Shown here in pieces: positions 1 through 64,000 of a stretch of 64,000 nt of DNA; position 1 is the first letter of the stretch, and each line of letters opens with the position of its first letter. This DNA is from Oceaniovalibus guishaninsula JLT2003 (GTDB taxonomy: Bacteria > Pseudomonadota > Alphaproteobacteria > Rhodobacterales > Rhodobacteraceae). The translations under genes were made by a program, and so were the position numbers. The stretch is taken from assembly GCF_000299575.1 (NCBI RefSeq), contig NZ_AMGO01000046.1, positions 1 to 64,000 on the forward strand. The letters run 5' to 3'. The notes beneath the pieces were generated by a model, which saw only the letters and a list, made by a program, of their open reading frames with translations, was not told the DNA's origin and made no database searches.

Positions 1-111
1 GTGAACCGCGAAGGCGCCGTCGGTCAGCAGGCTCCGAAACTCGTCGGGCGACCAGGCGCGCGGAACCGTCATCGCAGCCGCATGAATCGCCGCCATGCTG
101 TCAGGCGTCAT
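1..111 (-). CDS. rimI: Ribosomal protein alanine N-acetyltransferase RimI (5' part only)
   Basis: Only the first 37 codons are inside the window; the gene runs off the left edge. The visible start reads MTPDSMAAIHAAAM and then PRAWSPDEF, which fits the N-terminal strand and helix of GNAT-fold RimI enzymes that acetylate the N-terminal alanine of ribosomal protein S18. The ATG at 111 overlaps the end of the upstream gene by 11 bases (ATGACGCCTGA); a second in-frame ATG lies at 96. The tsaB-rimI order is common in Proteobacteria and supports the call. The family is inferred from a short segment plus context. Confidence 0.72.
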   Translation of the reverse strand, partial: MTPDSMAAIHAAAMTVPRAWSPDEFRSLLTDGAFAVH

Positions 112-673
112 GGATCCGGGGCGGCGCGTCGCGCGGCGGGGCCGCATCCGCCGGGCGCAGGTAGAGCGGGGCCGGTCGCGGCTGCGGAAGCGCCCGAAGC
201 GCGGCGATCCGGGCGATGGCGCGCACAAGACCGGCGGCATCGAGGGGAGGCACGTCGCCCTCTGAAAGCGCAGGGTCGCCGACCGAACCGGACGACATCG
301 CATAGTGAAGGCCGCGGCCGGCCGGGATGCGGATCTCGTCGGGGTTGTCGGCGGTTGACGCCATCGCGTCGAAGATGGTGACGCCGATGGCCGGAATGCC
401 CAGCCCCAGCGCCAGACCCCGCGCCGCGGCGACCGCAATGCGGATGCCGGTAAAATTGCCGGGGCCGATGCCGACGCCCAGACGTGTCAGGGACGCCCAT
501 TCGGCGTTCGCTTCCGCCAACAGCGATTCGACCAGCGGCATCAGGCGTTCGGCCTGACCGCGCGCCATGCTTTCGCTACGTTCCGCGACGATCCGGTCGC
601 CCGACAGCAAAGCGGCCGCGCAATGCGCGGCCGATGTGTCGAAGGCCAGAACGAGAGGATCAGGCCGCGACAG
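101..673 (-). CDS. tsaB: tRNA threonylcarbamoyladenosine biosynthesis protein TsaB
   Basis: TsaB is the non-catalytic partner of TsaD in the complex that makes t6A37 on ANN-decoding tRNAs. The frame reads PLVLAFDTSAAHCAAALLSG at the N-terminus and GVGIGPGNFTGIRIA around residues 65-80, both TsaB/ASKHA hallmarks. No ATG, GTG or TTG precedes the conserved LAFDTS segment: the first TTG (610) would delete it. A CTG at 673 gives LSRPDPLVLAFDTS and has GAGG six bases upstream, so I place the start there. It begins inside the end of nfuA (14-base overlap) and ends inside rimI. The family call is secure; the start codon is an inference. Confidence 0.86.
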   Translation of the reverse strand: MSRPDPLVLAFDTSAAHCAAALLSGDRIVAERSESMARGQAERLMPLVESLLAEANAEWASLTRLGVGIGPGNFTGIRIAVAAARGLALGLGIPAIGVTIFDAMASTADNPDEIRIPAGRGLHYAMSSGSVGDPALSEGDVPPLDAAGLVRAIARIAALRALPQPRPAPLYLRPADAAPPRDAPPRIHDA

Positions 674-1223
674 GGCGCACCTCGACCACTTCGGGAATGT
701 AATGCCGCAGCAGATTCTCGATCCCCATCTTCAGCGTCAGCGTGGATGACGGGCACCCGGCGCAGGCCCCCTGCATGTGCAGATAGACGATGCCCCTGTC
801 GAATCCGTGGAACGTGATGTCGCCGCCATCCTGCGCCACGGCGGGCCGTACGCGGGTATCGAGCAGTTCCTTGATCTGCCCGACGATGGCCGCGTCCGGG
901 CCGTCATGGGCGGCATGACCGCCGCTGGCAGCGGCATCGTTCGCCATTGCCGGCTGGCCGGACTGGAAATGTTCCATGACGGCGCCCAGAATGGCCGGTT
1001 TCACATGATCCCATTCGACCGCATCGGCCTTCGTCACGGTGACGAAATCGGTCCCGAGAAAGACGCCGGTGACACCCTCGACCGCAAAGATCCGCGACGC
1101 GAGGGGCGAAGCGTCTGCGGTGTCGGGATTGGGAAAATCGGCCGTGCCAGCGTCCAGAACGGTCTGCCCCGGCAGAAACTTCAGGGTCGCCGGATTCGGC
1201 GTCGATTCGGTCTGAATGAACAT
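660..1223 (-). CDS. nfuA: NifU-like Fe-S carrier protein (NfuA type)
   Basis: 187 aa. The N-terminal Nfu_N domain begins MFIQTESTPNPATLKFLPG (the typical TPNP motif); the C-terminal NifU domain carries the cluster-binding CxxC in GACAGCPSS near residue 155. Such proteins carry an Fe-S cluster and hand it to client apoproteins in the cytoplasm. The ATG at 1223 follows AGGAGGG (1231-1237 on the minus strand) and a good promoter at 1251-1279, so the gene has its own start even though the stress-protein gene lies upstream on the same strand. tsaB follows with an overlap. Confidence 0.93.
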   Translation of the reverse strand: MFIQTESTPNPATLKFLPGQTVLDAGTADFPNPDTADASPLASRIFAVEGVTGVFLGTDFVTVTKADAVEWDHVKPAILGAVMEHFQSGQPAMANDAAASGGHAAHDGPDAAIVGQIKELLDTRVRPAVAQDGGDITFHGFDRGIVYLHMQGACAGCPSSTLTLKMGIENLLRHYIPEVVEVRPVAA

Positions 1224-1250
1224 GGAACGGCCCTCCTGGCGGCTGAACGT

Positions 1251-1279
1251 GATATGCGCAGCCCTGCGCCCTCTGTCAA
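1251..1279 (-). promoter_or_regulatory. Probable sigma-70-type promoter of nfuA
   Basis: On the minus strand TTGACA (1279-1274), a 17-base spacer and CATATC (1256-1251). The -35 box matches the consensus exactly. Transcription would start about 20 bases before the nfuA ATG, leaving room for the AGGAGGG ribosome site. Confidence 0.6.
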
Positions 1280-1311
1280 GGATCTGGAACGGTTCTAAAC
1301 TGGTGGAGCTG

Positions 1312-1767
1312 TCAGGTGATCTGCTCCAACTGCTCGCGGCTCAACTCGCCCGGAACGATCGTCAGCGGCACCGGCAACCCGCCCGCCCCGCGCGACAATT
1401 GGGTGATCAGCGGCCCCGGCCCCCCCTTGTCCGTCCCCGCCCCCAGCACCAGCACGCCGATTTCGGGATCGTCGCGTATCTGACCGATGATCTCGGGCAC
1501 GGGTTCGCCCTCGCGGATGACCAGCTCCGGATCGACTCCGTGCTTGTCGCGCATCCATTTCGCGAAAACCTCGAAATGGGCGTTGATCCGGTCGCGGGCC
1601 TCGCCGCGCATGATCTCGCCGACGCCGATCCAGTGGTTGAACTCGTCCGGTGGAATGACGGACAGCACCGTGACGCCGCCGCCCGTCCTGGCCGCGCGCA
1701 TCGCCGCGAATCGCATCGCGTTCAGGCATTCGCGGCTGTCGTCGAGGATTACGAGAAACTTGCGCAT
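1312..1767 (-). CDS. Universal stress protein (UspA family)
   Basis: 151 aa, one Usp domain. It starts MRKFLVILDDSRECLNAMRFA, has the hydrophobic VTVLSVIPP strand near residue 35, an acidic EPVPEII helix start, and a C-terminal GVLVLGAGTDKGGPG segment that corresponds to the ATP-binding loop of Usp proteins (G-2x-G-9x-G(S/T)); the spacing is not classical, so nucleotide binding is uncertain. Role: a small cytoplasmic stress-response protein of unknown client. Stands between the aminotransferase gene and nfuA, all on the minus strand. Confidence 0.85.
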   Translation of the reverse strand: MRKFLVILDDSRECLNAMRFAAMRAARTGGGVTVLSVIPPDEFNHWIGVGEIMRGEARDRINAHFEVFAKWMRDKHGVDPELVIREGEPVPEIIGQIRDDPEIGVLVLGAGTDKGGPGPLITQLSRGAGGLPVPLTIVPGELSREQLEQIT

Positions 1768-1824
1768 CTGCCCGCCCTTGTCCGTCTCGCATTGTGGGGA
1801 TGGGATGCCGGGCGCGCAAGCACC

Positions 1825-2703
1825 TCAATCGGCTGCGGATGCCGCCCATTCCCAGTAAAGCTGCCGGGCGCGCCGGGTCACGGGATTGCCGTTCGGTCCG
1901 GTATCGTAATGCCGGTCCTCGAAGTCCGAAACGGGCGTGACCTTGGCCATGTTTCCGGTCAGGAAAACCTCGTCCGCCTGGCGGAAATCGTCGAAGGTCA
2001 GCACCGTCTCGCGCACATCCATCCCGTCGGCCGTCAGGTTGGCGATATGGCGCGCGCGGGTGATACCTGACAGGAACGTGCCGTTCGGCACCGGTGTCAG
2101 AACCTCGCCGTCGCGCACCATGAAGACGTTGGCCGTCGCCGTCTCGGCCACGTTTCCCAAGGCGTCGGCCACCAGCGCGTTGTCGAACCCCTTTGCCTGT
2201 GCCTCGGCCAGCATGCGGGCGTTGTTGGGATAAAGGCAGCCTGCCTTGGCGTTCACGACCGAGCTTTCGATCACCGGCCGCCGAAACCGCGTCGTCGTCA
2301 GGCGGACCGAGGCGTCCTCGGACGGCATGGGGATGGATTCGAGGCAGATGCAGAATCCCGGCTCCGCCGCCGCCGGAACGATGGCACCGGGACCGGATTG
2401 GCGCGTCCAGTACATCGGCCTGATATAGACGGCCGCATCTTGGGGATACCGGCGCAGACCTTCCCATACGATCCCGACCATATCCCGCGGGTCGATATGC
2501 GGCACCATCATCAGCGCGCGGGCCGAGGCGTTGACGCGGACGCAATGCGCCAGCAGGTCGGGCGCCAGACCGTAGGCATAGCGCGCCCCGTCGAACACCG
2601 TTCCGCCCAGCCACGCCCCGTGATCGGCCGCGTTCATCACCGGAACGTCGCCGTCGTGCCAGCGTCCGTCGAACCAGGTGCGAATGTCCGTTCCTGTCGT
2701 CAT
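1825..2703 (-). CDS. ilvE: Branched-chain amino acid aminotransferase (PLP fold type IV)
   Basis: 292 aa from the ATG at 2703 (MTTGTDIRTWFDG). The open frame extends 41 codons further upstream, but that part lies over trpS and is not conserved-looking, so I reject it. Features of class IV aminotransferases: an N-terminal HGAWLGGTVFDGAR segment, the lysine region SSVVNAKAGCLYPNNARMLAEA (Lys about 150), and the C-terminal FLSGITRARHI and EVFLTGNMAKVTPV segments. It would transfer the amino group between Leu/Ile/Val and 2-oxoglutarate. D-amino-acid aminotransferase or ADC lyase are less likely because the GITR and TGN motifs are of the BCAT kind. Confidence 0.88.
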   Translation of the reverse strand: MTTGTDIRTWFDGRWHDGDVPVMNAADHGAWLGGTVFDGARYAYGLAPDLLAHCVRVNASARALMMVPHIDPRDMVGIVWEGLRRYPQDAAVYIRPMYWTRQSGPGAIVPAAAEPGFCICLESIPMPSEDASVRLTTTRFRRPVIESSVVNAKAGCLYPNNARMLAEAQAKGFDNALVADALGNVAETATANVFMVRDGEVLTPVPNGTFLSGITRARHIANLTADGMDVRETVLTFDDFRQADEVFLTGNMAKVTPVSDFEDRHYDTGPNGNPVTRRARQLYWEWAASAAD

Positions 2704-2716
2704 GCCCTTCCCCCCG

Positions 2717-3736
2717 TCAGCCGCCGACCATGCCCACGATGTCGTAGGTCCGCCGCAGGACGGGCGCAGCGATGGCCCTTGCGCGTTCGGCGCCCCGCGC
2801 CAGCAGGCGGTCGATCTCGTCTGCATCCTGCATCAGACGCCGCATCTCGGCGCTGATCGGGGCCAGCCTGTCCACCGCGACATCGGCCAGCAGCGGCTTG
2901 AACTGCGCAAATTGCCGGCCCGCGACCTGACCCATCGCATCTTCAAGCGACAGATCCTGCAAGGCGGCGTATATGTTCATCAGGTTCCGGGCTTCGGGCC
3001 TGTCCTTCAGACCCTCGACGTTGTCGGGCAGCGGTTCGGGGTCCGTCTTGGCGCGGCGCAGCTTCTTCGCGATGGTGTCCGCGTCGTCGGTCATGTTGAT
3101 CCTGCTGGCATCGGACGGATCGGATTTCGACATCTTCCTCGTTCCGTCGCGCAGACTCATCACGCGTGTGGCGACGCCCTCGATCACGGGTTCGACCATC
3201 GGAAAGAAATCCGTGCCGTAATCGTGGTTGAACTTCGCCGCCACGTCGCGCGTCAGCTCGAGATGCTGCTTTTGATCCTCGCCCACGGGCACGTGCGTCG
3301 CATGATAGACAAGGATGTCGGCTGCCATCAGCGCGGGATAGGCGAAAAGGCCCAGCGATGCGTTCTCGGCGTTCTTGCCGGCCTTGTCCTTCCATTGCGT
3401 CATCCGGCCCATCCAGCCCATGCGTGCGACGCAGTTGAAGATCCACGCCAGTTGGGCGTGTTCGGCGACCTGCGACTGGTTGAACAGGATCGAGCGTTCG
3501 GGATCGAGCCCCGCCGCGATGTAGAACGCCGCCAGTTCGCGGGTGCGCCGGCGCAGATTGTCGGGATCCTGCCAAACGGTGATCGCGTGCATATCGACCA
3601 CGCAATAGAGCGCCTCCGCCCCCGATTCCTGCGCCGCGACGAACGGCTTCACCGCGCCCAGATAGTTGCCCAGCGTCAGACCGCCGGAAGGCTGAATGCC
3701 GGAAAAGACGCGGCGGGGGAAGGTCGTGTCGGCCAT
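2717..3736 (-). CDS. trpS: Tryptophanyl-tRNA synthetase
   Basis: 339 aa, a normal length for TrpS. Class I signatures are both visible: the HIGH-like [13 protein letters not shown] near residue 17 and [13 protein letters not shown] near residue 200. [13 protein letters not shown] is also typical of the tryptophan/AMP pocket. It charges tRNA-Trp in the cytoplasm. It stands divergently from the rhomboid-like gene, with a plausible promoter in the 73-base gap; the aminotransferase follows 13 bases after its stop, so the two may be cotranscribed. Confidence 0.97.
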
Positions 3737-3768
3737 TGCGCCGTCCTGCTGGATATGGGGGTCGGTGT

Positions 3769-3797
3769 GGCTTAGTCCTGCGGTGCGAACCCGTCAA
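3769..3797 (-). promoter_or_regulatory. Probable promoter of trpS
   Basis: On the minus strand TTGACG (3797-3792), 17 bases, TAAGCC (3774-3769), 32 bases before the trpS ATG. The -35 box is strong and the -10 weak. Confidence 0.45.
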
Positions 3798-3809
3798 GGA
3801 ACCCCTCCG

Positions 3810-4496
3810 ATGCGCCATCCGTCCGATGCCAGCCCGTTCAACGCCCTGCCGCCCGTGGTGGTGGGCCTCTGCGCCGTGCTGTTGCTGATCGAGCTTGCGT
3901 TCCAGGCCGGCGCGGCGGGCTTCGCGGGCGGCGCCGGGGCGGTGGGATGGCGGATCGAGGCGTTCAACGCCTTCGCCTTTTCGCCGGTGATCTTCGACCG
4001 CATGATCGAGACGGGGCAATATCCGCCGCGCGAATTGCTGCGGTTGATCAGCTACAGCTTCGTGCATCTGGGCTTTACCCATCTTCTGTTCGTGCTCGTG
4101 TTCCTGCTGGCACTGGGCAAGATGGTGTCCGAAGTGTTTTCGACCGCCGCGGTGCTGACCGTTCTGGCGGTGTCGGCCATTGCCGGCGCGGCGGCCTATG
4201 GCCTGCTTCTGGACGATCCGATGGCGCTGGTGGGGGGGTATCCGGCGGTCTATGGCCTGATCGGCGCCTATACGTTCATCCTGTGGGTCGGGTTCGGCGC
4301 GGTGGGCGAGAACCGTGCGCGGGCCTTCACGCTGATCGCCTTTTTACTGGGCATCCAGCTTCTGTTCGGGCTGATGTTCGGCGGATCGCCGGAATGGCTG
4401 GCGGATCTTGCGGGGTTCGCGACCGGCTTTGCGCTGTCCTTCGTCGTCAGTCCCGGCGGCTGGGGCAGGGTGCGCGCGCGCTTGCGTCAGCGCTGA
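3810..4496 (+). CDS. Rhomboid-family membrane protein lacking the catalytic dyad
   Basis: 228 aa with about six predicted membrane segments and rhomboid-like features: SYSFVHLGFTHLLFVLVFLL (transmembrane helix 2 with its histidines) and GGYPAVYGLIGAYTF. Active rhomboid proteases have GxSG at the second site and a histidine in the last core helix; here the serine position reads GGYPA and the last helix reads ADLAGFATGFALS with no histidine. I therefore call it an inactive (pseudoprotease) rhomboid. The ATG at 3810 is chosen because the frame upstream lies over the trpS promoter. It converges with murJ, overlapping by 10 bases. Confidence 0.82.
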   Translation: MRHPSDASPFNALPPVVVGLCAVLLLIELAFQAGAAGFAGGAGAVGWRIEAFNAFAFSPVIFDRMIETGQYPPRELLRLISYSFVHLGFTHLLFVLVFLLALGKMVSEVFSTAAVLTVLAVSAIAGAAAYGLLLDDPMALVGGYPAVYGLIGAYTFILWVGFGAVGENRARAFTLIAFLLGIQLLFGLMFGGSPEWLADLAGFATGFALSFVVSPGGWGRVRARLRQR

Positions 4497-6052
4497 CGGC
4501 GCAGGCCCCTTGCGATGTCGCGCAGCGAAAACGCCCCCAGCAGATTGCCGGCCCAGCCATAGCTGAGCACGCCGATGCCGATCAGAAGCGCCAGCGCCGG
4601 ATAGCGCCAGCCTGCAAGGCCAAGCGCGGGGCCCAGCACCACCTCGGCCAGCCACAGCGCGACGCCCATCAGCAGCGCGGCCAGCACGATCCGCCATATC
4701 CGCCGTTTCAGCCGCGCATCGAGGCGCGCCGCCTCGCCCATGCCGCGGGTGAACACGATCAGCAGGATGGCCATTGTCCAGCCGGCCAGCGACGTGCCGA
4801 TGGCCGCTGCGATGAATCCCAGCGCCGGCGCCAGCCCCACGGCGATGCCCACGTTGACCAGCATCGACACAAGCGCCAGCCAGAACGGTGTCCGCGTATC
4901 CTCGCGCGCGAAATAAAGCGGCTGCCATACCTTCTGAAGAACGAAGGCCGGCAGGCCCAGCCCGTAGACGGCCACGGCCAGCGCGGTCGCGGCACTGTCA
5001 TCCGCCCCGAACGCGCCGCGCTGGAACAGCACCTGCACCAGCGGCAGCGGTATGATCAGGAAGGCGACGGCGCAGGGAACGGACAGGATCAGTGCGAATT
5101 CGGCCGCGCGGTTCATCGCGTCGCGCCCGCCTGCCACATCCTGCGCGCCCAGCCGCCGCGACAGATCGGGCAGAAGGACAACGCCGATGGCAATGCCGAC
5201 GACGCCCAGGGGAAGCTGATAAAGCCGGTCGGCATAGCTGAGCCAGGCGATGGCCCCGTCGAACTGCGATCCGACCTGCCGTCCGACCAGCAGGTTGATC
5301 TGCACGACCCCGCCGGCAAGCGCCGCCGGGGCGGCGATGATGGCCAGCTTGCGCAGATCGGGCGTCATGCGGGGCAGGCGCGGCAACAGGCGGAAGCCCG
5401 CGCGCGACGCTGCGATCCACACTACGGCCAGCTGCACGATCCCCGCCACCAGCACCGACCACGACAGGGTCAGCCCGGTGGCCCAGCCGAAACGCTGCCC
5501 CGCCCAGAGCGCCGCGATCAGGATCACGTTCAGCGCGACAGGGGCCGCGGCGGCGGCCAGAAACCGGCCGGACGCGTTCAGCACCCCCGACAGAAGCGCT
5601 GCCAGCGAGATGAGCAGGATATACGGAAAGACGATGCGGCCGAAGACGACGGCCAGATCGAACCGTTCGTCGCCCGCGAACCCCGCCGCCATCGCATAGA
5701 CCAGGGCGGGCATGAAGACCTGCGCCAGCAGGGTCAGTGCGATCAGCACGGTGGTCAGCCCGGCAAAGGCGTCGCGGGCGAATTCCATCGCGTCCGCCCC
5801 GGTTTCCAGCTTGCGCGAGAAAAGCGGCACGAAGGCCATGTTGAACGCGCCTTCGGCGAAGAAGCGGCGGAACATGTTGGGCAGCGCGAACGCCACCAGA
5901 AACGCCTGCGCGACCGGGCCGGAACCCAGCGCGGCGGCGATGAAGATCTCGCGCACGAAGCCCAGGATGCGGCTGGCCAGCGTCCATGTGCCGACGGTCA
6001 GGAAGCCGCGCATCAGGCGGGGCGCGGGGATGGCAGTTCTGGCTGTGCTCAT
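4487..6052 (-). CDS. murJ: Lipid II flippase MurJ
   Basis: 521 aa, a multi-spanning protein of the MATE/MOP superfamily with about 14 hydrophobic segments. The N-terminus carries SRILGFVREIFIAAALG and FVAFALPNMFRRFFAEGAFNMAFVPLFS, the signature block of MurJ/MviN; QVLFQRGAFG is the conserved periplasmic-loop motif. It moves lipid-linked peptidoglycan precursor across the inner membrane. glnD lies upstream on the same strand after a 97-base gap, an order (glnD-murJ) frequent in alphaproteobacteria. Confidence 0.95.
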   Translation of the reverse strand: MSTARTAIPAPRLMRGFLTVGTWTLASRILGFVREIFIAAALGSGPVAQAFLVAFALPNMFRRFFAEGAFNMAFVPLFSRKLETGADAMEFARDAFAGLTTVLIALTLLAQVFMPALVYAMAAGFAGDERFDLAVVFGRIVFPYILLISLAALLSGVLNASGRFLAAAAAPVALNVILIAALWAGQRFGWATGLTLSWSVLVAGIVQLAVVWIAASRAGFRLLPRLPRMTPDLRKLAIIAAPAALAGGVVQINLLVGRQVGSQFDGAIAWLSYADRLYQLPLGVVGIAIGVVLLPDLSRRLGAQDVAGGRDAMNRAAEFALILSVPCAVAFLIIPLPLVQVLFQRGAFGADDSAATALAVAVYGLGLPAFVLQKVWQPLYFAREDTRTPFWLALVSMLVNVGIAVGLAPALGFIAAAIGTSLAGWTMAILLIVFTRGMGEAARLDARLKRRIWRIVLAALLMGVALWLAEVVLGPALGLAGWRYPALALLIGIGVLSYGWAGNLLGAFSLRDIARGLRRQR

Positions 6053-6106
6053 GGTTCCGCACCGTTTCGCGCGGAGGGAGGGCCCGCCCGCATCCGCGGT
6101 CCTCTA

Positions 6107-6120
6107 GCCGCTTCGGCGGC
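6107..6120 (-). terminator. Small GC hairpin between glnD and murJ
   Basis: Five-base stem GCCGC/GCGGC around a four-base loop in the 97-base glnD-murJ gap. On the minus strand it has no following T run, so it may only slow transcription. Confidence 0.25.
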
Positions 6121-6149
6121 GCATCGGAAGGGGCGCCGGGCGTGCGGCG

Positions 6150-8966
6150 TCAGTGATTGCGGGCACGCGCCGCGCCGCTGTCGATCGCCTCGCGCAGCTT
6201 GCGTTCCAGCGCGGCCTGCTTGGCGTCGGAATATATCTTCAGCCCGAACATGTCTTTTACATAGAACGTATCGACCACCTGCGCCCCATAGGTGGCGATC
6301 ACCGCGCTGGAAATCGAGATATGCGCGATGGCCAGCGTCCGGGTCAGATCGTAGAGCAGTCCCGGCCTGTCGCGTGTATCGACCTCGACGATGGTATAGA
6401 TCTCGGATCCCTCGTTGTCGAAGGCGATGCTGGTCGGCACCCGGAAGTCGCGTTCGCGCTTCTTGATCTTGTCGCGCGTATCCAGCCCCTCGCGGGCGAT
6501 GACCTCGCCGCGCAGGATCTTGCCGATGGTGCCGCGCAGACGCGGCAGCTTGTGGGGATCGTAGGGATGACCGTCGCCGTCCTGCACCCAGAAGACTGCC
6601 GTGGCATAGCCGTCCTTGGACGTGTAGGTGCGCGCATCCACGACATTGGCGCCGACCAGCGCCAGTGCGCCGGCCAGACGGCTGAAAATGCCCGGATGGT
6701 CGGACAGCGCGAAACAGATCCGCGTGGCGTCGCGGTCGATATCGGCGGTAACGTCGATCCTGATCTCGTCGTTGCGGATGTCCTTCAGCATCCGTGCGAA
6801 GGCCAGGTGGGATTGCAGCCCGAGCCCCTGCCAATAGGGCGGGTAATGGCGCGCGGTCTCGGTCTTCAGGTCCTTCGGATCCCAGTCCGACAGCGCCTCG
6901 CGTAGCAGACGCCGCCCTTCGTTTCCCCGCGTCTCGCGGTTGAGCGCCTCGAGGCCGTTTTCCAGCGCGAACGCCGTCTCCTCGTAGAGCGTCTGCAAAA
7001 GCTGCGCCTTCCAGTTGTTCCAGGTGCCCGGACCCACGCCGTTGATGTCGCAGACCGTCAGCACGGTCAGCAGGTCCAGCCGCTTGCGCGTGCGCACGGC
7101 CTTGGCGAAATCGCGCACGGTGCGCGGATCGCTCAGATCGCGCTTCTGCGCCATGTCTGACATCAGCAGGTGATAGCGCACCAGCCATTCGACGGTCTCG
7201 CAATCCGTGCGTCCCAGCCCCAGCCGAGGCGCGACCTTGCGGGCGATGCGCGCGCCCAGGACGGCATGATCCTCGTCCCGGCCCTTGCCGATGTCGTGAA
7301 GCAGCAGCGCGACATGCAGAACCCTGCGGTTGGGCCGCTGCGCCATGATTCGGGTGGCGAGGGGCAGGTCGTCCGCCATCTCGCCACGTTCGATCATGGC
7401 GAGGTAGTTGAGGCATTGCAGCGTATGCTCGTCCACCGTGTAATGATGATACATGTTGAACTGCATCATCGCGACGATGGGCTCGAACTCGGGCAGGAAG
7501 GCGGCAAGCACGCCCAGCTCGTTCATGCGCCGCAGGGCCCTGTCGGGATTGCCGTATTTCAGCAGCAGGTCCATGAAGATGCGGATCGCCTCGGGATCGC
7601 GCCGCATGTCGTCGTCCACAAGGCCCAGATTGGCCGCGATGACCCGCATAGCGTCGGGGTGCAGCAGCGTCGCGGTGCGCAGGGCTTCCTCGAATATGCG
7701 CAGGATATTCAGCTTGTCCGCCAGGAACGCCTGTTCGTCGGCGATGGCCAGCCGGTTCTGCACGAGGGCGTAACCGGGCCGCGCGCGCTTGCGCCGCGAC
7801 TTGCCGACAAGGTCGGGCGCGTCCTTCTTGTGGTCGGCCTCCAGCGCGGTCAGCATGATGCGGGTCAGATCTCCCACGCGGGTCGCATGGCGGAAATAGT
7901 CCTGCATGAAATGTTCGACCCCGCGCCGCCCCCCTCGGTCGCGATAGCCCATCCGCGCCGCCACCTCGACCTGAAGATCGAAGGTCAGCTGATCCGCCGC
8001 GCGTCCAGCCACAAGGTGCAGATGGCAGCGCACCGCCAGCAGGAACGATTCGGCCCGGAGGAAGACGGCGAATTCGTCGGCGGTGAAGGTGCCGCAGGCG
8101 ACAAGATCGGCCACGTCCTGTACGCCGTTGACGTATTTGGCGATCCAGAACAGCGTCTGAAGATCGCGCAGGCCGCCCTTGCCTTCCTTCACGTTGGGTT
8201 CGACGACGTAGCGCTGGTTGCCCTGCCGGGCGTGCCGGCGGGCGCGTTCGGCCAGTTTGGCGGCCACGTATTCGGGGCCGGTCCCCGCGAACAGTTCGGT
8301 GCGCAGCCGGGACTGAAGTTCGTCCGCCAATGCGGCATGTCCGGCAAGGAACCGATGCTCCAGCAGGGCGGTGCGGATGGTGAAATCGTCGCGCCCCAGC
8401 CGCAGGCAATCGTCCACGGTGCGGCTGGAATGCCCGACCTTCAGATGCAGATCCCAGAAGATGTAGAGCATCGATTCGATCACGCTTTCGGCCCAGGCGG
8501 TCAGCTTCCAGGGGCTGAGAAACAGCAGATCGACGTCCGAGAAGGGCGCCATTTCGGCCCGGCCGTATCCGCCGACCGCAATCACGGCTAGATGTTCGGC
8601 CTGCGTCGGGTTCGGGCGGGGATGCAGACGCGTGGTTGCGACCTCGAACACGCAGGCGACGATGCAATCGGTCAGATAGGAATAGGCCGAAACCGTCTGC
8701 CGTGCGGCCGACGGATCCGCCGCGAAGGCGTCGGCAATGGCGGACCGTCCGGCCGCATGCGCCGGCTTGAGGTGCGAGACGACGATGGCGCGCATGGCCG
8801 CCGGATCGTCCGCCGGCGCCAGTTCGGCGGACATGCCGGCCATGACGGCGGGCATGTCGAAGATGTCCGCCTCCGGCCGGATCAGATCCTTGGGGTGACG
8901 GTGGCTGTCGTCGGGGGCCGCCGGCTCAGAAACCGGCGGCACCGAAGCGGCGTGGAGCGGGATCAA
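6150..8966 (-). CDS. glnD: Bifunctional uridylyltransferase/uridylyl-removing enzyme GlnD
   Basis: Up to 938 aa. Domains in order: nucleotidyltransferase with GGYGRAEMAPFSDVDLLFL (about residue 110; GR and DVD metal-binding site), a GlnE-like helical linker, the HD phosphohydrolase domain with LLLHDIGKGRDEDHAVLGA (about 550), and two C-terminal ACT domains (about 730-935) for glutamine sensing. It modifies and demodifies PII to report nitrogen status. The start shown is TTG at 8966, which overlaps the preceding lipoprotein gene by 41 bases; GTG at 8942 is an alternative. Confidence 0.94.
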   Translation of the reverse strand: MIPLHAASVPPVSEPAAPDDSHRHPKDLIRPEADIFDMPAVMAGMSAELAPADDPAAMRAIVVSHLKPAHAAGRSAIADAFAADPSAARQTVSAYSYLTDCIVACVFEVATTRLHPRPNPTQAEHLAVIAVGGYGRAEMAPFSDVDLLFLSPWKLTAWAESVIESMLYIFWDLHLKVGHSSRTVDDCLRLGRDDFTIRTALLEHRFLAGHAALADELQSRLRTELFAGTGPEYVAAKLAERARRHARQGNQRYVVEPNVKEGKGGLRDLQTLFWIAKYVNGVQDVADLVACGTFTADEFAVFLRAESFLLAVRCHLHLVAGRAADQLTFDLQVEVAARMGYRDRGGRRGVEHFMQDYFRHATRVGDLTRIMLTALEADHKKDAPDLVGKSRRKRARPGYALVQNRLAIADEQAFLADKLNILRIFEEALRTATLLHPDAMRVIAANLGLVDDDMRRDPEAIRIFMDLLLKYGNPDRALRRMNELGVLAAFLPEFEPIVAMMQFNMYHHYTVDEHTLQCLNYLAMIERGEMADDLPLATRIMAQRPNRRVLHVALLLHDIGKGRDEDHAVLGARIARKVAPRLGLGRTDCETVEWLVRYHLLMSDMAQKRDLSDPRTVRDFAKAVRTRKRLDLLTVLTVCDINGVGPGTWNNWKAQLLQTLYEETAFALENGLEALNRETRGNEGRRLLREALSDWDPKDLKTETARHYPPYWQGLGLQSHLAFARMLKDIRNDEIRIDVTADIDRDATRICFALSDHPGIFSRLAGALALVGANVVDARTYTSKDGYATAVFWVQDGDGHPYDPHKLPRLRGTIGKILRGEVIAREGLDTRDKIKKRERDFRVPTSIAFDNEGSEIYTIVEVDTRDRPGLLYDLTRTLAIAHISISSAVIATYGAQVVDTFYVKDMFGLKIYSDAKQAALERKLREAIDSGAARARNH

Positions 8967-10107
8967 CGATGACGACCTGATTGTTCTGGATCTGCGCGAT
9001 GGCCAGTGCCCGTTGCGTCGTGCCGTCCGGGCGCAGGCGGAAGACGCCGGACGATCCGGCGAACCCGTCCGGCTGGGTCAGTGCCCGGCCCGTCAGCGCG
9101 TCCGACCGTCCGCTGGCGACCAGCGATCCGATGGCCTGGATCGCGTCATAGGCAAGCCCCGCCAGCGGATGCGGCGCGCTGCCATAGGCGGCACGATAGC
9201 GCGCCTCGAACTGGTCCAGCACGGATTGGTCGGGCAGGGTGAACAGACCGCCCTGAAGACCCGGCAGCGTCAGCGCCTGCGGCAGGCTGTTCCAGCGCGT
9301 CAGTCCCAGCATGCGAACCTGCCCCGGATCGACGCCGTTTTCGGGCAATGTCGTGGCGATCAGGGGCAGGTCGCTGTCGACATTGGCGGTCAGGAAGACC
9401 GACGTGGCCCCGGACGACTGCACGGTTTGCGCGATGCGCGGTCCCGCCGCGACAATGCCCTGCTGCGACAGCGGATAGGATTCCACCCCGGCAACGCGGA
9501 TATTGTTCGCCCTTGCGGCGTTGACGATGGCGTCGCGCCCGACCTGTCCCGCCAGATCGTCGGAATGAACGACGACGACACTGTTGCGCCCCTGCCGCAC
9601 CGCATAGGCCGACAGCCGCCCCGCAATGTCCGAGAATGTCTGCCCCAGCACGAAGACGTTGCCGCCCGCCAGTGCCGCGTTGTTGGAAAACGACAGCACG
9701 TTCACGTTCCGGCCTGCCGTGGCGGATGTCACCGCCGCCGTGGTCTGGCTGTAAAGCGGCCCGACGATGATGCCCGCGCCGTCCGCGATCGCCTGCTGCG
9801 CGGCGGCGGCGGCGGTCGCGGGGTTGCCGGCGGTGTCGTAGACGCGCAGGTCGATGCGGACGTTGCGCAGATCATTCACCGCAAGCCGCGCCGCGTTTTC
9901 AAGGCTTTGGCCCACAACGCCGCCGCCGCCGCCTTCGCCCTTGGGAACCAGCAGCGCGACCGGCACGGGGGCGGACGGATCGACCGAAGGGCCACCGCGA
10001 CCGGCGCCGGTCGTCATCGGCTGACACGCCGCCAGCGCCACAAGCGTCGCGGCAAGCGTGGCCAGACGGGCCAACGGGTTGCGAACGGATCGAATCGAGG
10101 CAAACAT
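8926..10107 (-). CDS. LpoA-like penicillin-binding protein activator (lipoprotein, periplasmic binding fold)
   Basis: 393 aa from the ATG at 10107. The start MFASIRSVRNP followed by a hydrophobic run and ALAACQPM is a lipoprotein signal with the acylated Cys near residue 28. The mature part begins PVPVALLVPKGEG and has repeated Rossmann-like halves typical of type 1 periplasmic binding proteins (ADGAGIIVGPLYSQTTAA; GNVFVLGQTFSDIAGR). Alphaproteobacterial proteins of this kind are annotated as LpoA-family activators of PBP1; a branched-chain amino-acid binding role is less likely because no transporter genes are nearby. glnD overlaps its 3' end. Confidence 0.8.
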   Translation of the reverse strand: MFASIRSVRNPLARLATLAATLVALAACQPMTTGAGRGGPSVDPSAPVPVALLVPKGEGGGGGVVGQSLENAARLAVNDLRNVRIDLRVYDTAGNPATAAAAAQQAIADGAGIIVGPLYSQTTAAVTSATAGRNVNVLSFSNNAALAGGNVFVLGQTFSDIAGRLSAYAVRQGRNSVVVVHSDDLAGQVGRDAIVNAARANNIRVAGVESYPLSQQGIVAAGPRIAQTVQSSGATSVFLTANVDSDLPLIATTLPENGVDPGQVRMLGLTRWNSLPQALTLPGLQGGLFTLPDQSVLDQFEARYRAAYGSAPHPLAGLAYDAIQAIGSLVASGRSDALTGRALTQPDGFAGSSGVFRLRPDGTTQRALAIAQIQNNQVVIVDPAPRRFGAAGF

Positions 10108-10215
10108 CCCGGCAACTCCCTCTATTCCGGTCGGTCCCGCCGGGGCGTCCTCGCCGGGCCAATGAGAAGGCGACCCTATGCGCAGCACCGGCCCAAGTAA
10201 ATCGGTCCCGTCCTC

Positions 10216-11064
10216 ATGAGCGTCGGGGCACCGACCGGATCGCTGACGCTGGTGGCGACGCCCATCGGATCGGCGCGCGACATCACTCTGCGCGCGCTCG
10301 ACATCCTGCGCGATGCGGACGTGCTGGTCGCCGAGGATACCCGCACGCTGCGCAAGCTGATGCAGATCCACGGCATTCCTGTCGGCGGCCGGCCGGTGCT
10401 GGCCTATCACGATCACAACGGCGCCGCCATGCGGCCGCGTCTGCTGGACCTGATCCGCGAAGGCAGATCGGTGGCCTATGCGTCCGATGCGGGCACGCCG
10501 CTGATCGCGGATCCGGGTTACGCCCTTGCGCGCGAAGCCACCCTGGCGGGGCTGCGGGTGACGACCGCGCCGGGCGCCTCGGCGGTTCTGACGGCGCTGT
10601 CGCTTTCGGGGCTGCCGACCGACCGTTTCCTGTTCGCCGGTTTCCTGCCGCCGACCGACGACGCCCGCGCGACCGCGCTTGCCGAACTCGCCTCTGTTCC
10701 CGCGACGCTGGTCTTCTACGAAGCGCCAAGCCGTTGCGCGCGGATGCTCGACGGCCTGCTGCGCAGCCTCGGCGACCGGGATGCGGCGCTTTGCCGGGAA
10801 CTGACCAAAAAGTTCGAGGAGGTGCGCCGCGGCCCCCTGTCGGTGCTGCTTGCGGGATGTCAGGAGAATCCGCCGCGGGGCGAAATCGTGATCGTGGTGG
10901 ATCGCGACCGCAGCGTCGCGTCTTCCGACGACATCGACGCCGACCTGCGCCACGCGATGCAGACGATGAGCGTCAAGGACGCCGCAACCACCATCGCGGG
11001 CGCGCGCAACGTGCCGCGCCGCGAGGTCTATCAGCGCGCCTTGCGTATGCAGGACCGCGAATGA
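10216..11064 (+). CDS. rsmI: 16S rRNA (cytidine1402-2'-O)-methyltransferase RsmI
   Basis: 282 aa. N-terminus GSLTLVATPIGSARDITLRALDIL, then VAEDTRTLRKLMQIHGI and SDAGTPLIADPGY, the classic tetrapyrrole-methylase-fold signatures of RsmI; TLVFYEAPSR and RELTKKFEEVRRG are the conserved central blocks. It 2'-O-methylates C1402 of 16S rRNA using SAM. The next gene starts at the ATGA overlap (11061-11064), and the lipoprotein gene is divergent. rsmI-yraN-gshB is a common alphaproteobacterial order. Confidence 0.96.
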   Translation: MSVGAPTGSLTLVATPIGSARDITLRALDILRDADVLVAEDTRTLRKLMQIHGIPVGGRPVLAYHDHNGAAMRPRLLDLIREGRSVAYASDAGTPLIADPGYALAREATLAGLRVTTAPGASAVLTALSLSGLPTDRFLFAGFLPPTDDARATALAELASVPATLVFYEAPSRCARMLDGLLRSLGDRDAALCRELTKKFEEVRRGPLSVLLAGCQENPPRGEIVIVVDRDRSVASSDDIDADLRHAMQTMSVKDAATTIAGARNVPRREVYQRALRMQDRE

Positions 11065-11411
11065 GCGGCGCGCGATCTTATCGGGCGGGCCTTGCCGCCG
11101 AGGAACGGGTCGCCGCCGAATACCGGCGCACCGGGCATGTCGCCCTTGAACGCCGATGGCGCGGCGCGGGCGGCGAGATCGACCTGATATTCCACAAGGG
11201 TGCCGAGGTGATCTTTGTCGAGGTCAAGCAATCGCGCAGCCACGACCGTGCGGCGGCAAGCCTGTCGCAGCGCCAGATCGCCCGGCTCTATGCCGCCGCG
11301 GCCGAGTTTCTGGGAACCCGACCCGAAGGATCGCTGACACCCGCGCGCTTCGATGTCGCGACCGTCGACGGGACGGGGCGCGTGTCAATTCTGGAAAACG
11401 CCTTCGCGTGA
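11061..11411 (+). CDS. YraN-family (UPF0102) putative endonuclease
   Basis: 116 aa. Contains GLAAEERVAAEYRRTGH and the nuclease-like core GGEIDLIFHKGAEVIFVEVKQS (E...D...EVK, the PD-(D/E)xK Holliday-resolvase fold). Function not established for the family. Begins in a four-base overlap with rsmI, so translation is probably coupled. Confidence 0.9.
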   Translation: MSGARSYRAGLAAEERVAAEYRRTGHVALERRWRGAGGEIDLIFHKGAEVIFVEVKQSRSHDRAAASLSQRQIARLYAAAAEFLGTRPEGSLTPARFDVATVDGTGRVSILENAFA

Positions 11412-11465
11412 TTGTCAGTCCCGTCGCCAGCGGGCATGTAGGACCGGCCCGAGCGGAGAATGCAT

Positions 11466-12407
11466 GTGAGCCTCAAGATCGCCTTTCAGATGGACCCGCT
11501 GGGCGCCGTCAATATCGACGCCGACAGCACCTTTCGCCTTATGGTCGAGGCGCAGGAACGGGGTCATTCGCTGTTCTACTATACCCCCGACAAGCTGTCG
11601 TGGCGCGACAACGCGGTCCGCGCCCGCGGCTGGCCCGTCACCGTCCGGCGCGAGCGGGGCAACCATTTCTCGGCCGGGGACGAGACCGAGATCGTGCTGT
11701 CCACCTGCGACGTAATCTGGCTGCGCCAGGATCCGCCCTTCGACATGGGCTATATCACCACCACACATCTGCTCGACCTGGTGGGGGGCAGAACGCTGGT
11801 GGTCAACGATCCCTTCTGGGTGCGCAACTATCCCGAAAAGCTGCTGGTGCTGAAGTTTCCCGACCTTCATCCGCCGACGGTCGTGGCGCGCGATCTGGGG
11901 GCTTTGCAGAAATTCAAGGCGGATCACGGCGACATCATCGTCAAGCCGCTTTACGGCAATGGCGGGGCAGGGGTGTTCCGCCTGCCCGACAGCGACCGCA
12001 ACCTGGCCTCGCTGCACGAGATGTTCACCGGCATCAACAACGAGCCGTTGATCGCGCAGCAATACCTGCCTGCGGTCAGCGCCGGCGACAAGCGGATCAT
12101 CCTTGTCGATGGCGAGGCCGTGGGCGCCATCAACCGCATTCCGGCGCAGGGCGAGACGCGGTCGAACATGCATGTGGGCGGGCGCCCCGAACCCGTCGCG
12201 CTGACCGCGCGGGACCGCGAGATCTGCGAAGCGATCGGCCCGCTGCTGCGCGAAAAGGGCCAGGTCTTTGTCGGGATTGACGTAATCGGCGACTGGCTGA
12301 CGGAAATCAACGTCACATCGCCCACCGGCATTCAGGAACTGGAACGGTTCGACGGCGTGAACGTCGCCGCCCTGATCTGGGAGGCGGTGGAGCGGCGGCT
12401 GGTCTGA
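11466..12407 (+). CDS. gshB: Glutathione synthetase
   Basis: 313 aa, an ATP-grasp enzyme that adds glycine to gamma-glutamylcysteine. Starts [20 protein letters not shown], the well-conserved GshB N-terminus; later [37 protein letters not shown] (ATP-grasp loop) and [14 protein letters not shown] (metal/ATP site). I use the GTG at 11466 because GGAGA (11455-11459) sits six bases before it; the in-frame ATG at 11460 touches that ribosome site. The ComM-like gene converges six bases downstream. Confidence 0.95.
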
Positions 12408-12413
12408 CGGCCC

Positions 12414-13922
12414 TCAGCGCCCCGCCGGCAGGCGGAACGCGACGGCCTCGGCGATATGCGGCAGGCGGACGGTGTCCGACCCGTCGAGATCGGCAATCGT
12501 GCGGGCCACGCGCAGGATGCGGTGATAGCCGCGCGCGGTAAGGCCAAAGCGATCCGCCGCACGAGCCAGGAACGCCCGCCCTTCGGGATCGGGGCCGGCA
12601 ATGTCGTCCAGCAGCGCGCCGCCGGCATCCGCGTTCACGCGCACGCCTTCCACCCCGTCGAACCGCCGCGCCTGCACCTTGCGCGCTTCGGCCACGCGGG
12701 CGGCGACGATTGCCGAAGTCTCTCCGGTGGCGGGCGCATCCAGGTCGGCGAACGCCACCGGCGGCACGTCCACGCGCAGATCGAAGCGGTCCAGCAGCGG
12801 CCCCGAGATGCGGTTCATGTATTCCTCGCCGCAGACCGGCACGCGGGCGCAGGCGCGCGCGGGATCGGTCATGTATCCGCAGCGGCAGGGATTGGCGGCG
12901 GCGATCAGCAGAAACCGGCAGGGATAGCGGACATGCGCATTGGCCCGCGCGATGACGACATCGCCCGTCTCGATGGGCTGGCGCAGCGTTTCCAGCACGG
13001 GCCGGGCGAATTCGGGAAACTCGTCCATGAACAGCACGCCGTTATGCGCCAGGCTGATCTGGCCGGGCTTGGCCCCCTTGCCGCCGCCGACGATGGCGGC
13101 CATCGACGCGGTGTGATGCGGTTCCTGAAAGGGACGCGCACGGCTGATGCCGCCTTCGTCCAGCAACCCCGCCAGCGAATGGATCATCGACGTTTCCAGC
13201 GCCTCGGCGGCGGTCAGGGGCGGCAGGATGCCCGGCAGACGCTGGGCCAGCATGGACTTGCCCGATCCGGGCGTTCCGACCATCAGCAGGTGGTGCCGTC
13301 CGGCGGCGGCGATTTCCAGCGCGCGCTTGGCGCGTTCCTGGCCCTTCACCTCGGACAGATCCCGGCCTGCGGGCGGATCCAGCACCTCGCCCGCTTCGGA
13401 CGGATCCAGCGGGGCCTGCCCGGTGAAGTGCTGGATGGCGGCCGCCAACGAGCGGGGGGCGATCACCGTCGCCGCATCGACCCACGCGGCCTCGGCCCCG
13501 CAGGGCTGGGGACAAAGCAGCAGGCGATCTTCCTCGACCGCCGTCATCGCGGCGGGCAGCGCGCCGATAATCGGCATCAAGGTGCCGTCCAGCGCCAGTT
13601 CACCCAAGGCCAGCGTCGTCTCGACCGCCTCGCGCGGGACGATGTCCAGTTCGGCCAGCAGCGCCATAGCGATGGGCAGATCGAAATGGCTGCCCTCTTT
13701 CGGCAGGTCGGCAGGGGCCAGGTTGACGGTGATACGTTTGGACGGCAGCGCGATGGCCATCGACCCCAGCGCCGCGCGGATCCGGTCACGCGCCTCGGAC
13801 ACGGCCTTGTCGGGCAGGCCGACGATGGAAAACGCGGGCAGACCGGGCGAGACGGCGCATTGCACTTCGACCAGCCGCGCCTCGATCCCCTCGAACGCCA
13901 CGGTATAGGCGCGTGTGACCAC
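12414..13922 (-). CDS. comM: YifB/ComM-family Mg-chelatase-like AAA ATPase
   Basis: 502 aa. N-terminal ChlI-type domain (GIEARLVEVQCAVSPGLPAF, FDLPIAMALLAE), then a AAA core with Walker A GTPGSGKSMLAQRLPG near residue 220 and sensor/Walker B GVLFMDEFPEF, a zinc-like CRCGYMTDPARACAR segment, and a C-terminal helical domain ending RTIADLDGSDTVR. ComM in Vibrio promotes branch migration during natural transformation; the same role here is inferred. The start is GTG at 13922. Confidence 0.92.
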   Translation of the reverse strand: MVTRAYTVAFEGIEARLVEVQCAVSPGLPAFSIVGLPDKAVSEARDRIRAALGSMAIALPSKRITVNLAPADLPKEGSHFDLPIAMALLAELDIVPREAVETTLALGELALDGTLMPIIGALPAAMTAVEEDRLLLCPQPCGAEAAWVDAATVIAPRSLAAAIQHFTGQAPLDPSEAGEVLDPPAGRDLSEVKGQERAKRALEIAAAGRHHLLMVGTPGSGKSMLAQRLPGILPPLTAAEALETSMIHSLAGLLDEGGISRARPFQEPHHTASMAAIVGGGKGAKPGQISLAHNGVLFMDEFPEFARPVLETLRQPIETGDVVIARANAHVRYPCRFLLIAAANPCRCGYMTDPARACARVPVCGEEYMNRISGPLLDRFDLRVDVPPVAFADLDAPATGETSAIVAARVAEARKVQARRFDGVEGVRVNADAGGALLDDIAGPDPEGRAFLARAADRFGLTARGYHRILRVARTIADLDGSDTVRLPHIAEAVAFRLPAGR

Positions 13923-13970
13923 GATGGCCCTTTCTGTTTCCCACCCACCCGGCGGATAGACGCCGCATCT

Positions 13971-14654
13971 TTAGGAATGGTTAACCACCGGCCAGTTGGC
14001 GGGTGGATGATCGCGGCCGTATTGCGGCAGATCCGGCCCTTGTATCAACGCGGCCGCACGCCACGCGTCGAAGGACGGATGCGGCAGATGCACGGCGACA
14101 TAGGCGGCTGCCTGCGGCGTTACCGGCAGACCGTAGCCTGCGATGCGCGCCGCGACAGGGGCGAAGAACGCATCGGCCACGCAGTAATCGCCGCAGAGCC
14201 ACGGGCCCTCGGCCCCGCAGGTTTTCCGCGCCTGGGACCAGATCGTGTCGAGGCGACCGAGCTCGCGCAGAACCGCGTCGCTTGGTCCGGTGTCGCGATA
14301 GGCTTGCCGCAGGTTCATCGGATAGTCGCCGCGCAGGGCCGCGAAGCCGCTGTGCATCTCGGCCGTCAAGGTCCGGGCGGTGGCGCGGGCGTGCGGACTT
14401 GCGGGCCAGTGACCCGCCTCGGGGTGACGGCTCGCCAGTTCCTCGGCGATGGCCAGGCTGTCGTGAACGACGGCGCCTTCCGGGGTGATTCAGGTCGGCA
14501 CGGTGCGGGCCGGCGCATGATTGGCCAAGGTGCGCGCCATGCTGCCATCGGCAAGCGACACGAAGCGCACGGGCACGTCCAGGCCGAAAGCATGGAACAG
14601 CAGCCAGCCGCGCAGCGACCAACTGGAAAAGGCGCGGTCGCCAAGGATGAGCAT
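13971..14654 (-). pseudogene. Glutathione S-transferase family protein broken by an in-frame stop
   Basis: From the ATG at 14654 the frame reads MLILGDRAFSSWSLRGWLLF, an intact thioredoxin-like N-terminal GST domain, up to RTVPT at codon 54. Codon 55 is TGA (14490-14492), and the same frame continues without shift into ITPEGAVVHDSLAIAEELAS and a complete GST C-terminal domain to a TAA at 13971. Full length would be 227 codons. The break falls in the conserved cis-proline/glutathione loop (VP then the E-S/D-S motif), so a truncated product could not fold as GST. A lone substitution or a base-calling error are both possible. Confidence 0.82.
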
Positions 14655-14698
14655 GTCCGTATTCCTTGTAGTTCAGGGCACCTGGCCCGCTGGCCATG

Positions 14699-15265
14699 TT
14701 ACGGGATGTGATTGACAGGTTCGGCGCGGCCGTTCCCGAGATCGACGCGCGTCACCGATAGGTTGTCGATGCGCTGCGCGAAGGCCTGCCGGGTCGTCAG
14801 CCCCCCGGCCCGCTGGATCTGCGTCAGGATGGGGCCGAAATGGGCCACGACGACGATTTCCGGTGCCAGTCCCATCAGCCGGTCCGCTGCCGCATCGACC
14901 CGCATGCGCAGGTCGTTCCAGCTTTCCCCGCCGGGCGGCCGGACATCGCCGGGACTGTCCCAGAAGGCGCGGATGCCGACCGGATCCTCCTGCGCGATTT
15001 CGTCGTGGGACCGAAGCTCCCAGTCGCCAAAGCTCATTTCGCGCAGGTCGGGGTCGGGGGGCAGAAGCGGGCGGTCGCCGCGTATCGCATCCGCGGTGAC
15101 AATCGCGCGCAGCAGGGTGGAGGATACGACCGGCGCCTTCGCCGGCAGGAATCCCGACAGGCGATCCAGCAGACCCGCATCCGAAAGATCGGCCGGCAGG
15201 TCCGACCACCCGACCATCGTCCTGGCATGCGTCGGCGCATGCCTGACCCACCAGAGCGCCGTCAT
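14699..15265 (-). CDS. cobC: Histidine phosphatase family protein, probable alpha-ribazole phosphatase
   Basis: 188 aa. It starts MTALWWVRHAPTHARTMVGW with the catalytic RHA(P)T signature of the phosphoglycerate-mutase superfamily (RHG variant); AHFGPI near residue 140 supplies the second histidine (VVVAHFGPIL). Its ATG overlaps the stop of cobU by four bases, so I infer the cobalamin phosphatase CobC, which removes phosphate in nucleotide-loop assembly. On sequence alone other phosphatases of the family are possible. Confidence 0.82.
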   Translation of the reverse strand: MTALWWVRHAPTHARTMVGWSDLPADLSDAGLLDRLSGFLPAKAPVVSSTLLRAIVTADAIRGDRPLLPPDPDLREMSFGDWELRSHDEIAQEDPVGIRAFWDSPGDVRPPGGESWNDLRMRVDAAADRLMGLAPEIVVVAHFGPILTQIQRAGGLTTRQAFAQRIDNLSVTRVDLGNGRAEPVNHIP

Positions 15266-15798
15266 GACGCCCCCTCGGGCAGCGTGCCCTTCAACGCAAG
15301 GGGCAGCCCGGCCATCACCCCGACGACCCGATCCGCTTCGGCGGCAAGCGCGCGGTTCAGACGGCCCTGCGCCTCGCGGAACCGCCGCGACAGCGCGTTG
15401 TCCGGCACGATGCCCAGCCCGACCTCGTTGCTGACGACGATCAGCGGACAGGGGCGGGCGGCGATGGCCGCCAGCAGGTCGATAATCGCCCCATCCGTGT
15501 CCCTGCCTGCCAGCAGGACGTTCGTGAGCCATAATGTCGCACAATCGACCAGCGCCGCCCCCCCCGCAGGCAGCGCCGCGATGCTGCGCCCAAGCTCCAG
15601 CGGAACCTCGACCGTCTGCCAGCCATCGGCGGCGCGACCCTTGCGATGCAAGGCGATCTTGGCCGTCATCTCGTCGTCGAAGGGTTGCGCGGTGGCGATG
15701 TAGGTCAGCGGCAGGCGGGTCGCGCGGGCGATCCGTTCGGCCATTGCCGACTTGCCCGAGGACGCCCCCCCTAGAACAAATACCAGCGGAGGCAACAT
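15262..15798 (-). CDS. cobU: Adenosylcobinamide kinase / adenosylcobinamide-phosphate guanylyltransferase
   Basis: 178 aa from the ATG at 15798. P-loop FVLGGASSGKSAMAERIA at residues 6-23, then LTYIATAQPFDDEMTAKIALHR (substrate histidine region), DCATLWLTNVL and the SNEVGLGIVP motif, all diagnostic of CobU/CobP. It phosphorylates adenosylcobinamide and transfers GMP to it. An upstream extension of 16 codons has no support. cobC follows in an ATGA overlap, and rpoH is divergent. Confidence 0.95.
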   Translation of the reverse strand: MLPPLVFVLGGASSGKSAMAERIARATRLPLTYIATAQPFDDEMTAKIALHRKGRAADGWQTVEVPLELGRSIAALPAGGAALVDCATLWLTNVLLAGRDTDGAIIDLLAAIAARPCPLIVVSNEVGLGIVPDNALSRRFREAQGRLNRALAAEADRVVGVMAGLPLALKGTLPEGAS

Positions 15799-15911
15799 CG
15801 GCGGGGGAACTTTCCATTGTCGGGCGGCGTCTGCCCTGCGTAGCATCGACCGAGCGGACAGTTAAGCGGGATCGCCGTGACACGGACGCCGCCCGTATCG
15901 GAGGAGTTGAG

Positions 15912-16790
15912 ATGGCACTGGATGGATTCTCCGATCAGACGATGTCCCGCAAGGCCATGCAGGCCGAATTGCTGGATGCCGAAACCGAATTGCGCCTTGC
16001 CTATGCCTGGCGCGATCAGCGGGACGAGGCGGCGCTGCATCGCCTGATAACCGCCTATATGCGGCTGGCGATCAGCATGGCCGCCAAGTTCCGCCGGTAT
16101 GGCGCCCCGATGAACGATCTGATCCAGGAGGCCGGGCTGGGTCTGATGAAGGCTGCGGACAAGTTCGACCCCGATCGCGGTGTGCGGTTCTCGACCTATG
16201 CCGTGTGGTGGATCAAGGCCAGCATTCAGGACTATGTGATGCGCAACTGGTCCATGGTGCGCACCGGATCGACCAGCAGCCAGAAGTCGCTGTTCTTCAA
16301 CATGCGCCGGGTGCAGGCCCGCCTTGAACGCGAGGCCGCCGCGCGGGGCGAACGGCTGGACCGTCACCAGATGCGTCAGATGATCTCGACCGAGGTGGGG
16401 GTGCCGCTGCACGATGTCGAAATGATGGAAGGGCGGTTGGCCGGGTCGGACTTTTCGCTCAACGCCACCCAATCGACCGAGGATGAGGGCCGTCAGTGGA
16501 TCGACGCCTTGCAGGACGAAAGCGCGCAGGCGGACGAAACGGTGACGCATGCCAAGGATCTGGCGACGCTTCGGCAATGGCTGGTTTCGGCGATGGGGCA
16601 ATTGAACGAACGCGAACGGTTCATCGTCCGCGAACGCAAGCTGCGTGATCAGCCCCGCACGCTGGAATCGCTGGGTGTCGAGCTTGGCTTGAGCAAGGAG
16701 CGGGTGCGCCAGCTGGAAGCGGCCGCCTTCGGCAAGCTGCGTCGCTCTTTGGAAACGCAATCGGCCGAGGTCCGTCATTTTCTGGCGTAA
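15912..16790 (+). CDS. rpoH: RNA polymerase sigma factor, sigma-32 family (RpoHII-like)
   Basis: 292 aa. Region 2: ITAYMRLAISMAAKFRRYG and DLIQEAGLGLMKAADKFDPDRGVRFSTYAVWWIKASIQDYVMRNWS; the RpoH box QKSLFFNMRR near residue 120; region 4: LNERERFIVRERKL and LGLSKERVRQLEAAA. The RpoH box separates it from sigma-70 housekeeping factors. The length and the start MALDGFSDQTMSRKAM resemble RpoHII of Rhodobacter, which responds to singlet oxygen; this assignment rests on recall and not on an alignment. The chaN-like frame begins inside its last codons. Confidence 0.93.
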   Translation: MALDGFSDQTMSRKAMQAELLDAETELRLAYAWRDQRDEAALHRLITAYMRLAISMAAKFRRYGAPMNDLIQEAGLGLMKAADKFDPDRGVRFSTYAVWWIKASIQDYVMRNWSMVRTGSTSSQKSLFFNMRRVQARLEREAAARGERLDRHQMRQMISTEVGVPLHDVEMMEGRLAGSDFSLNATQSTEDEGRQWIDALQDESAQADETVTHAKDLATLRQWLVSAMGQLNERERFIVRERKLRDQPRTLESLGVELGLSKERVRQLEAAAFGKLRRSLETQSAEVRHFLA

Positions 16791-17580
16791 CGCTGCGCTG
16801 GTCGCCATCGCTGCGCTGATCTTTGCCCCGGCGACGGCCCGGACCGATGCCATGCCGCTGGACGCCGACGTCGTTCTGATGGGCGAGGTGCACGACAACC
16901 CCGTGCATCATGTCAATCAGGCAATCTGGCTGGACCGGATGAAGCCCGCCGCCGTGGTGTTCGAACAGTTGCCGCCCCACTTGGCGCAGGTCGCCGAATC
17001 CCTGCGCGGGTCCGCTGCCGACGTTCTTGGCGCGGCGTTGGAATGGGAAGGCCGTGGCTGGCCGGATTTCGAGATGTATCATCCCGTCTTCATCGCGGCG
17101 GGCGACGCGGCCATCTTCGGCGCGGAGGTTGCGGGCGCCGAGATCGAAAGCGTCTTCGCTGGCGGCCTCGCCGCATCGCGCGATCTGACGGCGATTTTCG
17201 GGCTGGACGCCCCCCTTTCGGCCGAGATTCGCGCGAAACGCCTGGACGAAATCGCTCAAGCGCATTGCAACTTCATGCCCGAGGATTCGCTGGCCGCGAT
17301 GCTGGACGTGCAGCGCCTGCGCGATGCGGCCCTGGCCGAGGCCGTGATCGCCGCCTGGGAGGAGACGGGCGGCCCCGTCGCGGTCGTCACCGGCAACGGC
17401 CATGCCCGTGACGACTGGGGCGTTCCATCGCTTCTGCAAGCCGTGCGGCCCGATCTGTCGGTGATCGCGCTGGGACAGCTTTCGAGCCCGCCGTCATCCG
17501 ATGTGCCGTTCGACGATTGGGTCGTGGCGCCCTATCTCGATGCCGACACGCGCGGCGATCCGTGCGACGCCCTGCGCTAG
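16777..17580 (+). CDS. ChaN/Tiki-superfamily secreted protein, probable ATT start
   Basis: The conserved part has DADVVLMGEVHDNPVHHVNQA and VAVVTGNGHARDDWGVPSLL, the E-H and GNGH motifs of the ChaN (heme-binding uptake / Tiki) superfamily. The first ATG (16852) is right at the first beta-strand. The frame upstream encodes FWRNAALVAIAALIFAPATA, a good signal peptide, but has no ATG, GTG or TTG before it; the ATT at 16777 lies six bases after GAGG and would give 267 aa. Start inferred; a cytoplasmic protein from 16852 (242 aa) is the conservative alternative. Not a confirmed heme protein. Confidence 0.78.
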   Translation: MFWRNAALVAIAALIFAPATARTDAMPLDADVVLMGEVHDNPVHHVNQAIWLDRMKPAAVVFEQLPPHLAQVAESLRGSAADVLGAALEWEGRGWPDFEMYHPVFIAAGDAAIFGAEVAGAEIESVFAGGLAASRDLTAIFGLDAPLSAEIRAKRLDEIAQAHCNFMPEDSLAAMLDVQRLRDAALAEAVIAAWEETGGPVAVVTGNGHARDDWGVPSLLQAVRPDLSVIALGQLSSPPSSDVPFDDWVVAPYLDADTRGDPCDALR

Positions 17581-17583
17581 GTC

Positions 17584-17611
17584 TTGTCGGCGCGGCGGCG
17601 CCTCACTAGGG
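17584..17611 (+). promoter_or_regulatory. Possible promoter of coaBC
   Basis: TTGTCG (17584-17589), 16 bases, CTAGGG (17606-17611) inside CACTAGGGTCCG. The same 12-base string occurs before the amino-acid binding protein gene, which argues for a shared -10 type. Confidence 0.4.
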
Positions 17612-17631
17612 TCCGCCGCCAAGGGGTGCCG

Positions 17632-18834
17632 ATGCTGAACCGCCATATCCTGCTGATCGTTTCAGGCGGCATCGCGGCCTACAAGGCGCTGGAACTCGTC
17701 CGTCGCCTGCGCGAACGCGGTGCGAGTGTCACGCCGGTGATGACCCGCGCCGCCGCGCAGTTCGTCACGCCCCTGTCGCTGTCGGCGCTGGCCGGGGTCC
17801 GCGTCCATACCGACTTGTGGGATCTGACGGCCGAGGCCGAGATGGGGCATATCCAGCTTAGCCGCGTGGCGGATCTGATCGTCGTTGCCCCCGCAACGGC
17901 CGACCTGATGGCGCGTGCGGCGCAGGGCCGAGCCGACGATCTGGCATCGACGCTGCTGCTGGCGACCGATACGCCGGTGCTGATGGCACCGGCGATGAAT
18001 GTGCGCATGTGGACGCATCCGGCGACCACGCGCAATCTGGCGACACTGCGCGCGGACGGCATCCGTTTCGTCGGTCCCGACGAAGGCGACATGGCCTGCG
18101 GCGAATACGGGCCGGGGCGCATGGCCGAGGTTCCGGCAATCCTGACGGCAATCGACGCGCAGTTTGCCGCGCCGCGGCTGCGGGGGTTGCACGCACTGGT
18201 CACGTCCGGCCCGACGCACGAACCCATCGACCCGGTGCGCTATATCGCCAACCGTTCGTCCGGCGCACAGGGCACCGCCATCGCGGCCGCGCTGCACCGG
18301 CTGGGCGCGCGCGTGACCTTCGTGACCGGCCCCGCGACGACGCCGCCGCCGCCCGGACCGGCCGTGATCCGGGTCGAAACGGCGGCCGAGATGCACGCGG
18401 CGGTCAAGGCCGCGCTGCCTGCCGACATCGCCGTCTTCGCAGCGGCCGTCGCGGACTGGCGCATCGCCAATGCGGCTAGCTCGAAGATGAAGAAAGGCGC
18501 GGGCAGGCCCGAACTGTCGCTGACCCAGAACCCCGACATCCTGGCCGACATCGCCGGGATGACCGAAGGGCGCCCTTCGCTGGTGGTGGGCTTCGCCGCC
18601 GAGACGGACGATGTGCTGGCCAACGCACGGGCCAAGCTGGCGCGCAAGGGGTGCGACTGGATCGTGGCCAACGATGTGTCCCCGGCGACGGGCATCATGG
18701 GCGGGGCCGAGAATGCCGTCACGCTGGTCACGTCCGACGGGGCCGAGGACTGGCCGCGCGCGTCCAAGGAAGCGGTGGCCGACCGTCTGGCGCATCGGAT
18801 CGCGGAGGCGCTGGCGAGGGACACGGCGCGGTGA
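17632..18834 (+). CDS. coaBC: Bifunctional phosphopantothenoylcysteine decarboxylase / phosphopantothenate-cysteine ligase
   Basis: 400 aa from the ATG at 17632. The N-terminal flavoprotein CoaC half has [20 protein letters not shown] and [18 protein letters not shown] with EYGPGRMAE; the C-terminal CoaB half has [24 protein letters not shown] and [22 protein letters not shown]. Together they convert 4'-phosphopantothenate to 4'-phosphopantetheine for coenzyme A. dut follows in a GTGA overlap, as in many bacteria. Confidence 0.97.
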
Positions 18835-19298
18835 ACCGGGTCGAGGTTTCCCTGATGCGTGAGGGTTGGGCCGATCCGACCATCCCGCTGCCCACCTATG
18901 CGACCGACGGTGCCGCCGGGGCGGACATCCGCGCGAACTTCGCGGCACCCGACCGGGGCGGCCTGCCGATCGAACCGATGGCGCGCGCCATCGTCCCCAC
19001 CGGACTGCGCATGGCAATCCCCGAGGGGTTCGAGATGCAGTTGCGCCCCCGGTCGGGGCTGGCCCGCGATCACGGCGTGACGCTGGTGAACGCGCCTGCG
19101 ACGATCGACGCGGATTACCGGGGCGCTGTCGCGATCCTGCTTATCAATCTCGGGCAGGTGCCGTTCGTCGTGCTGCACGGGATGCGGATCGCCCAAGGGG
19201 TGATCGCGCCGGTCGTCCGGGCGGCCTTTGCGGAAACCGACCGTCTGGATGGCACGCCGCGCGGCACGGGCGGCTTCGGTTCGACCGGCACATCCTGA
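18831..19298 (+). CDS. dut: Deoxyuridine 5'-triphosphate nucleotidohydrolase (dUTPase)
   Basis: 155 aa, trimeric dUTPase. Motifs: [16 protein letters not shown] (motif 1), [12 protein letters not shown] (motif 2), [19 protein letters not shown] (motif 3, catalytic Asp), [10 protein letters not shown] (motif 4) and the C-terminal GTGGFGSTG (motif 5). It hydrolyses dUTP to dUMP and keeps uracil out of DNA. GTG start overlaps the coaBC stop; its own stop overlaps the ATG of the next gene by one base, so coaBC-dut-thiF form one operon. Confidence 0.97.
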
Positions 19299-20359
19299 TG
19301 CTGCTGGCGCTGCTTCTGGCCGCCGCGATCTGGTTCGGCGGCAGGCGGATCGGCTGGCCGGTTCAGGCCCGGCTGACAATGCTGGCGTTGCTTTACGTCG
19401 CGATCCTTGCGGTGAACGTGGGACTGCCCCCAGGCAATCCGCTGCGCCAAGCGACGGGCGGGTCTGCGGGCGAATGGCTGGTGCTGGGCGGCGTCGCGGC
19501 GCTGGTGCTGCTTTACCGGGCCGGTCTGGGCCGTCTGCGCGGCCATGTGCGCCCCGAAAACCGCAAGCCCGAACTCGCGCCGGGCCAGTTCGCGCCCGGC
19601 GAGGTGCAGCGCTACGCACGCCATATCGCCCTGCGCGAAATCGGGGGTCCGGGACAGAAGCGGCTGAAGGCGGCGAAAGTGCTGGTGGTTGGGGCGGGGG
19701 GCCTCGGCTCTCCGGCACTGCTATATCTCACGGGGGCGGGCATCGGCACCCTGGGGGTGATCGACGACGACACGGTCGAGCAGACCAACCTTCAGCGGCA
19801 GATCATCCATACCGATGCGCGGACGGGCATGCCCAAGGTCTTTTCCGCCGAGCTGGCGATCCGGGCGCTGAACCCCAACGTCGCCGTCAGACCCTATCGC
19901 CGCAAACTGACGGCCGACATGGCGACGGCTTTGGTCGAGGATTACGATCTGGTGCTGGACGGGACGGACGACATCGGCACACGGTATGTCGTCAACGCCG
20001 CCTGCATCGCCGCGCGGGTGCCGCTGATCTCGGGGGCGCTGTCGCAATGGGAAGGTCAGGTGACGATCTTCGCGCCCTGGGACGGAACGCCCTGCTATCG
20101 CTGCATCTTTCCCGACCGTCCCGCGCCGGGGCTGGCGCCGAGCTGCGCCGAAGCGGGGGTGCTGGGGCCGCTTCCCGGCATCGTCGGGACGATCATGGCC
20201 GCCGAGGCGATCAAGGAGCTGACTGGCGCTGGCGAAACGCTGCGCGGCCGCATGGCGATCCACGACGCGCTTTGGGGCGAGAACCGGACCATCCTGCTGA
20301 CGCCCCGCCCCGATTGCCCCGATTGCGGGCACCTTCGGCGCGGGGCAGCGGCCCGTTAG
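19298..20359 (+). CDS. ThiF/MoeB/HesA-family adenylyltransferase with N-terminal membrane segments
   Basis: 353 aa. Residues 1-75 hold about three hydrophobic stretches (LALLLAAAIWFGG; MLALLYVAILAVNVG; WLVLGGVAALVLLYRAG), unusual for this otherwise soluble family. The E1-like domain starts RYARHIALREIGGPGQKRLK and has ATP-binding GAGGLGSPALLYLTGAG, DDTVEQTNLQRQI, and the zinc CxxC pairs CYRCIF and CPDCGH. It would adenylate the C-terminal glycine of a small sulfur carrier (MoaD or ThiS type); which one is not shown. Converges with the P450 gene with a four-base overlap. Confidence 0.88.
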   Translation: MLLALLLAAAIWFGGRRIGWPVQARLTMLALLYVAILAVNVGLPPGNPLRQATGGSAGEWLVLGGVAALVLLYRAGLGRLRGHVRPENRKPELAPGQFAPGEVQRYARHIALREIGGPGQKRLKAAKVLVVGAGGLGSPALLYLTGAGIGTLGVIDDDTVEQTNLQRQIIHTDARTGMPKVFSAELAIRALNPNVAVRPYRRKLTADMATALVEDYDLVLDGTDDIGTRYVVNAACIAARVPLISGALSQWEGQVTIFAPWDGTPCYRCIFPDRPAPGLAPSCAEAGVLGPLPGIVGTIMAAEAIKELTGAGETLRGRMAIHDALWGENRTILLTPRPDCPDCGHLRRGAAAR

Positions 20360-21543
20360 GCCGGACGCAGACCGTCCAGCACGATCCTGTCGCGCGGCAA
20401 GGCGGGAAGGGCGGCCATGTTCAGCTCGAAATCCTGCGCGGGCGTGGACCATTCGGCCCGCCGCGTCAGCCAGCGCACCGCTTCTTCCATCACCTCGATC
20501 GTCGTCCATTCACCCGGACAGCGATGTCCGTCGGCCAGCCCGCCGCCGCCCTGCGGGATCATCTGGAATGCGCCGATATCGCAATCCTTGAAGCGGTCGG
20601 GCCTGAAACTGTCGGGATCGTCCCAGTTGCGCGGATCGCGGTTCACCGAGCGAATTTCCAGAATGACGCGCTGACCTTGCGGGATGGTCACGCCATCCAG
20701 CACGGCATCGTGCCGCGCCTTGGCCGCCAGCATCGGAAAGAAGGGATAAAGGCGCCGGACCTCCTGCACGAAACGATGCACCTCGTCGTCATCGTCGGGC
20801 CGCGCTTCGGGGTGGTGGACAAGCGCATGGGCGCTAAAGGTGATGAAGGCCGATATGGCGACGACGGGGCGCAGGAAATTGACAAGCTCGACCGCGGCGA
20901 CATCGACGGGCAAAGGCTTGCCATCGGTATCCGGCCAATGCGCCACCAGATCCAGCACGCTGCCCGGATCGCGCCGGTCGCGGACCTGCCGGACCAGGTT
21001 CGCGGCCCAGCGGTCGGCATCGCGTCGGGCCGTCCACGCGGTCAGGTGGCGCGGGTCGTTTGGTCCGGCATGTTCGAACAGGCGCGACAGCATGCGCGTG
21101 GTATCGGGCAACGCCGCGTCGGCAACGGCGATGCCGGCCCAATCGCAGACCACGCGGGTCAGCAGCAGCTCCATCTGGTCCTGAAGAACGATCCGGCCGG
21201 GCCGCGCGGCCGCCAGCGCATCCATCGCCGTCCCGGCGCGCGCCGCGATATCCTTGGCGCGGTCGGGGCCCAGACGCCGCAGGAACAGCGCCTTGCGTTG
21301 ACGATGTTCCGCATCGTCCAGACCCTGCACCCCCTCGGGGCCGAACAACGTGCGACGCAGGAAGGTCGGCGCCGCGCCGGTCCGCTGCATCGCATCGGAA
21401 TAAAAGAAAGGCGCCGCCGTCGATCCGGCCAGAAACGTGGTGGGCTGCAAAAGCAGGCGCGCGTTGAAGGCGGCCCGGTCGCCCGCATGCCGGCCGATCC
21501 AGCGATAGGGATCGCGGGCAAGATGAAGGGATGCGTCGAGCAT
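20356..21543 (-). CDS. Cytochrome P450 of the CYP152 (fatty-acid peroxygenase) type
   Basis: 395 aa. The heme loop reads IPQGGGGLADGHRCPGEW, with the proximal ligand Cys342 in the short GHRCxGEW form known from CYP152 peroxygenases. The I-helix has NFLRPVVAIS (Arg225-Pro226) in place of the acid-alcohol pair of monooxygenases; in CYP152 this arginine binds the fatty-acid carboxylate. ExxR is at 261-264 (EVRR). Inferred role: H2O2-driven hydroxylation or decarboxylation of fatty acids, needing no redox partner, which agrees with the lack of ferredoxin genes nearby. Own ATG at 21543. Confidence 0.87.
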   Translation of the reverse strand: MLDASLHLARDPYRWIGRHAGDRAAFNARLLLQPTTFLAGSTAAPFFYSDAMQRTGAAPTFLRRTLFGPEGVQGLDDAEHRQRKALFLRRLGPDRAKDIAARAGTAMDALAAARPGRIVLQDQMELLLTRVVCDWAGIAVADAALPDTTRMLSRLFEHAGPNDPRHLTAWTARRDADRWAANLVRQVRDRRDPGSVLDLVAHWPDTDGKPLPVDVAAVELVNFLRPVVAISAFITFSAHALVHHPEARPDDDDEVHRFVQEVRRLYPFFPMLAAKARHDAVLDGVTIPQGQRVILEIRSVNRDPRNWDDPDSFRPDRFKDCDIGAFQMIPQGGGGLADGHRCPGEWTTIEVMEEAVRWLTRRAEWSTPAQDFELNMAALPALPRDRIVLDGLRPA

Positions 21544-21606
21544 GGCATGTCCAGTGCGTTATTTATCCGTTAATGCCCGAAGCGCGCGAACGATCCATCC
21601 GCAGGC

Positions 21607-21635
21607 TTGCGGCCCGCTGCCGGGCTGCACTAGGG
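21607..21635 (+). promoter_or_regulatory. Possible promoter of the amino-acid ABC genes
   Basis: TTGCGG (21607-21612), 17 bases, CTAGGG (21630-21635), followed by TCCG. Shares CACTAGGGTCCG with the coaBC upstream region. Confidence 0.4.
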
Positions 21636-21669
21636 TCCGACCCAAGCCATCCGACATACGGAGTCTGCC

Positions 21670-22452
21670 GTGAAGTTCCTGCCGACCCTTCTTGCCGCGA
21701 TCCTGCCCTTCGCTGTCTCGGCGGCCGATCTTCCCGATCTGGACGGCCGCGAGATCGTCGTCGCGGTCGAGAACGCCTATCCGCCGCTGCAATATATCCG
21801 CCCTTCGACGGGCGACGCCGTGGGCTGGGAATACGACGCCATGGCCGAGATCGCTGACCGGCTGAACGCGACGGTCAGCTTCGAGAATACCAGTTGGGAG
21901 GCGATGATCGCCGCCGTCGCGCAGGGCCAGTACGACATGGGCATGACCGGCATCACCATCCGCCCCGACCGGGCCGAAGTGGTGGATTTCAGCGACCCCT
22001 ATATGGTGTCCCAAATGCGGATGCTGGTGCGCGCCGACGAAAGCCGCTTTTCCGACGCCGAAGGCTTTGCCGCCGATCCCGACCTGTTGATTGGCGCGCA
22101 GCCGGGCACCACGCCCTTCTATGTCGGCATCTACGAGATTCTGGACGGCGACGAATCCAATCCGCGCATGCGCCAGTTCCAGACTTTCGGCGCAGCGGTG
22201 CAGGCGCTGCGCACCGGCGATATCGACCTCGCGCTGACCGACAGCACGGCGGCCGAAGGGTATGTCGCCAACAGCGACGGCGCGCTGAAGATCACCGGCG
22301 ATCCGCTGGGCACCGAGGAGTTCGGGTTCATCTTTCCCAAGGACTCGGATCTCGTCGGGCCTGTCAATGCGGCCGTCGCCTCGATGAAGGCCGACGGGAC
22401 TCTGGACGCGCTGAACAGCCGCTGGTTCGTGGAAACCGAATTGGGCCGATAG
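21670..22452 (+). CDS. Amino-acid ABC transporter substrate-binding protein
   Basis: 260 aa with a signal peptide ([18 protein letters not shown], cleavage near residue 19). Mature part has the type 2 periplasmic fold of solute-binding family 3: [57 protein letters not shown] and [17 protein letters not shown]. Likely ligand a polar amino acid. GTG start at 21670. A permease follows 10 bases on, but no ATP-binding subunit is in the window. Confidence 0.9.
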
Positions 22453-22462
22453 GCGCCGCTTC

Positions 22463-23254
22463 ATGCCCCGCGCCGACACGCGGCACGACCGCGATTTTCC
22501 CTATTGGCTGGTCCTGGCCTGTGCACTGGGGTTGTGGTTCCTCTACCGAATCGCGGTCGATGCGCTTTACCTGCAAATCCTTCGGACGTTGCTCAACGGG
22601 GCGTGGGTCACGTTCTATGTGACTGTCATCTCGTTCTTCTGCGCCTGCCTTCTGGGGATCGGTCTGGCGCTCATGTCGCGGTCGGGGTCCATCGTCGTGC
22701 GGCAGGCGGCGCGCTTCTGGGTCGAGATCGTGCGCGGCATCCCGATCCTCGTGTTGCTTCTTTACGTCGCGTTCGTTCTGGCGCCCGGTCTCGTCTCGCT
22801 CTGGAACTGGCTGGCCGGTCCCTTCGGGCTGGAACCGGCGGGCACGCGCGACTTCGCGCTGATCTGGCGCGCGGTCCTTGCGCTGGTCATCGCCTATTCC
22901 GCCTTTCTGGCCGAGGTGTTCCGCGCCGGCCTGTCCTCGGTCGATCATGGCCAGATCGAGGCTGCGCAGTCGCTTGGCCTCAAGCCCTGGATGCGGTTCC
23001 GCCATATCGTCTGGCCGCAGGCGCTGCGGACCATCCTGCCGCCGCTGGGCAACGATTTCATCGCGATGGTCAAGGACAGCTCGCTCGTCTCGGTGCTGGG
23101 GGTGCTGGATATCACGCAGCTCGGCAAGGTGACGGCGGCCGGCAATTTTCGGTATTTCGAAACTTACAACGTGGTCGCATTGCTCTACCTGACGATGACG
23201 GTGGGCCTTTCGCTGGCCCTGCGCGGGCTGGAACGCAGGTTGCGGCGGCGCTGA
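22463..23254 (+). CDS. Amino-acid ABC transporter permease (HisM/GlnP type)
   Basis: 263 aa with about five membrane segments. The EAA loop that contacts the ATPase is clear: SLGLKPWMRFRHIVWPQALRTILPPLGNDFI. RGIPILVLLLYVAFVLAP is another conserved block of polar amino-acid permeases. Pairs with the binding protein directly upstream. There is one permease gene, which suggests a homodimeric channel, and the ATPase must be encoded elsewhere. Confidence 0.92.
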   Translation: MPRADTRHDRDFPYWLVLACALGLWFLYRIAVDALYLQILRTLLNGAWVTFYVTVISFFCACLLGIGLALMSRSGSIVVRQAARFWVEIVRGIPILVLLLYVAFVLAPGLVSLWNWLAGPFGLEPAGTRDFALIWRAVLALVIAYSAFLAEVFRAGLSSVDHGQIEAAQSLGLKPWMRFRHIVWPQALRTILPPLGNDFIAMVKDSSLVSVLGVLDITQLGKVTAAGNFRYFETYNVVALLYLTMTVGLSLALRGLERRLRRR

Positions 23255-23280
23255 CCGATCTGGACAACAAGGAAAAGCCG

Positions 23281-25317
23281 ATGAATCCGCTTTTGCAGGA
23301 CTGGACCGCGCCCTACGGGATGCCGCCGTTCGACGCGATCACCGACGACGATTTCGCCCCGGCCGTGGACGCGGCGCTGGACGATGCCCGCGCGACCGTC
23401 GCTGCGATCGCGGACAATCCCGACGCCCCGACATTCGCCAACACGGTCGAGGCGTTGGAGCGGGCGGACGAAAAGCTGGACCGGGTGCTGTCGGTGTTCT
23501 TCACCCTGGCCGGGACGTCGTCCAATCCGAAGCGCGAGGAACTGAGCCGTCGGTTTTCGCCGAAACTATCGGCCTATTCGTCCGAAGTGACGATGAACAG
23601 GGCGCTTTTCGCCCGGATTGACGACCTCTGGCAGCGGCGTGATGCGCTTGGCCTCGATACCGAGGGCGCGCGGCTGTTGTTTTTGACCCATCGGTCCTTC
23701 GTTCGGCAGGGGGCGCTGCTGGAAGGGGCGGATCGCGAGCGGCTGGCCGAGGTCAAGGCGCGGCTGGCGATGCTGGGTGTGCAATTCACGCAGAACCTGC
23801 TGGCCGACGAACGCGACTGGTTCATGGAACTGGCCGAGGGCGATCTGGAGGGGTTGCCGCAATTCGTCGTCGATGCCGCGCGTTCGGCGGGCGAGGAGAA
23901 GGGCGTGGCGGGGCCTGTCGTGACGCTGAGCCGGTCGCTGATCGTGCCGTTTCTTCAGTTTTCGCCGCGCCGCGACCTGCGCGAACGGGCCTGGCGGGCC
24001 TGGACCGGCCGGGGCGCGAATGGCGGCGAGACGGACAATCGCGCCATCGCGGCCGAGATTTTGCAGCTTCGGGCCGAAAGGGCGCGGCTGCTGGGGCATG
24101 ACAGTTTCGCCGACTGGAAGCTGGAAACGGAAATGGCCGGGTCGCCCGACCGGGTGCGCGATCTGTTGATGCAAGTGTGGAAGCCGGCCCGCGCGGCGGC
24201 CTTGGCCGATGCCGACGTGCTGACCGCGATGATGCGGCAGGACGGTATGAATAGCGTATTAGAACCGTATGACTGGCGCTATTATGCCGAACGCCGCCGC
24301 GCCCAAGAACACGACCTTAACGAAGCCGAGCTGAAGCCCTATTTCCAGCTCGACCGGATGATCGAGGCGGCGTTCGCTTGCGCGCACCGGCTGTTCGGTC
24401 TGTCCTTCGCGCCGGTCGATGTTCCGCTGCACCACCCCGATGCCCGCGCCTGGGAAGTGACGCGCGACGGGCGGCACATGGCGGTGTTCGTCGGCGACTA
24501 TTTCGCGCGCGGCGGCAAACGGTCGGGCGCCTGGTGCTCGGCGCTTCGGTCGCAGCGCGCGGGCGTGCGTCCCATCGTGCTGAACGTGTGCAACTTCGCC
24601 AAGCCGCCCGCGGGGCGTCCCGCCTTGCTGAGCCATGACGACGCGCGCACGCTGTTTCACGAATTCGGCCATGCGCTGCACCAGATGCTGTCCGATGTGC
24701 GCTATGAGGCGATCAGCGGCACCAGCGTCGCGCGCGACTTCGTGGAACTGCCCAGCCAGCTTTATGAACATTGGCTGGACGTGCCGCAGGTGCTGGCCGA
24801 TCACGCGCTGCATGCCGAGACGGGCCAGCCGATGCCGGACGATCTGCGAAAGCGGCTTCTGGCGGCGGGCACCTACGACATGGGGTTCCAGACCGTCGAA
24901 TACGTCGCGTCGGCGCTGGTCGATCTGGAGTTTCACAGCGCCGAGCCGCCCGCCGACCCGATGGAACGGCAGGCGGAGATCCTCGACGCCATCGGGATGC
25001 CCCACGCCATGGGAATGCGCCATGCGACGCCGCATTTCGCGCATGTCTTCGCGGGTGACGGATATTCGGCGGGCTACTACAGCTACATGTGGTCCGAGGT
25101 GATGGATGCCGATGCCTTCGCCGCGTTCGAGGAAGCGGGCGGCCCGTTCGATCCCGAGATCGCCGCGCGGCTGGAGCGTTACATCCTGTCGGCCGGCGGG
25201 CGGCAGGAAGCCGAGGACGCCTATCGCGCATTCCGCGGCAGGCTGCCGGGGGTCGAGGCGCTGTTGAAGGGCCGCGGCCTGCTGGCCGACGCGGCACCGC
25301 CGGGGGGTCCAAGTTGA
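23281..25317 (+). CDS. M3-family metallopeptidase (oligopeptidase A / dipeptidyl carboxypeptidase type)
   Basis: 678 aa from the ATG at 23281. The gluzincin zinc site FHEFGHALHQ has His460, Glu461 and His464; the third ligand region is ISGTSVARDFVELPSQLYEHW. The N-terminus PFDAITDDDFAPAVDAAL is the usual M3 start. A cytoplasmic enzyme that clears peptides up to about 20 residues. It lies 26 bases after the permease, so it could help use imported material, which is inference only. PrlC and Dcp cannot be told apart by reading. Confidence 0.93.
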   Translation: MNPLLQDWTAPYGMPPFDAITDDDFAPAVDAALDDARATVAAIADNPDAPTFANTVEALERADEKLDRVLSVFFTLAGTSSNPKREELSRRFSPKLSAYSSEVTMNRALFARIDDLWQRRDALGLDTEGARLLFLTHRSFVRQGALLEGADRERLAEVKARLAMLGVQFTQNLLADERDWFMELAEGDLEGLPQFVVDAARSAGEEKGVAGPVVTLSRSLIVPFLQFSPRRDLRERAWRAWTGRGANGGETDNRAIAAEILQLRAERARLLGHDSFADWKLETEMAGSPDRVRDLLMQVWKPARAAALADADVLTAMMRQDGMNSVLEPYDWRYYAERRRAQEHDLNEAELKPYFQLDRMIEAAFACAHRLFGLSFAPVDVPLHHPDARAWEVTRDGRHMAVFVGDYFARGGKRSGAWCSALRSQRAGVRPIVLNVCNFAKPPAGRPALLSHDDARTLFHEFGHALHQMLSDVRYEAISGTSVARDFVELPSQLYEHWLDVPQVLADHALHAETGQPMPDDLRKRLLAAGTYDMGFQTVEYVASALVDLEFHSAEPPADPMERQAEILDAIGMPHAMGMRHATPHFAHVFAGDGYSAGYYSYMWSEVMDADAFAAFEEAGGPFDPEIAARLERYILSAGGRQEAEDAYRAFRGRLPGVEALLKGRGLLADAAPPGGPS

Positions 25318-25422
25318 CGCTAGGGCACGTAATGGTGACAAGAGTTCATCCCGCTTCGCGACGTCTATCCCTACTCTGACTGGACCGGCCCAGAGACTGG
25401 CCGCATTTTCAGGGGAGGATAG

Positions 25423-25986
25423 ATGATGAAGACTTCGATATACGGGGCGCTGGCGGGAATGATTTTCATGGGCGTGCCCGCTGTTGCCCAAGAAACCGCA
25501 CCTTTCGGCACAGACGAGGATGCCGATTATGCCGCGCAGCTTTGGGAAGTGATGACAGGCCTGGGGCTGGTTGGCGAGGGCGCTATGCAGGCCGCGCCCT
25601 ATCCCGGCACCGATCCGCATGGAATGATGCTGCAGACCTTCTATACCGACGCAGAGGTCGCCGGGCATCGTGGCGCGCTGGTGGTCAAGCGCAATTATGG
25701 CCCCGAGGGCGTGACGGTTGACGAGGTTCTTGCCGACCCGGCCGCGCATCTGGGCGCGGTGACGATCATGTTCCGCCGTGCGCAAGACTACGATCCCGAA
25801 ACGGGAAACTGGTTTTACGCCAAATACCTGCCCGACGGCACGCTGGACCGGAACCCGGCCGACATGGCCCTTGCCGGGCTGGTCGGCAAGGGTGCAGATG
25901 CCGGATGTATCGCTTGCCATCAGGCCGCGGGGGGTGACGATTACCTGTTCACCACCGACGCCGATCTGACCGTCGCCGTCGAGTGA
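25423..25986 (+). CDS. Cytochrome P460 family protein
   Basis: 187 aa, secreted (MMKTSIYGALAGMIFMGVPAVAQ signal). The P460 domain blocks are visible: VVKRNYGPEGVT near residue 87 and VTIMFRRAQDYDPETGNWFYAKY near 120-140. A single heme c motif CIACH lies at residues 162-166 close to the C-terminus. P460 cytochromes of nitrifiers oxidise hydroxylamine through a lysine-heme cross-link; here the function is unknown. No ammonia-oxidation genes are nearby. A 105-base gap precedes it and a hairpin follows. Confidence 0.83.
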   Translation: MMKTSIYGALAGMIFMGVPAVAQETAPFGTDEDADYAAQLWEVMTGLGLVGEGAMQAAPYPGTDPHGMMLQTFYTDAEVAGHRGALVVKRNYGPEGVTVDEVLADPAAHLGAVTIMFRRAQDYDPETGNWFYAKYLPDGTLDRNPADMALAGLVGKGADAGCIACHQAAGGDDYLFTTDADLTVAVE

Positions 25987-25993
25987 CTGCGGC

Positions 25994-26015
25994 GCGGGGG
26001 CGTACGCGCCCCCGC
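25994..26015. terminator. Bidirectional hairpin between convergent genes
   Basis: Perfect nine-base stem GCGGGGGCG/CGCCCCCGC with loop TACG, eight bases after the P460 stop and 19 before the stop of the sulfate-activation gene on the other strand. No T run on either side. Confidence 0.6.
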
Positions 26016-26034
26016 GTCGACGGTCAGGCAATGA

Positions 26035-27741
<1,707 letters not shown>

Positions 27742-27781
27742 GACGAAGACGCGCTTTCGGTTGACCGGGATTTGCCCCGGC

Positions 27782-27809
27782 CCCTAGCGCAGCGGCCCCG
27801 CCGCTTCAA
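27782..27809 (-). promoter_or_regulatory. Possible promoter of the sulfate-activation gene
   Basis: Minus strand TTGAAG (27809-27804), 16 bases, CTAGGG (27787-27782). The -35 hexamer falls in the loop of the hairpin that ends trxB transcription. Confidence 0.4.
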
Positions 27810-27817
27810 GGCGGGGC
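27795..27817 (-). terminator. Probable trxB terminator hairpin
   Basis: Eight-base perfect stem GCCCCGCC/GGCGGGGC with a seven-base loop, 13 bases after the trxB stop. Not followed by a T run. Confidence 0.5.
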
Positions 27818-27830
27818 GATGGGCCCCGGC

Positions 27831-30162
<2,332 letters not shown>

Positions 30163-30250
30163 GCGGCGATCCTTCCTGCGGCAGATCGGGGTCGTCGCAG
30201 GGAAGATCGCCGCCGATTGCGTCGCCGGTCGGGCAGCGCGGTGGCCTGTT

Positions 30251-31006
30251 TCAGGCGCGGATCGCGGACAGCAGGCGGCCGTAATCGGCCTGTTTGTCAT
30301 GGACGCTGCGGCGATACGAAAAGAACCGAGCCGGATCGCGATAGGTGCAATGCCGCGTCCATTCCGCCCCGCCGATACCCGCCGCGCGCAGGCGGTGCAG
30401 GCCATAGGCGGGCAGGTCGAATTGCAGCCGGTCGCCCTTGCCCTGCGCGAAAAAGCGCGCGTTATCGCCGTCTTCGGCGGTGAAGGCATCGAACAGTTCC
30501 GGCCCGACCTCGTAGGCGGCCTGGCTGATGGCGGGGCCGATCACGGCCAGCGTCCGTTCGCGCCGCGCGCCCAGCCGTTCCATCGCGGCCAGCGCCGCAT
30601 CCGTCACGCCGGCCAAGGCCCCCCTCCAGCCGGCATGGACGGCGGCCACGACGCGGGCCTGCGGATCGCCCATCAGGATCGGCAGGCAATCGGCGGTCAG
30701 CACCGCCACGGCGATGGCGGGATCGGATGTGACCACGGCATCGGCGGACATCGTTTCGGCGGTGAAGCGGTCCACGACGACGGCGTCGGCTGAATGCACC
30801 TGCGTCACGCCCATCAGCGCGTCCTTGTCGATCCCCAGGGCGGCGGCGGCGCGGCTGCGGTTGATGGCCACCACATCGGCCTGATCGGTCGATCCGCGAC
30901 CGCAATTCAGCCCGGTGAACACCCCCGACGAAGCGCCGCCCTTGCGGGTGAAGAAGCCGTGCCTGAATGGCGACAGCGTGTCGGCGGTGAGGATTTCCAG
31001 CGTCAT
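30251..31006 (-). CDS. pgeF: Peptidoglycan editing factor PgeF (YfiH / multicopper polyphenol oxidase family)
   Basis: 251 aa. N-terminus FRHGFFTRKGGASSGVFTGLNCG, then TQVHSADAVVVD, LTADCLPILMGDP, AAVHAGWRGALAGVTDAAL and the C-terminal HCTYRDPARFFSYRR, in which the histidines and cysteines form the metal site of the DUF152 family. The E. coli protein removes wrongly incorporated amino acids from muropeptide precursors. It heads no operon: midA and lgt lie upstream on the same strand with 12 bases between it and midA. Confidence 0.93.
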   Translation of the reverse strand: MTLEILTADTLSPFRHGFFTRKGGASSGVFTGLNCGRGSTDQADVVAINRSRAAAALGIDKDALMGVTQVHSADAVVVDRFTAETMSADAVVTSDPAIAVAVLTADCLPILMGDPQARVVAAVHAGWRGALAGVTDAALAAMERLGARRERTLAVIGPAISQAAYEVGPELFDAFTAEDGDNARFFAQGKGDRLQFDLPAYGLHRLRAAGIGGAEWTRHCTYRDPARFFSYRRSVHDKQADYGRLLSAIRA

Positions 31007-31018
31007 CCTGCGACCCCT

Positions 31019-32071
31019 TCAGGCCAGTCCGGGCGGCGGCCCCGCGCCGTCATGCAGGGCCAGCACGCGGAAAAGGTCGCCCATTTCGCAGGGGTGGGTC
31101 AACCGGCGATGCGCGGCGACATGCGTTTCCAGCGCCGCGCCGGACAGACCGCGGGCCAGCGCCCGTGCGCGGGCGGCGATTCCCAGACGTTCCAGCCACA
31201 CGCCCTGCGGCACCGGCCCGGCGACTGTGCAGGGGGCGGCGTCGGCGATGGCGCGGAAATCGACATGCGCGGTCAGATCGGCCGCCCCCGGACGATCGAG
31301 CGGGCTTTCCTTGCGATGTCCGCGCACGGCCTGAAGCGTATCGCCCGGACCGTCGCCGCCATAGTCGATCAGCAGTGCGGCGCCGCCCTGGCGAGTAAGG
31401 TGCGCGCCCAGTTCCTCGGCGAAGGCGGTGGCGGGCGCACCGATCTCGACCAGGTCGCCGTCGCGGGTTTCCGCGAACCGGGCGGGAAGCGACCCGAGCG
31501 GCGCGCGGTCCGACAAGGCGAAGGTCAGCGCGTCGTCGCGCACGGCGACCAGACGTTCGCGCCAGCCCGCGCCGTCGCGCAGGAATTGCCGGATCGGCAG
31601 CGCGTCCAGAAATTCGTTGGCGATGGCGAGGGTCGGCAGCGGCGGCAGGTCCGTCACACCGGCCAGCCAGACCGGATCGTGCGCCCGAAGCGCCTCGGCC
31701 TGCACCCGGCGCAGGGGGCCGGGAACCTCGACCAGATGCAGGCGCAGCGCGGCGTGAAAGCCGGGCACGGCGCGGGTGGCGCGCAGGGCGTCGGCCATCA
31801 GCGTGCCGCGCCCCGGCCCGAATTCTACCAGCGCGACGGGGTCGGGACGGCCGCGGTCCAGCCAGGCCTGCGCCAGCGCCAGCCCGACCAGTTCGCCGAA
31901 CATCTGGCTGATCTCGGGCGCGGTGACGAAATCGCCCGCGCCGCCCAGTGGCTGGCGGGTGGTGTAATAGCCGTGGCGCGGATGCAGCAGGCAGGCGGTC
32001 ATGTATTCCGCGACGTTGATCGGCCCCGTCGCGCGGATCTGGCGCACCAGCGTCGCGGCGAGCGGGGTCAT
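31019..32071 (-). CDS. SAM-dependent methyltransferase of the MidA/NDUFAF7 family
   Basis: 350 aa. Contains [57 protein letters not shown] (SAM-binding GxGxG) and [24 protein letters not shown], all typical of this family. In mitochondria NDUFAF7 methylates an arginine of complex I subunit NDUFS2; the bacterial target is inferred to be NuoD but nothing here proves it. The ATG overlaps the lgt stop (ATGA), and pgeF follows. Confidence 0.9.
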
Positions 32072-32955
32072 GCGCGCCGCCGGGCCAGCAGAACGAAGGC
32101 GATGCCGATGGCGATCATAGGCAGCGACAGAAGCTGCCCCATGCTCAGCCCCCAGTCGCCGAATTGCACGACATGGCCCAGCGGATTATCGGGGGCGATG
32201 AATTGCGGGTCGGCCTGGCGCACGAATTCGACTGCGAAACGCGACAGGCCATAGCCGATGAGGAAGATGCCGGTCAGTTGCCCCGGAACCTTCAGCCAGC
32301 CGCGCCAGAAGGCCAGCACGATGAGCAGCCCGCCGAGGACGAGGCCCTCGAGCCCCGCTTCGTAGAGCTGCGACGGGTGGCGCGCGCAAAGCCCTTCGGC
32401 GATGCCGGGGCAGTCCTGCGCGCGGATGCCCGGAAAGACGACGCCCCAGGGCAGGTCGGTGGGCCTTCCCCAAAGCTCGGCGTTGATGAAATTGGCGATC
32501 CGTCCCAGCAGCAGACCGGGCGGGGTCGCCAGCGCCATGATGTCCAGCACCGACCAGACGGGCAGGCCCCGCGACAGGCAGAACCACAGCCCGCCGATGG
32601 TGACGCCCAGCATGCCGCCGTGAAACGACATGCCGCCCTGCCAGATATAGAGGATCTCGAGCGGATGGGTCAGGTAATAGCCGGGCTGGTAGAACAGCAC
32701 GAAGCCCAGCCGCCCGCCGAGAATGATCCCGAGGATCACCGCGGTCATCAGATCCTCGACATCCTTGGGACGCAGCGGGGACATGTCGCCGCGCCACAGG
32801 GCCGGACGCCGGACGGCGGCGACGGCCAGCCGCCAGCCCAGAAGGATGCCGACGATATAGGCCAGCGCATACCAGCGCAGCGCCAGCGTGAAGCCGCCGA
32901 TCTCGACCGAGAAGATCTCGGGCGCGATGTCGGGAAAGGGGATCGCCAGCAGCAT
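32068..32955 (-). CDS. lgt: Phosphatidylglycerol-prolipoprotein diacylglyceryl transferase
   Basis: 295 aa, about seven membrane segments. Signature blocks: [35 protein letters not shown] (conserved His), [22 protein letters not shown] (Lgt signature, Arg and Asn), and [15 protein letters not shown]. It transfers diacylglycerol to the lipobox cysteine of prolipoproteins. I use the ATG at 32955 ([15 protein letters not shown]); the frame upstream runs into ubiK's control region. midA and pgeF follow. Confidence 0.96.
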
Positions 32956-32993
32956 GGCGCGGACAAAGCGGCTGCCGGGCGGGGAAGTCAACC

Positions 32994-33022
32994 TTGAGAA
33001 TGACGCGCGCCGGGGCCATATC
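32994..33022 (+). promoter_or_regulatory. Probable promoter of ubiK
   Basis: TTGAGA (32994-32999), 17 bases, CATATC (33017-33022), the same -10 as before nfuA. Two bases away on the other strand is TTGACT (32991-32986), a candidate -35 for lgt whose -10 region is poor, so the two promoters would be back to back. Confidence 0.5.
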
Positions 33023-33048
33023 GCTGCGATACCAGCCCGGAGGAAAGC

Positions 33049-33300
33049 ATGCAGACCCGCAACAAGATGTTCGACGACCTGTCGCAACTGATGACCAACG
33101 CGATGGGCGTGGCCCAGGGCGCCCGAGACGAGGCGCAGAACGCGATGAAGGGCATGATGGATCGCTGGCTTGCCGACCGCGATTTCGTCACCCGCGAGGA
33201 ATTCGACGCCGTGCGCGCCATGGCGCAGAAGGCCCGCGAGGAGAACGAGACGCTGCGCGCCAGGCTGGATGCGCTGGACGCGGCGAAGTCCGGGAATTGA
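33049..33300 (+). CDS. ubiK: UbiK-like ubiquinone biosynthesis accessory factor (BMFP/YqiC)
   Basis: 83 aa: [20 protein letters not shown] followed by an amphipathic coiled-coil with [21 protein letters not shown] and [16 protein letters not shown]. This is the membrane fusogenic BMFP pattern. UbiK binds lipids and helps UbiJ in aerobic ubiquinone synthesis. The ATG has GGAGGAAA upstream. Function inferred from family. Confidence 0.87.
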
Positions 33301-33307
33301 TCGGGCG

Positions 33308-34204
33308 TCAGCCGGGCGGCGCGACCAGCGCGCCGCGATGGCCGACGACATGGCCCGACAGGGCGATCGCATGGGCGGCGCAGTCGCGCGGCGCAACCCC
33401 CATCAGCCAGTGCGACACGAAGGCGGCGGCAAAGCTGTCGCCGGCAGCGGTTGTGTCGACCAGCGGCACCGGACGCGGCGTCAGCGTCTCGATGGCGCCG
33501 CCCGACCACAGATGCACCGGCCGCCCGCCATCCTTGACGCAGACGCAGCGGGCGCCGGCGCTGCGATAGCGGGCGACGGTCGCCGCCGGGTCGGCATCGC
33601 CGAAAAGCGGGCCGTCATCGTCGAAGCCGGGCAGCACGATGTCGGCGACCGAAGCGCCGTCCATCAGTCCCTGCCGCATCGCATCGGCGTCTTCCCACAA
33701 GCGCGGGCGCAGGTTGGTGTCGAACGCCGTCACGGCGCCCCGGCCGCGCGCGCGGGCCACCGCCCGGCACAGCCGCGCGCGGCCCTCGGGCGGCAGGATG
33801 GCCAGCGTGATGCCCGAGAAATAGACGGCATCCGCCGCCGCCGCGACGCTGTCCAGCCAGTCGCCATCGTCGGCCAGACAGCGTGCGGCGGATCTGTCGC
33901 GCCAGTAGACGAAGCTGCGTTCGCCCCGGTCGAGCGAGATCATGTAAAGCCCCACCGTCCTGTCCGGCAGGCGGCGCACGTCGCCTGTCCCGATGCCGTC
34001 GGCGGCCATCGTGGCCAGCATCTCGTCCGACAGAGGATCGGTGCCGACGGCGGTTCCGTAAGAGACGGTCCAGGCGTCGGGCAACAGGCGACGGGCATAC
34101 CAGGCGGTGTTGAACGTGTCGCCCGCAAAGCCGCGCCGGTAGAGCCCGCCTTCCATTTGCGCCAGTTCCACCATGCATTCGCCGAGACACAGAAGGGTGG
34201 GCAT
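33308..34204 (-). CDS. PfkB-family sugar kinase, probably 2-keto-3-deoxygluconate kinase
   Basis: 298 aa. Starts [37 protein letters not shown], the G-E-x-M(V)-E and GGD(T)NTA pattern of KDG kinases; C-terminal PfkB signature [19 protein letters not shown] with catalytic Asp. It would phosphorylate 2-dehydro-3-deoxygluconate for the Entner-Doudoroff-type route; other ketoses or aldonates cannot be excluded. No aldolase or other sugar gene is adjacent. Confidence 0.86.
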
Positions 34205-34308
34205 AGGCGGTACCTGTCTTGCGGATCGCGTTCAGGGATACGCGCTTTGCGGCGGCGGGCAAGGCCCCGCTTCTTGCGCCGGGCGGGCGGGCGGCCTAAC
34301 TCGCCCCC

Positions 34309-34893
34309 ATGAACGATCCCCGGCCCGCCTTGTCCGCCTGCACGATCTGCAAGGACCGCTTTGCCGCGACGGCGACGCGGCACCGACCGAACCCGGTGGT
34401 CTGGTTCGATCCGGGCGCGCGTCTGCTGATCGCAAGCCAGGCCCCCGGATTGCGCGTGCACGAGGCGAATACCCCTTTCTGGGACAGGTCCGGCAAGCGG
34501 CTGCGCGACTGGCTGGGGCTGGACGAGGCGGCGTTCTATGACCGGTCGCGCGTGGCGATCGTGCCGATGGCGTTCTGTTTTCCCGGCTATGACGCGAAGG
34601 GTTCCGACCTGCCGCCGCCGCCCGTCTGCGCGGCGACCTGGCGCGCGCCGGTCCTGCGGTTTCTGGGGTCGGCGCGGCTGACGGTGCTGATCGGCGCCTA
34701 TGCGCAGCGCTGGCATCTGAAGACGCGCGCGTCGCTGACGCAAACGGTGGCCGCTTGGCGCGACCACGCGCCATCGGTCTTTCCGCTGCCGCATCCGAGC
34801 TGGCGCAACACTGCCTGGCTGAAGCGCAACCCCTGGTTCGAGACCGAGCTTGTGCCGGCCCTGCGCGCCCGCGTGGCCGAGGTGATGACATGA
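34309..34893 (+). CDS. Uracil-DNA glycosylase family protein
   Basis: 194 aa. The start LSACTICKDRFAATATRHRPNPV has two cysteines, then LLIASQAPGLRVHEANTPFWDRSGKRLRDWLG, a UDG-superfamily active-site loop with QAPG in place of the usual D-P. VIGAYAQ is the middle strand, and PLPHPSWRNTAWLKRNPWFE gives the HPS motif that pinches the minor groove. Glycosylase activity is likely but not certain because the catalytic Asp is not obvious. sseB-like follows in an ATGA-type overlap. Confidence 0.83.
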   Translation: MNDPRPALSACTICKDRFAATATRHRPNPVVWFDPGARLLIASQAPGLRVHEANTPFWDRSGKRLRDWLGLDEAAFYDRSRVAIVPMAFCFPGYDAKGSDLPPPPVCAATWRAPVLRFLGSARLTVLIGAYAQRWHLKTRASLTQTVAAWRDHAPSVFPLPHPSWRNTAWLKRNPWFETELVPALRARVAEVMT

Positions 34894-35663
34894 CGCCGCT
34901 GGATCTGGCCCATGCCGCGATGGCCGCGGCCCCCGACGACGACGCGGCGCGGCTGGCCTTCTACGAACGGGTCGCGGACAGCGAGCTTTACCTGCTGCTG
35001 ACGCGCGAGCCCGAGGGCGAGACGCTGGATCCGCGCATCTTCGAGACGGGGGACGGGCGGTTCGTGGTGGTCTGCGACCGGGCCGAGCGGCTGGAGGCCT
35101 TCGCCAGCGGCGGCGCGCCCTATGCCGCGCTTTCTGGGCGCGTTCTGGCCGCGATGCTGGCGGGACAGGGGGTCGGGCTGGCCGTGAACCCCGATGTCGC
35201 GCCGTCCTCGTCGCTGATCGGGCCGGATGCGGTGGGCTGGCTGGCCGAAACGCTGGCCGGTCAGCCCGCGCAGGCCGAAGCGCGACCGCGCGATCTGGGG
35301 GCGCCCGGCGATCTGCCCGAACGGCTGCTGAAGGCGCTTGATGCCAAGCTGGCCACGGCGCGGGGGCTGGCCCGGATGGCGTATCTGGCGGCCGTGACCT
35401 ATGACGGCGGGGGGCGGTCGCATCTGCTGGCTTTCATCGACGCGGCCCCCGGTGCCGAGGGCGCGCTGGCGCGGGCCGTGCGCGAGGCGCTAGTCTTTTC
35501 GGGGCTGGAGGCCGGAGAGATCGACGTGGCGTTCTTCGCGGCATCGGATCCGATGGCGGCGCGGCTGGCGCGGGTCGGTCTGCGCTTCGATCTGCCGCGC
35601 TTCGAGGCGCGGATCGCAGTGCCGCCGGGAAGCGGTCCCGACAGCCCGCCGAAACTGCGCTGA
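34890..35663 (+). CDS. SseB-family protein
   Basis: 257 aa with the SseB N-terminal domain: RLAFYERVADSELYLLLTREPEGETLDPRIFETGDGRFVVVCDRAERLEAF, then GQGVGLAVNPDVAPSSSLIGPDAVGWLAETL; the second half is a C-terminal SseB-like domain. Function in E. coli is vague (enhanced serine sensitivity). Start ATG 34890 overlaps the stop of the preceding gene. A strong hairpin follows. Confidence 0.84.
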   Translation: MTPLDLAHAAMAAAPDDDAARLAFYERVADSELYLLLTREPEGETLDPRIFETGDGRFVVVCDRAERLEAFASGGAPYAALSGRVLAAMLAGQGVGLAVNPDVAPSSSLIGPDAVGWLAETLAGQPAQAEARPRDLGAPGDLPERLLKALDAKLATARGLARMAYLAAVTYDGGGRSHLLAFIDAAPGAEGALARAVREALVFSGLEAGEIDVAFFAASDPMAARLARVGLRFDLPRFEARIAVPPGSGPDSPPKLR

Positions 35664-35676
35664 GGGCGGCGGCGGA

Positions 35677-35696
35677 GCGAGGGGCCGGCCCCTCGC
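35677..35696. terminator. Palindromic terminator between sseB-like and ghrA-like genes
   Basis: Perfect 20-base palindrome GCGAGGGGCCGGCCCCTCGC, which folds as an eight-base stem with loop CCGG. Sits 13 bases after the plus-strand stop and 34 bases before the convergent gene's stop. Confidence 0.7.
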
Positions 35697-35705
35697 GCTC
35701 CCCGA

Positions 35706-35729
35706 GGTATTTGGGGAAAGATGAAGGGG
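35706..35729 (+). repeat. Copy 1 of a 24-base intergenic motif
   Basis: Reads GGTATTTG, two bases, GAAAGATGAAGGGG. A second copy with 22 of 24 positions identical lies between gcvH and gcvP (57489-57512). Here it follows the palindromic terminator. Confidence 0.6.
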
Positions 35730-35730
35730 A

Positions 35731-36660
35731 TCAGTAGCCCGCCTTGCGGTCCACGAGGTGCAGAAGCGGCTCGCCCGCCTCGCCGCGGCGGATGTTCTCG
35801 GCGACGGTGCGGGCGGCGGTGACGGGCCGGGTGGCCGAGGCGATATGCGGCGTGACGGTGACGCCGGGATGCGCCCAGAAAGGGTGATCGGGCGGCAGCG
35901 GTTCGGTCGTGAAGGTATCGAGCGTGGCATGCCCGACCTGCCCCGTATCCAGCGCCGCCAGCAGCGCCGCATCGTCGATCAGCCCCCCGCGACCGGGGTT
36001 CAGAACGACCGCGCCCATCGGCAGTTGCGCGAGGGTCGTGGCGTTCAGCACATGGCGCGTGGCATCCGTCAGCGGCAGCAGAAGCACCAGAATGTCCGAT
36101 CGGCGCAGCAGCGTCGCAAGGCCGTCCTGCCCGGCGAAGGCGGGAAACGGCAGGCCGTCATGCAGGCGGCGCGACCAGCCCGCCACGTCGAAGCCGAGGT
36201 GGCGCAGCATGTCGGCGCAGGCCAGCCCCAGTGCGCCCAGCCCCAGAATGCCGACGCGACGGTCGGCGGCCAGCGGCGGCGGATCGGGGCGCCACTGGCC
36301 GTCCTGTCCGTGCAGATGGGCGTCCAGGCCAAGGTGATGGCGCAGCACATGGCCGGTCACATATTCCACCATGCCCTGCGTCAGACCGGGATCGACCATC
36401 CGGGCAAGGGGCTGGGTCAGGGTCGGGTTGTGCACCACATCCTCGACCCCCGCCCAGAGGTTCAGAACCGCCTTGCATGCGGTGAAGGGCGCAAAGTCCC
36501 CCACGGGGCCGTTGGGGGCGAGGACGATGTAATCGACCTTGTCCGCCGGATGATCGCGGGCCAGATCGACGTCGAGGCCAGCGTCCGCGAAGGCGTCGCG
36601 CAAAGGGGTTTCCCATTCGGGCCAGGCGGCGTCGCGCGCGGCGAACAGGACGCGGATCAT
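35731..36660 (-). CDS. ghrA: Glyoxylate/hydroxypyruvate reductase A (GhrA type)
   Basis: 309 aa from the ATG at 36660. D-isomer 2-hydroxyacid dehydrogenase fold: VGILGLGALGLACADMLRHLGFDVAGWSR (NAD(P) motif), VVLNPGRGGLIDDAALLAALDTGQ and the catalytic ATLDTFTTEPLPPDHPFWAHPGVTVTPHIAS (Glu and His). The short NADPH-type GhrA start VLFAARDAAWPEWETPL supports this subgroup. It reduces glyoxylate or hydroxypyruvate. The ATG sits two bases after the rodA stop, so it is the last gene of the mre operon by position; a functional link is not evident. Confidence 0.88.
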   Translation of the reverse strand: MIRVLFAARDAAWPEWETPLRDAFADAGLDVDLARDHPADKVDYIVLAPNGPVGDFAPFTACKAVLNLWAGVEDVVHNPTLTQPLARMVDPGLTQGMVEYVTGHVLRHHLGLDAHLHGQDGQWRPDPPPLAADRRVGILGLGALGLACADMLRHLGFDVAGWSRRLHDGLPFPAFAGQDGLATLLRRSDILVLLLPLTDATRHVLNATTLAQLPMGAVVLNPGRGGLIDDAALLAALDTGQVGHATLDTFTTEPLPPDHPFWAHPGVTVTPHIASATRPVTAARTVAENIRRGEAGEPLLHLVDRKAGY

Positions 36661-36661
36661 C

Positions 36662-37807
36662 TTAGCGGCCCCTGGGGCGGTGGACATGCGCGGACTGGAC
36701 GAGGCCGAACGCCACCATCAGCACCAGCATCGCCGAGCCGCCATAGCTGACCAGCGGCAGCGGAACGCCGACGACCGGGGCAAGCCCCATGACCATCGCC
36801 ATGTTGACGGCGAAGAACAGAAAGAATGTCGCGCCGACGCCCAATGTCACCAGCGAGCCGAACCTGTCGCGGTTCTGAAGCGCCGAGGCGATGCAGAAGA
36901 AGACGATCAACGCATAAAGCGCCAGAAGGGACGCGGCGCCGAGAAAGCCGAATTCTTCAGCCAGCGTCGTGAAGATGAAGTCGGTGTGTTTCTCGGGCAG
37001 GAAGTTCAGGCGGCTTTGCGTGCCCTGCATGAAGCCGCGTCCGTTCCAGCCGCCCGATCCCAGCGCGATCTTGGCCTGCGTGATGTGATAGCCCGCGCCC
37101 AGCGGATCGCTGGACGGGTCGAGGAACGTGTCGATCCGGCGGAACTGATAATCCTTCAGCAATTGCCAAGGCGTGCCGCGCGAGGCGAAGACCGCCGAGA
37201 CCAGCCCGACGCCGCCCGCGATCACCACGCCGAAATACCACCAGCTGACGCCCGCCAGGAACATCACGATGCCACCCCCCGTGACCAGCAGGATCGCGGT
37301 GCCGAGGTCGGGTTGCGTCAGGGTCAGCCATGTGGGCAGGCCGATCAGCAGCAGCGGTATGAGGACCCAGAGCGGACGGGACACCTTGCCGATATCCAGC
37401 CAGTCGTAATAGGCGGCCAGCATCATCACCAGTGTGACCTTCATCAGCTCGCTGGGTTGAAGGCGCATGAAGCCCAGGTCGATCCAGCGTTGCGCGCCCA
37501 TTCCGGTGGCGCCGAAAAGCTCGACCAGGACGAGCAGCAGCACCGATACCAGATAGGCGACGCCGGCCATGTTGCGCCAGAACCAGATCGGCACCATCGC
37601 GACCGACAGCATCAGCACCAGCCCGACCGCGAACCGCTTCATCTGCGGATCGGCCCAGGGTTCCAGCGATCCGCCCGCCACCGAATAGAGCATCAGAAAG
37701 CCGATACAGGCCACCGACGACAGCAGCAGCACCAGCGCCCAGTTCAGATAGAGGATCTTGGACACCCCGGAAGGCACGGTCTTTACGTTGTATTCCAGAA
37801 AGCTCAT
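36662..37807 (-). CDS. rodA: Rod-shape peptidoglycan polymerase RodA
   Basis: 381 aa, about ten membrane helices, SEDS family. FGATGMGAQRWIDLGFMRLQPSELMK carries the catalytic Asp region (WIDLG) and QPSE; FLPEKHTDFIFTTLAEEFGFLG and GVPLPLVSYGGSAML are the other SEDS signatures. It polymerises glycan strands with PBP2 during elongation. ATG overlaps the mrdA stop (ATGA at 37804-37807). Confidence 0.96.
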   Translation of the reverse strand: MSFLEYNVKTVPSGVSKILYLNWALVLLLSSVACIGFLMLYSVAGGSLEPWADPQMKRFAVGLVLMLSVAMVPIWFWRNMAGVAYLVSVLLLVLVELFGATGMGAQRWIDLGFMRLQPSELMKVTLVMMLAAYYDWLDIGKVSRPLWVLIPLLLIGLPTWLTLTQPDLGTAILLVTGGGIVMFLAGVSWWYFGVVIAGGVGLVSAVFASRGTPWQLLKDYQFRRIDTFLDPSSDPLGAGYHITQAKIALGSGGWNGRGFMQGTQSRLNFLPEKHTDFIFTTLAEEFGFLGAASLLALYALIVFFCIASALQNRDRFGSLVTLGVGATFFLFFAVNMAMVMGLAPVVGVPLPLVSYGGSAMLVLMVAFGLVQSAHVHRPRGR

Positions 37808-39750
37808 GCGCGGGACCGGACCTCGCCGGGGCGGAAATCGTCGCGCAGGCGCAGATTGCTCAGCATGTCGCGGATGGCGCCCTGCTGGCCGCCCGGATAG
37901 GCGTCGAGCGGGGGCACTTCGCCGTATAGCGCGAACAGCAGCAGGTCGCGGGCGATGGGGGCGGAAACGGACGATCCGCCGCCGCCGTGTTCGACCACCA
38001 CCGACACCGCGTATCGCGGCGCGTCGAACGGGGCGAAGGCGACGAACAGCGCGTGATCGCGCCGTTCCCAGGGCAGATCGGCATTGCTGGTGACGCCGCG
38101 CGCGCGTTCGGCCACGGTGATGTTGCGCACCTGCGACGTGCCCGATTTGCCCGCCATGCGGACGCCCTCGGCGACGATGCGGCTGCCGAATCCGGTGCCG
38201 CGATTGGTGTTGCAGACGGAATACATCCCCTTGCGCACCAGCCGCAGATGATTCTCGTTCAGACCCAGCGGTTCGGTCCCCTGGGCGTCCTGTTCGACGC
38301 CGCCGACGGATTTGACGAGGCGCGGCACGATGCGCGTGCCGCTGGCCAGCCGCGCGGTCATCACCGCCAGTTGCAGCGGCGATGCCAGCACGTATCCCTG
38401 CCCGATCGAGGCGTTCAGGCTGTCGCCCACGCGCCATTCCTGATCGTAGCGTTCGCGCTTCCATGCCTTGTCGGGCATGATGCCGGGGGTGATGGCGGAC
38501 ATCGGCAGGTCGAACTTTTCGCCTATCCCGAAGCGACGGGCCATTTCGGCGATCTTGTCCACACCGACCCGCATCGCCATCTCGTAATAATAGACATCGC
38601 AGGATTGTTGCAGGCTTTCGTCCAGATCGACCCAGCCGTGACCGCCGCGCTTCCAGCAATGGAACCTGCGGTCGCCAAGCTTGTAATGGCCGGGGCAATA
38701 GACGGTGTCGTTCGGCCCGATCAGCCCGGCATCGAGCGCCGCCATCGTCACCATCATCTTGAACGTCGAGCCGGGCGGATAGGCGCCCTGCACGGCCTTG
38801 TTGGCGAGGGGGCGATAGGGATTGGCGGTCAGGTCGGTGTAATCGGCGGACGAAATGCCGCGCACGAACTTGTTGGGATCGAAGGTCGGCGCGTTGCCGA
38901 CGGCCAGCAGATCGCCGTTGCGCACGTCCATCACCACGGCGGATGCGCTCTGTTCCAGCGAAAGCCGCGCCTCGGCAAAATTCTGAAGCCGCGATTCGAC
39001 GGTCAGCTGGATGTCCGCGCCCGGCACGCCGTCGTCGCGGCCCAGCTCGCGCATGACGCGGCCGGCGGCATTCACCTCGATCCGGCGGGCGCCGGCCTTG
39101 CCGCGCAGGGCGCGGTCATGCTTCTGTTCCACGCCGGTCTTGCCGATCTGGAACTTGGGGATCTGCAACAGCGGATCGTCGTCGTCGAGCTTGCCGAGGT
39201 CGTAATCGCTGACCGGGCCGACATAACCGACGATATGGGCGTGATCCTCGGCCAGCGGATAATTGCGGGTCAGGCCGACATCGGGGGAGATGCCGGGCAG
39301 GGCCGGAGCGTTGACCGACACGGCGGCCACGTCCTCCCAACTGCGCTGGTCGGTCAGGGTGACGGGCACGAAAGGCGAGCGGCGCTCGATCTCGCGGCGG
39401 GCGCGGTCGAGTTCGTCATCGTCGAGATAGATCAATTGGCGCAGCCTTTCGATGGCCGCGTCCACGTCGCCGGCTTCCTCCTTGACGATGACGATGCGGT
39501 AATTCTGCGCGTTCTCGGCCAGCGGGATGCCGTTGCGGTCGAAGATCAGGCCGCGCGGGGGCGCGACGAGCCGCATGTTGATGCGGTTTTCCTCGGCCAG
39601 CAGGCGGAATTCGTCGGCCTGGTCCACCTGCATCTGCCGCATCCGCCAACCCAGCGTGCCGCACAGGCCCAGTTGCAGCGCCCCCAGAACCGCGCTGCGG
39701 CGGGTGATCAGGCCCATCGAGCGGGCGGTATCGCCGGGCGAACGTTTCAT
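37804..39750 (-). CDS. mrdA: Penicillin-binding protein 2 (peptidoglycan transpeptidase)
   Basis: 648 aa. Single N-terminal membrane anchor (about residues 15-35), PBP dimer domain beginning PPRGLIFDRNGIPLAENAQNY, transpeptidase domain with SxxK PPGSTFKMM, SxN-type SCDVYYYEMA and KTG-type AGKSGTSQV. The catalytic Ser is in GAYPPGSTFKM. Works with RodA in lateral wall growth. mreD precedes with ATGA overlap. A long open antisense frame over it is a GC shadow. Confidence 0.96.
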   Translation of the reverse strand: MKRSPGDTARSMGLITRRSAVLGALQLGLCGTLGWRMRQMQVDQADEFRLLAEENRINMRLVAPPRGLIFDRNGIPLAENAQNYRIVIVKEEAGDVDAAIERLRQLIYLDDDELDRARREIERRSPFVPVTLTDQRSWEDVAAVSVNAPALPGISPDVGLTRNYPLAEDHAHIVGYVGPVSDYDLGKLDDDDPLLQIPKFQIGKTGVEQKHDRALRGKAGARRIEVNAAGRVMRELGRDDGVPGADIQLTVESRLQNFAEARLSLEQSASAVVMDVRNGDLLAVGNAPTFDPNKFVRGISSADYTDLTANPYRPLANKAVQGAYPPGSTFKMMVTMAALDAGLIGPNDTVYCPGHYKLGDRRFHCWKRGGHGWVDLDESLQQSCDVYYYEMAMRVGVDKIAEMARRFGIGEKFDLPMSAITPGIMPDKAWKRERYDQEWRVGDSLNASIGQGYVLASPLQLAVMTARLASGTRIVPRLVKSVGGVEQDAQGTEPLGLNENHLRLVRKGMYSVCNTNRGTGFGSRIVAEGVRMAGKSGTSQVRNITVAERARGVTSNADLPWERRDHALFVAFAPFDAPRYAVSVVVEHGGGGSSVSAPIARDLLLFALYGEVPPLDAYPGGQQGAIRDMLSNLRLRDDFRPGEVRSRA

Positions 39751-40286
39751 GGGCGCTGCCCCCCCGCATCGGCGGCACCGGGCACGGGCGGCCGCACACC
39801 CAGCAGCCAGGCCGACCCGGCCACCAGCACCGGATAGGCCAGGACCGAGGCGACGACCTGCAATGCCAGTTGCCCGAAGCCCGGAAGCGGCACCATCGCC
39901 AGCGCCAGAACGACGCCGTTGGCCGCCCCCATCGCCACCAGCATCCCCGAAACGAGCAGCCATTCGACCGGAAACGGCAGCTCGGCCGACAGATGGCCGC
40001 GGCTGCGCAGAAACTCGGATGCCAAAACCGTCAGCGCCGCCCAAAGGCCGGGGGGCCGCACCAGCAGCAGGTCGGCCGCCAGCATCACCGGCGCGATCAG
40101 CCAGACAGGGACGTATTCGGGCCGCCGCAGAACCCACGCGAAGGTCAGCAGCACCAGCACATCGGGGCCGGGCAGGCCCGACGCGCCCAGCCGGAAGGGC
40201 AGCACGTGAACGAAGACGATCAGGCCCGACAGGGCGACAAAGCCCGTCCGGTAGCCCCAGCGGCGGATGGTGAGCGGATCAATCAT
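39747..40286 (-). CDS. mreD: Rod shape-determining protein MreD
   Basis: 179 aa with about five hydrophobic segments (WLIAPVMLAADLLLVRPPGLWAAL; LLVSGMLVAMGAANGVVLALAM). The sequence is poorly conserved in the family; the call rests on hydrophobicity, length and its place between mreC and mrdA. MreD bridges MreC to the membrane elongasome. It overlaps mreC by eight bases and mrdA by four. Confidence 0.88.
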   Translation of the reverse strand: MIDPLTIRRWGYRTGFVALSGLIVFVHVLPFRLGASGLPGPDVLVLLTFAWVLRRPEYVPVWLIAPVMLAADLLLVRPPGLWAALTVLASEFLRSRGHLSAELPFPVEWLLVSGMLVAMGAANGVVLALAMVPLPGFGQLALQVVASVLAYPVLVAGSAWLLGVRPPVPGAADAGGQRP

Positions 40287-41184
40287 CGGCGGCGTCCTTT
40301 GCTGTGACGACCGTATCGGCGGGACGCACCGGCGTCACCAGCGCGCCTGCATCGGCGATCGGCGCGCCCGGATGGGACCGCAGGACGCGCAGGAATTCCA
40401 GCCGCTCGTAATCGGCGGCCAGCCGCACGCGCAACTGGCGGTTCGGGCCCATCACGATCTGACCGACCAGAAGGCCCGCCGGCAGGACGCCGCCATCGCC
40501 GGAGCTGACGACCCGGTCGCCGGGGCGCACGGCATCGGCGGTTTCCAGGAAATCCAGCGGCGGGACGGCGCTGTTGTCGCCCGCAAGGATCGCCTTCTGC
40601 CCCGAAGGCTGCACCATCACGGGAACGCGGCTGTTGGTATCGGTCAGCAGGATCACCCGCGAGGACGCCTTGCCGACACCCGAAATCCGGCCGACCAGGC
40701 CCAGGCCGTCCGTCGTGGCCCAGCCGTCGCGGATGCCGTCGCGCGCCCCGATATTCAGCAAAACCGACTGGCGGAAGGGGGATCCGCTGTCGGCCAGCAC
40801 GACGCCGGTGATGAAGGTCAGCGCCGGATCCAGCCTGACGCGGTTGAGGTCGAGCAGCTTGGCGTTTTCCTGTTCGAGCTGAAGCGCCGCTTCCTTCCAC
40901 GCCTTCATCTGCTGCAATTCGCGGCGCAGTTCGCGGTTCTGTTCGTAGATGCGGGTATAGCTTTGGAAGTTCTCGATCATGCCTGCGGCCTTGGTGACGG
41001 GAACCAGCGCCCAGTCGAATGACGGGATGACGGCATCCGTGATCTCGGCGCGCATGCGTTCGGCGCGGGGGCTGTCGATCCGCCAGAAAAGGAATACCGC
41101 CAGCAGGAACAGCACCAGGCCGCCGATCAGGATGCGCCTGACCGGACGGACATAATCTTCGCTTCGGGGTCGGGTCTGGGCCAT
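40279..41184 (-). CDS. mreC: Rod shape-determining protein MreC
   Basis: 301 aa. N-terminal anchor IGGLVLFLLAVFLFWR, then a coiled-coil (YEQNRELRRELQQMKAWKEAALQLEQENAKLLDLNRV), and the beta-rich MreC domain with VLLNIGARDGIRDGWATTDGLGLVGRISGVGKASSRVILLTDTNSRVPV. It forms periplasmic filaments that activate PBP2. Follows mreB by 24 bases. Confidence 0.96.
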   Translation of the reverse strand: MAQTRPRSEDYVRPVRRILIGGLVLFLLAVFLFWRIDSPRAERMRAEITDAVIPSFDWALVPVTKAAGMIENFQSYTRIYEQNRELRRELQQMKAWKEAALQLEQENAKLLDLNRVRLDPALTFITGVVLADSGSPFRQSVLLNIGARDGIRDGWATTDGLGLVGRISGVGKASSRVILLTDTNSRVPVMVQPSGQKAILAGDNSAVPPLDFLETADAVRPGDRVVSSGDGGVLPAGLLVGQIVMGPNRQLRVRLAADYERLEFLRVLRSHPGAPIADAGALVTPVRPADTVVTAKDAADD

Positions 41185-41208
41185 GCGCTGTCCCGGCGAT
41201 TGGCGGCG

Positions 41209-43976
<2,768 letters not shown>

Positions 43977-44010
43977 GAGAGGATCTTTCTGCCTTTGGTG
44001 TCCGTTCTGT

Positions 44011-44042
44011 CCGGCGCTGTCCCACCCGAGCGGTCGCGCCGG
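44011..44042 (-). promoter_or_regulatory. Candidate leuA attenuator hairpin
   Basis: On the minus strand CCGGCGC (44042-44036) pairs exactly with GCGCCGG (44017-44011) between the leader peptide stop and leuA. A second pairing, GAGCG at the leader stop with CGCTC inside this loop, would exclude it. No T run follows, so a Rho-independent end is not proven. Confidence 0.45.
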
Positions 44043-44052
44043 AATGGCACGC

Positions 44053-44106
44053 TCAGGGCAGCGTAAGAAGCAGCGTTCCGCGAAGGGATGGCAGGATCGG
44101 GGTCAT
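44053..44106 (-). CDS. Leucine-rich leader peptide upstream of leuA
   Basis: 17 aa, MTPILPSLRGTLLLTLP, six leucines with three in a row near the end, followed by TGA 76 bases before the leuA ATG. This is the arrangement of ribosome-mediated attenuation at leu genes: leucine shortage stalls the ribosome on the leucine codons and changes folding downstream. A promoter ends six bases before the ATG, so the transcript would start at the A of the ATG. Too short for domain evidence; the call rests on composition, place and flanking signals. Confidence 0.72.
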   Translation of the reverse strand: MTPILPSLRGTLLLTLP

Positions 44107-44112
44107 GGCGAA

Positions 44113-44140
44113 ACTATAGCCCCGCTCTTTCGGATGTGAA
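44113..44140 (-). promoter_or_regulatory. Promoter of the leu leader and leuA
   Basis: Minus strand TTCACA (44140-44135), 16 bases, TATAGT (44118-44113); both boxes match five of six consensus positions. The expected +1 coincides with the leader ATG at 44106. Confidence 0.65.
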
Positions 44141-44199
44141 CCGGAAAAATGCACGGGGCGCGGAACAGCGGCGGGGGGGTGCCCCGTTGACGGTTGCAA

Positions 44200-44224
44200 G
44201 CCCGCGACGAGGAGTGTCGCGGGC
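44200..44224 (+). promoter_or_regulatory. Hairpin in the 5' leader of the EF-hand gene
   Basis: Perfect nine-base stem GCCCGCGAC/GTCGCGGGC with a seven-base GA-rich loop GAGGAGT, ending 26 bases before the ATG. It could be an RNA control element or an operator; nothing decides between them. Confidence 0.45.
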
Positions 44225-44250
44225 ACCGAACCGACAGAGGGAGACAGACG

Positions 44251-44811
44251 ATGACGTTTCGAAATCTGATGGCCACGACCTCCGCCGTTGTTCTTCTGGC
44301 CGCCGCCCCGGCGATGGCGCAGATGTATGAAGGGTACGATTCCACCCTGGGCTATGACGGGTTCCATACTGGGTTTACCGATAGCGGATACTACGATGCC
44401 TGGGACAGCGACGATTCGATGTCGCTGACGGAAAACGAATTCGCCACCGGCGTCTATTCCGACTGGGACAGGGATAATGACGGTCTGATCAGCGAGGAAG
44501 AATACGGGCTTGGTGCGAACCGCTGGTATGGTGACGACTACGATACCGCGTTCACCGACTATGACGCCGATGCCTCGGGCTTTATCGACCAGAGCGAATT
44601 CGGTTCCAACTGGGACAACGAATACTATACCGGTTGGGACAGCGACGGCGACAGCGAGTTGTCGGATACCGAGTATTCGCGGGGTGTTTACGGTCTGGCG
44701 GACCGCGATCAGGATACCGTGATCTCGATCGAGGAAGAAGGCTGGTTCGAGGGCTGGTTCGACGGCGACGACGTCGAGGCGGAGATCGAACAGGTCGGCG
44801 ACGTCCTGTAA
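44251..44811 (+). CDS. Secreted EF-hand calcium-binding protein
   Basis: 186 aa from the ATG at 44251 (GAGGGAGA upstream). Signal peptide ending AAAPAMAQ. The mature chain is very acidic and holds about five EF-hand-like loops spaced 25-30 residues: DSDDSMSLTENE, DRDNDGLISEEE, DADASGFIDQSE, DSDGDSELSDTE and DRDQDTVISIEE. Calcium binding in the periplasm or outside is likely. Its codon use is less GC-rich than its neighbours, partly because of the Asp/Glu/Tyr content. No partner gene is evident. Confidence 0.86.
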   Translation: MTFRNLMATTSAVVLLAAAPAMAQMYEGYDSTLGYDGFHTGFTDSGYYDAWDSDDSMSLTENEFATGVYSDWDRDNDGLISEEEYGLGANRWYGDDYDTAFTDYDADASGFIDQSEFGSNWDNEYYTGWDSDGDSELSDTEYSRGVYGLADRDQDTVISIEEEGWFEGWFDGDDVEAEIEQVGDVL

Positions 44812-44904
44812 GCGACCGACCTTCATTGCGACACGGATGCGCCGGTTCCGAAAGGGGCCGGCGTTTTTCTTGCCCGCGATCCCCGCCGACATAGATGGCC
44901 GGCG

Positions 44905-45564
44905 ATGAAGCGGGCATTGGTCATCGGCGCGACGGGCGGGATCGGCGGGGCCGTGGCGCGGGAACTGGACGCGCAGGGGGCCGAGGTGACGGGACGGTCG
45001 CGGGCGGACGGGCTGGACGTGACCGACGAGGAGAGCGTCGCGCGCAACCTGGGCGATTTGGACGGGCCGTTCGACCTGATCTTCGTGGCGACCGGGGCGC
45101 TGACCAACACGCGCGGCGCGCCCGAGAAGTCGCTGAGGGATCTGGGTGCGGAGGAGGTTCTGGCACAGATGGCGCTGAACGCGGTCGGCCCGGCGCTGGT
45201 GCTGAAGCATGCGCTGCGATTGCTGCCGCGCGACCGGCGGTCGGTCTTCGCGGCGCTGTCGGCGCGGGTGGGCAGCATCGGCGACAACCGGCTGGGCGGG
45301 TGGTATTCCTATCGCGCGTCCAAGGCGGCATTGAACGCGCTGATTCACGGCGCGTCGATCGAGGTGGCGCGCAGCCATCGCCACGCAGTCTTGGCCTGCC
45401 TGCATCCCGGCACGGTTTCGACTGCGTTCACTGGCGGCTTTCCCGATCACGACAAGGTGTCGCCCGAAATAGCGGCGCGCAACCTGCTGGATGTCTGCGC
45501 AGGGCTGACGCCCGCGCAGTCGGGCGGGTTCTTCGATTATGCCGGAAGGGAAGTTGTCTGGTGA
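44905..45564 (+). CDS. Short-chain dehydrogenase/reductase (SDR family)
   Basis: 219 aa. N-terminal NAD(P) motif VIGATGGIGGAVAREL (TGxxxGxG), DVTDEESVARNL, and the catalytic YxxxK in GGWYSYRASKAALNALIHG with a Ser in LSARVGS. Similar to C-factor-like SDRs. Substrate unknown. Its stop overlaps the GTG of the photolyase gene, so the two are likely translated together; in related bacteria small SDRs often sit beside cryB-type photolyases. Confidence 0.88.
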   Translation: MKRALVIGATGGIGGAVARELDAQGAEVTGRSRADGLDVTDEESVARNLGDLDGPFDLIFVATGALTNTRGAPEKSLRDLGAEEVLAQMALNAVGPALVLKHALRLLPRDRRSVFAALSARVGSIGDNRLGGWYSYRASKAALNALIHGASIEVARSHRHAVLACLHPGTVSTAFTGGFPDHDKVSPEIAARNLLDVCAGLTPAQSGGFFDYAGREVVW

Positions 45565-47084
45565 CGCGGCTGGTGCTGGTGCTGGGCGATCAGTTGACGC
45601 ATGGCGCGGGCGCGCTGGCGCGGTTGCGGCCCGGCGACGTGGTGGTGATGGCCGAGGCGATGAGCGAGGCGTCCTATGTGCCGCACCATCCCAAGAAGAT
45701 CGCGTTCCTGTTCTCGGCCATGCGCCATTTCGCGGACGAGCTGCGCGAGCGCGGCGCGACGGTGACCTATGCGACGCTGGACGATCCCGACAACACCCAG
45801 TCGATCCCCGGCGAGCTGATCCGCCGGGCGGCAGAACACGGCGCGGACGAGGTGCTGGTCACACGGCCCGGCGAATGGCGGCTGATCGAGGCGCTGGAGG
45901 ATTGTCCGGTGCCGGTGCGTCAGGTGCCCGACGACCGCTTTCTATGCGGCCAGCCCGATTTCGAGGCATGGGCGAAGGGCCGGCGCGAATTGCGGATGGA
46001 ATGGTTCTATCGTGATATGCGGCGGCGCACCGGGCTGCTGATGGAGGGCGACGAGCCTGCCGGCGGGCGCTGGAACTTCGATACCGAGAACCGCAAGCCG
46101 CCGCCCAAGGAAGTTGCGTGGCCCGGCCCGTTGCGGGTGGCGCCCGACGCCATCACGCGGGACGTGCTGGCGCTGGTGCGCGAGCGATTTCCGTCGAATT
46201 ACTACAGCCACGACGATTTCTGGTTCGCCGTCACGCGCGCGGACGCTTTGCGCGCGCTGCATCATTTCATCGACGAGGGGCTGGCGCGGTTCGGCGATTT
46301 TCAGGACGCGATGCTGACCGACGAGGCGTTCCTTTATCACGCGCTGATCTCGCCCTATCTGAATGCCGGGCTGCTGACGCCGATGGAGGTGTGCCGCGCG
46401 GCCGAGGATGCCTGGCGCGCCGGGCGCGTGGCGATCAACGCGGCGGAAGGATTCATCCGGCAGATCCTGGGCTGGCGGGAATTCATCCGCGGCGTCTATT
46501 TCATGGAAGGACCGGAATATGTCGCGCGCAACCGGCTGGGGCACGACCGCGATCTGCCGGAATTCTACTGGACCGGCGATACCGACATGCATTGCGTCAG
46601 CCAGTGCGTCGGCCAGACGATGCGCGAAGCCTATGCGCATCACATCCAGCGGTTGATGGTGACGGGCAATTTCGCGCTGCTGGCGGGGATCGACCCGCAT
46701 CAGGTGCACGAATGGTATCTGGCCGTCTATGCCGATGCCTATGAATGGGTCGAGGCGCCCAACGTCATCGGGATGAGCCAGTTCGCGGATGGCGGCGTGG
46801 TGGCGTCCAAGCCCTATGTCAGCAGCGGCAACTATATCGCGAAGATGTCGGATTACTGCCGCCACTGCGCCTATGACGTGAAGACGAAGACCGGGCAGGG
46901 GGCGTGTCCGTTCAACCTGCTTTACTGGGCGTTTCTGGACCGCCACCGCGAGCGGTTCGAGGGCAATCCCCGGATGCGCAACATCTATCGCAACTGGGAC
47001 CGGATGGATGCGGACAAGCGCGCGACGGTGCTGGCCGAGGTGGGCGCGTGGCTGGCGCGGATGGAGGGCGGCGGGCGGGTGTGA
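45561..47084 (+). CDS. Iron-sulfur bacterial cryptochrome/photolyase (CryB/PhrB, FeS-BCP)
   Basis: 507 aa, GTG start at 45561. N-terminal photolyase-related domain RLVLVLGDQLTHGAGAL, FAD domain with GWREFIRGVYFMEGPEYVARN and the C-terminal CRHCAYDVKTKTGQGACPFN. Cys345, Cys433, Cys436 and Cys449 keep the 88/3/13 spacing of the four [4Fe-4S] ligands of Agrobacterium PhrB (as I recall it). Such proteins repair (6-4) photoproducts or act as blue-light regulators. Confidence 0.93.
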   Translation: MTRLVLVLGDQLTHGAGALARLRPGDVVVMAEAMSEASYVPHHPKKIAFLFSAMRHFADELRERGATVTYATLDDPDNTQSIPGELIRRAAEHGADEVLVTRPGEWRLIEALEDCPVPVRQVPDDRFLCGQPDFEAWAKGRRELRMEWFYRDMRRRTGLLMEGDEPAGGRWNFDTENRKPPPKEVAWPGPLRVAPDAITRDVLALVRERFPSNYYSHDDFWFAVTRADALRALHHFIDEGLARFGDFQDAMLTDEAFLYHALISPYLNAGLLTPMEVCRAAEDAWRAGRVAINAAEGFIRQILGWREFIRGVYFMEGPEYVARNRLGHDRDLPEFYWTGDTDMHCVSQCVGQTMREAYAHHIQRLMVTGNFALLAGIDPHQVHEWYLAVYADAYEWVEAPNVIGMSQFADGGVVASKPYVSSGNYIAKMSDYCRHCAYDVKTKTGQGACPFNLLYWAFLDRHRERFEGNPRMRNIYRNWDRMDADKRATVLAEVGAWLARMEGGGRV

Positions 47085-47094
47085 CCCGCCCCCG

Positions 47095-48093
47095 TCAGGC
47101 CGCGTCGCGCCGGTCCAGCCCGCGCAGCACCTGCGCCGCGATGTCGAACGAATGCAGCCGCGCGGCGGGATCGTGGATCTGGCCCGTAAGGATCACCTCG
47201 TCCGGCGCGTGACGTTCGATCAGCGCGGCCATCTGTGCCGCGACCGTTTCGGGCGCCCCCACGGCCGATATCCGCAGCGCGTGGTTGACGGCGCGCAGGG
47301 TGTCCTGACCGATCTCGGCCGCGATGCCGTCCACCGGGGCGGGCAGCTTGCCGGGCCGGCCGCTGCGCAGGCGGGCGAAGGCAAGCTGCTGGCTGGTGCG
47401 GAGGCGGGCGGCCTGGGCATCGGTGTCGGCGGCGAAGACATTGACGGCCAGCATGAAATAGGGTGCGTCAAGATGGCGCGAGGGCCGGAAGCGGGCGCGG
47501 TAGATCGCCGCTGCGTCGTTCAGCGCGTCGGGGGCGAAATGCGACGCGAAGGCGTAGGGCAAGCCCAGATGCGCGGCAAGCTGCGCGCCGTAGAGCGACG
47601 AGCCGAGGATCCAGACCGGCACGTCGGTGCCCTGGCCCGGATGGGCGGCGACGGGGGCGTCGGGGTCGGCGGGGCCGAGATAGGACAGCAGTTCGACCAC
47701 GTCGTGCGGGAAGCTGTCGCCGTCCAGTCCGCGGCGCAGCGCGCGGGCGACGGCCAGATCGCCGCCCGGCGCGCGTCCGAGCCCGAGGTCGATGCGGCCG
47801 GGATGGATGGTGGCCAGCGTGCCGAATTGTTCGGCGACGGCCAGCGGCGCATGGTTGGGCAGCATGATGCCGCCCGCGCCCACGCGGATGGTGCGGGTGG
47901 CGTCGGCGACATGGCCGATCAGCACGGCGGTCGCGGCGCTGGCGATGCCGGGCATGTCGTGATGTTCGGCCAGCCAGAAGCGGGTATAACCCCAGCCTTC
48001 GGCGGCGCGGGCGAGTTCCACGCTGGCGGCGATGGCGGCGGCGGCGTCCGATCCTTCGGGGACGGGTGCGAGATCGAGGATGGAATGGCGCAT
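47095..48093 (-). CDS. LLM class flavin-dependent oxidoreductase
   Basis: 332 aa, luciferase-like TIM barrel. [49 protein letters not shown] and [45 protein letters not shown] are the signature of the MsnO8/YhbW subgroup. FMNH2-dependent monooxygenation is inferred; the substrate is unknown. Converges with the photolyase gene 10 bases away. Confidence 0.92.
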
Positions 48094-48211
48094 GGCGGTC
48101 TCCTTCGGGGCCGATATGGGGGCGCGAGCGGCGTCTTTGAAGCGGGCGGGCGTTGACAGGGGCGGGGGTGCGTGGCTTGCTTTCCCCGCAAGCCTTGGGG
48201 AGGACAGCGCC

Positions 48212-49489
48212 ATGACCGACGAGATCGCACCGAACGCCGCGCAGGACGGTGCCGCCGCATCGCCGGGACGCCGGGCGTTCCTGAAGACCACCGGCCTGAG
48301 CGCCGTGGGCGCGATGGTGGGGATGCATATTCCGTTCGAGGCGAGGATGCCCGCGGGCCTGATCCCGGTCGCCCATGCGCAGGTCATGGACACCGACCTG
48401 ATGCAGGACAAGGAAGGGCTGGTCATCCTGAACGACCGGCCGATCAACGCCGAGACGCCCGCCTGGCTGCTGGATGCGGACGTGACGCCCTATGAGCATT
48501 TCTTCGTGCGCAACAACGGGCTGGTGCCCGACAGCGCGCTGGACATGAACGCCGAAGGCTGGACGCTGACCATCGACGGCGAGGTCGAGACGCCGCTGGA
48601 ACTGGCGCTGGACGACCTGAAGGAGCGGTTCGAGGTCGTCACCCGGCGGCTGGTGATCGAATGCGGTGGCAACGGGCGGGCGTTCTTCAATCCCGGCGCG
48701 TCGGGCAACCAGTGGACGACGGGCGCCGTGGGCTGCGCCGACTGGACGGGCGTGCGGCTGGCCGACGTGCTGAACGCGGCGGGGGTGAAGGACAGCGCCG
48801 TCTATACGGGGCATTACGGCAACGACCCGCATCTGTCCGGCGATCCCGACAAGGACGCCATTTCGCGCGGCGTGCCGATCGAGAAGGCGCTGGCCGAGGG
48901 CGGTCTGATCGCCTGGGAAATGAACGGCCAGCCGATCCCGGCGCTGCACGGCTTCCCCTTGCGGCTGATCAATCCGGGCTATCCGGGATCGACGTCGCAG
49001 AAATACCTGACGCGGATCTGGGTGCGCGACCAGGTGCATGACGGGGCCAAGATGGAGGGGTATTCGTATCGCCTGCCGGCCTATCCGGTCGCCCCCGGCA
49101 CCGAGGTGCCCGAGGAGGACATGGTCATCCTCGAGGTGATGCCGGTGAAATCGCTGATCACCCATCCAAAAACCGGCAGCGAGGTCGCGGCGGGCCAGCC
49201 GACCGAGGTACGCGGTCATGCCTGGTGGGGCGGCGGCGATGTCGCGTCGGTCGAACTGTCCACCGATTTCGGCCAGACCTGGACGGAAGCGACGCTGGAG
49301 CCGCCGGTGAACAAATACGCCTGGCAGCGGTTCCGCGCCGACCTGACGCTGCCCGAAGCGGGATATTACGAGGTCTGGGCGCGGGCCACCGACATGGACG
49401 GCGTGACCCAGCCCCCTGTCACGCCCGGCTGGAACCCGCGCGGATACGCCAACAACATGCAGCACCGCATCGCGCTGATCGCAACCTGA
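48212..49489 (+). CDS. Molybdopterin sulfite dehydrogenase (SorA/SorT type)
   Basis: 425 aa. Twin-arginine signal [17 protein letters not shown]. Sulfite oxidase fold: [21 protein letters not shown] with Cys151 as the predicted molybdenum ligand, [17 protein letters not shown], and a C-terminal Mo-co dimerisation domain ([29 protein letters not shown]). It oxidises sulfite to sulfate in the periplasm. A cytochrome c gene follows 58 bases on, as in SorAB pairs. A candidate -35 TTGACA lies at 48153-48158. Confidence 0.92.
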
Positions 49490-49547
49490 CGCGTGTGCCG
49501 GGGCCGATGGACGGTCCCGGCCCCCAACCCAGTCGAGAGGACAACCG

Positions 49548-49934
49548 ATGACGCAAATCCGCGCCGCCGCGCTGGCCGCGCCCGTGCTGCTGTCGCTAAC
49601 CGCGATGCAGGGTGCCGCCCAGCAGGGCTATGACCCGATGCGCCCGACGGCCAACCCGCTGATGCCCGGCGCGCTGGCGGGCGAGCCGTCCGAAGCCGCA
49701 GCGCCCAACCCCGATTTCGGGAACCTGCCCGACGGGCCGGGGGTGGAGGAGACGTATTATCAATGCGTCGCGTGCCATTCGACGGCCATCATCCGCCAGC
49801 AGCACCTGACGGACGAACGCTGGGACTATCTGTGGACCTGGATGGTCGAGAAACAGGGCATGTACGAGCCCGACGACGAAACGCGGGATATCGTCCTGAG
49901 CTATCTCAAGACGCATTTCTCGGCCGAGCGGTAG
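49548..49934 (+). CDS. Cytochrome c subunit of sulfite dehydrogenase (SorB-like)
   Basis: 128 aa. Signal peptide ending MQGAAQQ; one heme c motif CVACH at residues 73-77 within ETYYQCVACHSTAIIRQQ, and a distal WDYLWTWMVEKQGM segment with a candidate methionine ligand. Pairing with the molybdenum subunit upstream is the ground for calling it the electron acceptor. The linker before the heme domain is Pro/Ala-rich. Confidence 0.87.
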   Translation: MTQIRAAALAAPVLLSLTAMQGAAQQGYDPMRPTANPLMPGALAGEPSEAAAPNPDFGNLPDGPGVEETYYQCVACHSTAIIRQQHLTDERWDYLWTWMVEKQGMYEPDDETRDIVLSYLKTHFSAER

Positions 49935-49981
49935 GGCCGGGCCGGACCGCGCGGCGCGGCCGTTCGCATCCGATGCCGTCC

Positions 49982-50004
49982 TAGGGACCGGGAGCGCGTC
50001 CCTA
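49982..50004. terminator. Hairpin between convergent cytochrome c and MORN genes
   Basis: Seven-base stem TAGGGAC/GTCCCTA with a nine-base loop, just before the minus-strand stop at 50010. No T run. Confidence 0.45.
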
Positions 50005-50009
50005 TGGGT

Positions 50010-51485
50010 CTAGCGGTCGGCGGGCTGGCCGGTCTCGGCGGTTTCGGTCCCCGATCCGGTTCTGGCAGCGTCGTCCGCCGCAGGATTGGCAAGGTCGCCC
50101 TGCCGCCATTCGCCGCTGACGGTTTCGCCGGTGGCGTAGCGGATGGTGCCCTGGCCCTGCCGCTGGCCTTGCGCGAAGGCGCCTTCGTACACGTCGCCGT
50201 TGGCATAGGTGGCGATGCCTTCGCCGTCCATCTCGCCCCCGGACCACGACCCGGTATAGGTGAAGCCGTCGGGCAGCGTGATCGTGCCCTGGCCCTGCCG
50301 CAGCCCGTCCGCGAAATCGCCGTCATAGACGGTGCCGTCGGGATAGGTGGCGATGCCCTTGCCGTGGCGTTTGCCGTCCTTCCAGCCGCCGGTATAGGTG
50401 TAACCGTCGGCATGGGTCATCGTGCCCTGGCCGTGGTTGCGGGCGTTGCGGAAACCGCCTTCGTAGGTCGATCCGTTGGCATAGGTCGCGCGGCCCTCGC
50501 CCTCGATCACGCCGTTGGACCAGCCGCCTTCATAGGTGTTGCCGTCCGCATAGGTGATGCGCCCGGTGCCGTCGGCCACGTCGTCCCTGAACTGGCCTTC
50601 GTAGACCGATCCGTCGGGATAGCTGGCGCGGCCCTGGCCGGCGATCCGGCCCGCCGCCCATTCGCCGGTATAGGCATAGCCGTCGGCACCCGTGAACGTG
50701 CCGGTGCCTTCGCGCCGGTCGGCGACGAAGCCGCCTTCGTAGGTGTCGCCGTTGGCGTAATCGACGCGGCCCTGGCCCTGCCGCTTGCCGCCCGACAGCG
50801 CGCCGGTATAGACGTCGCCGCCGGGCTGGGTCAGCGTGCCCTGGCCGGTGATCTCGCCCGCCTGCCAGTCGCCTTCGTAGACCAGACCGTCGGTCATGGT
50901 CAGCGTGCCCCGCCCTTCGCGCGCCCCGCGCACGAGCTGGCCTTCATAGACCGCGCCGTCGGGATAGGTGATGGTGCCGGCGCCGTCCTTGACCCCATCG
51001 ACCCAGTCGCCGTCATAGACGTAGCCGCCGGGGCCTTCCATCCGGCCCTTGCCGTGATGGCGGGCATTGCGGAACCCGCCTTCGTAGCGGGTGCCGTCGG
51101 CATAGACGGCGACCCCGGTGCCGTCGATGGTGCCGTCCTTCCAGTCGCCTTCGTAGGTGCCGCCATCGGCGAAGGTGATCGTGCCGCGTCCTTCCGGCTT
51201 GCCGTCGGCGAAGCTGCCCCGGTAGACCGATCCGTCGGGAAAGCGCGCGGTGCCCTGGCCCGCGATCCGGCCGTCCCGCCATTCGCCGGTATATTCATAG
51301 CCGTTGGGCATGCGGTAGGTGCCGGTGCCCGACTGGCGGCCGTTCTGGAACGTGCCTTCGTAGACGCCGCCATCCTCGTACTGCTTGGTGACGATCCGGT
51401 CGTCGGTCTGCGCGGATGCGGCGCCCGACAGGCCGAGTGCGGCGATCAGGCCGAGGCCGGCGATGCCCGAATGGATGCTCTGCAC
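50010..51485 (-). CDS. Secreted MORN-repeat protein with 18 tandem repeats
   Basis: 491 aa, GTG start at 51485. Signal peptide SIHSGIAGLGLIAALGLSGAASAQ. Residues 42-455 are exactly 18 consecutive 23-residue MORN repeats (consensus YEG.W.dG...G.G...YaDG..) with no insertion or deletion; a 36-residue polar tail follows. Repeats 1-9 and 10-18 align best with one another. MORN repeats form an elongated beta surface that may bind lipid or protein; the role is unknown. The open frame continues far upstream over nadE, which is antisense shadow. Confidence 0.93.
   Translation of the reverse strand: MQSIHSGIAGLGLIAALGLSGAASAQTDDRIVTKQYEDGGVYEGTFQNGRQSGTGTYRMPNGYEYTGEWRDGRIAGQGTARFPDGSVYRGSFADGKPEGRGTITFADGGTYEGDWKDGTIDGTGVAVYADGTRYEGGFRNARHHGKGRMEGPGGYVYDGDWVDGVKDGAGTITYPDGAVYEGQLVRGAREGRGTLTMTDGLVYEGDWQAGEITGQGTLTQPGGDVYTGALSGGKRQGQGRVDYANGDTYEGGFVADRREGTGTFTGADGYAYTGEWAAGRIAGQGRASYPDGSVYEGQFRDDVADGTGRITYADGNTYEGGWSNGVIEGEGRATYANGSTYEGGFRNARNHGQGTMTHADGYTYTGGWKDGKRHGKGIATYPDGTVYDGDFADGLRQGQGTITLPDGFTYTGSWSGGEMDGEGIATYANGDVYEGAFAQGQRQGQGTIRYATGETVSGEWRQGDLANPAADDAARTGSGTETAETGQPADR
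50121..51362 (-). repeat. 18-unit 69-base tandem repeat array inside the MORN gene
   Basis: The coding array with period 69 bases; a higher-order period of nine units (621 bases) is visible, for example repeats 2 and 11 share 18 of 23 residues and repeats 5 and 14 share 15 of 23. Confidence 0.85.
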
Positions 51486-51650
51486 GATGTGCCCCCGTTG
51501 CGGGCGCGAGGACCGGCGCCCGGCAATGTCGTGAATGAGCGGCATTTCTAACGGGCGCCCCGCGGTGTCGCAACGCCTTTCGGGATGGCGGGGGCTGGGA
51601 CGCTTTCCAACCGGCAAGGTTCTGCTATCACGCGGCCAAGGAGAGTGCCC

Positions 51651-53309
51651 ATGACCGACCGTTTCCGCCTGACGCTGGGCCAGCAGAACCCGACCGTGGG
51701 CGATCTGGACGGCAACGCCGACAAGGCGCTGGCCGTCTGGCGCGAGGGGCGCGCGGCCGGGGCCGACATGGTGGCCCTGCCCGAGATGTTCCTGTCGGGC
51801 TATCAGGTGCAGGATCTGGTGCTCAAGCCCGCCTTCACCGCCCATTGCCGCGCCGTGCTGGAGCGGCTGGCGCGGGATGCGGCGGACGGCCCCGCCCTGG
51901 GGATCGGCGCCCCCTGGGTCGAGGCGGGGGTGATCTTCAACGCCTATCACGTTCTGAAGGACGGCGAGGTCGCGGCGCGGGTCTTCAAGCATCACCGGCC
52001 CAACTACAACGTCTTCGACGAGGTGCGCACGTTCGCCGAAGGGCCCGTCGCGGGGCCTTACCGGATCGGGGACATGCGCATCGGCACGCCCATCTGCGAG
52101 GATGCGTGGTATCCCGACGTGACCGAGACGCTGGCCGAGACGGGGGCCGAGCTGCTGCTGGTGCCCAACGGATCGCCCTATCGGCGCGGCAAGTTCGACG
52201 TGCGGATGTCCTTGATGGTGGCGCGCACGGTCGAGACGGGGCTGCCGCTGGTCTATCTGAACATGACGGGCGGGCAGGACGACCAGATCTTCGACGGCGG
52301 ATCGTTTGTGCTGAACCCGCATGGCGACCTGGCGGTGCAGTTGCCCTTGTTCGACGATGCGGTGGCGCATGTCGATTTCGAGCGGACGGATGGCGGCTGG
52401 CGCGCGGCGGCCGGGGCAAGGGCGGTGCATCCGGGCGATCTGGAGCAGGATTATCGCGCGATGGTGACGGGTCTGCGCGACTATTGCGCCAAGACCGGGT
52501 TCGCGTCGGTCCTGCTGGGGCTGTCGGGCGGGGTGGACAGCGCGCTGGTCGCGGCCATCGCGGCGGACGCGCTGGGGCCGGACGCGCTGCGCTGCGTGAT
52601 GCTGCCGTCTGAATACACGTCCGACGCGTCGCTGCACGATGCGGCGCTTTGCGCCCGCGCGCTGGGCTGCCGCCTGGACGAGGTGTCGATCGAGGGGCCG
52701 CGCAAGGCCGTGGGCGACGCGCTGGCCGATCTGTTCGCCGGGACCGAGCCGGGGCTGACCGAGGAGAACATCCAGTCGCGGCTGCGCGGCCTGACGCTGA
52801 TGGCGATTTCCAACAAGACCGGCGCGATGCTGCTGACGACCGGCAACAAGTCCGAGGCGGCGGTGGGATACGCCACGATCTATGGCGACATGGCTGGCGG
52901 CTATAACCCGGTCAAGGATCTGTGGAAAACCCGGCTGTTCGATGTCTGCCGCTGGCGCAACGCGCATCATCGCGGCTGGATGAAGGGACCGGCGGGCGAG
53001 GTCGTCCCGCAGCGGATCATCGACAAGCCGCCCTCGGCCGAGCTGCGGCCCGACCAGCGCGACGACGACAGCCTGCCGCCCTACGACGTGCTGGACGCGA
53101 TCCTGCACCAGCTTGTCGATCTGGACGCGTCGGTCGCGGATGTCGTGGCGCTGGGCTTCGACCGCGATCTGGTCGAGCGGGTCGAGCATCTGGTCTATAC
53201 CAGCGAATACAAGCGGTTCCAGTCTGCCCCCGGCGCGCGGCTGACGCAGCGGGCGTTCTGGCTGGATCGCCGTTATCCCATCGCGAACCGCTGGCGCGAT
53301 CCGTCCTGA
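51651..53309 (+). CDS. nadE: Glutamine-dependent NAD+ synthetase
   Basis: 552 aa from the ATG at 51651. N-terminal nitrilase-type amidotransferase domain (LPEMFLSGYQVQDL with the catalytic Glu; KHHRPNYNVFDE with Lys; GTPICEDAWYPD with Cys), C-terminal NAD synthetase with the pyrophosphate loop LLGLSGGVDSALVAAI (SGGVDS at 292-297) and TGNKSEAAVGYATIYGDMAGGYNP. It amidates deamido-NAD using glutamine. Converges with the small peptidase gene. Confidence 0.96.
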   Translation: MTDRFRLTLGQQNPTVGDLDGNADKALAVWREGRAAGADMVALPEMFLSGYQVQDLVLKPAFTAHCRAVLERLARDAADGPALGIGAPWVEAGVIFNAYHVLKDGEVAARVFKHHRPNYNVFDEVRTFAEGPVAGPYRIGDMRIGTPICEDAWYPDVTETLAETGAELLLVPNGSPYRRGKFDVRMSLMVARTVETGLPLVYLNMTGGQDDQIFDGGSFVLNPHGDLAVQLPLFDDAVAHVDFERTDGGWRAAAGARAVHPGDLEQDYRAMVTGLRDYCAKTGFASVLLGLSGGVDSALVAAIAADALGPDALRCVMLPSEYTSDASLHDAALCARALGCRLDEVSIEGPRKAVGDALADLFAGTEPGLTEENIQSRLRGLTLMAISNKTGAMLLTTGNKSEAAVGYATIYGDMAGGYNPVKDLWKTRLFDVCRWRNAHHRGWMKGPAGEVVPQRIIDKPPSAELRPDQRDDDSLPPYDVLDAILHQLVDLDASVADVVALGFDRDLVERVEHLVYTSEYKRFQSAPGARLTQRAFWLDRRYPIANRWRDPS

Positions 53310-53319
53310 CGGCGCGAGG

Positions 53320-53718
53320 TCATTCCCACCAGCGGTCGATGCGGGCGATGTCGGCATCGGACCAGCCGAAGTGATGGGCCAGTTCGTGCACGGTGACATG
53401 CGCGACCAGATCGGCCAGCCCGACATCGCCCCGGCTGGCCCATTCGTCCAGGATTGGGCGGCGGAACAGCCAGATTGTATCGGGGCCGTGGGGCTGGTCC
53501 AGCACGGATTTCTCGGTCAGCGGGATACCGTCGTAAAGGCCGGTCAGGTCGAAGGGATCGGCGATCACCATCTCGGCCAGCAGGGCGTCGTCGGCGAAAT
53601 CGGCGACCCGCAGGGCCACGGCGCGGGCGGGGCCGGCGAAGGGGGGCGGCAATCCGTCGATACAGGCGCGGGCCATCGCGGCGATCGATTCGGCATCGGG
53701 GGGCAGGGGGTTGTCCAT
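53320..53718 (-). CDS. Small zincin-like metallopeptidase (DUF1025 type)
   Basis: 132 aa from the ATG at 53718. The zinc motif HVTVHELAHHFGWSDADI has His111, Glu112 and His115 and a downstream Asp121, giving the minimal HExxHxxGxxD metzincin pattern. The family is found widely beside gltX-like genes, with no known substrate. It is divergent from gltX, 61 bases apart. Confidence 0.86.
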   Translation of the reverse strand: MDNPLPPDAESIAAMARACIDGLPPPFAGPARAVALRVADFADDALLAEMVIADPFDLTGLYDGIPLTEKSVLDQPHGPDTIWLFRRPILDEWASRGDVGLADLVAHVTVHELAHHFGWSDADIARIDRWWE

Positions 53719-53779
53719 GCCGCCGATATGGACACATGCCGCGCCCTGTGAAAGAGGACGCAGCCCAAGGAGAGCGCCC

Positions 53780-55093
53780 ATGACCGTCACCCGTTTCGCC
53801 CCGTCGCCCACGGGATACCTGCATATCGGCAACCTGCGCAGCGCACTGTTCAACTGGCTGATCGCGCGCAAGGCGGGCGGCACGTTCATCCTGCGGCTGG
53901 ACGATACCGACCCCGAACGCAGCAAGCCCGAATATGCCGATGCCATCCAGCGGGATCTGGAATGGCTGGGCCTGACCTGGGACCGGATGGAGCGGCAGTC
54001 GGACCGGCTGGACCGCTATCGCGCGGCCGCCGACGATTTGCGCGCCAAGGGCCGCTTCTACGAGGCGTTCGAGACGCCGACCGAACTGGATCTGAAACGC
54101 AAGAAGCAGCTCAACATGGGGCGGCCGCCGGTCTATGACCGCGCGGCGCTGGATCTGGACGAGGCCGCGAAGGACCGTCTGCGCGCTGAACGCGGAGGCC
54201 ACTGGCGGTTCCTGCTGGAACGCGAGCGGATCGAATGGGACGACGGCATCCTCGGCCCGGTCAGCATCGACGCGGGCAGCGTCAGCGATCCGGTGCTGAT
54301 CCGGGGCGACGGTCAGGTGCTTTATACGCTGGCATCGGTGGTGGACGATACCGAGATGGGCGTGACCCATGTGGTGCGCGGATCGGATCACGTGACCAAC
54401 ACCGCCACGCAGATCCAGATCATCGAGGCGCTGGGCGGCACGCCGCCGGCCTTCGCGCATCATTCGCTGCTGACGGGACCGCAGGGCGAAGGACTGTCGA
54501 AGCGGCTGGGATCGCTGAGCCTGCGGGATTTCCGCGAAGCGGGGATCGAGCCCATGGCGATCCTGTCGCTGATGGCGCGGCTGGGGTCGAGCGACCCGGT
54601 CGAATTGCGCACCACGCTGGACGAACTGGTGGCGGGGTTCGACATTTCGCGGTTCGGCGCGGCGCCGACCAAGTTCGACGCGGACGACCTGAAGCCGCTG
54701 AGCGCGCGCGTCATTGCCGCCGAGCCGTTCGAGGCCGTCGCGCCGCAGATCGCGACCATCGGCGTGCCCGACGCCATCGCGCCGCAATTCTGGGAGGCGG
54801 TGCGCGAGAACATCGCCACGCGCGACGCGATGGCCGATTGGTGGGCGCTGTTCCGCGACGGCGCGCAGCCGGTCGTGGCCGATGAGGACCGCGCCTTCAT
54901 CGAGCAGGCGCGCGGCCTGCTGCCGCCGCATCCCTACGGTCCCGACGCCTGGGCCGAATGGAGCGGCGCGGTCAAGGATGCGACCGGGCGCAAGGGCCGC
55001 GCGCTGTTCCGGCCGCTGCGCCTTTACGCGACGGGGGCCGAGACGGGGCCGGACATGAGCCTGGTCATGCCGCTGCTGCAAAAGCCGCTTTAG
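53780..55093 (+). CDS. gltX: Glutamyl-tRNA synthetase
   Basis: 437 aa, class Ib synthetase. TRFAPSPTGYLHIGNLRSALFNWLIA (HIGH motif HIGN), RLDDTDPERSKPEY, and the KMSKS-like loop GPQGEGLSKRLGSLSLRDF. Shorter than the usual 460-490 aa GltX, near the length of the second GltX paralogue found in many alphaproteobacteria; whether this one charges tRNA-Glu or tRNA-Gln is not shown. AAGGAGAG precedes the ATG at 53780. GGCT-like gene converges with four-base overlap. Confidence 0.92.
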   Translation: MTVTRFAPSPTGYLHIGNLRSALFNWLIARKAGGTFILRLDDTDPERSKPEYADAIQRDLEWLGLTWDRMERQSDRLDRYRAAADDLRAKGRFYEAFETPTELDLKRKKQLNMGRPPVYDRAALDLDEAAKDRLRAERGGHWRFLLERERIEWDDGILGPVSIDAGSVSDPVLIRGDGQVLYTLASVVDDTEMGVTHVVRGSDHVTNTATQIQIIEALGGTPPAFAHHSLLTGPQGEGLSKRLGSLSLRDFREAGIEPMAILSLMARLGSSDPVELRTTLDELVAGFDISRFGAAPTKFDADDLKPLSARVIAAEPFEAVAPQIATIGVPDAIAPQFWEAVRENIATRDAMADWWALFRDGAQPVVADEDRAFIEQARGLLPPHPYGPDAWAEWSGAVKDATGRKGRALFRPLRLYATGAETGPDMSLVMPLLQKPL

Positions 55094-55689
55094 GGGGCGG
55101 GGCGGCGCAGGCCGTCCGCAAGGCCCGCATCCTCTGGCGCGACGCACGGCACGCCGAGGGCGGCGAGGTGGGTATCGACCAGCGCGGTCTCCGCTGGGTC
55201 GAGCCGCCGCGCGCGGGGATAGAGCGGGGCCGCGCGGTCGTCGGCCACCGCGCCCCAGCCATCGGTCGTGGCGAAGAATCGCGCGACGCCTTCGGCCCCG
55301 AACTGGCGCGCATAGCCCTGCACCACCACGTCGAGATAGCTGAGCAGGACGGGACGCGCGGGGCCGGGCAGGGCATGGTGCGCGGGGATGGCATAGACGG
55401 CGATCGTCGTGTCGGCCCGCAAGCCGTGATCGACGCGGGGTGCCGGCAGGCGGTCATAGCCCGCCTCGCGCGTGTCGAGCGCCTGCCAGTCGGCGCCGGG
55501 CACGGGGGCGATCATGCCTTCGACGGCGTGACCGGGGGCCGGAACGGCCGTCAGAAAGGCGGCGCGGCGGCGGTCGGTCGTGCGCCAGACCCGCCGCCAG
55601 CCATGCAGGATCGCGGGCCGCGCCGGGGCGTAGTCGTGCGTGGTCAGGTTGACGAGGCTGCCATAGCCGAAAAAATGCGGATCGGTCAT
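55090..55689 (-). CDS. Gamma-glutamylcyclotransferase-fold protein
   Basis: 199 aa. N-terminus HFFGYGSLVNLTTHDY has the YGSL signature of the GGCT/AIG2 fold; HGWRRVWRTTDRRRAAFLTAVP and VEGMIAPVPGADWQALDTREAGY hold the catalytic-Glu region. It may act in glutathione or gamma-glutamyl turnover. Ends inside gltX; the glycine-riboswitch promoter lies in the region upstream. Confidence 0.85.
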   Translation of the reverse strand: MTDPHFFGYGSLVNLTTHDYAPARPAILHGWRRVWRTTDRRRAAFLTAVPAPGHAVEGMIAPVPGADWQALDTREAGYDRLPAPRVDHGLRADTTIAVYAIPAHHALPGPARPVLLSYLDVVVQGYARQFGAEGVARFFATTDGWGAVADDRAAPLYPRARRLDPAETALVDTHLAALGVPCVAPEDAGLADGLRRPAP

Positions 55690-55718
55690 CGGCGGTGACT
55701 GGCAAGGCATGGCGGGGA

Positions 55719-55746
55719 TTGCAAGGCGGCGCGTGCCGTGCATAAG
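55719..55746 (+). promoter_or_regulatory. Candidate promoter of the glycine-cleavage operon
   Basis: TTGCAA (55719-55724), 16 bases, CATAAG (55741-55746), ending about 12 bases before the riboswitch. Confidence 0.45.
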
Positions 55747-55757
55747 CTGGCGGCGCA

Positions 55758-55922
55758 GCGACGGGAGAAGCCGGACCATGCCAGGCATGGCCCCGGTGCC
55801 GAAGGAGCAACCGCCCCGGTAAACTCTCAGGCAAAAGGACCGCCGCCGCGACGGACTCTGGAGAGTGGCGCAAGCCCGCCGACGGGATAGCGATCTCAGG
55901 CGACAGGACAGAGGGGGCATTC
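55758..55922 (+). ncRNA. Tandem glycine riboswitch
   Basis: Lies directly before gcvT. The first aptamer is marked by GGGAGA, GCCGAAGGAGCAA and AAACTCTCAGGCAAAAGGACC, then GGACTCTGGAGAG; the second by GCCCGCCGACGGGATAGCG, TCTCAGGCGACAGGACAGAG and GGGGCAT. This is the conserved core of the gcvT motif, with the two aptamers joined by a short linker. Glycine binding would raise expression of the cleavage system. Ends are approximate. Confidence 0.92.
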
Positions 55923-55965
55923 GGGGGCGCGGTGGCGCCGCAACTGGAATGCTGGGGGTGATGAC

Positions 55966-57096
55966 ATGACCGAAACGCTGCGCCGGACGGATTTGCACGA
56001 TCTGCATCTGGAGCTGGGCGGCCGCATGGTGCCTTTCGCGGGCTATGCGCTGCCTGTGCAATACGCGCCCGGCGTGATGAAGGAGCATCTGCATTGCCGC
56101 GCCCAGGCAGGGCTGTTCGATATCGGCCATATGGGCCAGGTGGTCGTGCGGCCGCGATCCGGCGATGTCGAGGACGCCGCGCGCGCGCTGGAAGGGCTGA
56201 CGCCCGCCGCCATCGTCGGGCTGCCCGAGGGGCGGCAGCGCTATGCGGTGCTGACCGCCGACGATGGCGGGATCCTGGACGACCTGATGGTGGCCCGGCG
56301 GGCGGACCATCTGTTTCTGGTCGTCAACGCGTCGCGCAAGGCGGACGATCTGGCGCATCTGCGCGACGGTCTGACGGATTGCGATGTGATCGAGGTGGCC
56401 GACCGCGGGCTGCTGGCGTTGCAGGGGCCGCTGGCCGAGGCGGCGCTGGAGGCGCTGGCGCCCGGCGCCGCGGCGATGCGGTTCATGGACGTGGCGACGC
56501 TGGACAGCGATTTCGGCGACCTGTGGGTGTCGCGGTCTGGCTATACCGGCGAGGACGGGTTCGAGATTTCGGTACAAGGCGGACAGGCCGAGGCGCTGGC
56601 GCGGGCGCTGCTGGCGCGGCCGGGCGTGGCGCCCATCGGGCTGGGTGCGCGCGATTCGCTGCGGCTGGAAGCGGGGCTTTGCCTTTACGGAAACGACATC
56701 GACGCGACGACCACCCCCGTCGAGGCGAACCTGCTGTGGTCGATTCCGAAGGTCCGCCGCGCGGGCGGGTCGCGGGCGGGCGGCTATCCGGGCGTGGACG
56801 TCATAGAGCGGCAGATCGAGGAAGGCCCCGCGCGGCTGCGCGTCGGGCTGCTGCCCGAAGGGCGCGCGCCGATGCGGGCGGGAACGCCGCTTTTCGCCGG
56901 GCAGGACGATGCCGACCCGATCGGCGAAATAACTTCGGGCGCGTTCGGCCCGAGCCTCGAAAGGCCGATGGCGATGGGTTATGTCGAAACCGGCCGCACG
57001 GCCGTCGGCACGTCCCTGTTCGCCGAGTTGCGCGGCCGCCGCCTGCCCGTCGCCGTCGCGGAACTGCCGTTCCGCGCCCCCACCGTCAAACGCTGA
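55966..57096 (+). CDS. gcvT: Glycine cleavage system T protein (aminomethyltransferase)
   Basis: 376 aa. [26 protein letters not shown] at the start, [22 protein letters not shown] and the conserved SGYTGEDG block, and [22 protein letters not shown]. It takes the aminomethyl group from H-protein and gives methylene-tetrahydrofolate. First gene of gcvT-gcvH-gcvP, 44 bases after the riboswitch. Confidence 0.96.
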
Positions 57097-57104
57097 GGTC
57101 CAAG

Positions 57105-57467
57105 ATGAAATTTACCGAAGAACACGAATGGTTGCGCCCCGAGGACGAGGAAGGCGTCGTCACCGTGGGCATCACCGAACATGCCGCCACGCAGCTGGGG
57201 GATCTGGTCTTCGTCGAGCTGCCCGAGGAAGGCCGGATGGTCGCCCGCCACGACGAGGTGGTCGTCATCGAAAGCGTCAAGGCCGCGTCCGACATCATGG
57301 CGCCCGTGGACGGCGAGATCGTCGAGGTCAATTCCGCCTTGATCGACAACCCCGCTTTGGTGAACGAGGATCCGCTGGGCGACGGGTGGTTCTTCAAGAT
57401 GAAGGTCGCGGACATGGCCGATCTGGACGCGATGATGGACGAGGCGGACTACAAGAAGTTCGTCTGA
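57105..57467 (+). CDS. gcvH: Glycine cleavage system H protein
   Basis: 120 aa, the lipoyl carrier. [43 protein letters not shown], with the lipoylated Lys59 in [19 protein letters not shown] and C-terminal [10 protein letters not shown]. Eight bases after gcvT. Confidence 0.97.
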
Positions 57468-57488
57468 TCCGCCCGGCCGCCGCGCATG

Positions 57489-57512
57489 GGTATTTGAAGA
57501 AAGATGAAGGGG
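57489..57512 (+). repeat. Copy 2 of the 24-base intergenic motif
   Basis: GGTATTTGAAGAAAGATGAAGGGG in the 69-base gap between gcvH and gcvP, 22 of 24 identical to the copy at 35706-35729. It contains an ATG at 57504 that is in frame with gcvP but is probably not the start. Confidence 0.6.
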
Positions 57513-57536
57513 GCGCGCGTCGCCCGAGGAGCCGTC

Positions 57537-60371
57537 ATGCCGTTCGAGCCTAGCGACTATCAGCCCTATGACTTTGCCAACCGCCGGCATATCGGTCCGT
57601 CCCCGTCCGAGATGGCGGCGATGTGCGACGTGCTGGGGGTGCCGGACCTCGATACGCTGATCGACGAGACGGTGCCCGCGGCGATCCGACAGCAGGAGCC
57701 GCTGGAGATCGGCGCGCCGATGTCCCAAAGCGCGCTGCTGTGGCATGCGGGGCAGGTAGCCAAGCAGAACCGCGTGCTGGAATCGATGATCGGGCAGGGC
57801 TATCACGGGACGGTCACGCCGCCCGCGATCCAGCGCAACATCCTGGAAAACCCGGCCTGGTACACCGCCTATACCCCCTATCAGCCCGAGATCAGCCAGG
57901 GCCGGCTGGAGGCGCTGCTGAACTATCAGACGATGGTGTGCGACCTGACCGGGCTGGACATCGCCAACGCGTCGCTGCTGGACGAGGCGACGGCCGCGGC
58001 CGAGGCGGTGACGATGGCACAGCGCACCGCCAAGGCCAGGGCGGGCGCGGTCTTTGTCGATGCGGAATGCCATCCGCAGAATATAGACGTGATCCGCACC
58101 CGCTGCGCGCCGCTGGGGATCGAGGTGATCGTCGGCGATCCGTCCGAGATGGACGCGGGGGCGGTGTTCGCGGGCGTGTTCCAGTATCCGGGCACGCATG
58201 GCGGGCTGACGGATTTCACGCCGCAGATCGCGGCCCTGCACGAACGCGGCGCGCTGGGCATCGTCATCGCCGATCCGCTGGCGCTGACGCTGCTGAAGGA
58301 GCCGGGCGCGATGGGAGCCGACATCGCCGTCGGATCGACGCAGCGGTTCGGGGTGCCGATGGGCTATGGCGGCCCGCATGCGGCCTATATGGCCTGCCGC
58401 GATGCGCTGAAGCGGGCGATGCCGGGGCGGATCGTGGGCGTCAGCGTCGATGCGCGGGGCAACAAGGCCTATCGTCTGGCCCTGCAAACGCGCGAGCAGC
58501 ATATCCGGCGCGAAAAGGCGACATCCAATGTCTGCACCGCGCAGGCGCTGCTGGCGGTGATGGCGTCGTTCTATGCGGTGTTCCACGGCCCCGAAGGGCT
58601 GCGCGCCATCGCGCAGGGCATCCATTTCAAGGCGGTCCGCGTGGCGGACGTGTTGCGCAAGGCGGGCTTCGACGTTCGGCCGCAGGCGTTCTTCGATACG
58701 GTCACGGTGGATGCGGGCGCGCGGCGCGATGCCATATTCGACGCGGCGGCGGATCGGGGGATCAACCTGCGCCGTGTCGGGGCGACGCGGCTGGGCATCG
58801 CCGTGGACGAGACCACGCGCGACGACACGCTGGAACGGCTGTTCGCGGCCTTCGGTGCCCGCGACATGGCGGGCGAGGGCGGCGCGGCCATTCCCGACGG
58901 TCTGTTGCGGCGGTCGGATTACCTGACGCATCCGGTCTTTCACATGAACCGGGCCGAGACGGAGATGATGCGTTATATGCGGCGGCTGTCGGACCGCGAT
59001 CTTGCGCTGGACCGGGCGATGATTCCGTTGGGAAGCTGCACGATGAAGCTGAACGCGGCGGTCGAGATGATGCCGATCAGCTGGCCCGAATTCAGCGCGA
59101 TCCATCCCTTCGCGCCCGCCGACCAGACCGAGGGCTATGCCCGGATGCTGGCCGATCTGGCCGACAAGCTGTGCGCCATCACCGGATACGACGCGATGTC
59201 GTTGCAGCCCAATTCGGGCGCACAGGGGGAATATGCCGGGTTGCTGACGATCCGTCGCTATCACGCGACGCGCGGCGAGGGGCATCGCACCGTTTGCCTG
59301 ATCCCGGTGAACGCGCACGGCACCAACCCCGCCAGCGCGCAGATGTGCGGCATGAAGGTTGTGGTGGTGAAATGCACCGAGCGGGGCGACGTGGATGTCG
59401 AGGATTTCCGCGCCAAGGCCGAAGCGGCGGGCGACGACCTGGCCGCCTGCATGATTACCTATCCCAGTACGCATGGCGTGTTCGAGGATACGGTGCGCGA
59501 GATCTGCGCAATCACCCACGACCACGGCGGGCAGGTCTATCTGGACGGCGCCAACCTGAACGCGATGGTCGGCCTGTCGAAACCGGGCGAGATCGGCAGC
59601 GATGTCAGCCACCTGAACCTGCACAAGACGTTCTGCATCCCGCATGGCGGCGGCGGCCCCGGCATGGGACCGATCGGCGTCAAGGCGCATCTGGCCGAAC
59701 ACCTGCCCGGCTATGGCGAGAATGGCGGCGCGGTCAGCGGCGCGCCCTATGGAAGTGCGTCGATCCTGCCGATCAGCTGGGCCTATTGCCTGCTGATGGG
59801 CGGCGAGGGACTGACGCAGGCGACGAAGGTGGCGATCCTGAACGCCAACTATATCGCCGCGCGGCTGGAAGGCGCGTTTCCGATCCTCTATCGCGGGCAG
59901 AACGGACGGGTGGCGCATGAATGCATCATCGACGTGCGCCCGTTCGAGAAGTCGGCCGGCGTGACCGTGGACGACATCGCCAAGCGGCTGATCGACAACG
60001 GATTTCATGCGCCCACGATGAGCTGGCCGGTGGCCGGCACGCTGATGGTGGAGCCGACGGAATCCGAGACGAAGGCCGAGCTGGACCGCTTTTGCGACGC
60101 GATGCTGTCCATCCGCGCCGAGATCGCCGACATCGAGGCGGGACGTGCCGACCGGGACAACAACCCGCTGAAGCACGCGCCGCACACGGTCGAGGATCTG
60201 GTGGGCGACTGGCACCGGCCCTATAGCCGCGAGGTCGGATGCTATCCGGCGGGGGCGTTCCGGGTGGACAAATACTGGCCGCCGGTAAACCGGGTGGACA
60301 ACGTGTTCGGCGACCGGAACCTGGTCTGCACCTGCCCGCCGGTCGAGGCGTATCAGGACGCTGCCGAATAG
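57537..60371 (+). CDS. gcvP: Glycine dehydrogenase (decarboxylating), P protein
   Basis: 944 aa, single-chain (N- and C-halves fused) PLP enzyme. [17 protein letters not shown] start, [34 protein letters not shown] in the first half, and the PLP lysine Lys697 in [22 protein letters not shown] start at the ATG at 57537, which follows GAGGAG; the ATG at 57504 lies in a repeated motif. It decarboxylates glycine and loads H-protein. Confidence 0.97.
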
Positions 60372-60378
60372 CTGCCTG

Positions 60379-61656
60379 TCACGTCGGGGCGGCCGCCTCG
60401 TCGCTGCGATGGGGCGAGACGGCATGCACTCGCGCCCGGTCCTCGGCCAGCAGCAGCGCGTCGTCTGAAAAAGCCAGCGCGCGGCGCGAGACGATCCGCG
60501 CCGCCTCGCGCATTTCGGCGCTGTCGTGGCGTGCCAGCCGGGCCAGCGCACGCTGCACCTGCATCTGAACCTCGACCAGTTGGGCGCCGTCGCGGGCGAT
60601 GAAGTCGAACCCCGCGAAGACCAGATCGAGGGCGGTCATGGGTTTTACATGCAGACGCGGCAGATCGGGTTCGGGGCGGGGGATCGCCTCGTCCTCCCAC
60701 GGCGTTAATATCCGCAGGATCCGCAGAAGCACGGCGATGGCCGTTCGCGGATCGTTGATACCGGGCGACAGGGCGCGCTGTGCGATCTCGGACAGCACCT
60801 GGATGCCGAATTGCGGATCCTGGTCGTAGGATCGCGCGTCGCCGATGACCACGGCCTCGCGCAGCTTCTTCTCCTGCTCGTCCGTGATGCCCCAGATCGC
60901 CATGCGCAGTAGCGGATCGCCCGGATCGACCCAGTCGCCGGGGCTGGCGATGACCCAGATGTCGCCGTTCGACTCCTCGGCCAGATCGTTCAGCGCCACG
61001 GCATCGACGTATCGGACATAGCCGTGATTTTCGGCCAGCAGCGCGGCCGCGGCGTCGGGAATGGTGTCGCGCCGGATCAGGGGCACGCCGCCCAGACAGG
61101 GGCAGGACAGCCGCAGCTTCAGCGCCTCGATGGTCACGTCCTCGACCCGTTCCTCGGTCTGTTCCATCGAGCCGAGGCCCGACAGATGCTCGATCCAGCG
61201 GACCATCGCCACGATGACGATGGCAATGACGAGGATGGTGAAGAAATAGACGATGATGAAGTCGCGGTCGGAATAGGCCCCGGCATTCAGCATCACGATG
61301 GACATGATCGCATAGACGAACGCGCCCATGAACGTCGCCAGCACCGTCTGCGTGCGCCCATCGCCGCGCAGCAGCCGGTGCGCGCGGGGCGTGGCCTGGG
61401 AACTGGCGTAATGATGCGCGGCCACCATCACCGAAAGCGAGAACGTCGTCACCGTCAGCATCGAATTTGACAGGATCGACAGCAGCCGCGCCACGGCGTC
61501 CTCGGTTATCTCATAGGACAGATGGTCGGGCAGCAGCCCGGACGAGATCGACGAGACCCCCGCCGAGACCAGCGCGAGCGCCGACAGGATCGCGATGCGC
61601 GCCCAGATCGCCCGGGCCCATATGCGCAGGGTCCAGACCCAGTGCGTCAGCTTCAT
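60379..61656 (-). CDS. DUF2254 membrane protein
   Basis: 425 aa from the ATG at 61656. Four hydrophobic segments in the N-terminal 170 residues ([69 protein letters not shown]), then a soluble part with [13 protein letters not shown] and SDAQ-like [33 protein letters not shown], the DUF2254 signature. Function unknown. Converges with gcvP seven bases away. Confidence 0.88.
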
Positions 61657-61706
61657 CCGGGCCCCTTTCGCGATTCCGCTGCGCACCTTATGGCGCGCCC
61701 GGTCGC

Positions 61707-61735
61707 TTGACAACGCGGCGATGCTGCGCCATTCA
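61707..61735 (+). promoter_or_regulatory. Promoter of tRNA-Ala
   Basis: TTGACA (61707-61712), 17 bases, CATTCA (61730-61735). The -35 is perfect, and +1 would fall a few bases before the mature 5' end at 61746. Confidence 0.6.
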
Positions 61736-61745
61736 GCGCGCCAGT

Positions 61746-61822
<77 letters not shown>

Positions 61823-61893
61823 TTTTCTTCTTGAAACGCGCGATTGCCGCCGGGGCCGGTCCGGGCTATGCTGCGGCGCGGCAAGGGGGTATT

Positions 61894-62532
61894 ATGGGTC
61901 AGGTCATCACGGTTGCTCAGCAAAAGGGCGGGGCGGGCAAGACCACGCTGGCCGTGACACTGGCGGTCGCGTTCGCGCGGCAGGGATTGTCCGTTGCGCT
62001 GCTGGATACCGACCCGCAGGGATCGCTGGGACGATGGTACATGACCCGGCGCGAGGCGGGCGATCCGGGCATGGATTTTTCCACCGCTAGCGCCTGGGGC
62101 GTGGGGTACGAGTGCGAGAAACTGCGCCGCCAGCACGACCTGGTGATCGTCGATACGCCGCCCAAGGTGGATGCCGACCTGCGGCCCGCCCTGCGCGAGA
62201 GCGATCTGATCCTGGTGCCGGTCGCGACCAGCCAGGTGGACCTGTGGGCGGTGGATTCGCTGCTGGATCTGGTGGCGCGGGAGCGGCGGCGGGCGCTGAT
62301 CGTGCTGAACCGCTTCAAGGCGGGGACGCGGCTGGGCGCCGAGATCGACGCGGCGCTGGCCGAGCGCGAGATGGGCCGGATGCGGGCCGTTCTGGGCAAC
62401 CGCGTCGCCTATGCCGAGACGCTGGGACAGGGGCTGTCGGTGCAGGAAAAGGGCCGCGGCGCGTGGACCGGCGAGGTCGAGGCGCTGCGCGACGAGGCGG
62501 CGGAAGCCTTGCAGATCAACGCGTTGGCATAG
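61894..62532 (+). CDS. ParA family ATPase (orphan, no ParB)
   Basis: 212 aa. Deviant Walker A QQKGGAGKTTLAVTLAVAFA at the start, LLDTDPQGSLGRWYMTRR, DLVIVDTPPKVDADLRPAL (Walker B) and PVATSQVDLWAVDSLLD. Smaller than plasmid ParA and without a helix-turn-helix extension or partner ParB, so it is probably a positioning or MinD-like ATPase of unknown cargo. ATG at 61894; a csp gene converges. Confidence 0.9.
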   Translation: MGQVITVAQQKGGAGKTTLAVTLAVAFARQGLSVALLDTDPQGSLGRWYMTRREAGDPGMDFSTASAWGVGYECEKLRRQHDLVIVDTPPKVDADLRPALRESDLILVPVATSQVDLWAVDSLLDLVARERRRALIVLNRFKAGTRLGAEIDAALAEREMGRMRAVLGNRVAYAETLGQGLSVQEKGRGAWTGEVEALRDEAAEALQINALA

Positions 62533-62563
62533 AAAAAGGGCGCTACGGTTTCCCGTGCGCCCC
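62533..62563 (-). terminator. Intrinsic terminator of the cold-shock gene
   Basis: On the minus strand a GGGCGC stem extended by ACGG/CCGT with one bulge, TTTC-type loop, followed by five T (62537-62533). Also lies at the end of the ParA gene. Confidence 0.7.
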
Positions 62564-62586
62564 CTGTCGATCGGATCCGGTCGGCC

Positions 62587-62793
62587 TCAGGCCAGTTGGA
62601 TGTTCGTCGCCGATTCGCGACCGTCGCGGCCGGTTTCGAGGTCATAGGTGACCTTCTGATCGTCGGCAAGGCCGGTCAGGCCCGCACGCTCGACGGCGGA
62701 GATGTGGACGAACACGTCCTTGCCGCCCGTCGCGGGGGCGATGAAGCCGAAGCCCTTGGTGGAATTGAACCATTTCACGGTGCCGTTGGGCAT
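62587..62793 (-). CDS. Cold-shock protein (CspA family)
   Basis: 68 aa from the ATG at 62793. NGTVKWFNSTKGFGFIAPATGGKDVFVHISAVE has both RNA-binding motifs KGFGFI and DVFVHIS. Single-stranded nucleic-acid chaperone. AGGAGACAT precedes the ATG. The 250-base region upstream to the next gene (62794-63044) probably holds its promoter and 5' leader; I see no clear boxes in it. Confidence 0.95.
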   Translation of the reverse strand: MPNGTVKWFNSTKGFGFIAPATGGKDVFVHISAVERAGLTGLADDQKVTYDLETGRDGRESATNIQLA

Positions 62794-63044
62794 GTGATGT
62801 CTCCTGTCAGTGTCTCTGTTCGCGGAAGTGCAACAGGGCGGCAAAGCTTGCCTTGATCGAGTGCGCTGAAGCCCGGAAAGGAAGACAGGGGATCGATAGA
62901 GGTCGTCTTAGCAATGCCGATCATGCCAGACCGCACGGCCCGAGGCAAGCGGTATGAATCGCGTCGGAGTCCCGTAGGATTTCCGTGCGACGCTGCGCGC
63001 GCGGCGTTCGGGGCGCGTTAACCGGTCTGCGGCAGGGTGGGCGC

Positions 63045-63401
63045 ATGGCAAGAAAACTCACCAAGACCGAACGCATCGTCCGCGCCCGCATGATCCGCAA
63101 CCTCGACCGGTTCGACGACGAGGGAACGATGCAATACGCGATCCGCGACCATTGCCCCGAAGCCTGGGCGCTGATCGAAAGCGACATCGACGTGGAGGAA
63201 CGCAAGGTGCACGTCACCCTGCGGCTGGACGCGTCGGTGGCGCAATTCTATCGCGCGATGGGCAAGGGCTATCAGGCGCGGATCAACCGGATCCTGGCGA
63301 CCTGGGCGCAGATGAAGATCTTGAAGGTGAACGAGCTGGAACGGGAGTCGGCGGCGGGGCTGGAGGAGATGCGGAGGATCAGGGAGGCGCGGGAGGGATG
63401 A
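63045..63401 (+). CDS. BrnA-like antitoxin (DUF4415 type), orphan
   Basis: 118 aa from the ATG at 63045. The C-terminal part VTLRLDASVAQFYRAMGKGYQARINRILATWAQ has the ribbon-helix-helix pattern of BrnA antitoxins. The N-terminal MARKLTKTERIVRARMIRNLDRFDDEG is not part of typical BrnA. No BrnT toxin gene is adjacent. GC content is normal for the host. It is the last host-like gene before the composition change. Confidence 0.72.
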   Translation: MARKLTKTERIVRARMIRNLDRFDDEGTMQYAIRDHCPEAWALIESDIDVEERKVHVTLRLDASVAQFYRAMGKGYQARINRILATWAQMKILKVNELERESAAGLEEMRRIREAREG

Positions 63402-63477
63402 CATCGCCTAGAAGCAGACGGCATTGGATCGTTGAATTTTTGAGAACGAATTACTCGTATAATCTCACCATAGACTT

Positions 63478-64000
63478 CTAGCGATTGGCAAGACGAAGTA
63501 ACGGTGCCTCGTACTCTCCAATAAGGGTTTTCAACGGATCAGCCCCTTTAAAGAAGACCTGCGCATCGTAACCGTTTTCCGCGGTCAACCCCGTCGCTTT
63601 TCGGATTGACATAAGTGCCTTGCGACCAACCTCTTTACTTTCAGAAGGATACCCCACCTTCAAAACTCTACTATCGCCTTTATAAACATCAATGTAATTT
63701 CCATTTGGGTTTCGCAAAGAACATCCATGCTGCTCCAGTATCCGTCTTAGTTCACGATACGTGATTATGTAGGATGTTGAACTATCACGCTCACGAAACA
63801 TAGTTTTAAATTTTGAAGAAATTTCTGTGACAGTTAGATATCTCCCCTCTCTTGAGTTTAAACTCGCAATATCAACCATGAAGTCTTCAATCTCACTTAT
63901 ATCGACGCGGGGAACGTACCCACTTTCCAGCATGAAAAAGACAGATGATAGAAAGGCTGTGCGTTTGTTGGCATCATAGAATGGGTGGTTATTTACTAGC
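63478..64000 (-). CDS. Fic/Doc-family protein with C-terminal extension (5' end beyond the window)
   Basis: Minus-strand gene cut by the right edge; 173 residues are visible. At its start is VNNHPFYDANKRTAFLSSVF, a Doc/Fic active-site motif (HPF, D, NKR). Doc proteins end soon after the helix that follows; here about 125 further residues follow, including a helix-turn-helix-like stretch (YLTVTEISSKFKTMF) and YRELRRILEQHGC with NPNGNYIDVY. DNA here is AT-rich (about 40-45 percent G+C by eye), unlike the rest of the window, so it is probably acquired. Toxin activity (AMPylation or phosphorylation of a target) is inferred. Confidence 0.8.
   Translation of the reverse strand, partial: LVNNHPFYDANKRTAFLSSVFFMLESGYVPRVDISEIEDFMVDIASLNSREGRYLTVTEISSKFKTMFRERDSSTSYIITYRELRRILEQHGCSLRNPNGNYIDVYKGDSRVLKVGYPSESKEVGRKALMSIRKATGLTAENGYDAQVFFKGADPLKTLIGEYEAPLLRLANR

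Follow-up and report, generated by a model that had tools for sequence, protein, structure and literature searches.

The DNA upstream of leuA in Oceaniovalibus guishaninsula JLT2003 is rather likely to carry an alphaproteobacterial LEU element, by means of which a shortage of Leu-tRNA would stall ribosomes and so free the expression of leuA, probably at translation initiation. Seliverstov et al. (2005; PMC1262725) described an element of this name in the leuA leaders of Actinobacteria, and the label LEU-type element is used here instead of attenuation, with an output that is probably translational. The helices of the element and the selection on its Leu codons are shown by comparison among relatives; in which direction control runs, and at which stage (translation initiation, perhaps with Rho-dependent polarity), we infer.

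Organization of the leuA leader in the window

The window is the whole 64,000-nt stretch of DNA that was analysed, and all the parts of the element lie on its minus strand. The leuA gene, which encodes a 2-isopropylmalate synthase of the TIGR00973 type, occupies positions 42405-43976 with its start ATG at 43976, and a gene for an EF-hand protein (44251-44811, plus strand) is divergent from it. The earlier note had claimed a promoter that stops 6 nt short of a leader ATG, and the coordinates confirmed it: the -35 box TTCACA (44135-44140), found in a promoter search, is followed by a 16-nt spacer, the -10 box TATAGT (44113-44118), 6 nt and the leader ATG (44106-44104). This promoter scored 10/12 in the promoter scan, and the region 43500-44700 contained two promoter-like sites compared to 0.3 ± 0.5 in shuffles. 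The leader ORF, MTPILPSLRGTLLLTLP plus the stop TGA (44053-44106), is probably leaderless and has 17 codons. Six of them are for Leu, three consecutive (codons 12-14) and three others, with Leu at positions -6, -5, -4 and -2 from the end. The stop TGA is at 44055-44053, and leuA starts 79 nt past its first base.

Two pairings had been proposed downstream, and both are present. That of GAGCG with CGCTC proved longer than claimed, 8 bp with one U-G, and forms helix A, whose 5' arm CCUGAGCG (44050-44057) contains the leader stop codon and pairs with the 3' arm CGCUCGGG (44025-44032), a helix also borne out by the alignment of 64 sequences described below. An inner extension of helix A pairs UGCC (44046-44049) with GGCG (44040-44037), the latter being also part of helix B. 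Helix B, supported by its pairing and by the alignment, is the 7-bp helix between CCGGCGC (44042-44036) and GCGCCGG (44017-44011), without a U-run after it. Hairpin B has a slight edge in stability over hairpin A in the window (-19.6 versus -17.5 kcal/mol), and in the family consensus A (-22.7 kcal/mol) beats B (-13.8 kcal/mol). The fold of the window had a z score of -1.28 against shuffles, 20 of 200 of which folded equally well, and its stability alone was rejected as evidence.

Conservation of the element across leuA loci

The leuA loci were taken from the genus (14 genomes), from the family (243 of 246 genomes matching, from which 28 new loci and 80 chosen upstream stretches were fetched) and from 80 named loci. 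Among the latter, 52 (L016-L066 and L093) count as near relatives, judged from their similarity and their names; two of them are labelled Neomegalonema. With a leader defined as at least three Leu among the last nine codons before a stop upstream of leuA, 157 of 174 loci had one directly upstream of the gene, and in 155 the stop was embedded in TGAGCG. The apparent absence of the element from the remaining 17 loci was refuted by the RNA model, which recovered 15 of them: the element was next to leuA in two and upstream of a cupin gene in six, and longer fetches placed it further upstream in seven, six of them again before a cupin gene. In the 13 of these recovered loci that were checked further, the leader end contained four to six Leu in the 12 that were counted. 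The model gave no match at L061, and L062 has no upstream DNA and hence lies outside the testable set. Of the 173 leuA loci that could be tested in the family and its near relatives, 172 therefore carry the element.

Other DNA separates the element from leuA at 13 loci, and in 12 of these (L023, L030, L046, L113, L119, L123, L227-L231 and L233) it is a small cupin-domain gene, identified with Pfam in one example and by eye elsewhere. At L232 only a cupin-like start (HTINLAKG) seems to remain, judged by eye. At L254, leuA and its element are on pPAN3 of Paracoccus pantotrophus, a 1.5-Mb plasmid typed as conjugative.

After removal of identical rows, 152 distinct sequences of the 157 made up the set used for statistics; its loci are not independent, and some named and unnamed loci are from the same genome (e.g. 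L023 and L233). A second set of 64 non-redundant sequences was used for the helix alignment, with rows more than 80% alike to a kept one omitted, as were 10 unique loci in which the leader stop and leuA are over 110 nt apart. Sequence conservation of the core was very high in this alignment. The comparison across relatives that the earlier note had advised thus found the leader, its Leu codons and covarying helices all to be conserved.

Selection on the Leu codons of the leader peptide

The expectation of a Leu-codon leader before leuA was borne out, as relatives keep a leader with a run of Leu. At codons -7, -6, -5 and -4, Leu was found in 130, 141, 136 and 152 of the 152 loci, respectively; these frequencies are somewhat inflated by the choice of rows for Leu, a choice that does not free third bases. 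In the same codons the entropy of the third base was 1.06-1.89 bits compared to 0-0.81 at the first two bases, with CTT, CTC, CTG and CTA all in use. The last codon of the leader was frozen as CTC in 131 of 152, as expected from helix A. Free third bases with Leu retained indicate that Leu itself is selected and that the peptide is translated, and on this comparison selection acts on the Leu codons of the leader. The untranslated gap between the leader stop and leuA was 65-220 nt long (median 79). A 1:2 pause hairpin like that of Escherichia coli was not conserved among these leaders, most of which have AGC CGC at that place, as seen by eye.

Promoter spacing and start of the leader

When the leftmost in-frame ATG was chosen blind to the promoter, a TAnnnT box ended 5-9 nt before it in 85 of the 152 loci, and before any in-frame ATG in 105, compared to one to six of 152 at eight control offsets. 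Alignment of these 105 loci gave the promoter consensus TTTtCa-16-TATagT, and the gap from the -10 box to the ATG was 5-8 nt in all 105 and 6-8 nt in 104, in loci preselected for TAnnnT at 5-9 nt. Binding of the anti-Shine-Dalgarno (SD) sequence upstream of the leader ATG averaged -2.1 kcal/mol compared to -3.4 kcal/mol before leuA; the window runs opposite to this trend, with -5.1 kcal/mol before the leader ATG and -4.2 kcal/mol before leuA. From the spacing of the promoter we infer the start site, and the leader is probably translated from a leaderless message.

Covariation of helices A and B

In the 64-sequence alignment, helix A was paired in 97.2% and helix B in 83.0% of the cells, and the whole structure in 90.9%, compared to 30.8-53.3% for controls in which it was slid. 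Seven of the 18 pairs changed on both sides versus 4.4 in shuffles (4 of 500 as high), and 51 cells had a double change versus 18.4 in shuffles, none of 500 of which reached that number. Helix B was unpaired at its outer and innermost pairs in 22-31 of the 64 sequences. The 4-bp inner extension of helix A was paired in 96.5% of the cells, but being mostly invariant, with a single cell changed on both sides, it is weak as covariation.

Helices A and B had been described as mutually exclusive. Both exist, and the alternative pairing is conserved, but they are interleaved with no base in common, so a pseudoknot is possible; only through the inner extension, which uses bases of helix B, do A with its extension and B exclude each other. 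In this comparison with relatives, it is conservation and covariation that lift the fold above chance, not its stability in the window.

Helix C, between the Leu codons and the downstream initiation region

A third helix (C), overlooked in the earlier note, joins the Leu codons to bases lying ahead of the start codon of the next gene. The longest Watson-Crick run within a locus had a mean of 6.57 in the 152 loci compared to 4.78 ± 0.07 when the partners were shuffled and 5.22 ± 0.085 when they came from other loci; in the 64 non-redundant loci the mean was 6.58 versus 5.05 ± 0.135. As only 69 of the 152 loci had a run of at least 7, helix C rests elsewhere on the average and not on any single locus. 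The most frequent form, UCCUUAGC:GCUAAGGA, made up 16 of these 69 runs, and the helix covaries, as in CUACUAAGC:GCUUAGUAG, CUGAUCCUAAU:AUUAGGAUCAG, UCUUGGCU:AGCCAAGA and CUUCUUACGC:GCGUAAGAAG.

Where leuA is the first gene, 43 of the 69 runs placed the end of helix C 17-22 nt ahead of the AUG, off the SD. In the 12 loci where the cupin gene comes first (11 distinct), its runs were 5-9 bp long (mean 7.1, shuffled 4.1), and in 11 of the 12 (10 of the 11 distinct) it ended 5-10 nt before the start codon of the cupin gene, on its SD.

In the window, helix C is weak. Its tentative arms, CUGCUU in Leu codons 12-13 (44068-44073) and AGGCAG upstream of the leuA start (43989-43994), were placed in register by eye from loci of the same genus and give a 6-bp helix of -5.8 kcal/mol that includes one G-U pair. 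A base stem formed instead by GAUCCUGCC (44098-44090) and GGCAGAAAGAUC (43993-43982) is stronger (-10.6 kcal/mol). The copy of the element in the window is a divergent one.

Search for a terminator and folding with a stalled ribosome

Attenuation through an intrinsic terminator, as the earlier note implied, was not borne out. At least five T in the 8-nt window just after helix B were found in four of the 152 leaders, and no U-run follows helix B in the window, where the terminator scan found no intrinsic terminator. The longest run of T before the AUG did not exceed 4 in the leaders and was 1 in the window. Without a U-run after helix B, the element is not a classical terminator attenuator.

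Folding was repeated with the stalled ribosome masked, under an assumed footprint, for 149 of the 152 loci. The helix C zone opened in 90 of the 149 and closed in 13, and the SD zone opened in 53 and closed in 6. In the window, the predicted accessibility of the SD was 0.525 in both states, and that of the helix C zone fell slightly, from 0.717 to 0.603. The simulated masking is in line with the model across the set and not in the window. A ribosome placed at the stop codon also opened the helix C zone (mean 0.615 versus 0.593 for the stalled one), so the model needs kinetics or release.

Specificity and distribution

The covariance model built from the 64 sequences had a single match at E ≤ 1 in the O. 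guishaninsula genome (2.9 Mb), at leuA. Under strict filters, which lose weak matches, 20 of 387 genomes of the class matched at E ≤ 0.01, all 20 at leuA and 14 of them outside the family, and 367 had no match. In a sample of 299 genomes of the phylum, searched with the same strict filters, all 24 matches fell within the class, their positions relative to leuA aside, and one family genome (G033) had no match. With ordinary filters, 24 of the 28 named loci outside the near relatives (L067-L092, L094 and L095) gave matches of 20-38 bits (E ≤ 0.17) at distances of up to about 210 nt ahead of leuA, and L077, L079, L088 and L095 had none.

No Rfam 15 family matched at gathering score in the leader of the window or of 10 related loci, nor did any family match at seven further loci at E up to 0.05. 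Identity with a known Rfam leader was rejected, as the four weak matches in the window are not leucine leaders. One of the sRNA families, ar14, matched weakly at 44144-44267 (minus strand; 28.6 bits compared to a gathering score of 58.8), a stretch just upstream of the leader promoter with a hairpin loop ACUCCUC and a terminator-like hairpin ending GCATTTTT. As an sRNA beside the promoter this candidate is weak, being absent from seven related loci and from the genome-wide list. Genomes of the same genus contain rows of five to seven ar14-like matches that adjoin or overlap one another (e.g. G004:C13:64049-64621, G013:C2:217685-218214 and G009:C1:1995460-1996178), mostly below the gathering score and resembling arrays of repeated hairpins. 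Elsewhere in the window, a glycine riboswitch aptamer was detected at 55752-55852 (plus strand; 53.3 bits).

Full-text literature searches returned no alphaproteobacterial leuA leader of this kind; an earlier description is possible, the likeliest places for one, Vitreschak (2004) and Lopatovskaya (2010), lying beyond the coverage of those searches.

Comparison with known leaders

In E. coli and Salmonella, the leuL leader before leuA senses Leu-tRNA through its Leu codons; it bears an SD and is followed by an intrinsic terminator with a U-run. The Leu leader is common to both systems, whereas the U-run is absent here. Attenuation of leuABCD is named in PMC6123439.

The actinobacterial LEU element, as portrayed in the account given in PMC1262725, shares with the present one a leader ORF with a Leu run, interleaved helices (a pseudoknot), an alternative hairpin and the lack of a terminator. 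It differs in belonging to another phylum and to another type of leuA, TIGR00970 in the two actinobacterial proteins tested compared to TIGR00973 here. Its base stem between the Leu codons and the SD region (PMC1262725) is found in the relatives as a set; it falls on the SD in cupin-first loci, is offset from it in most leuA-first loci, mostly 17-22 nt before the AUG, and in the window amounts to a weak 6 bp. That offset, and the leader stop codon inside helix A, set the present element apart from the LEU element as PMC1262725 presents it. The same source relates that mutations in the leuA leader of Streptomyces coelicolor had some effect, though not the one that classical attenuation would give, reports a phylogenetic association of the element with orthologs of ML1624 and, in its treatment of the element, leaves the mechanism open.

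The alphaproteobacterial model was also run on four actinobacterial leuA regions (Nonomuraea, Nocardia, Microbacterium and a Streptomyces BHT-5-2 plasmid). It matched the leuA leaders of the first three with 28.1, 23.0 and 29.0 bits (rough E values of 3e-4, 3e-3 and 2e-4), compared to at most 9.0 bits elsewhere in those stretches, and found no element at leuA of the Streptomyces plasmid. The three leader ORFs, with start codons set by eye, end in MLRGLLLSCRGGGL, MQRALLLGRRDGV and MQFGLLLLSCRDESSD, and their helix A is exact over 8, 10 and 11 bp. Helix B is exact (7 bp) in Nocardia, and by eye it is shorter or dependent on G-U pairs in Nonomuraea and Microbacterium. In these two, helix C is exact over 6 and 9 bp, respectively, and Nocardia has no exact one of at least 6 bp. 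A -10-like box, also located by eye, precedes the leader ATG by 7 nt in Nonomuraea, 6 nt in Microbacterium and 10 nt in Nocardia. Common descent of the actinobacterial and alphaproteobacterial elements would be plausible; their leuA enzymes are of different types.

Leaderless leader peptides as such are already known. The leuL1 leader of Streptomyces lividans (MRFGLLLLSCRGEGL), which like the present one lies before leuA, is reported to be leaderless by RNA-seq and to lack a typical Rho-independent terminator (PMC8079986); compared by its description, it differs in coming from an actinobacterium. In the alphaproteobacterium Sinorhizobium meliloti, the trpL (rnTrpL) leader peptide is likewise leaderless, and its translation was observed by Ribo-seq (PMC10117765). 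It differs in sensing Trp and in that its attenuator RNA is also a trans-acting sRNA, and pairing of its codons with a downstream SD is not among the features given in that description.

Discussion

In the proposed mechanism, RNA polymerase would start at the A of the leader AUG and the ribosome would initiate on the bare 5' end, translating a short ORF that has its Leu run close to the end. With ample Leu-tRNA, the ribosome would reach the UGA inside helix A, and helix B could then form. After its release, the Leu codons would act as an anti-Shine-Dalgarno-like strand, pairing with the ribosome-binding site of the next gene or with bases immediately before it (helix C), and expression should decrease. 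When Leu-tRNA is scarce, a ribosome stalled on the Leu run would cover its arm of helix C and leave the arm of helix A free, so that the A hairpin would form and the initiation region of leuA would stay open.

The main rival of this mechanism is Rho-dependent attenuation, in which the untranslated stretch exposed past the leader stop would allow Rho to terminate transcription at high leucine, a stalled ribosome and hairpin A would prevent it, and the output would be premature termination. The leader is strongly conserved yet has no intrinsic terminator, the gap before leuA (65-220 nt, median 79) is untranslated, and Seliverstov et al. raised this possibility for the terminator-less cys leaders of Actinobacteria (PMC1262725). 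We nevertheless regard it as unlikely, for it leaves unexplained that the Leu codons are matched to the next initiation region and, at the interposed loci, to the cupin SD. Classical transcription attenuation, with helix B as the intrinsic terminator and helix A as the antiterminator, is the model that the earlier note implied; two competing helices and a Leu-rich leader would suit it, but it is highly improbable given that a T-rich tract follows helix B in four of 152 loci and not in the window, that T runs do not exceed 4 and that the terminator scan was empty.

Still slightly less probable is an RNA fold recognized by a regulatory protein, with an incidental peptide, as proposed for the actinobacterial LEU element (PMC1262725). 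The very high conservation of the core and the possible pseudoknot would fit such an RNA; the freedom of third bases at codons -7 to -4, where Leu is kept, shows instead selection for translation, and close homologs of the proposed protein are reported to be absent outside Actinobacteria in the same account. That a short ORF and hairpins arose by chance in GC-rich DNA would be compatible with the non-significant fold of the window, but this explanation can practically be dismissed, as it is already refuted by the 172 of 173 testable loci, the covariation and the genome-wide matches, which at the positions checked were at leuA only.

A wider reading of the LEU-type element, offered tentatively as a possible one, is that of a single cross-phylum family of leaderless, terminator-free translational switches acting on two types of leuA. 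In such a family, the Leu run would be both the sensor and the effector, an anti-Shine-Dalgarno-like CUCCUU closing the ribosome-binding site of the first gene, and a ribosome stalled after starting on the 5'-terminal AUG would open it.

This type of element has so far been described mainly in another phylum, the Actinobacteria, and the leader studied here would be its alphaproteobacterial counterpart. The 152 distinct sequences, the covarying helices, the free third bases and the natural experiment provided by the cupin-first loci argue for a sensor read by the ribosome. The element brings the LEU mechanism within reach of experiments in tractable bacteria (e.g. Rhodobacter and Paracoccus) and is a widely distributed candidate for a regulatory peptide with leaderless initiation.
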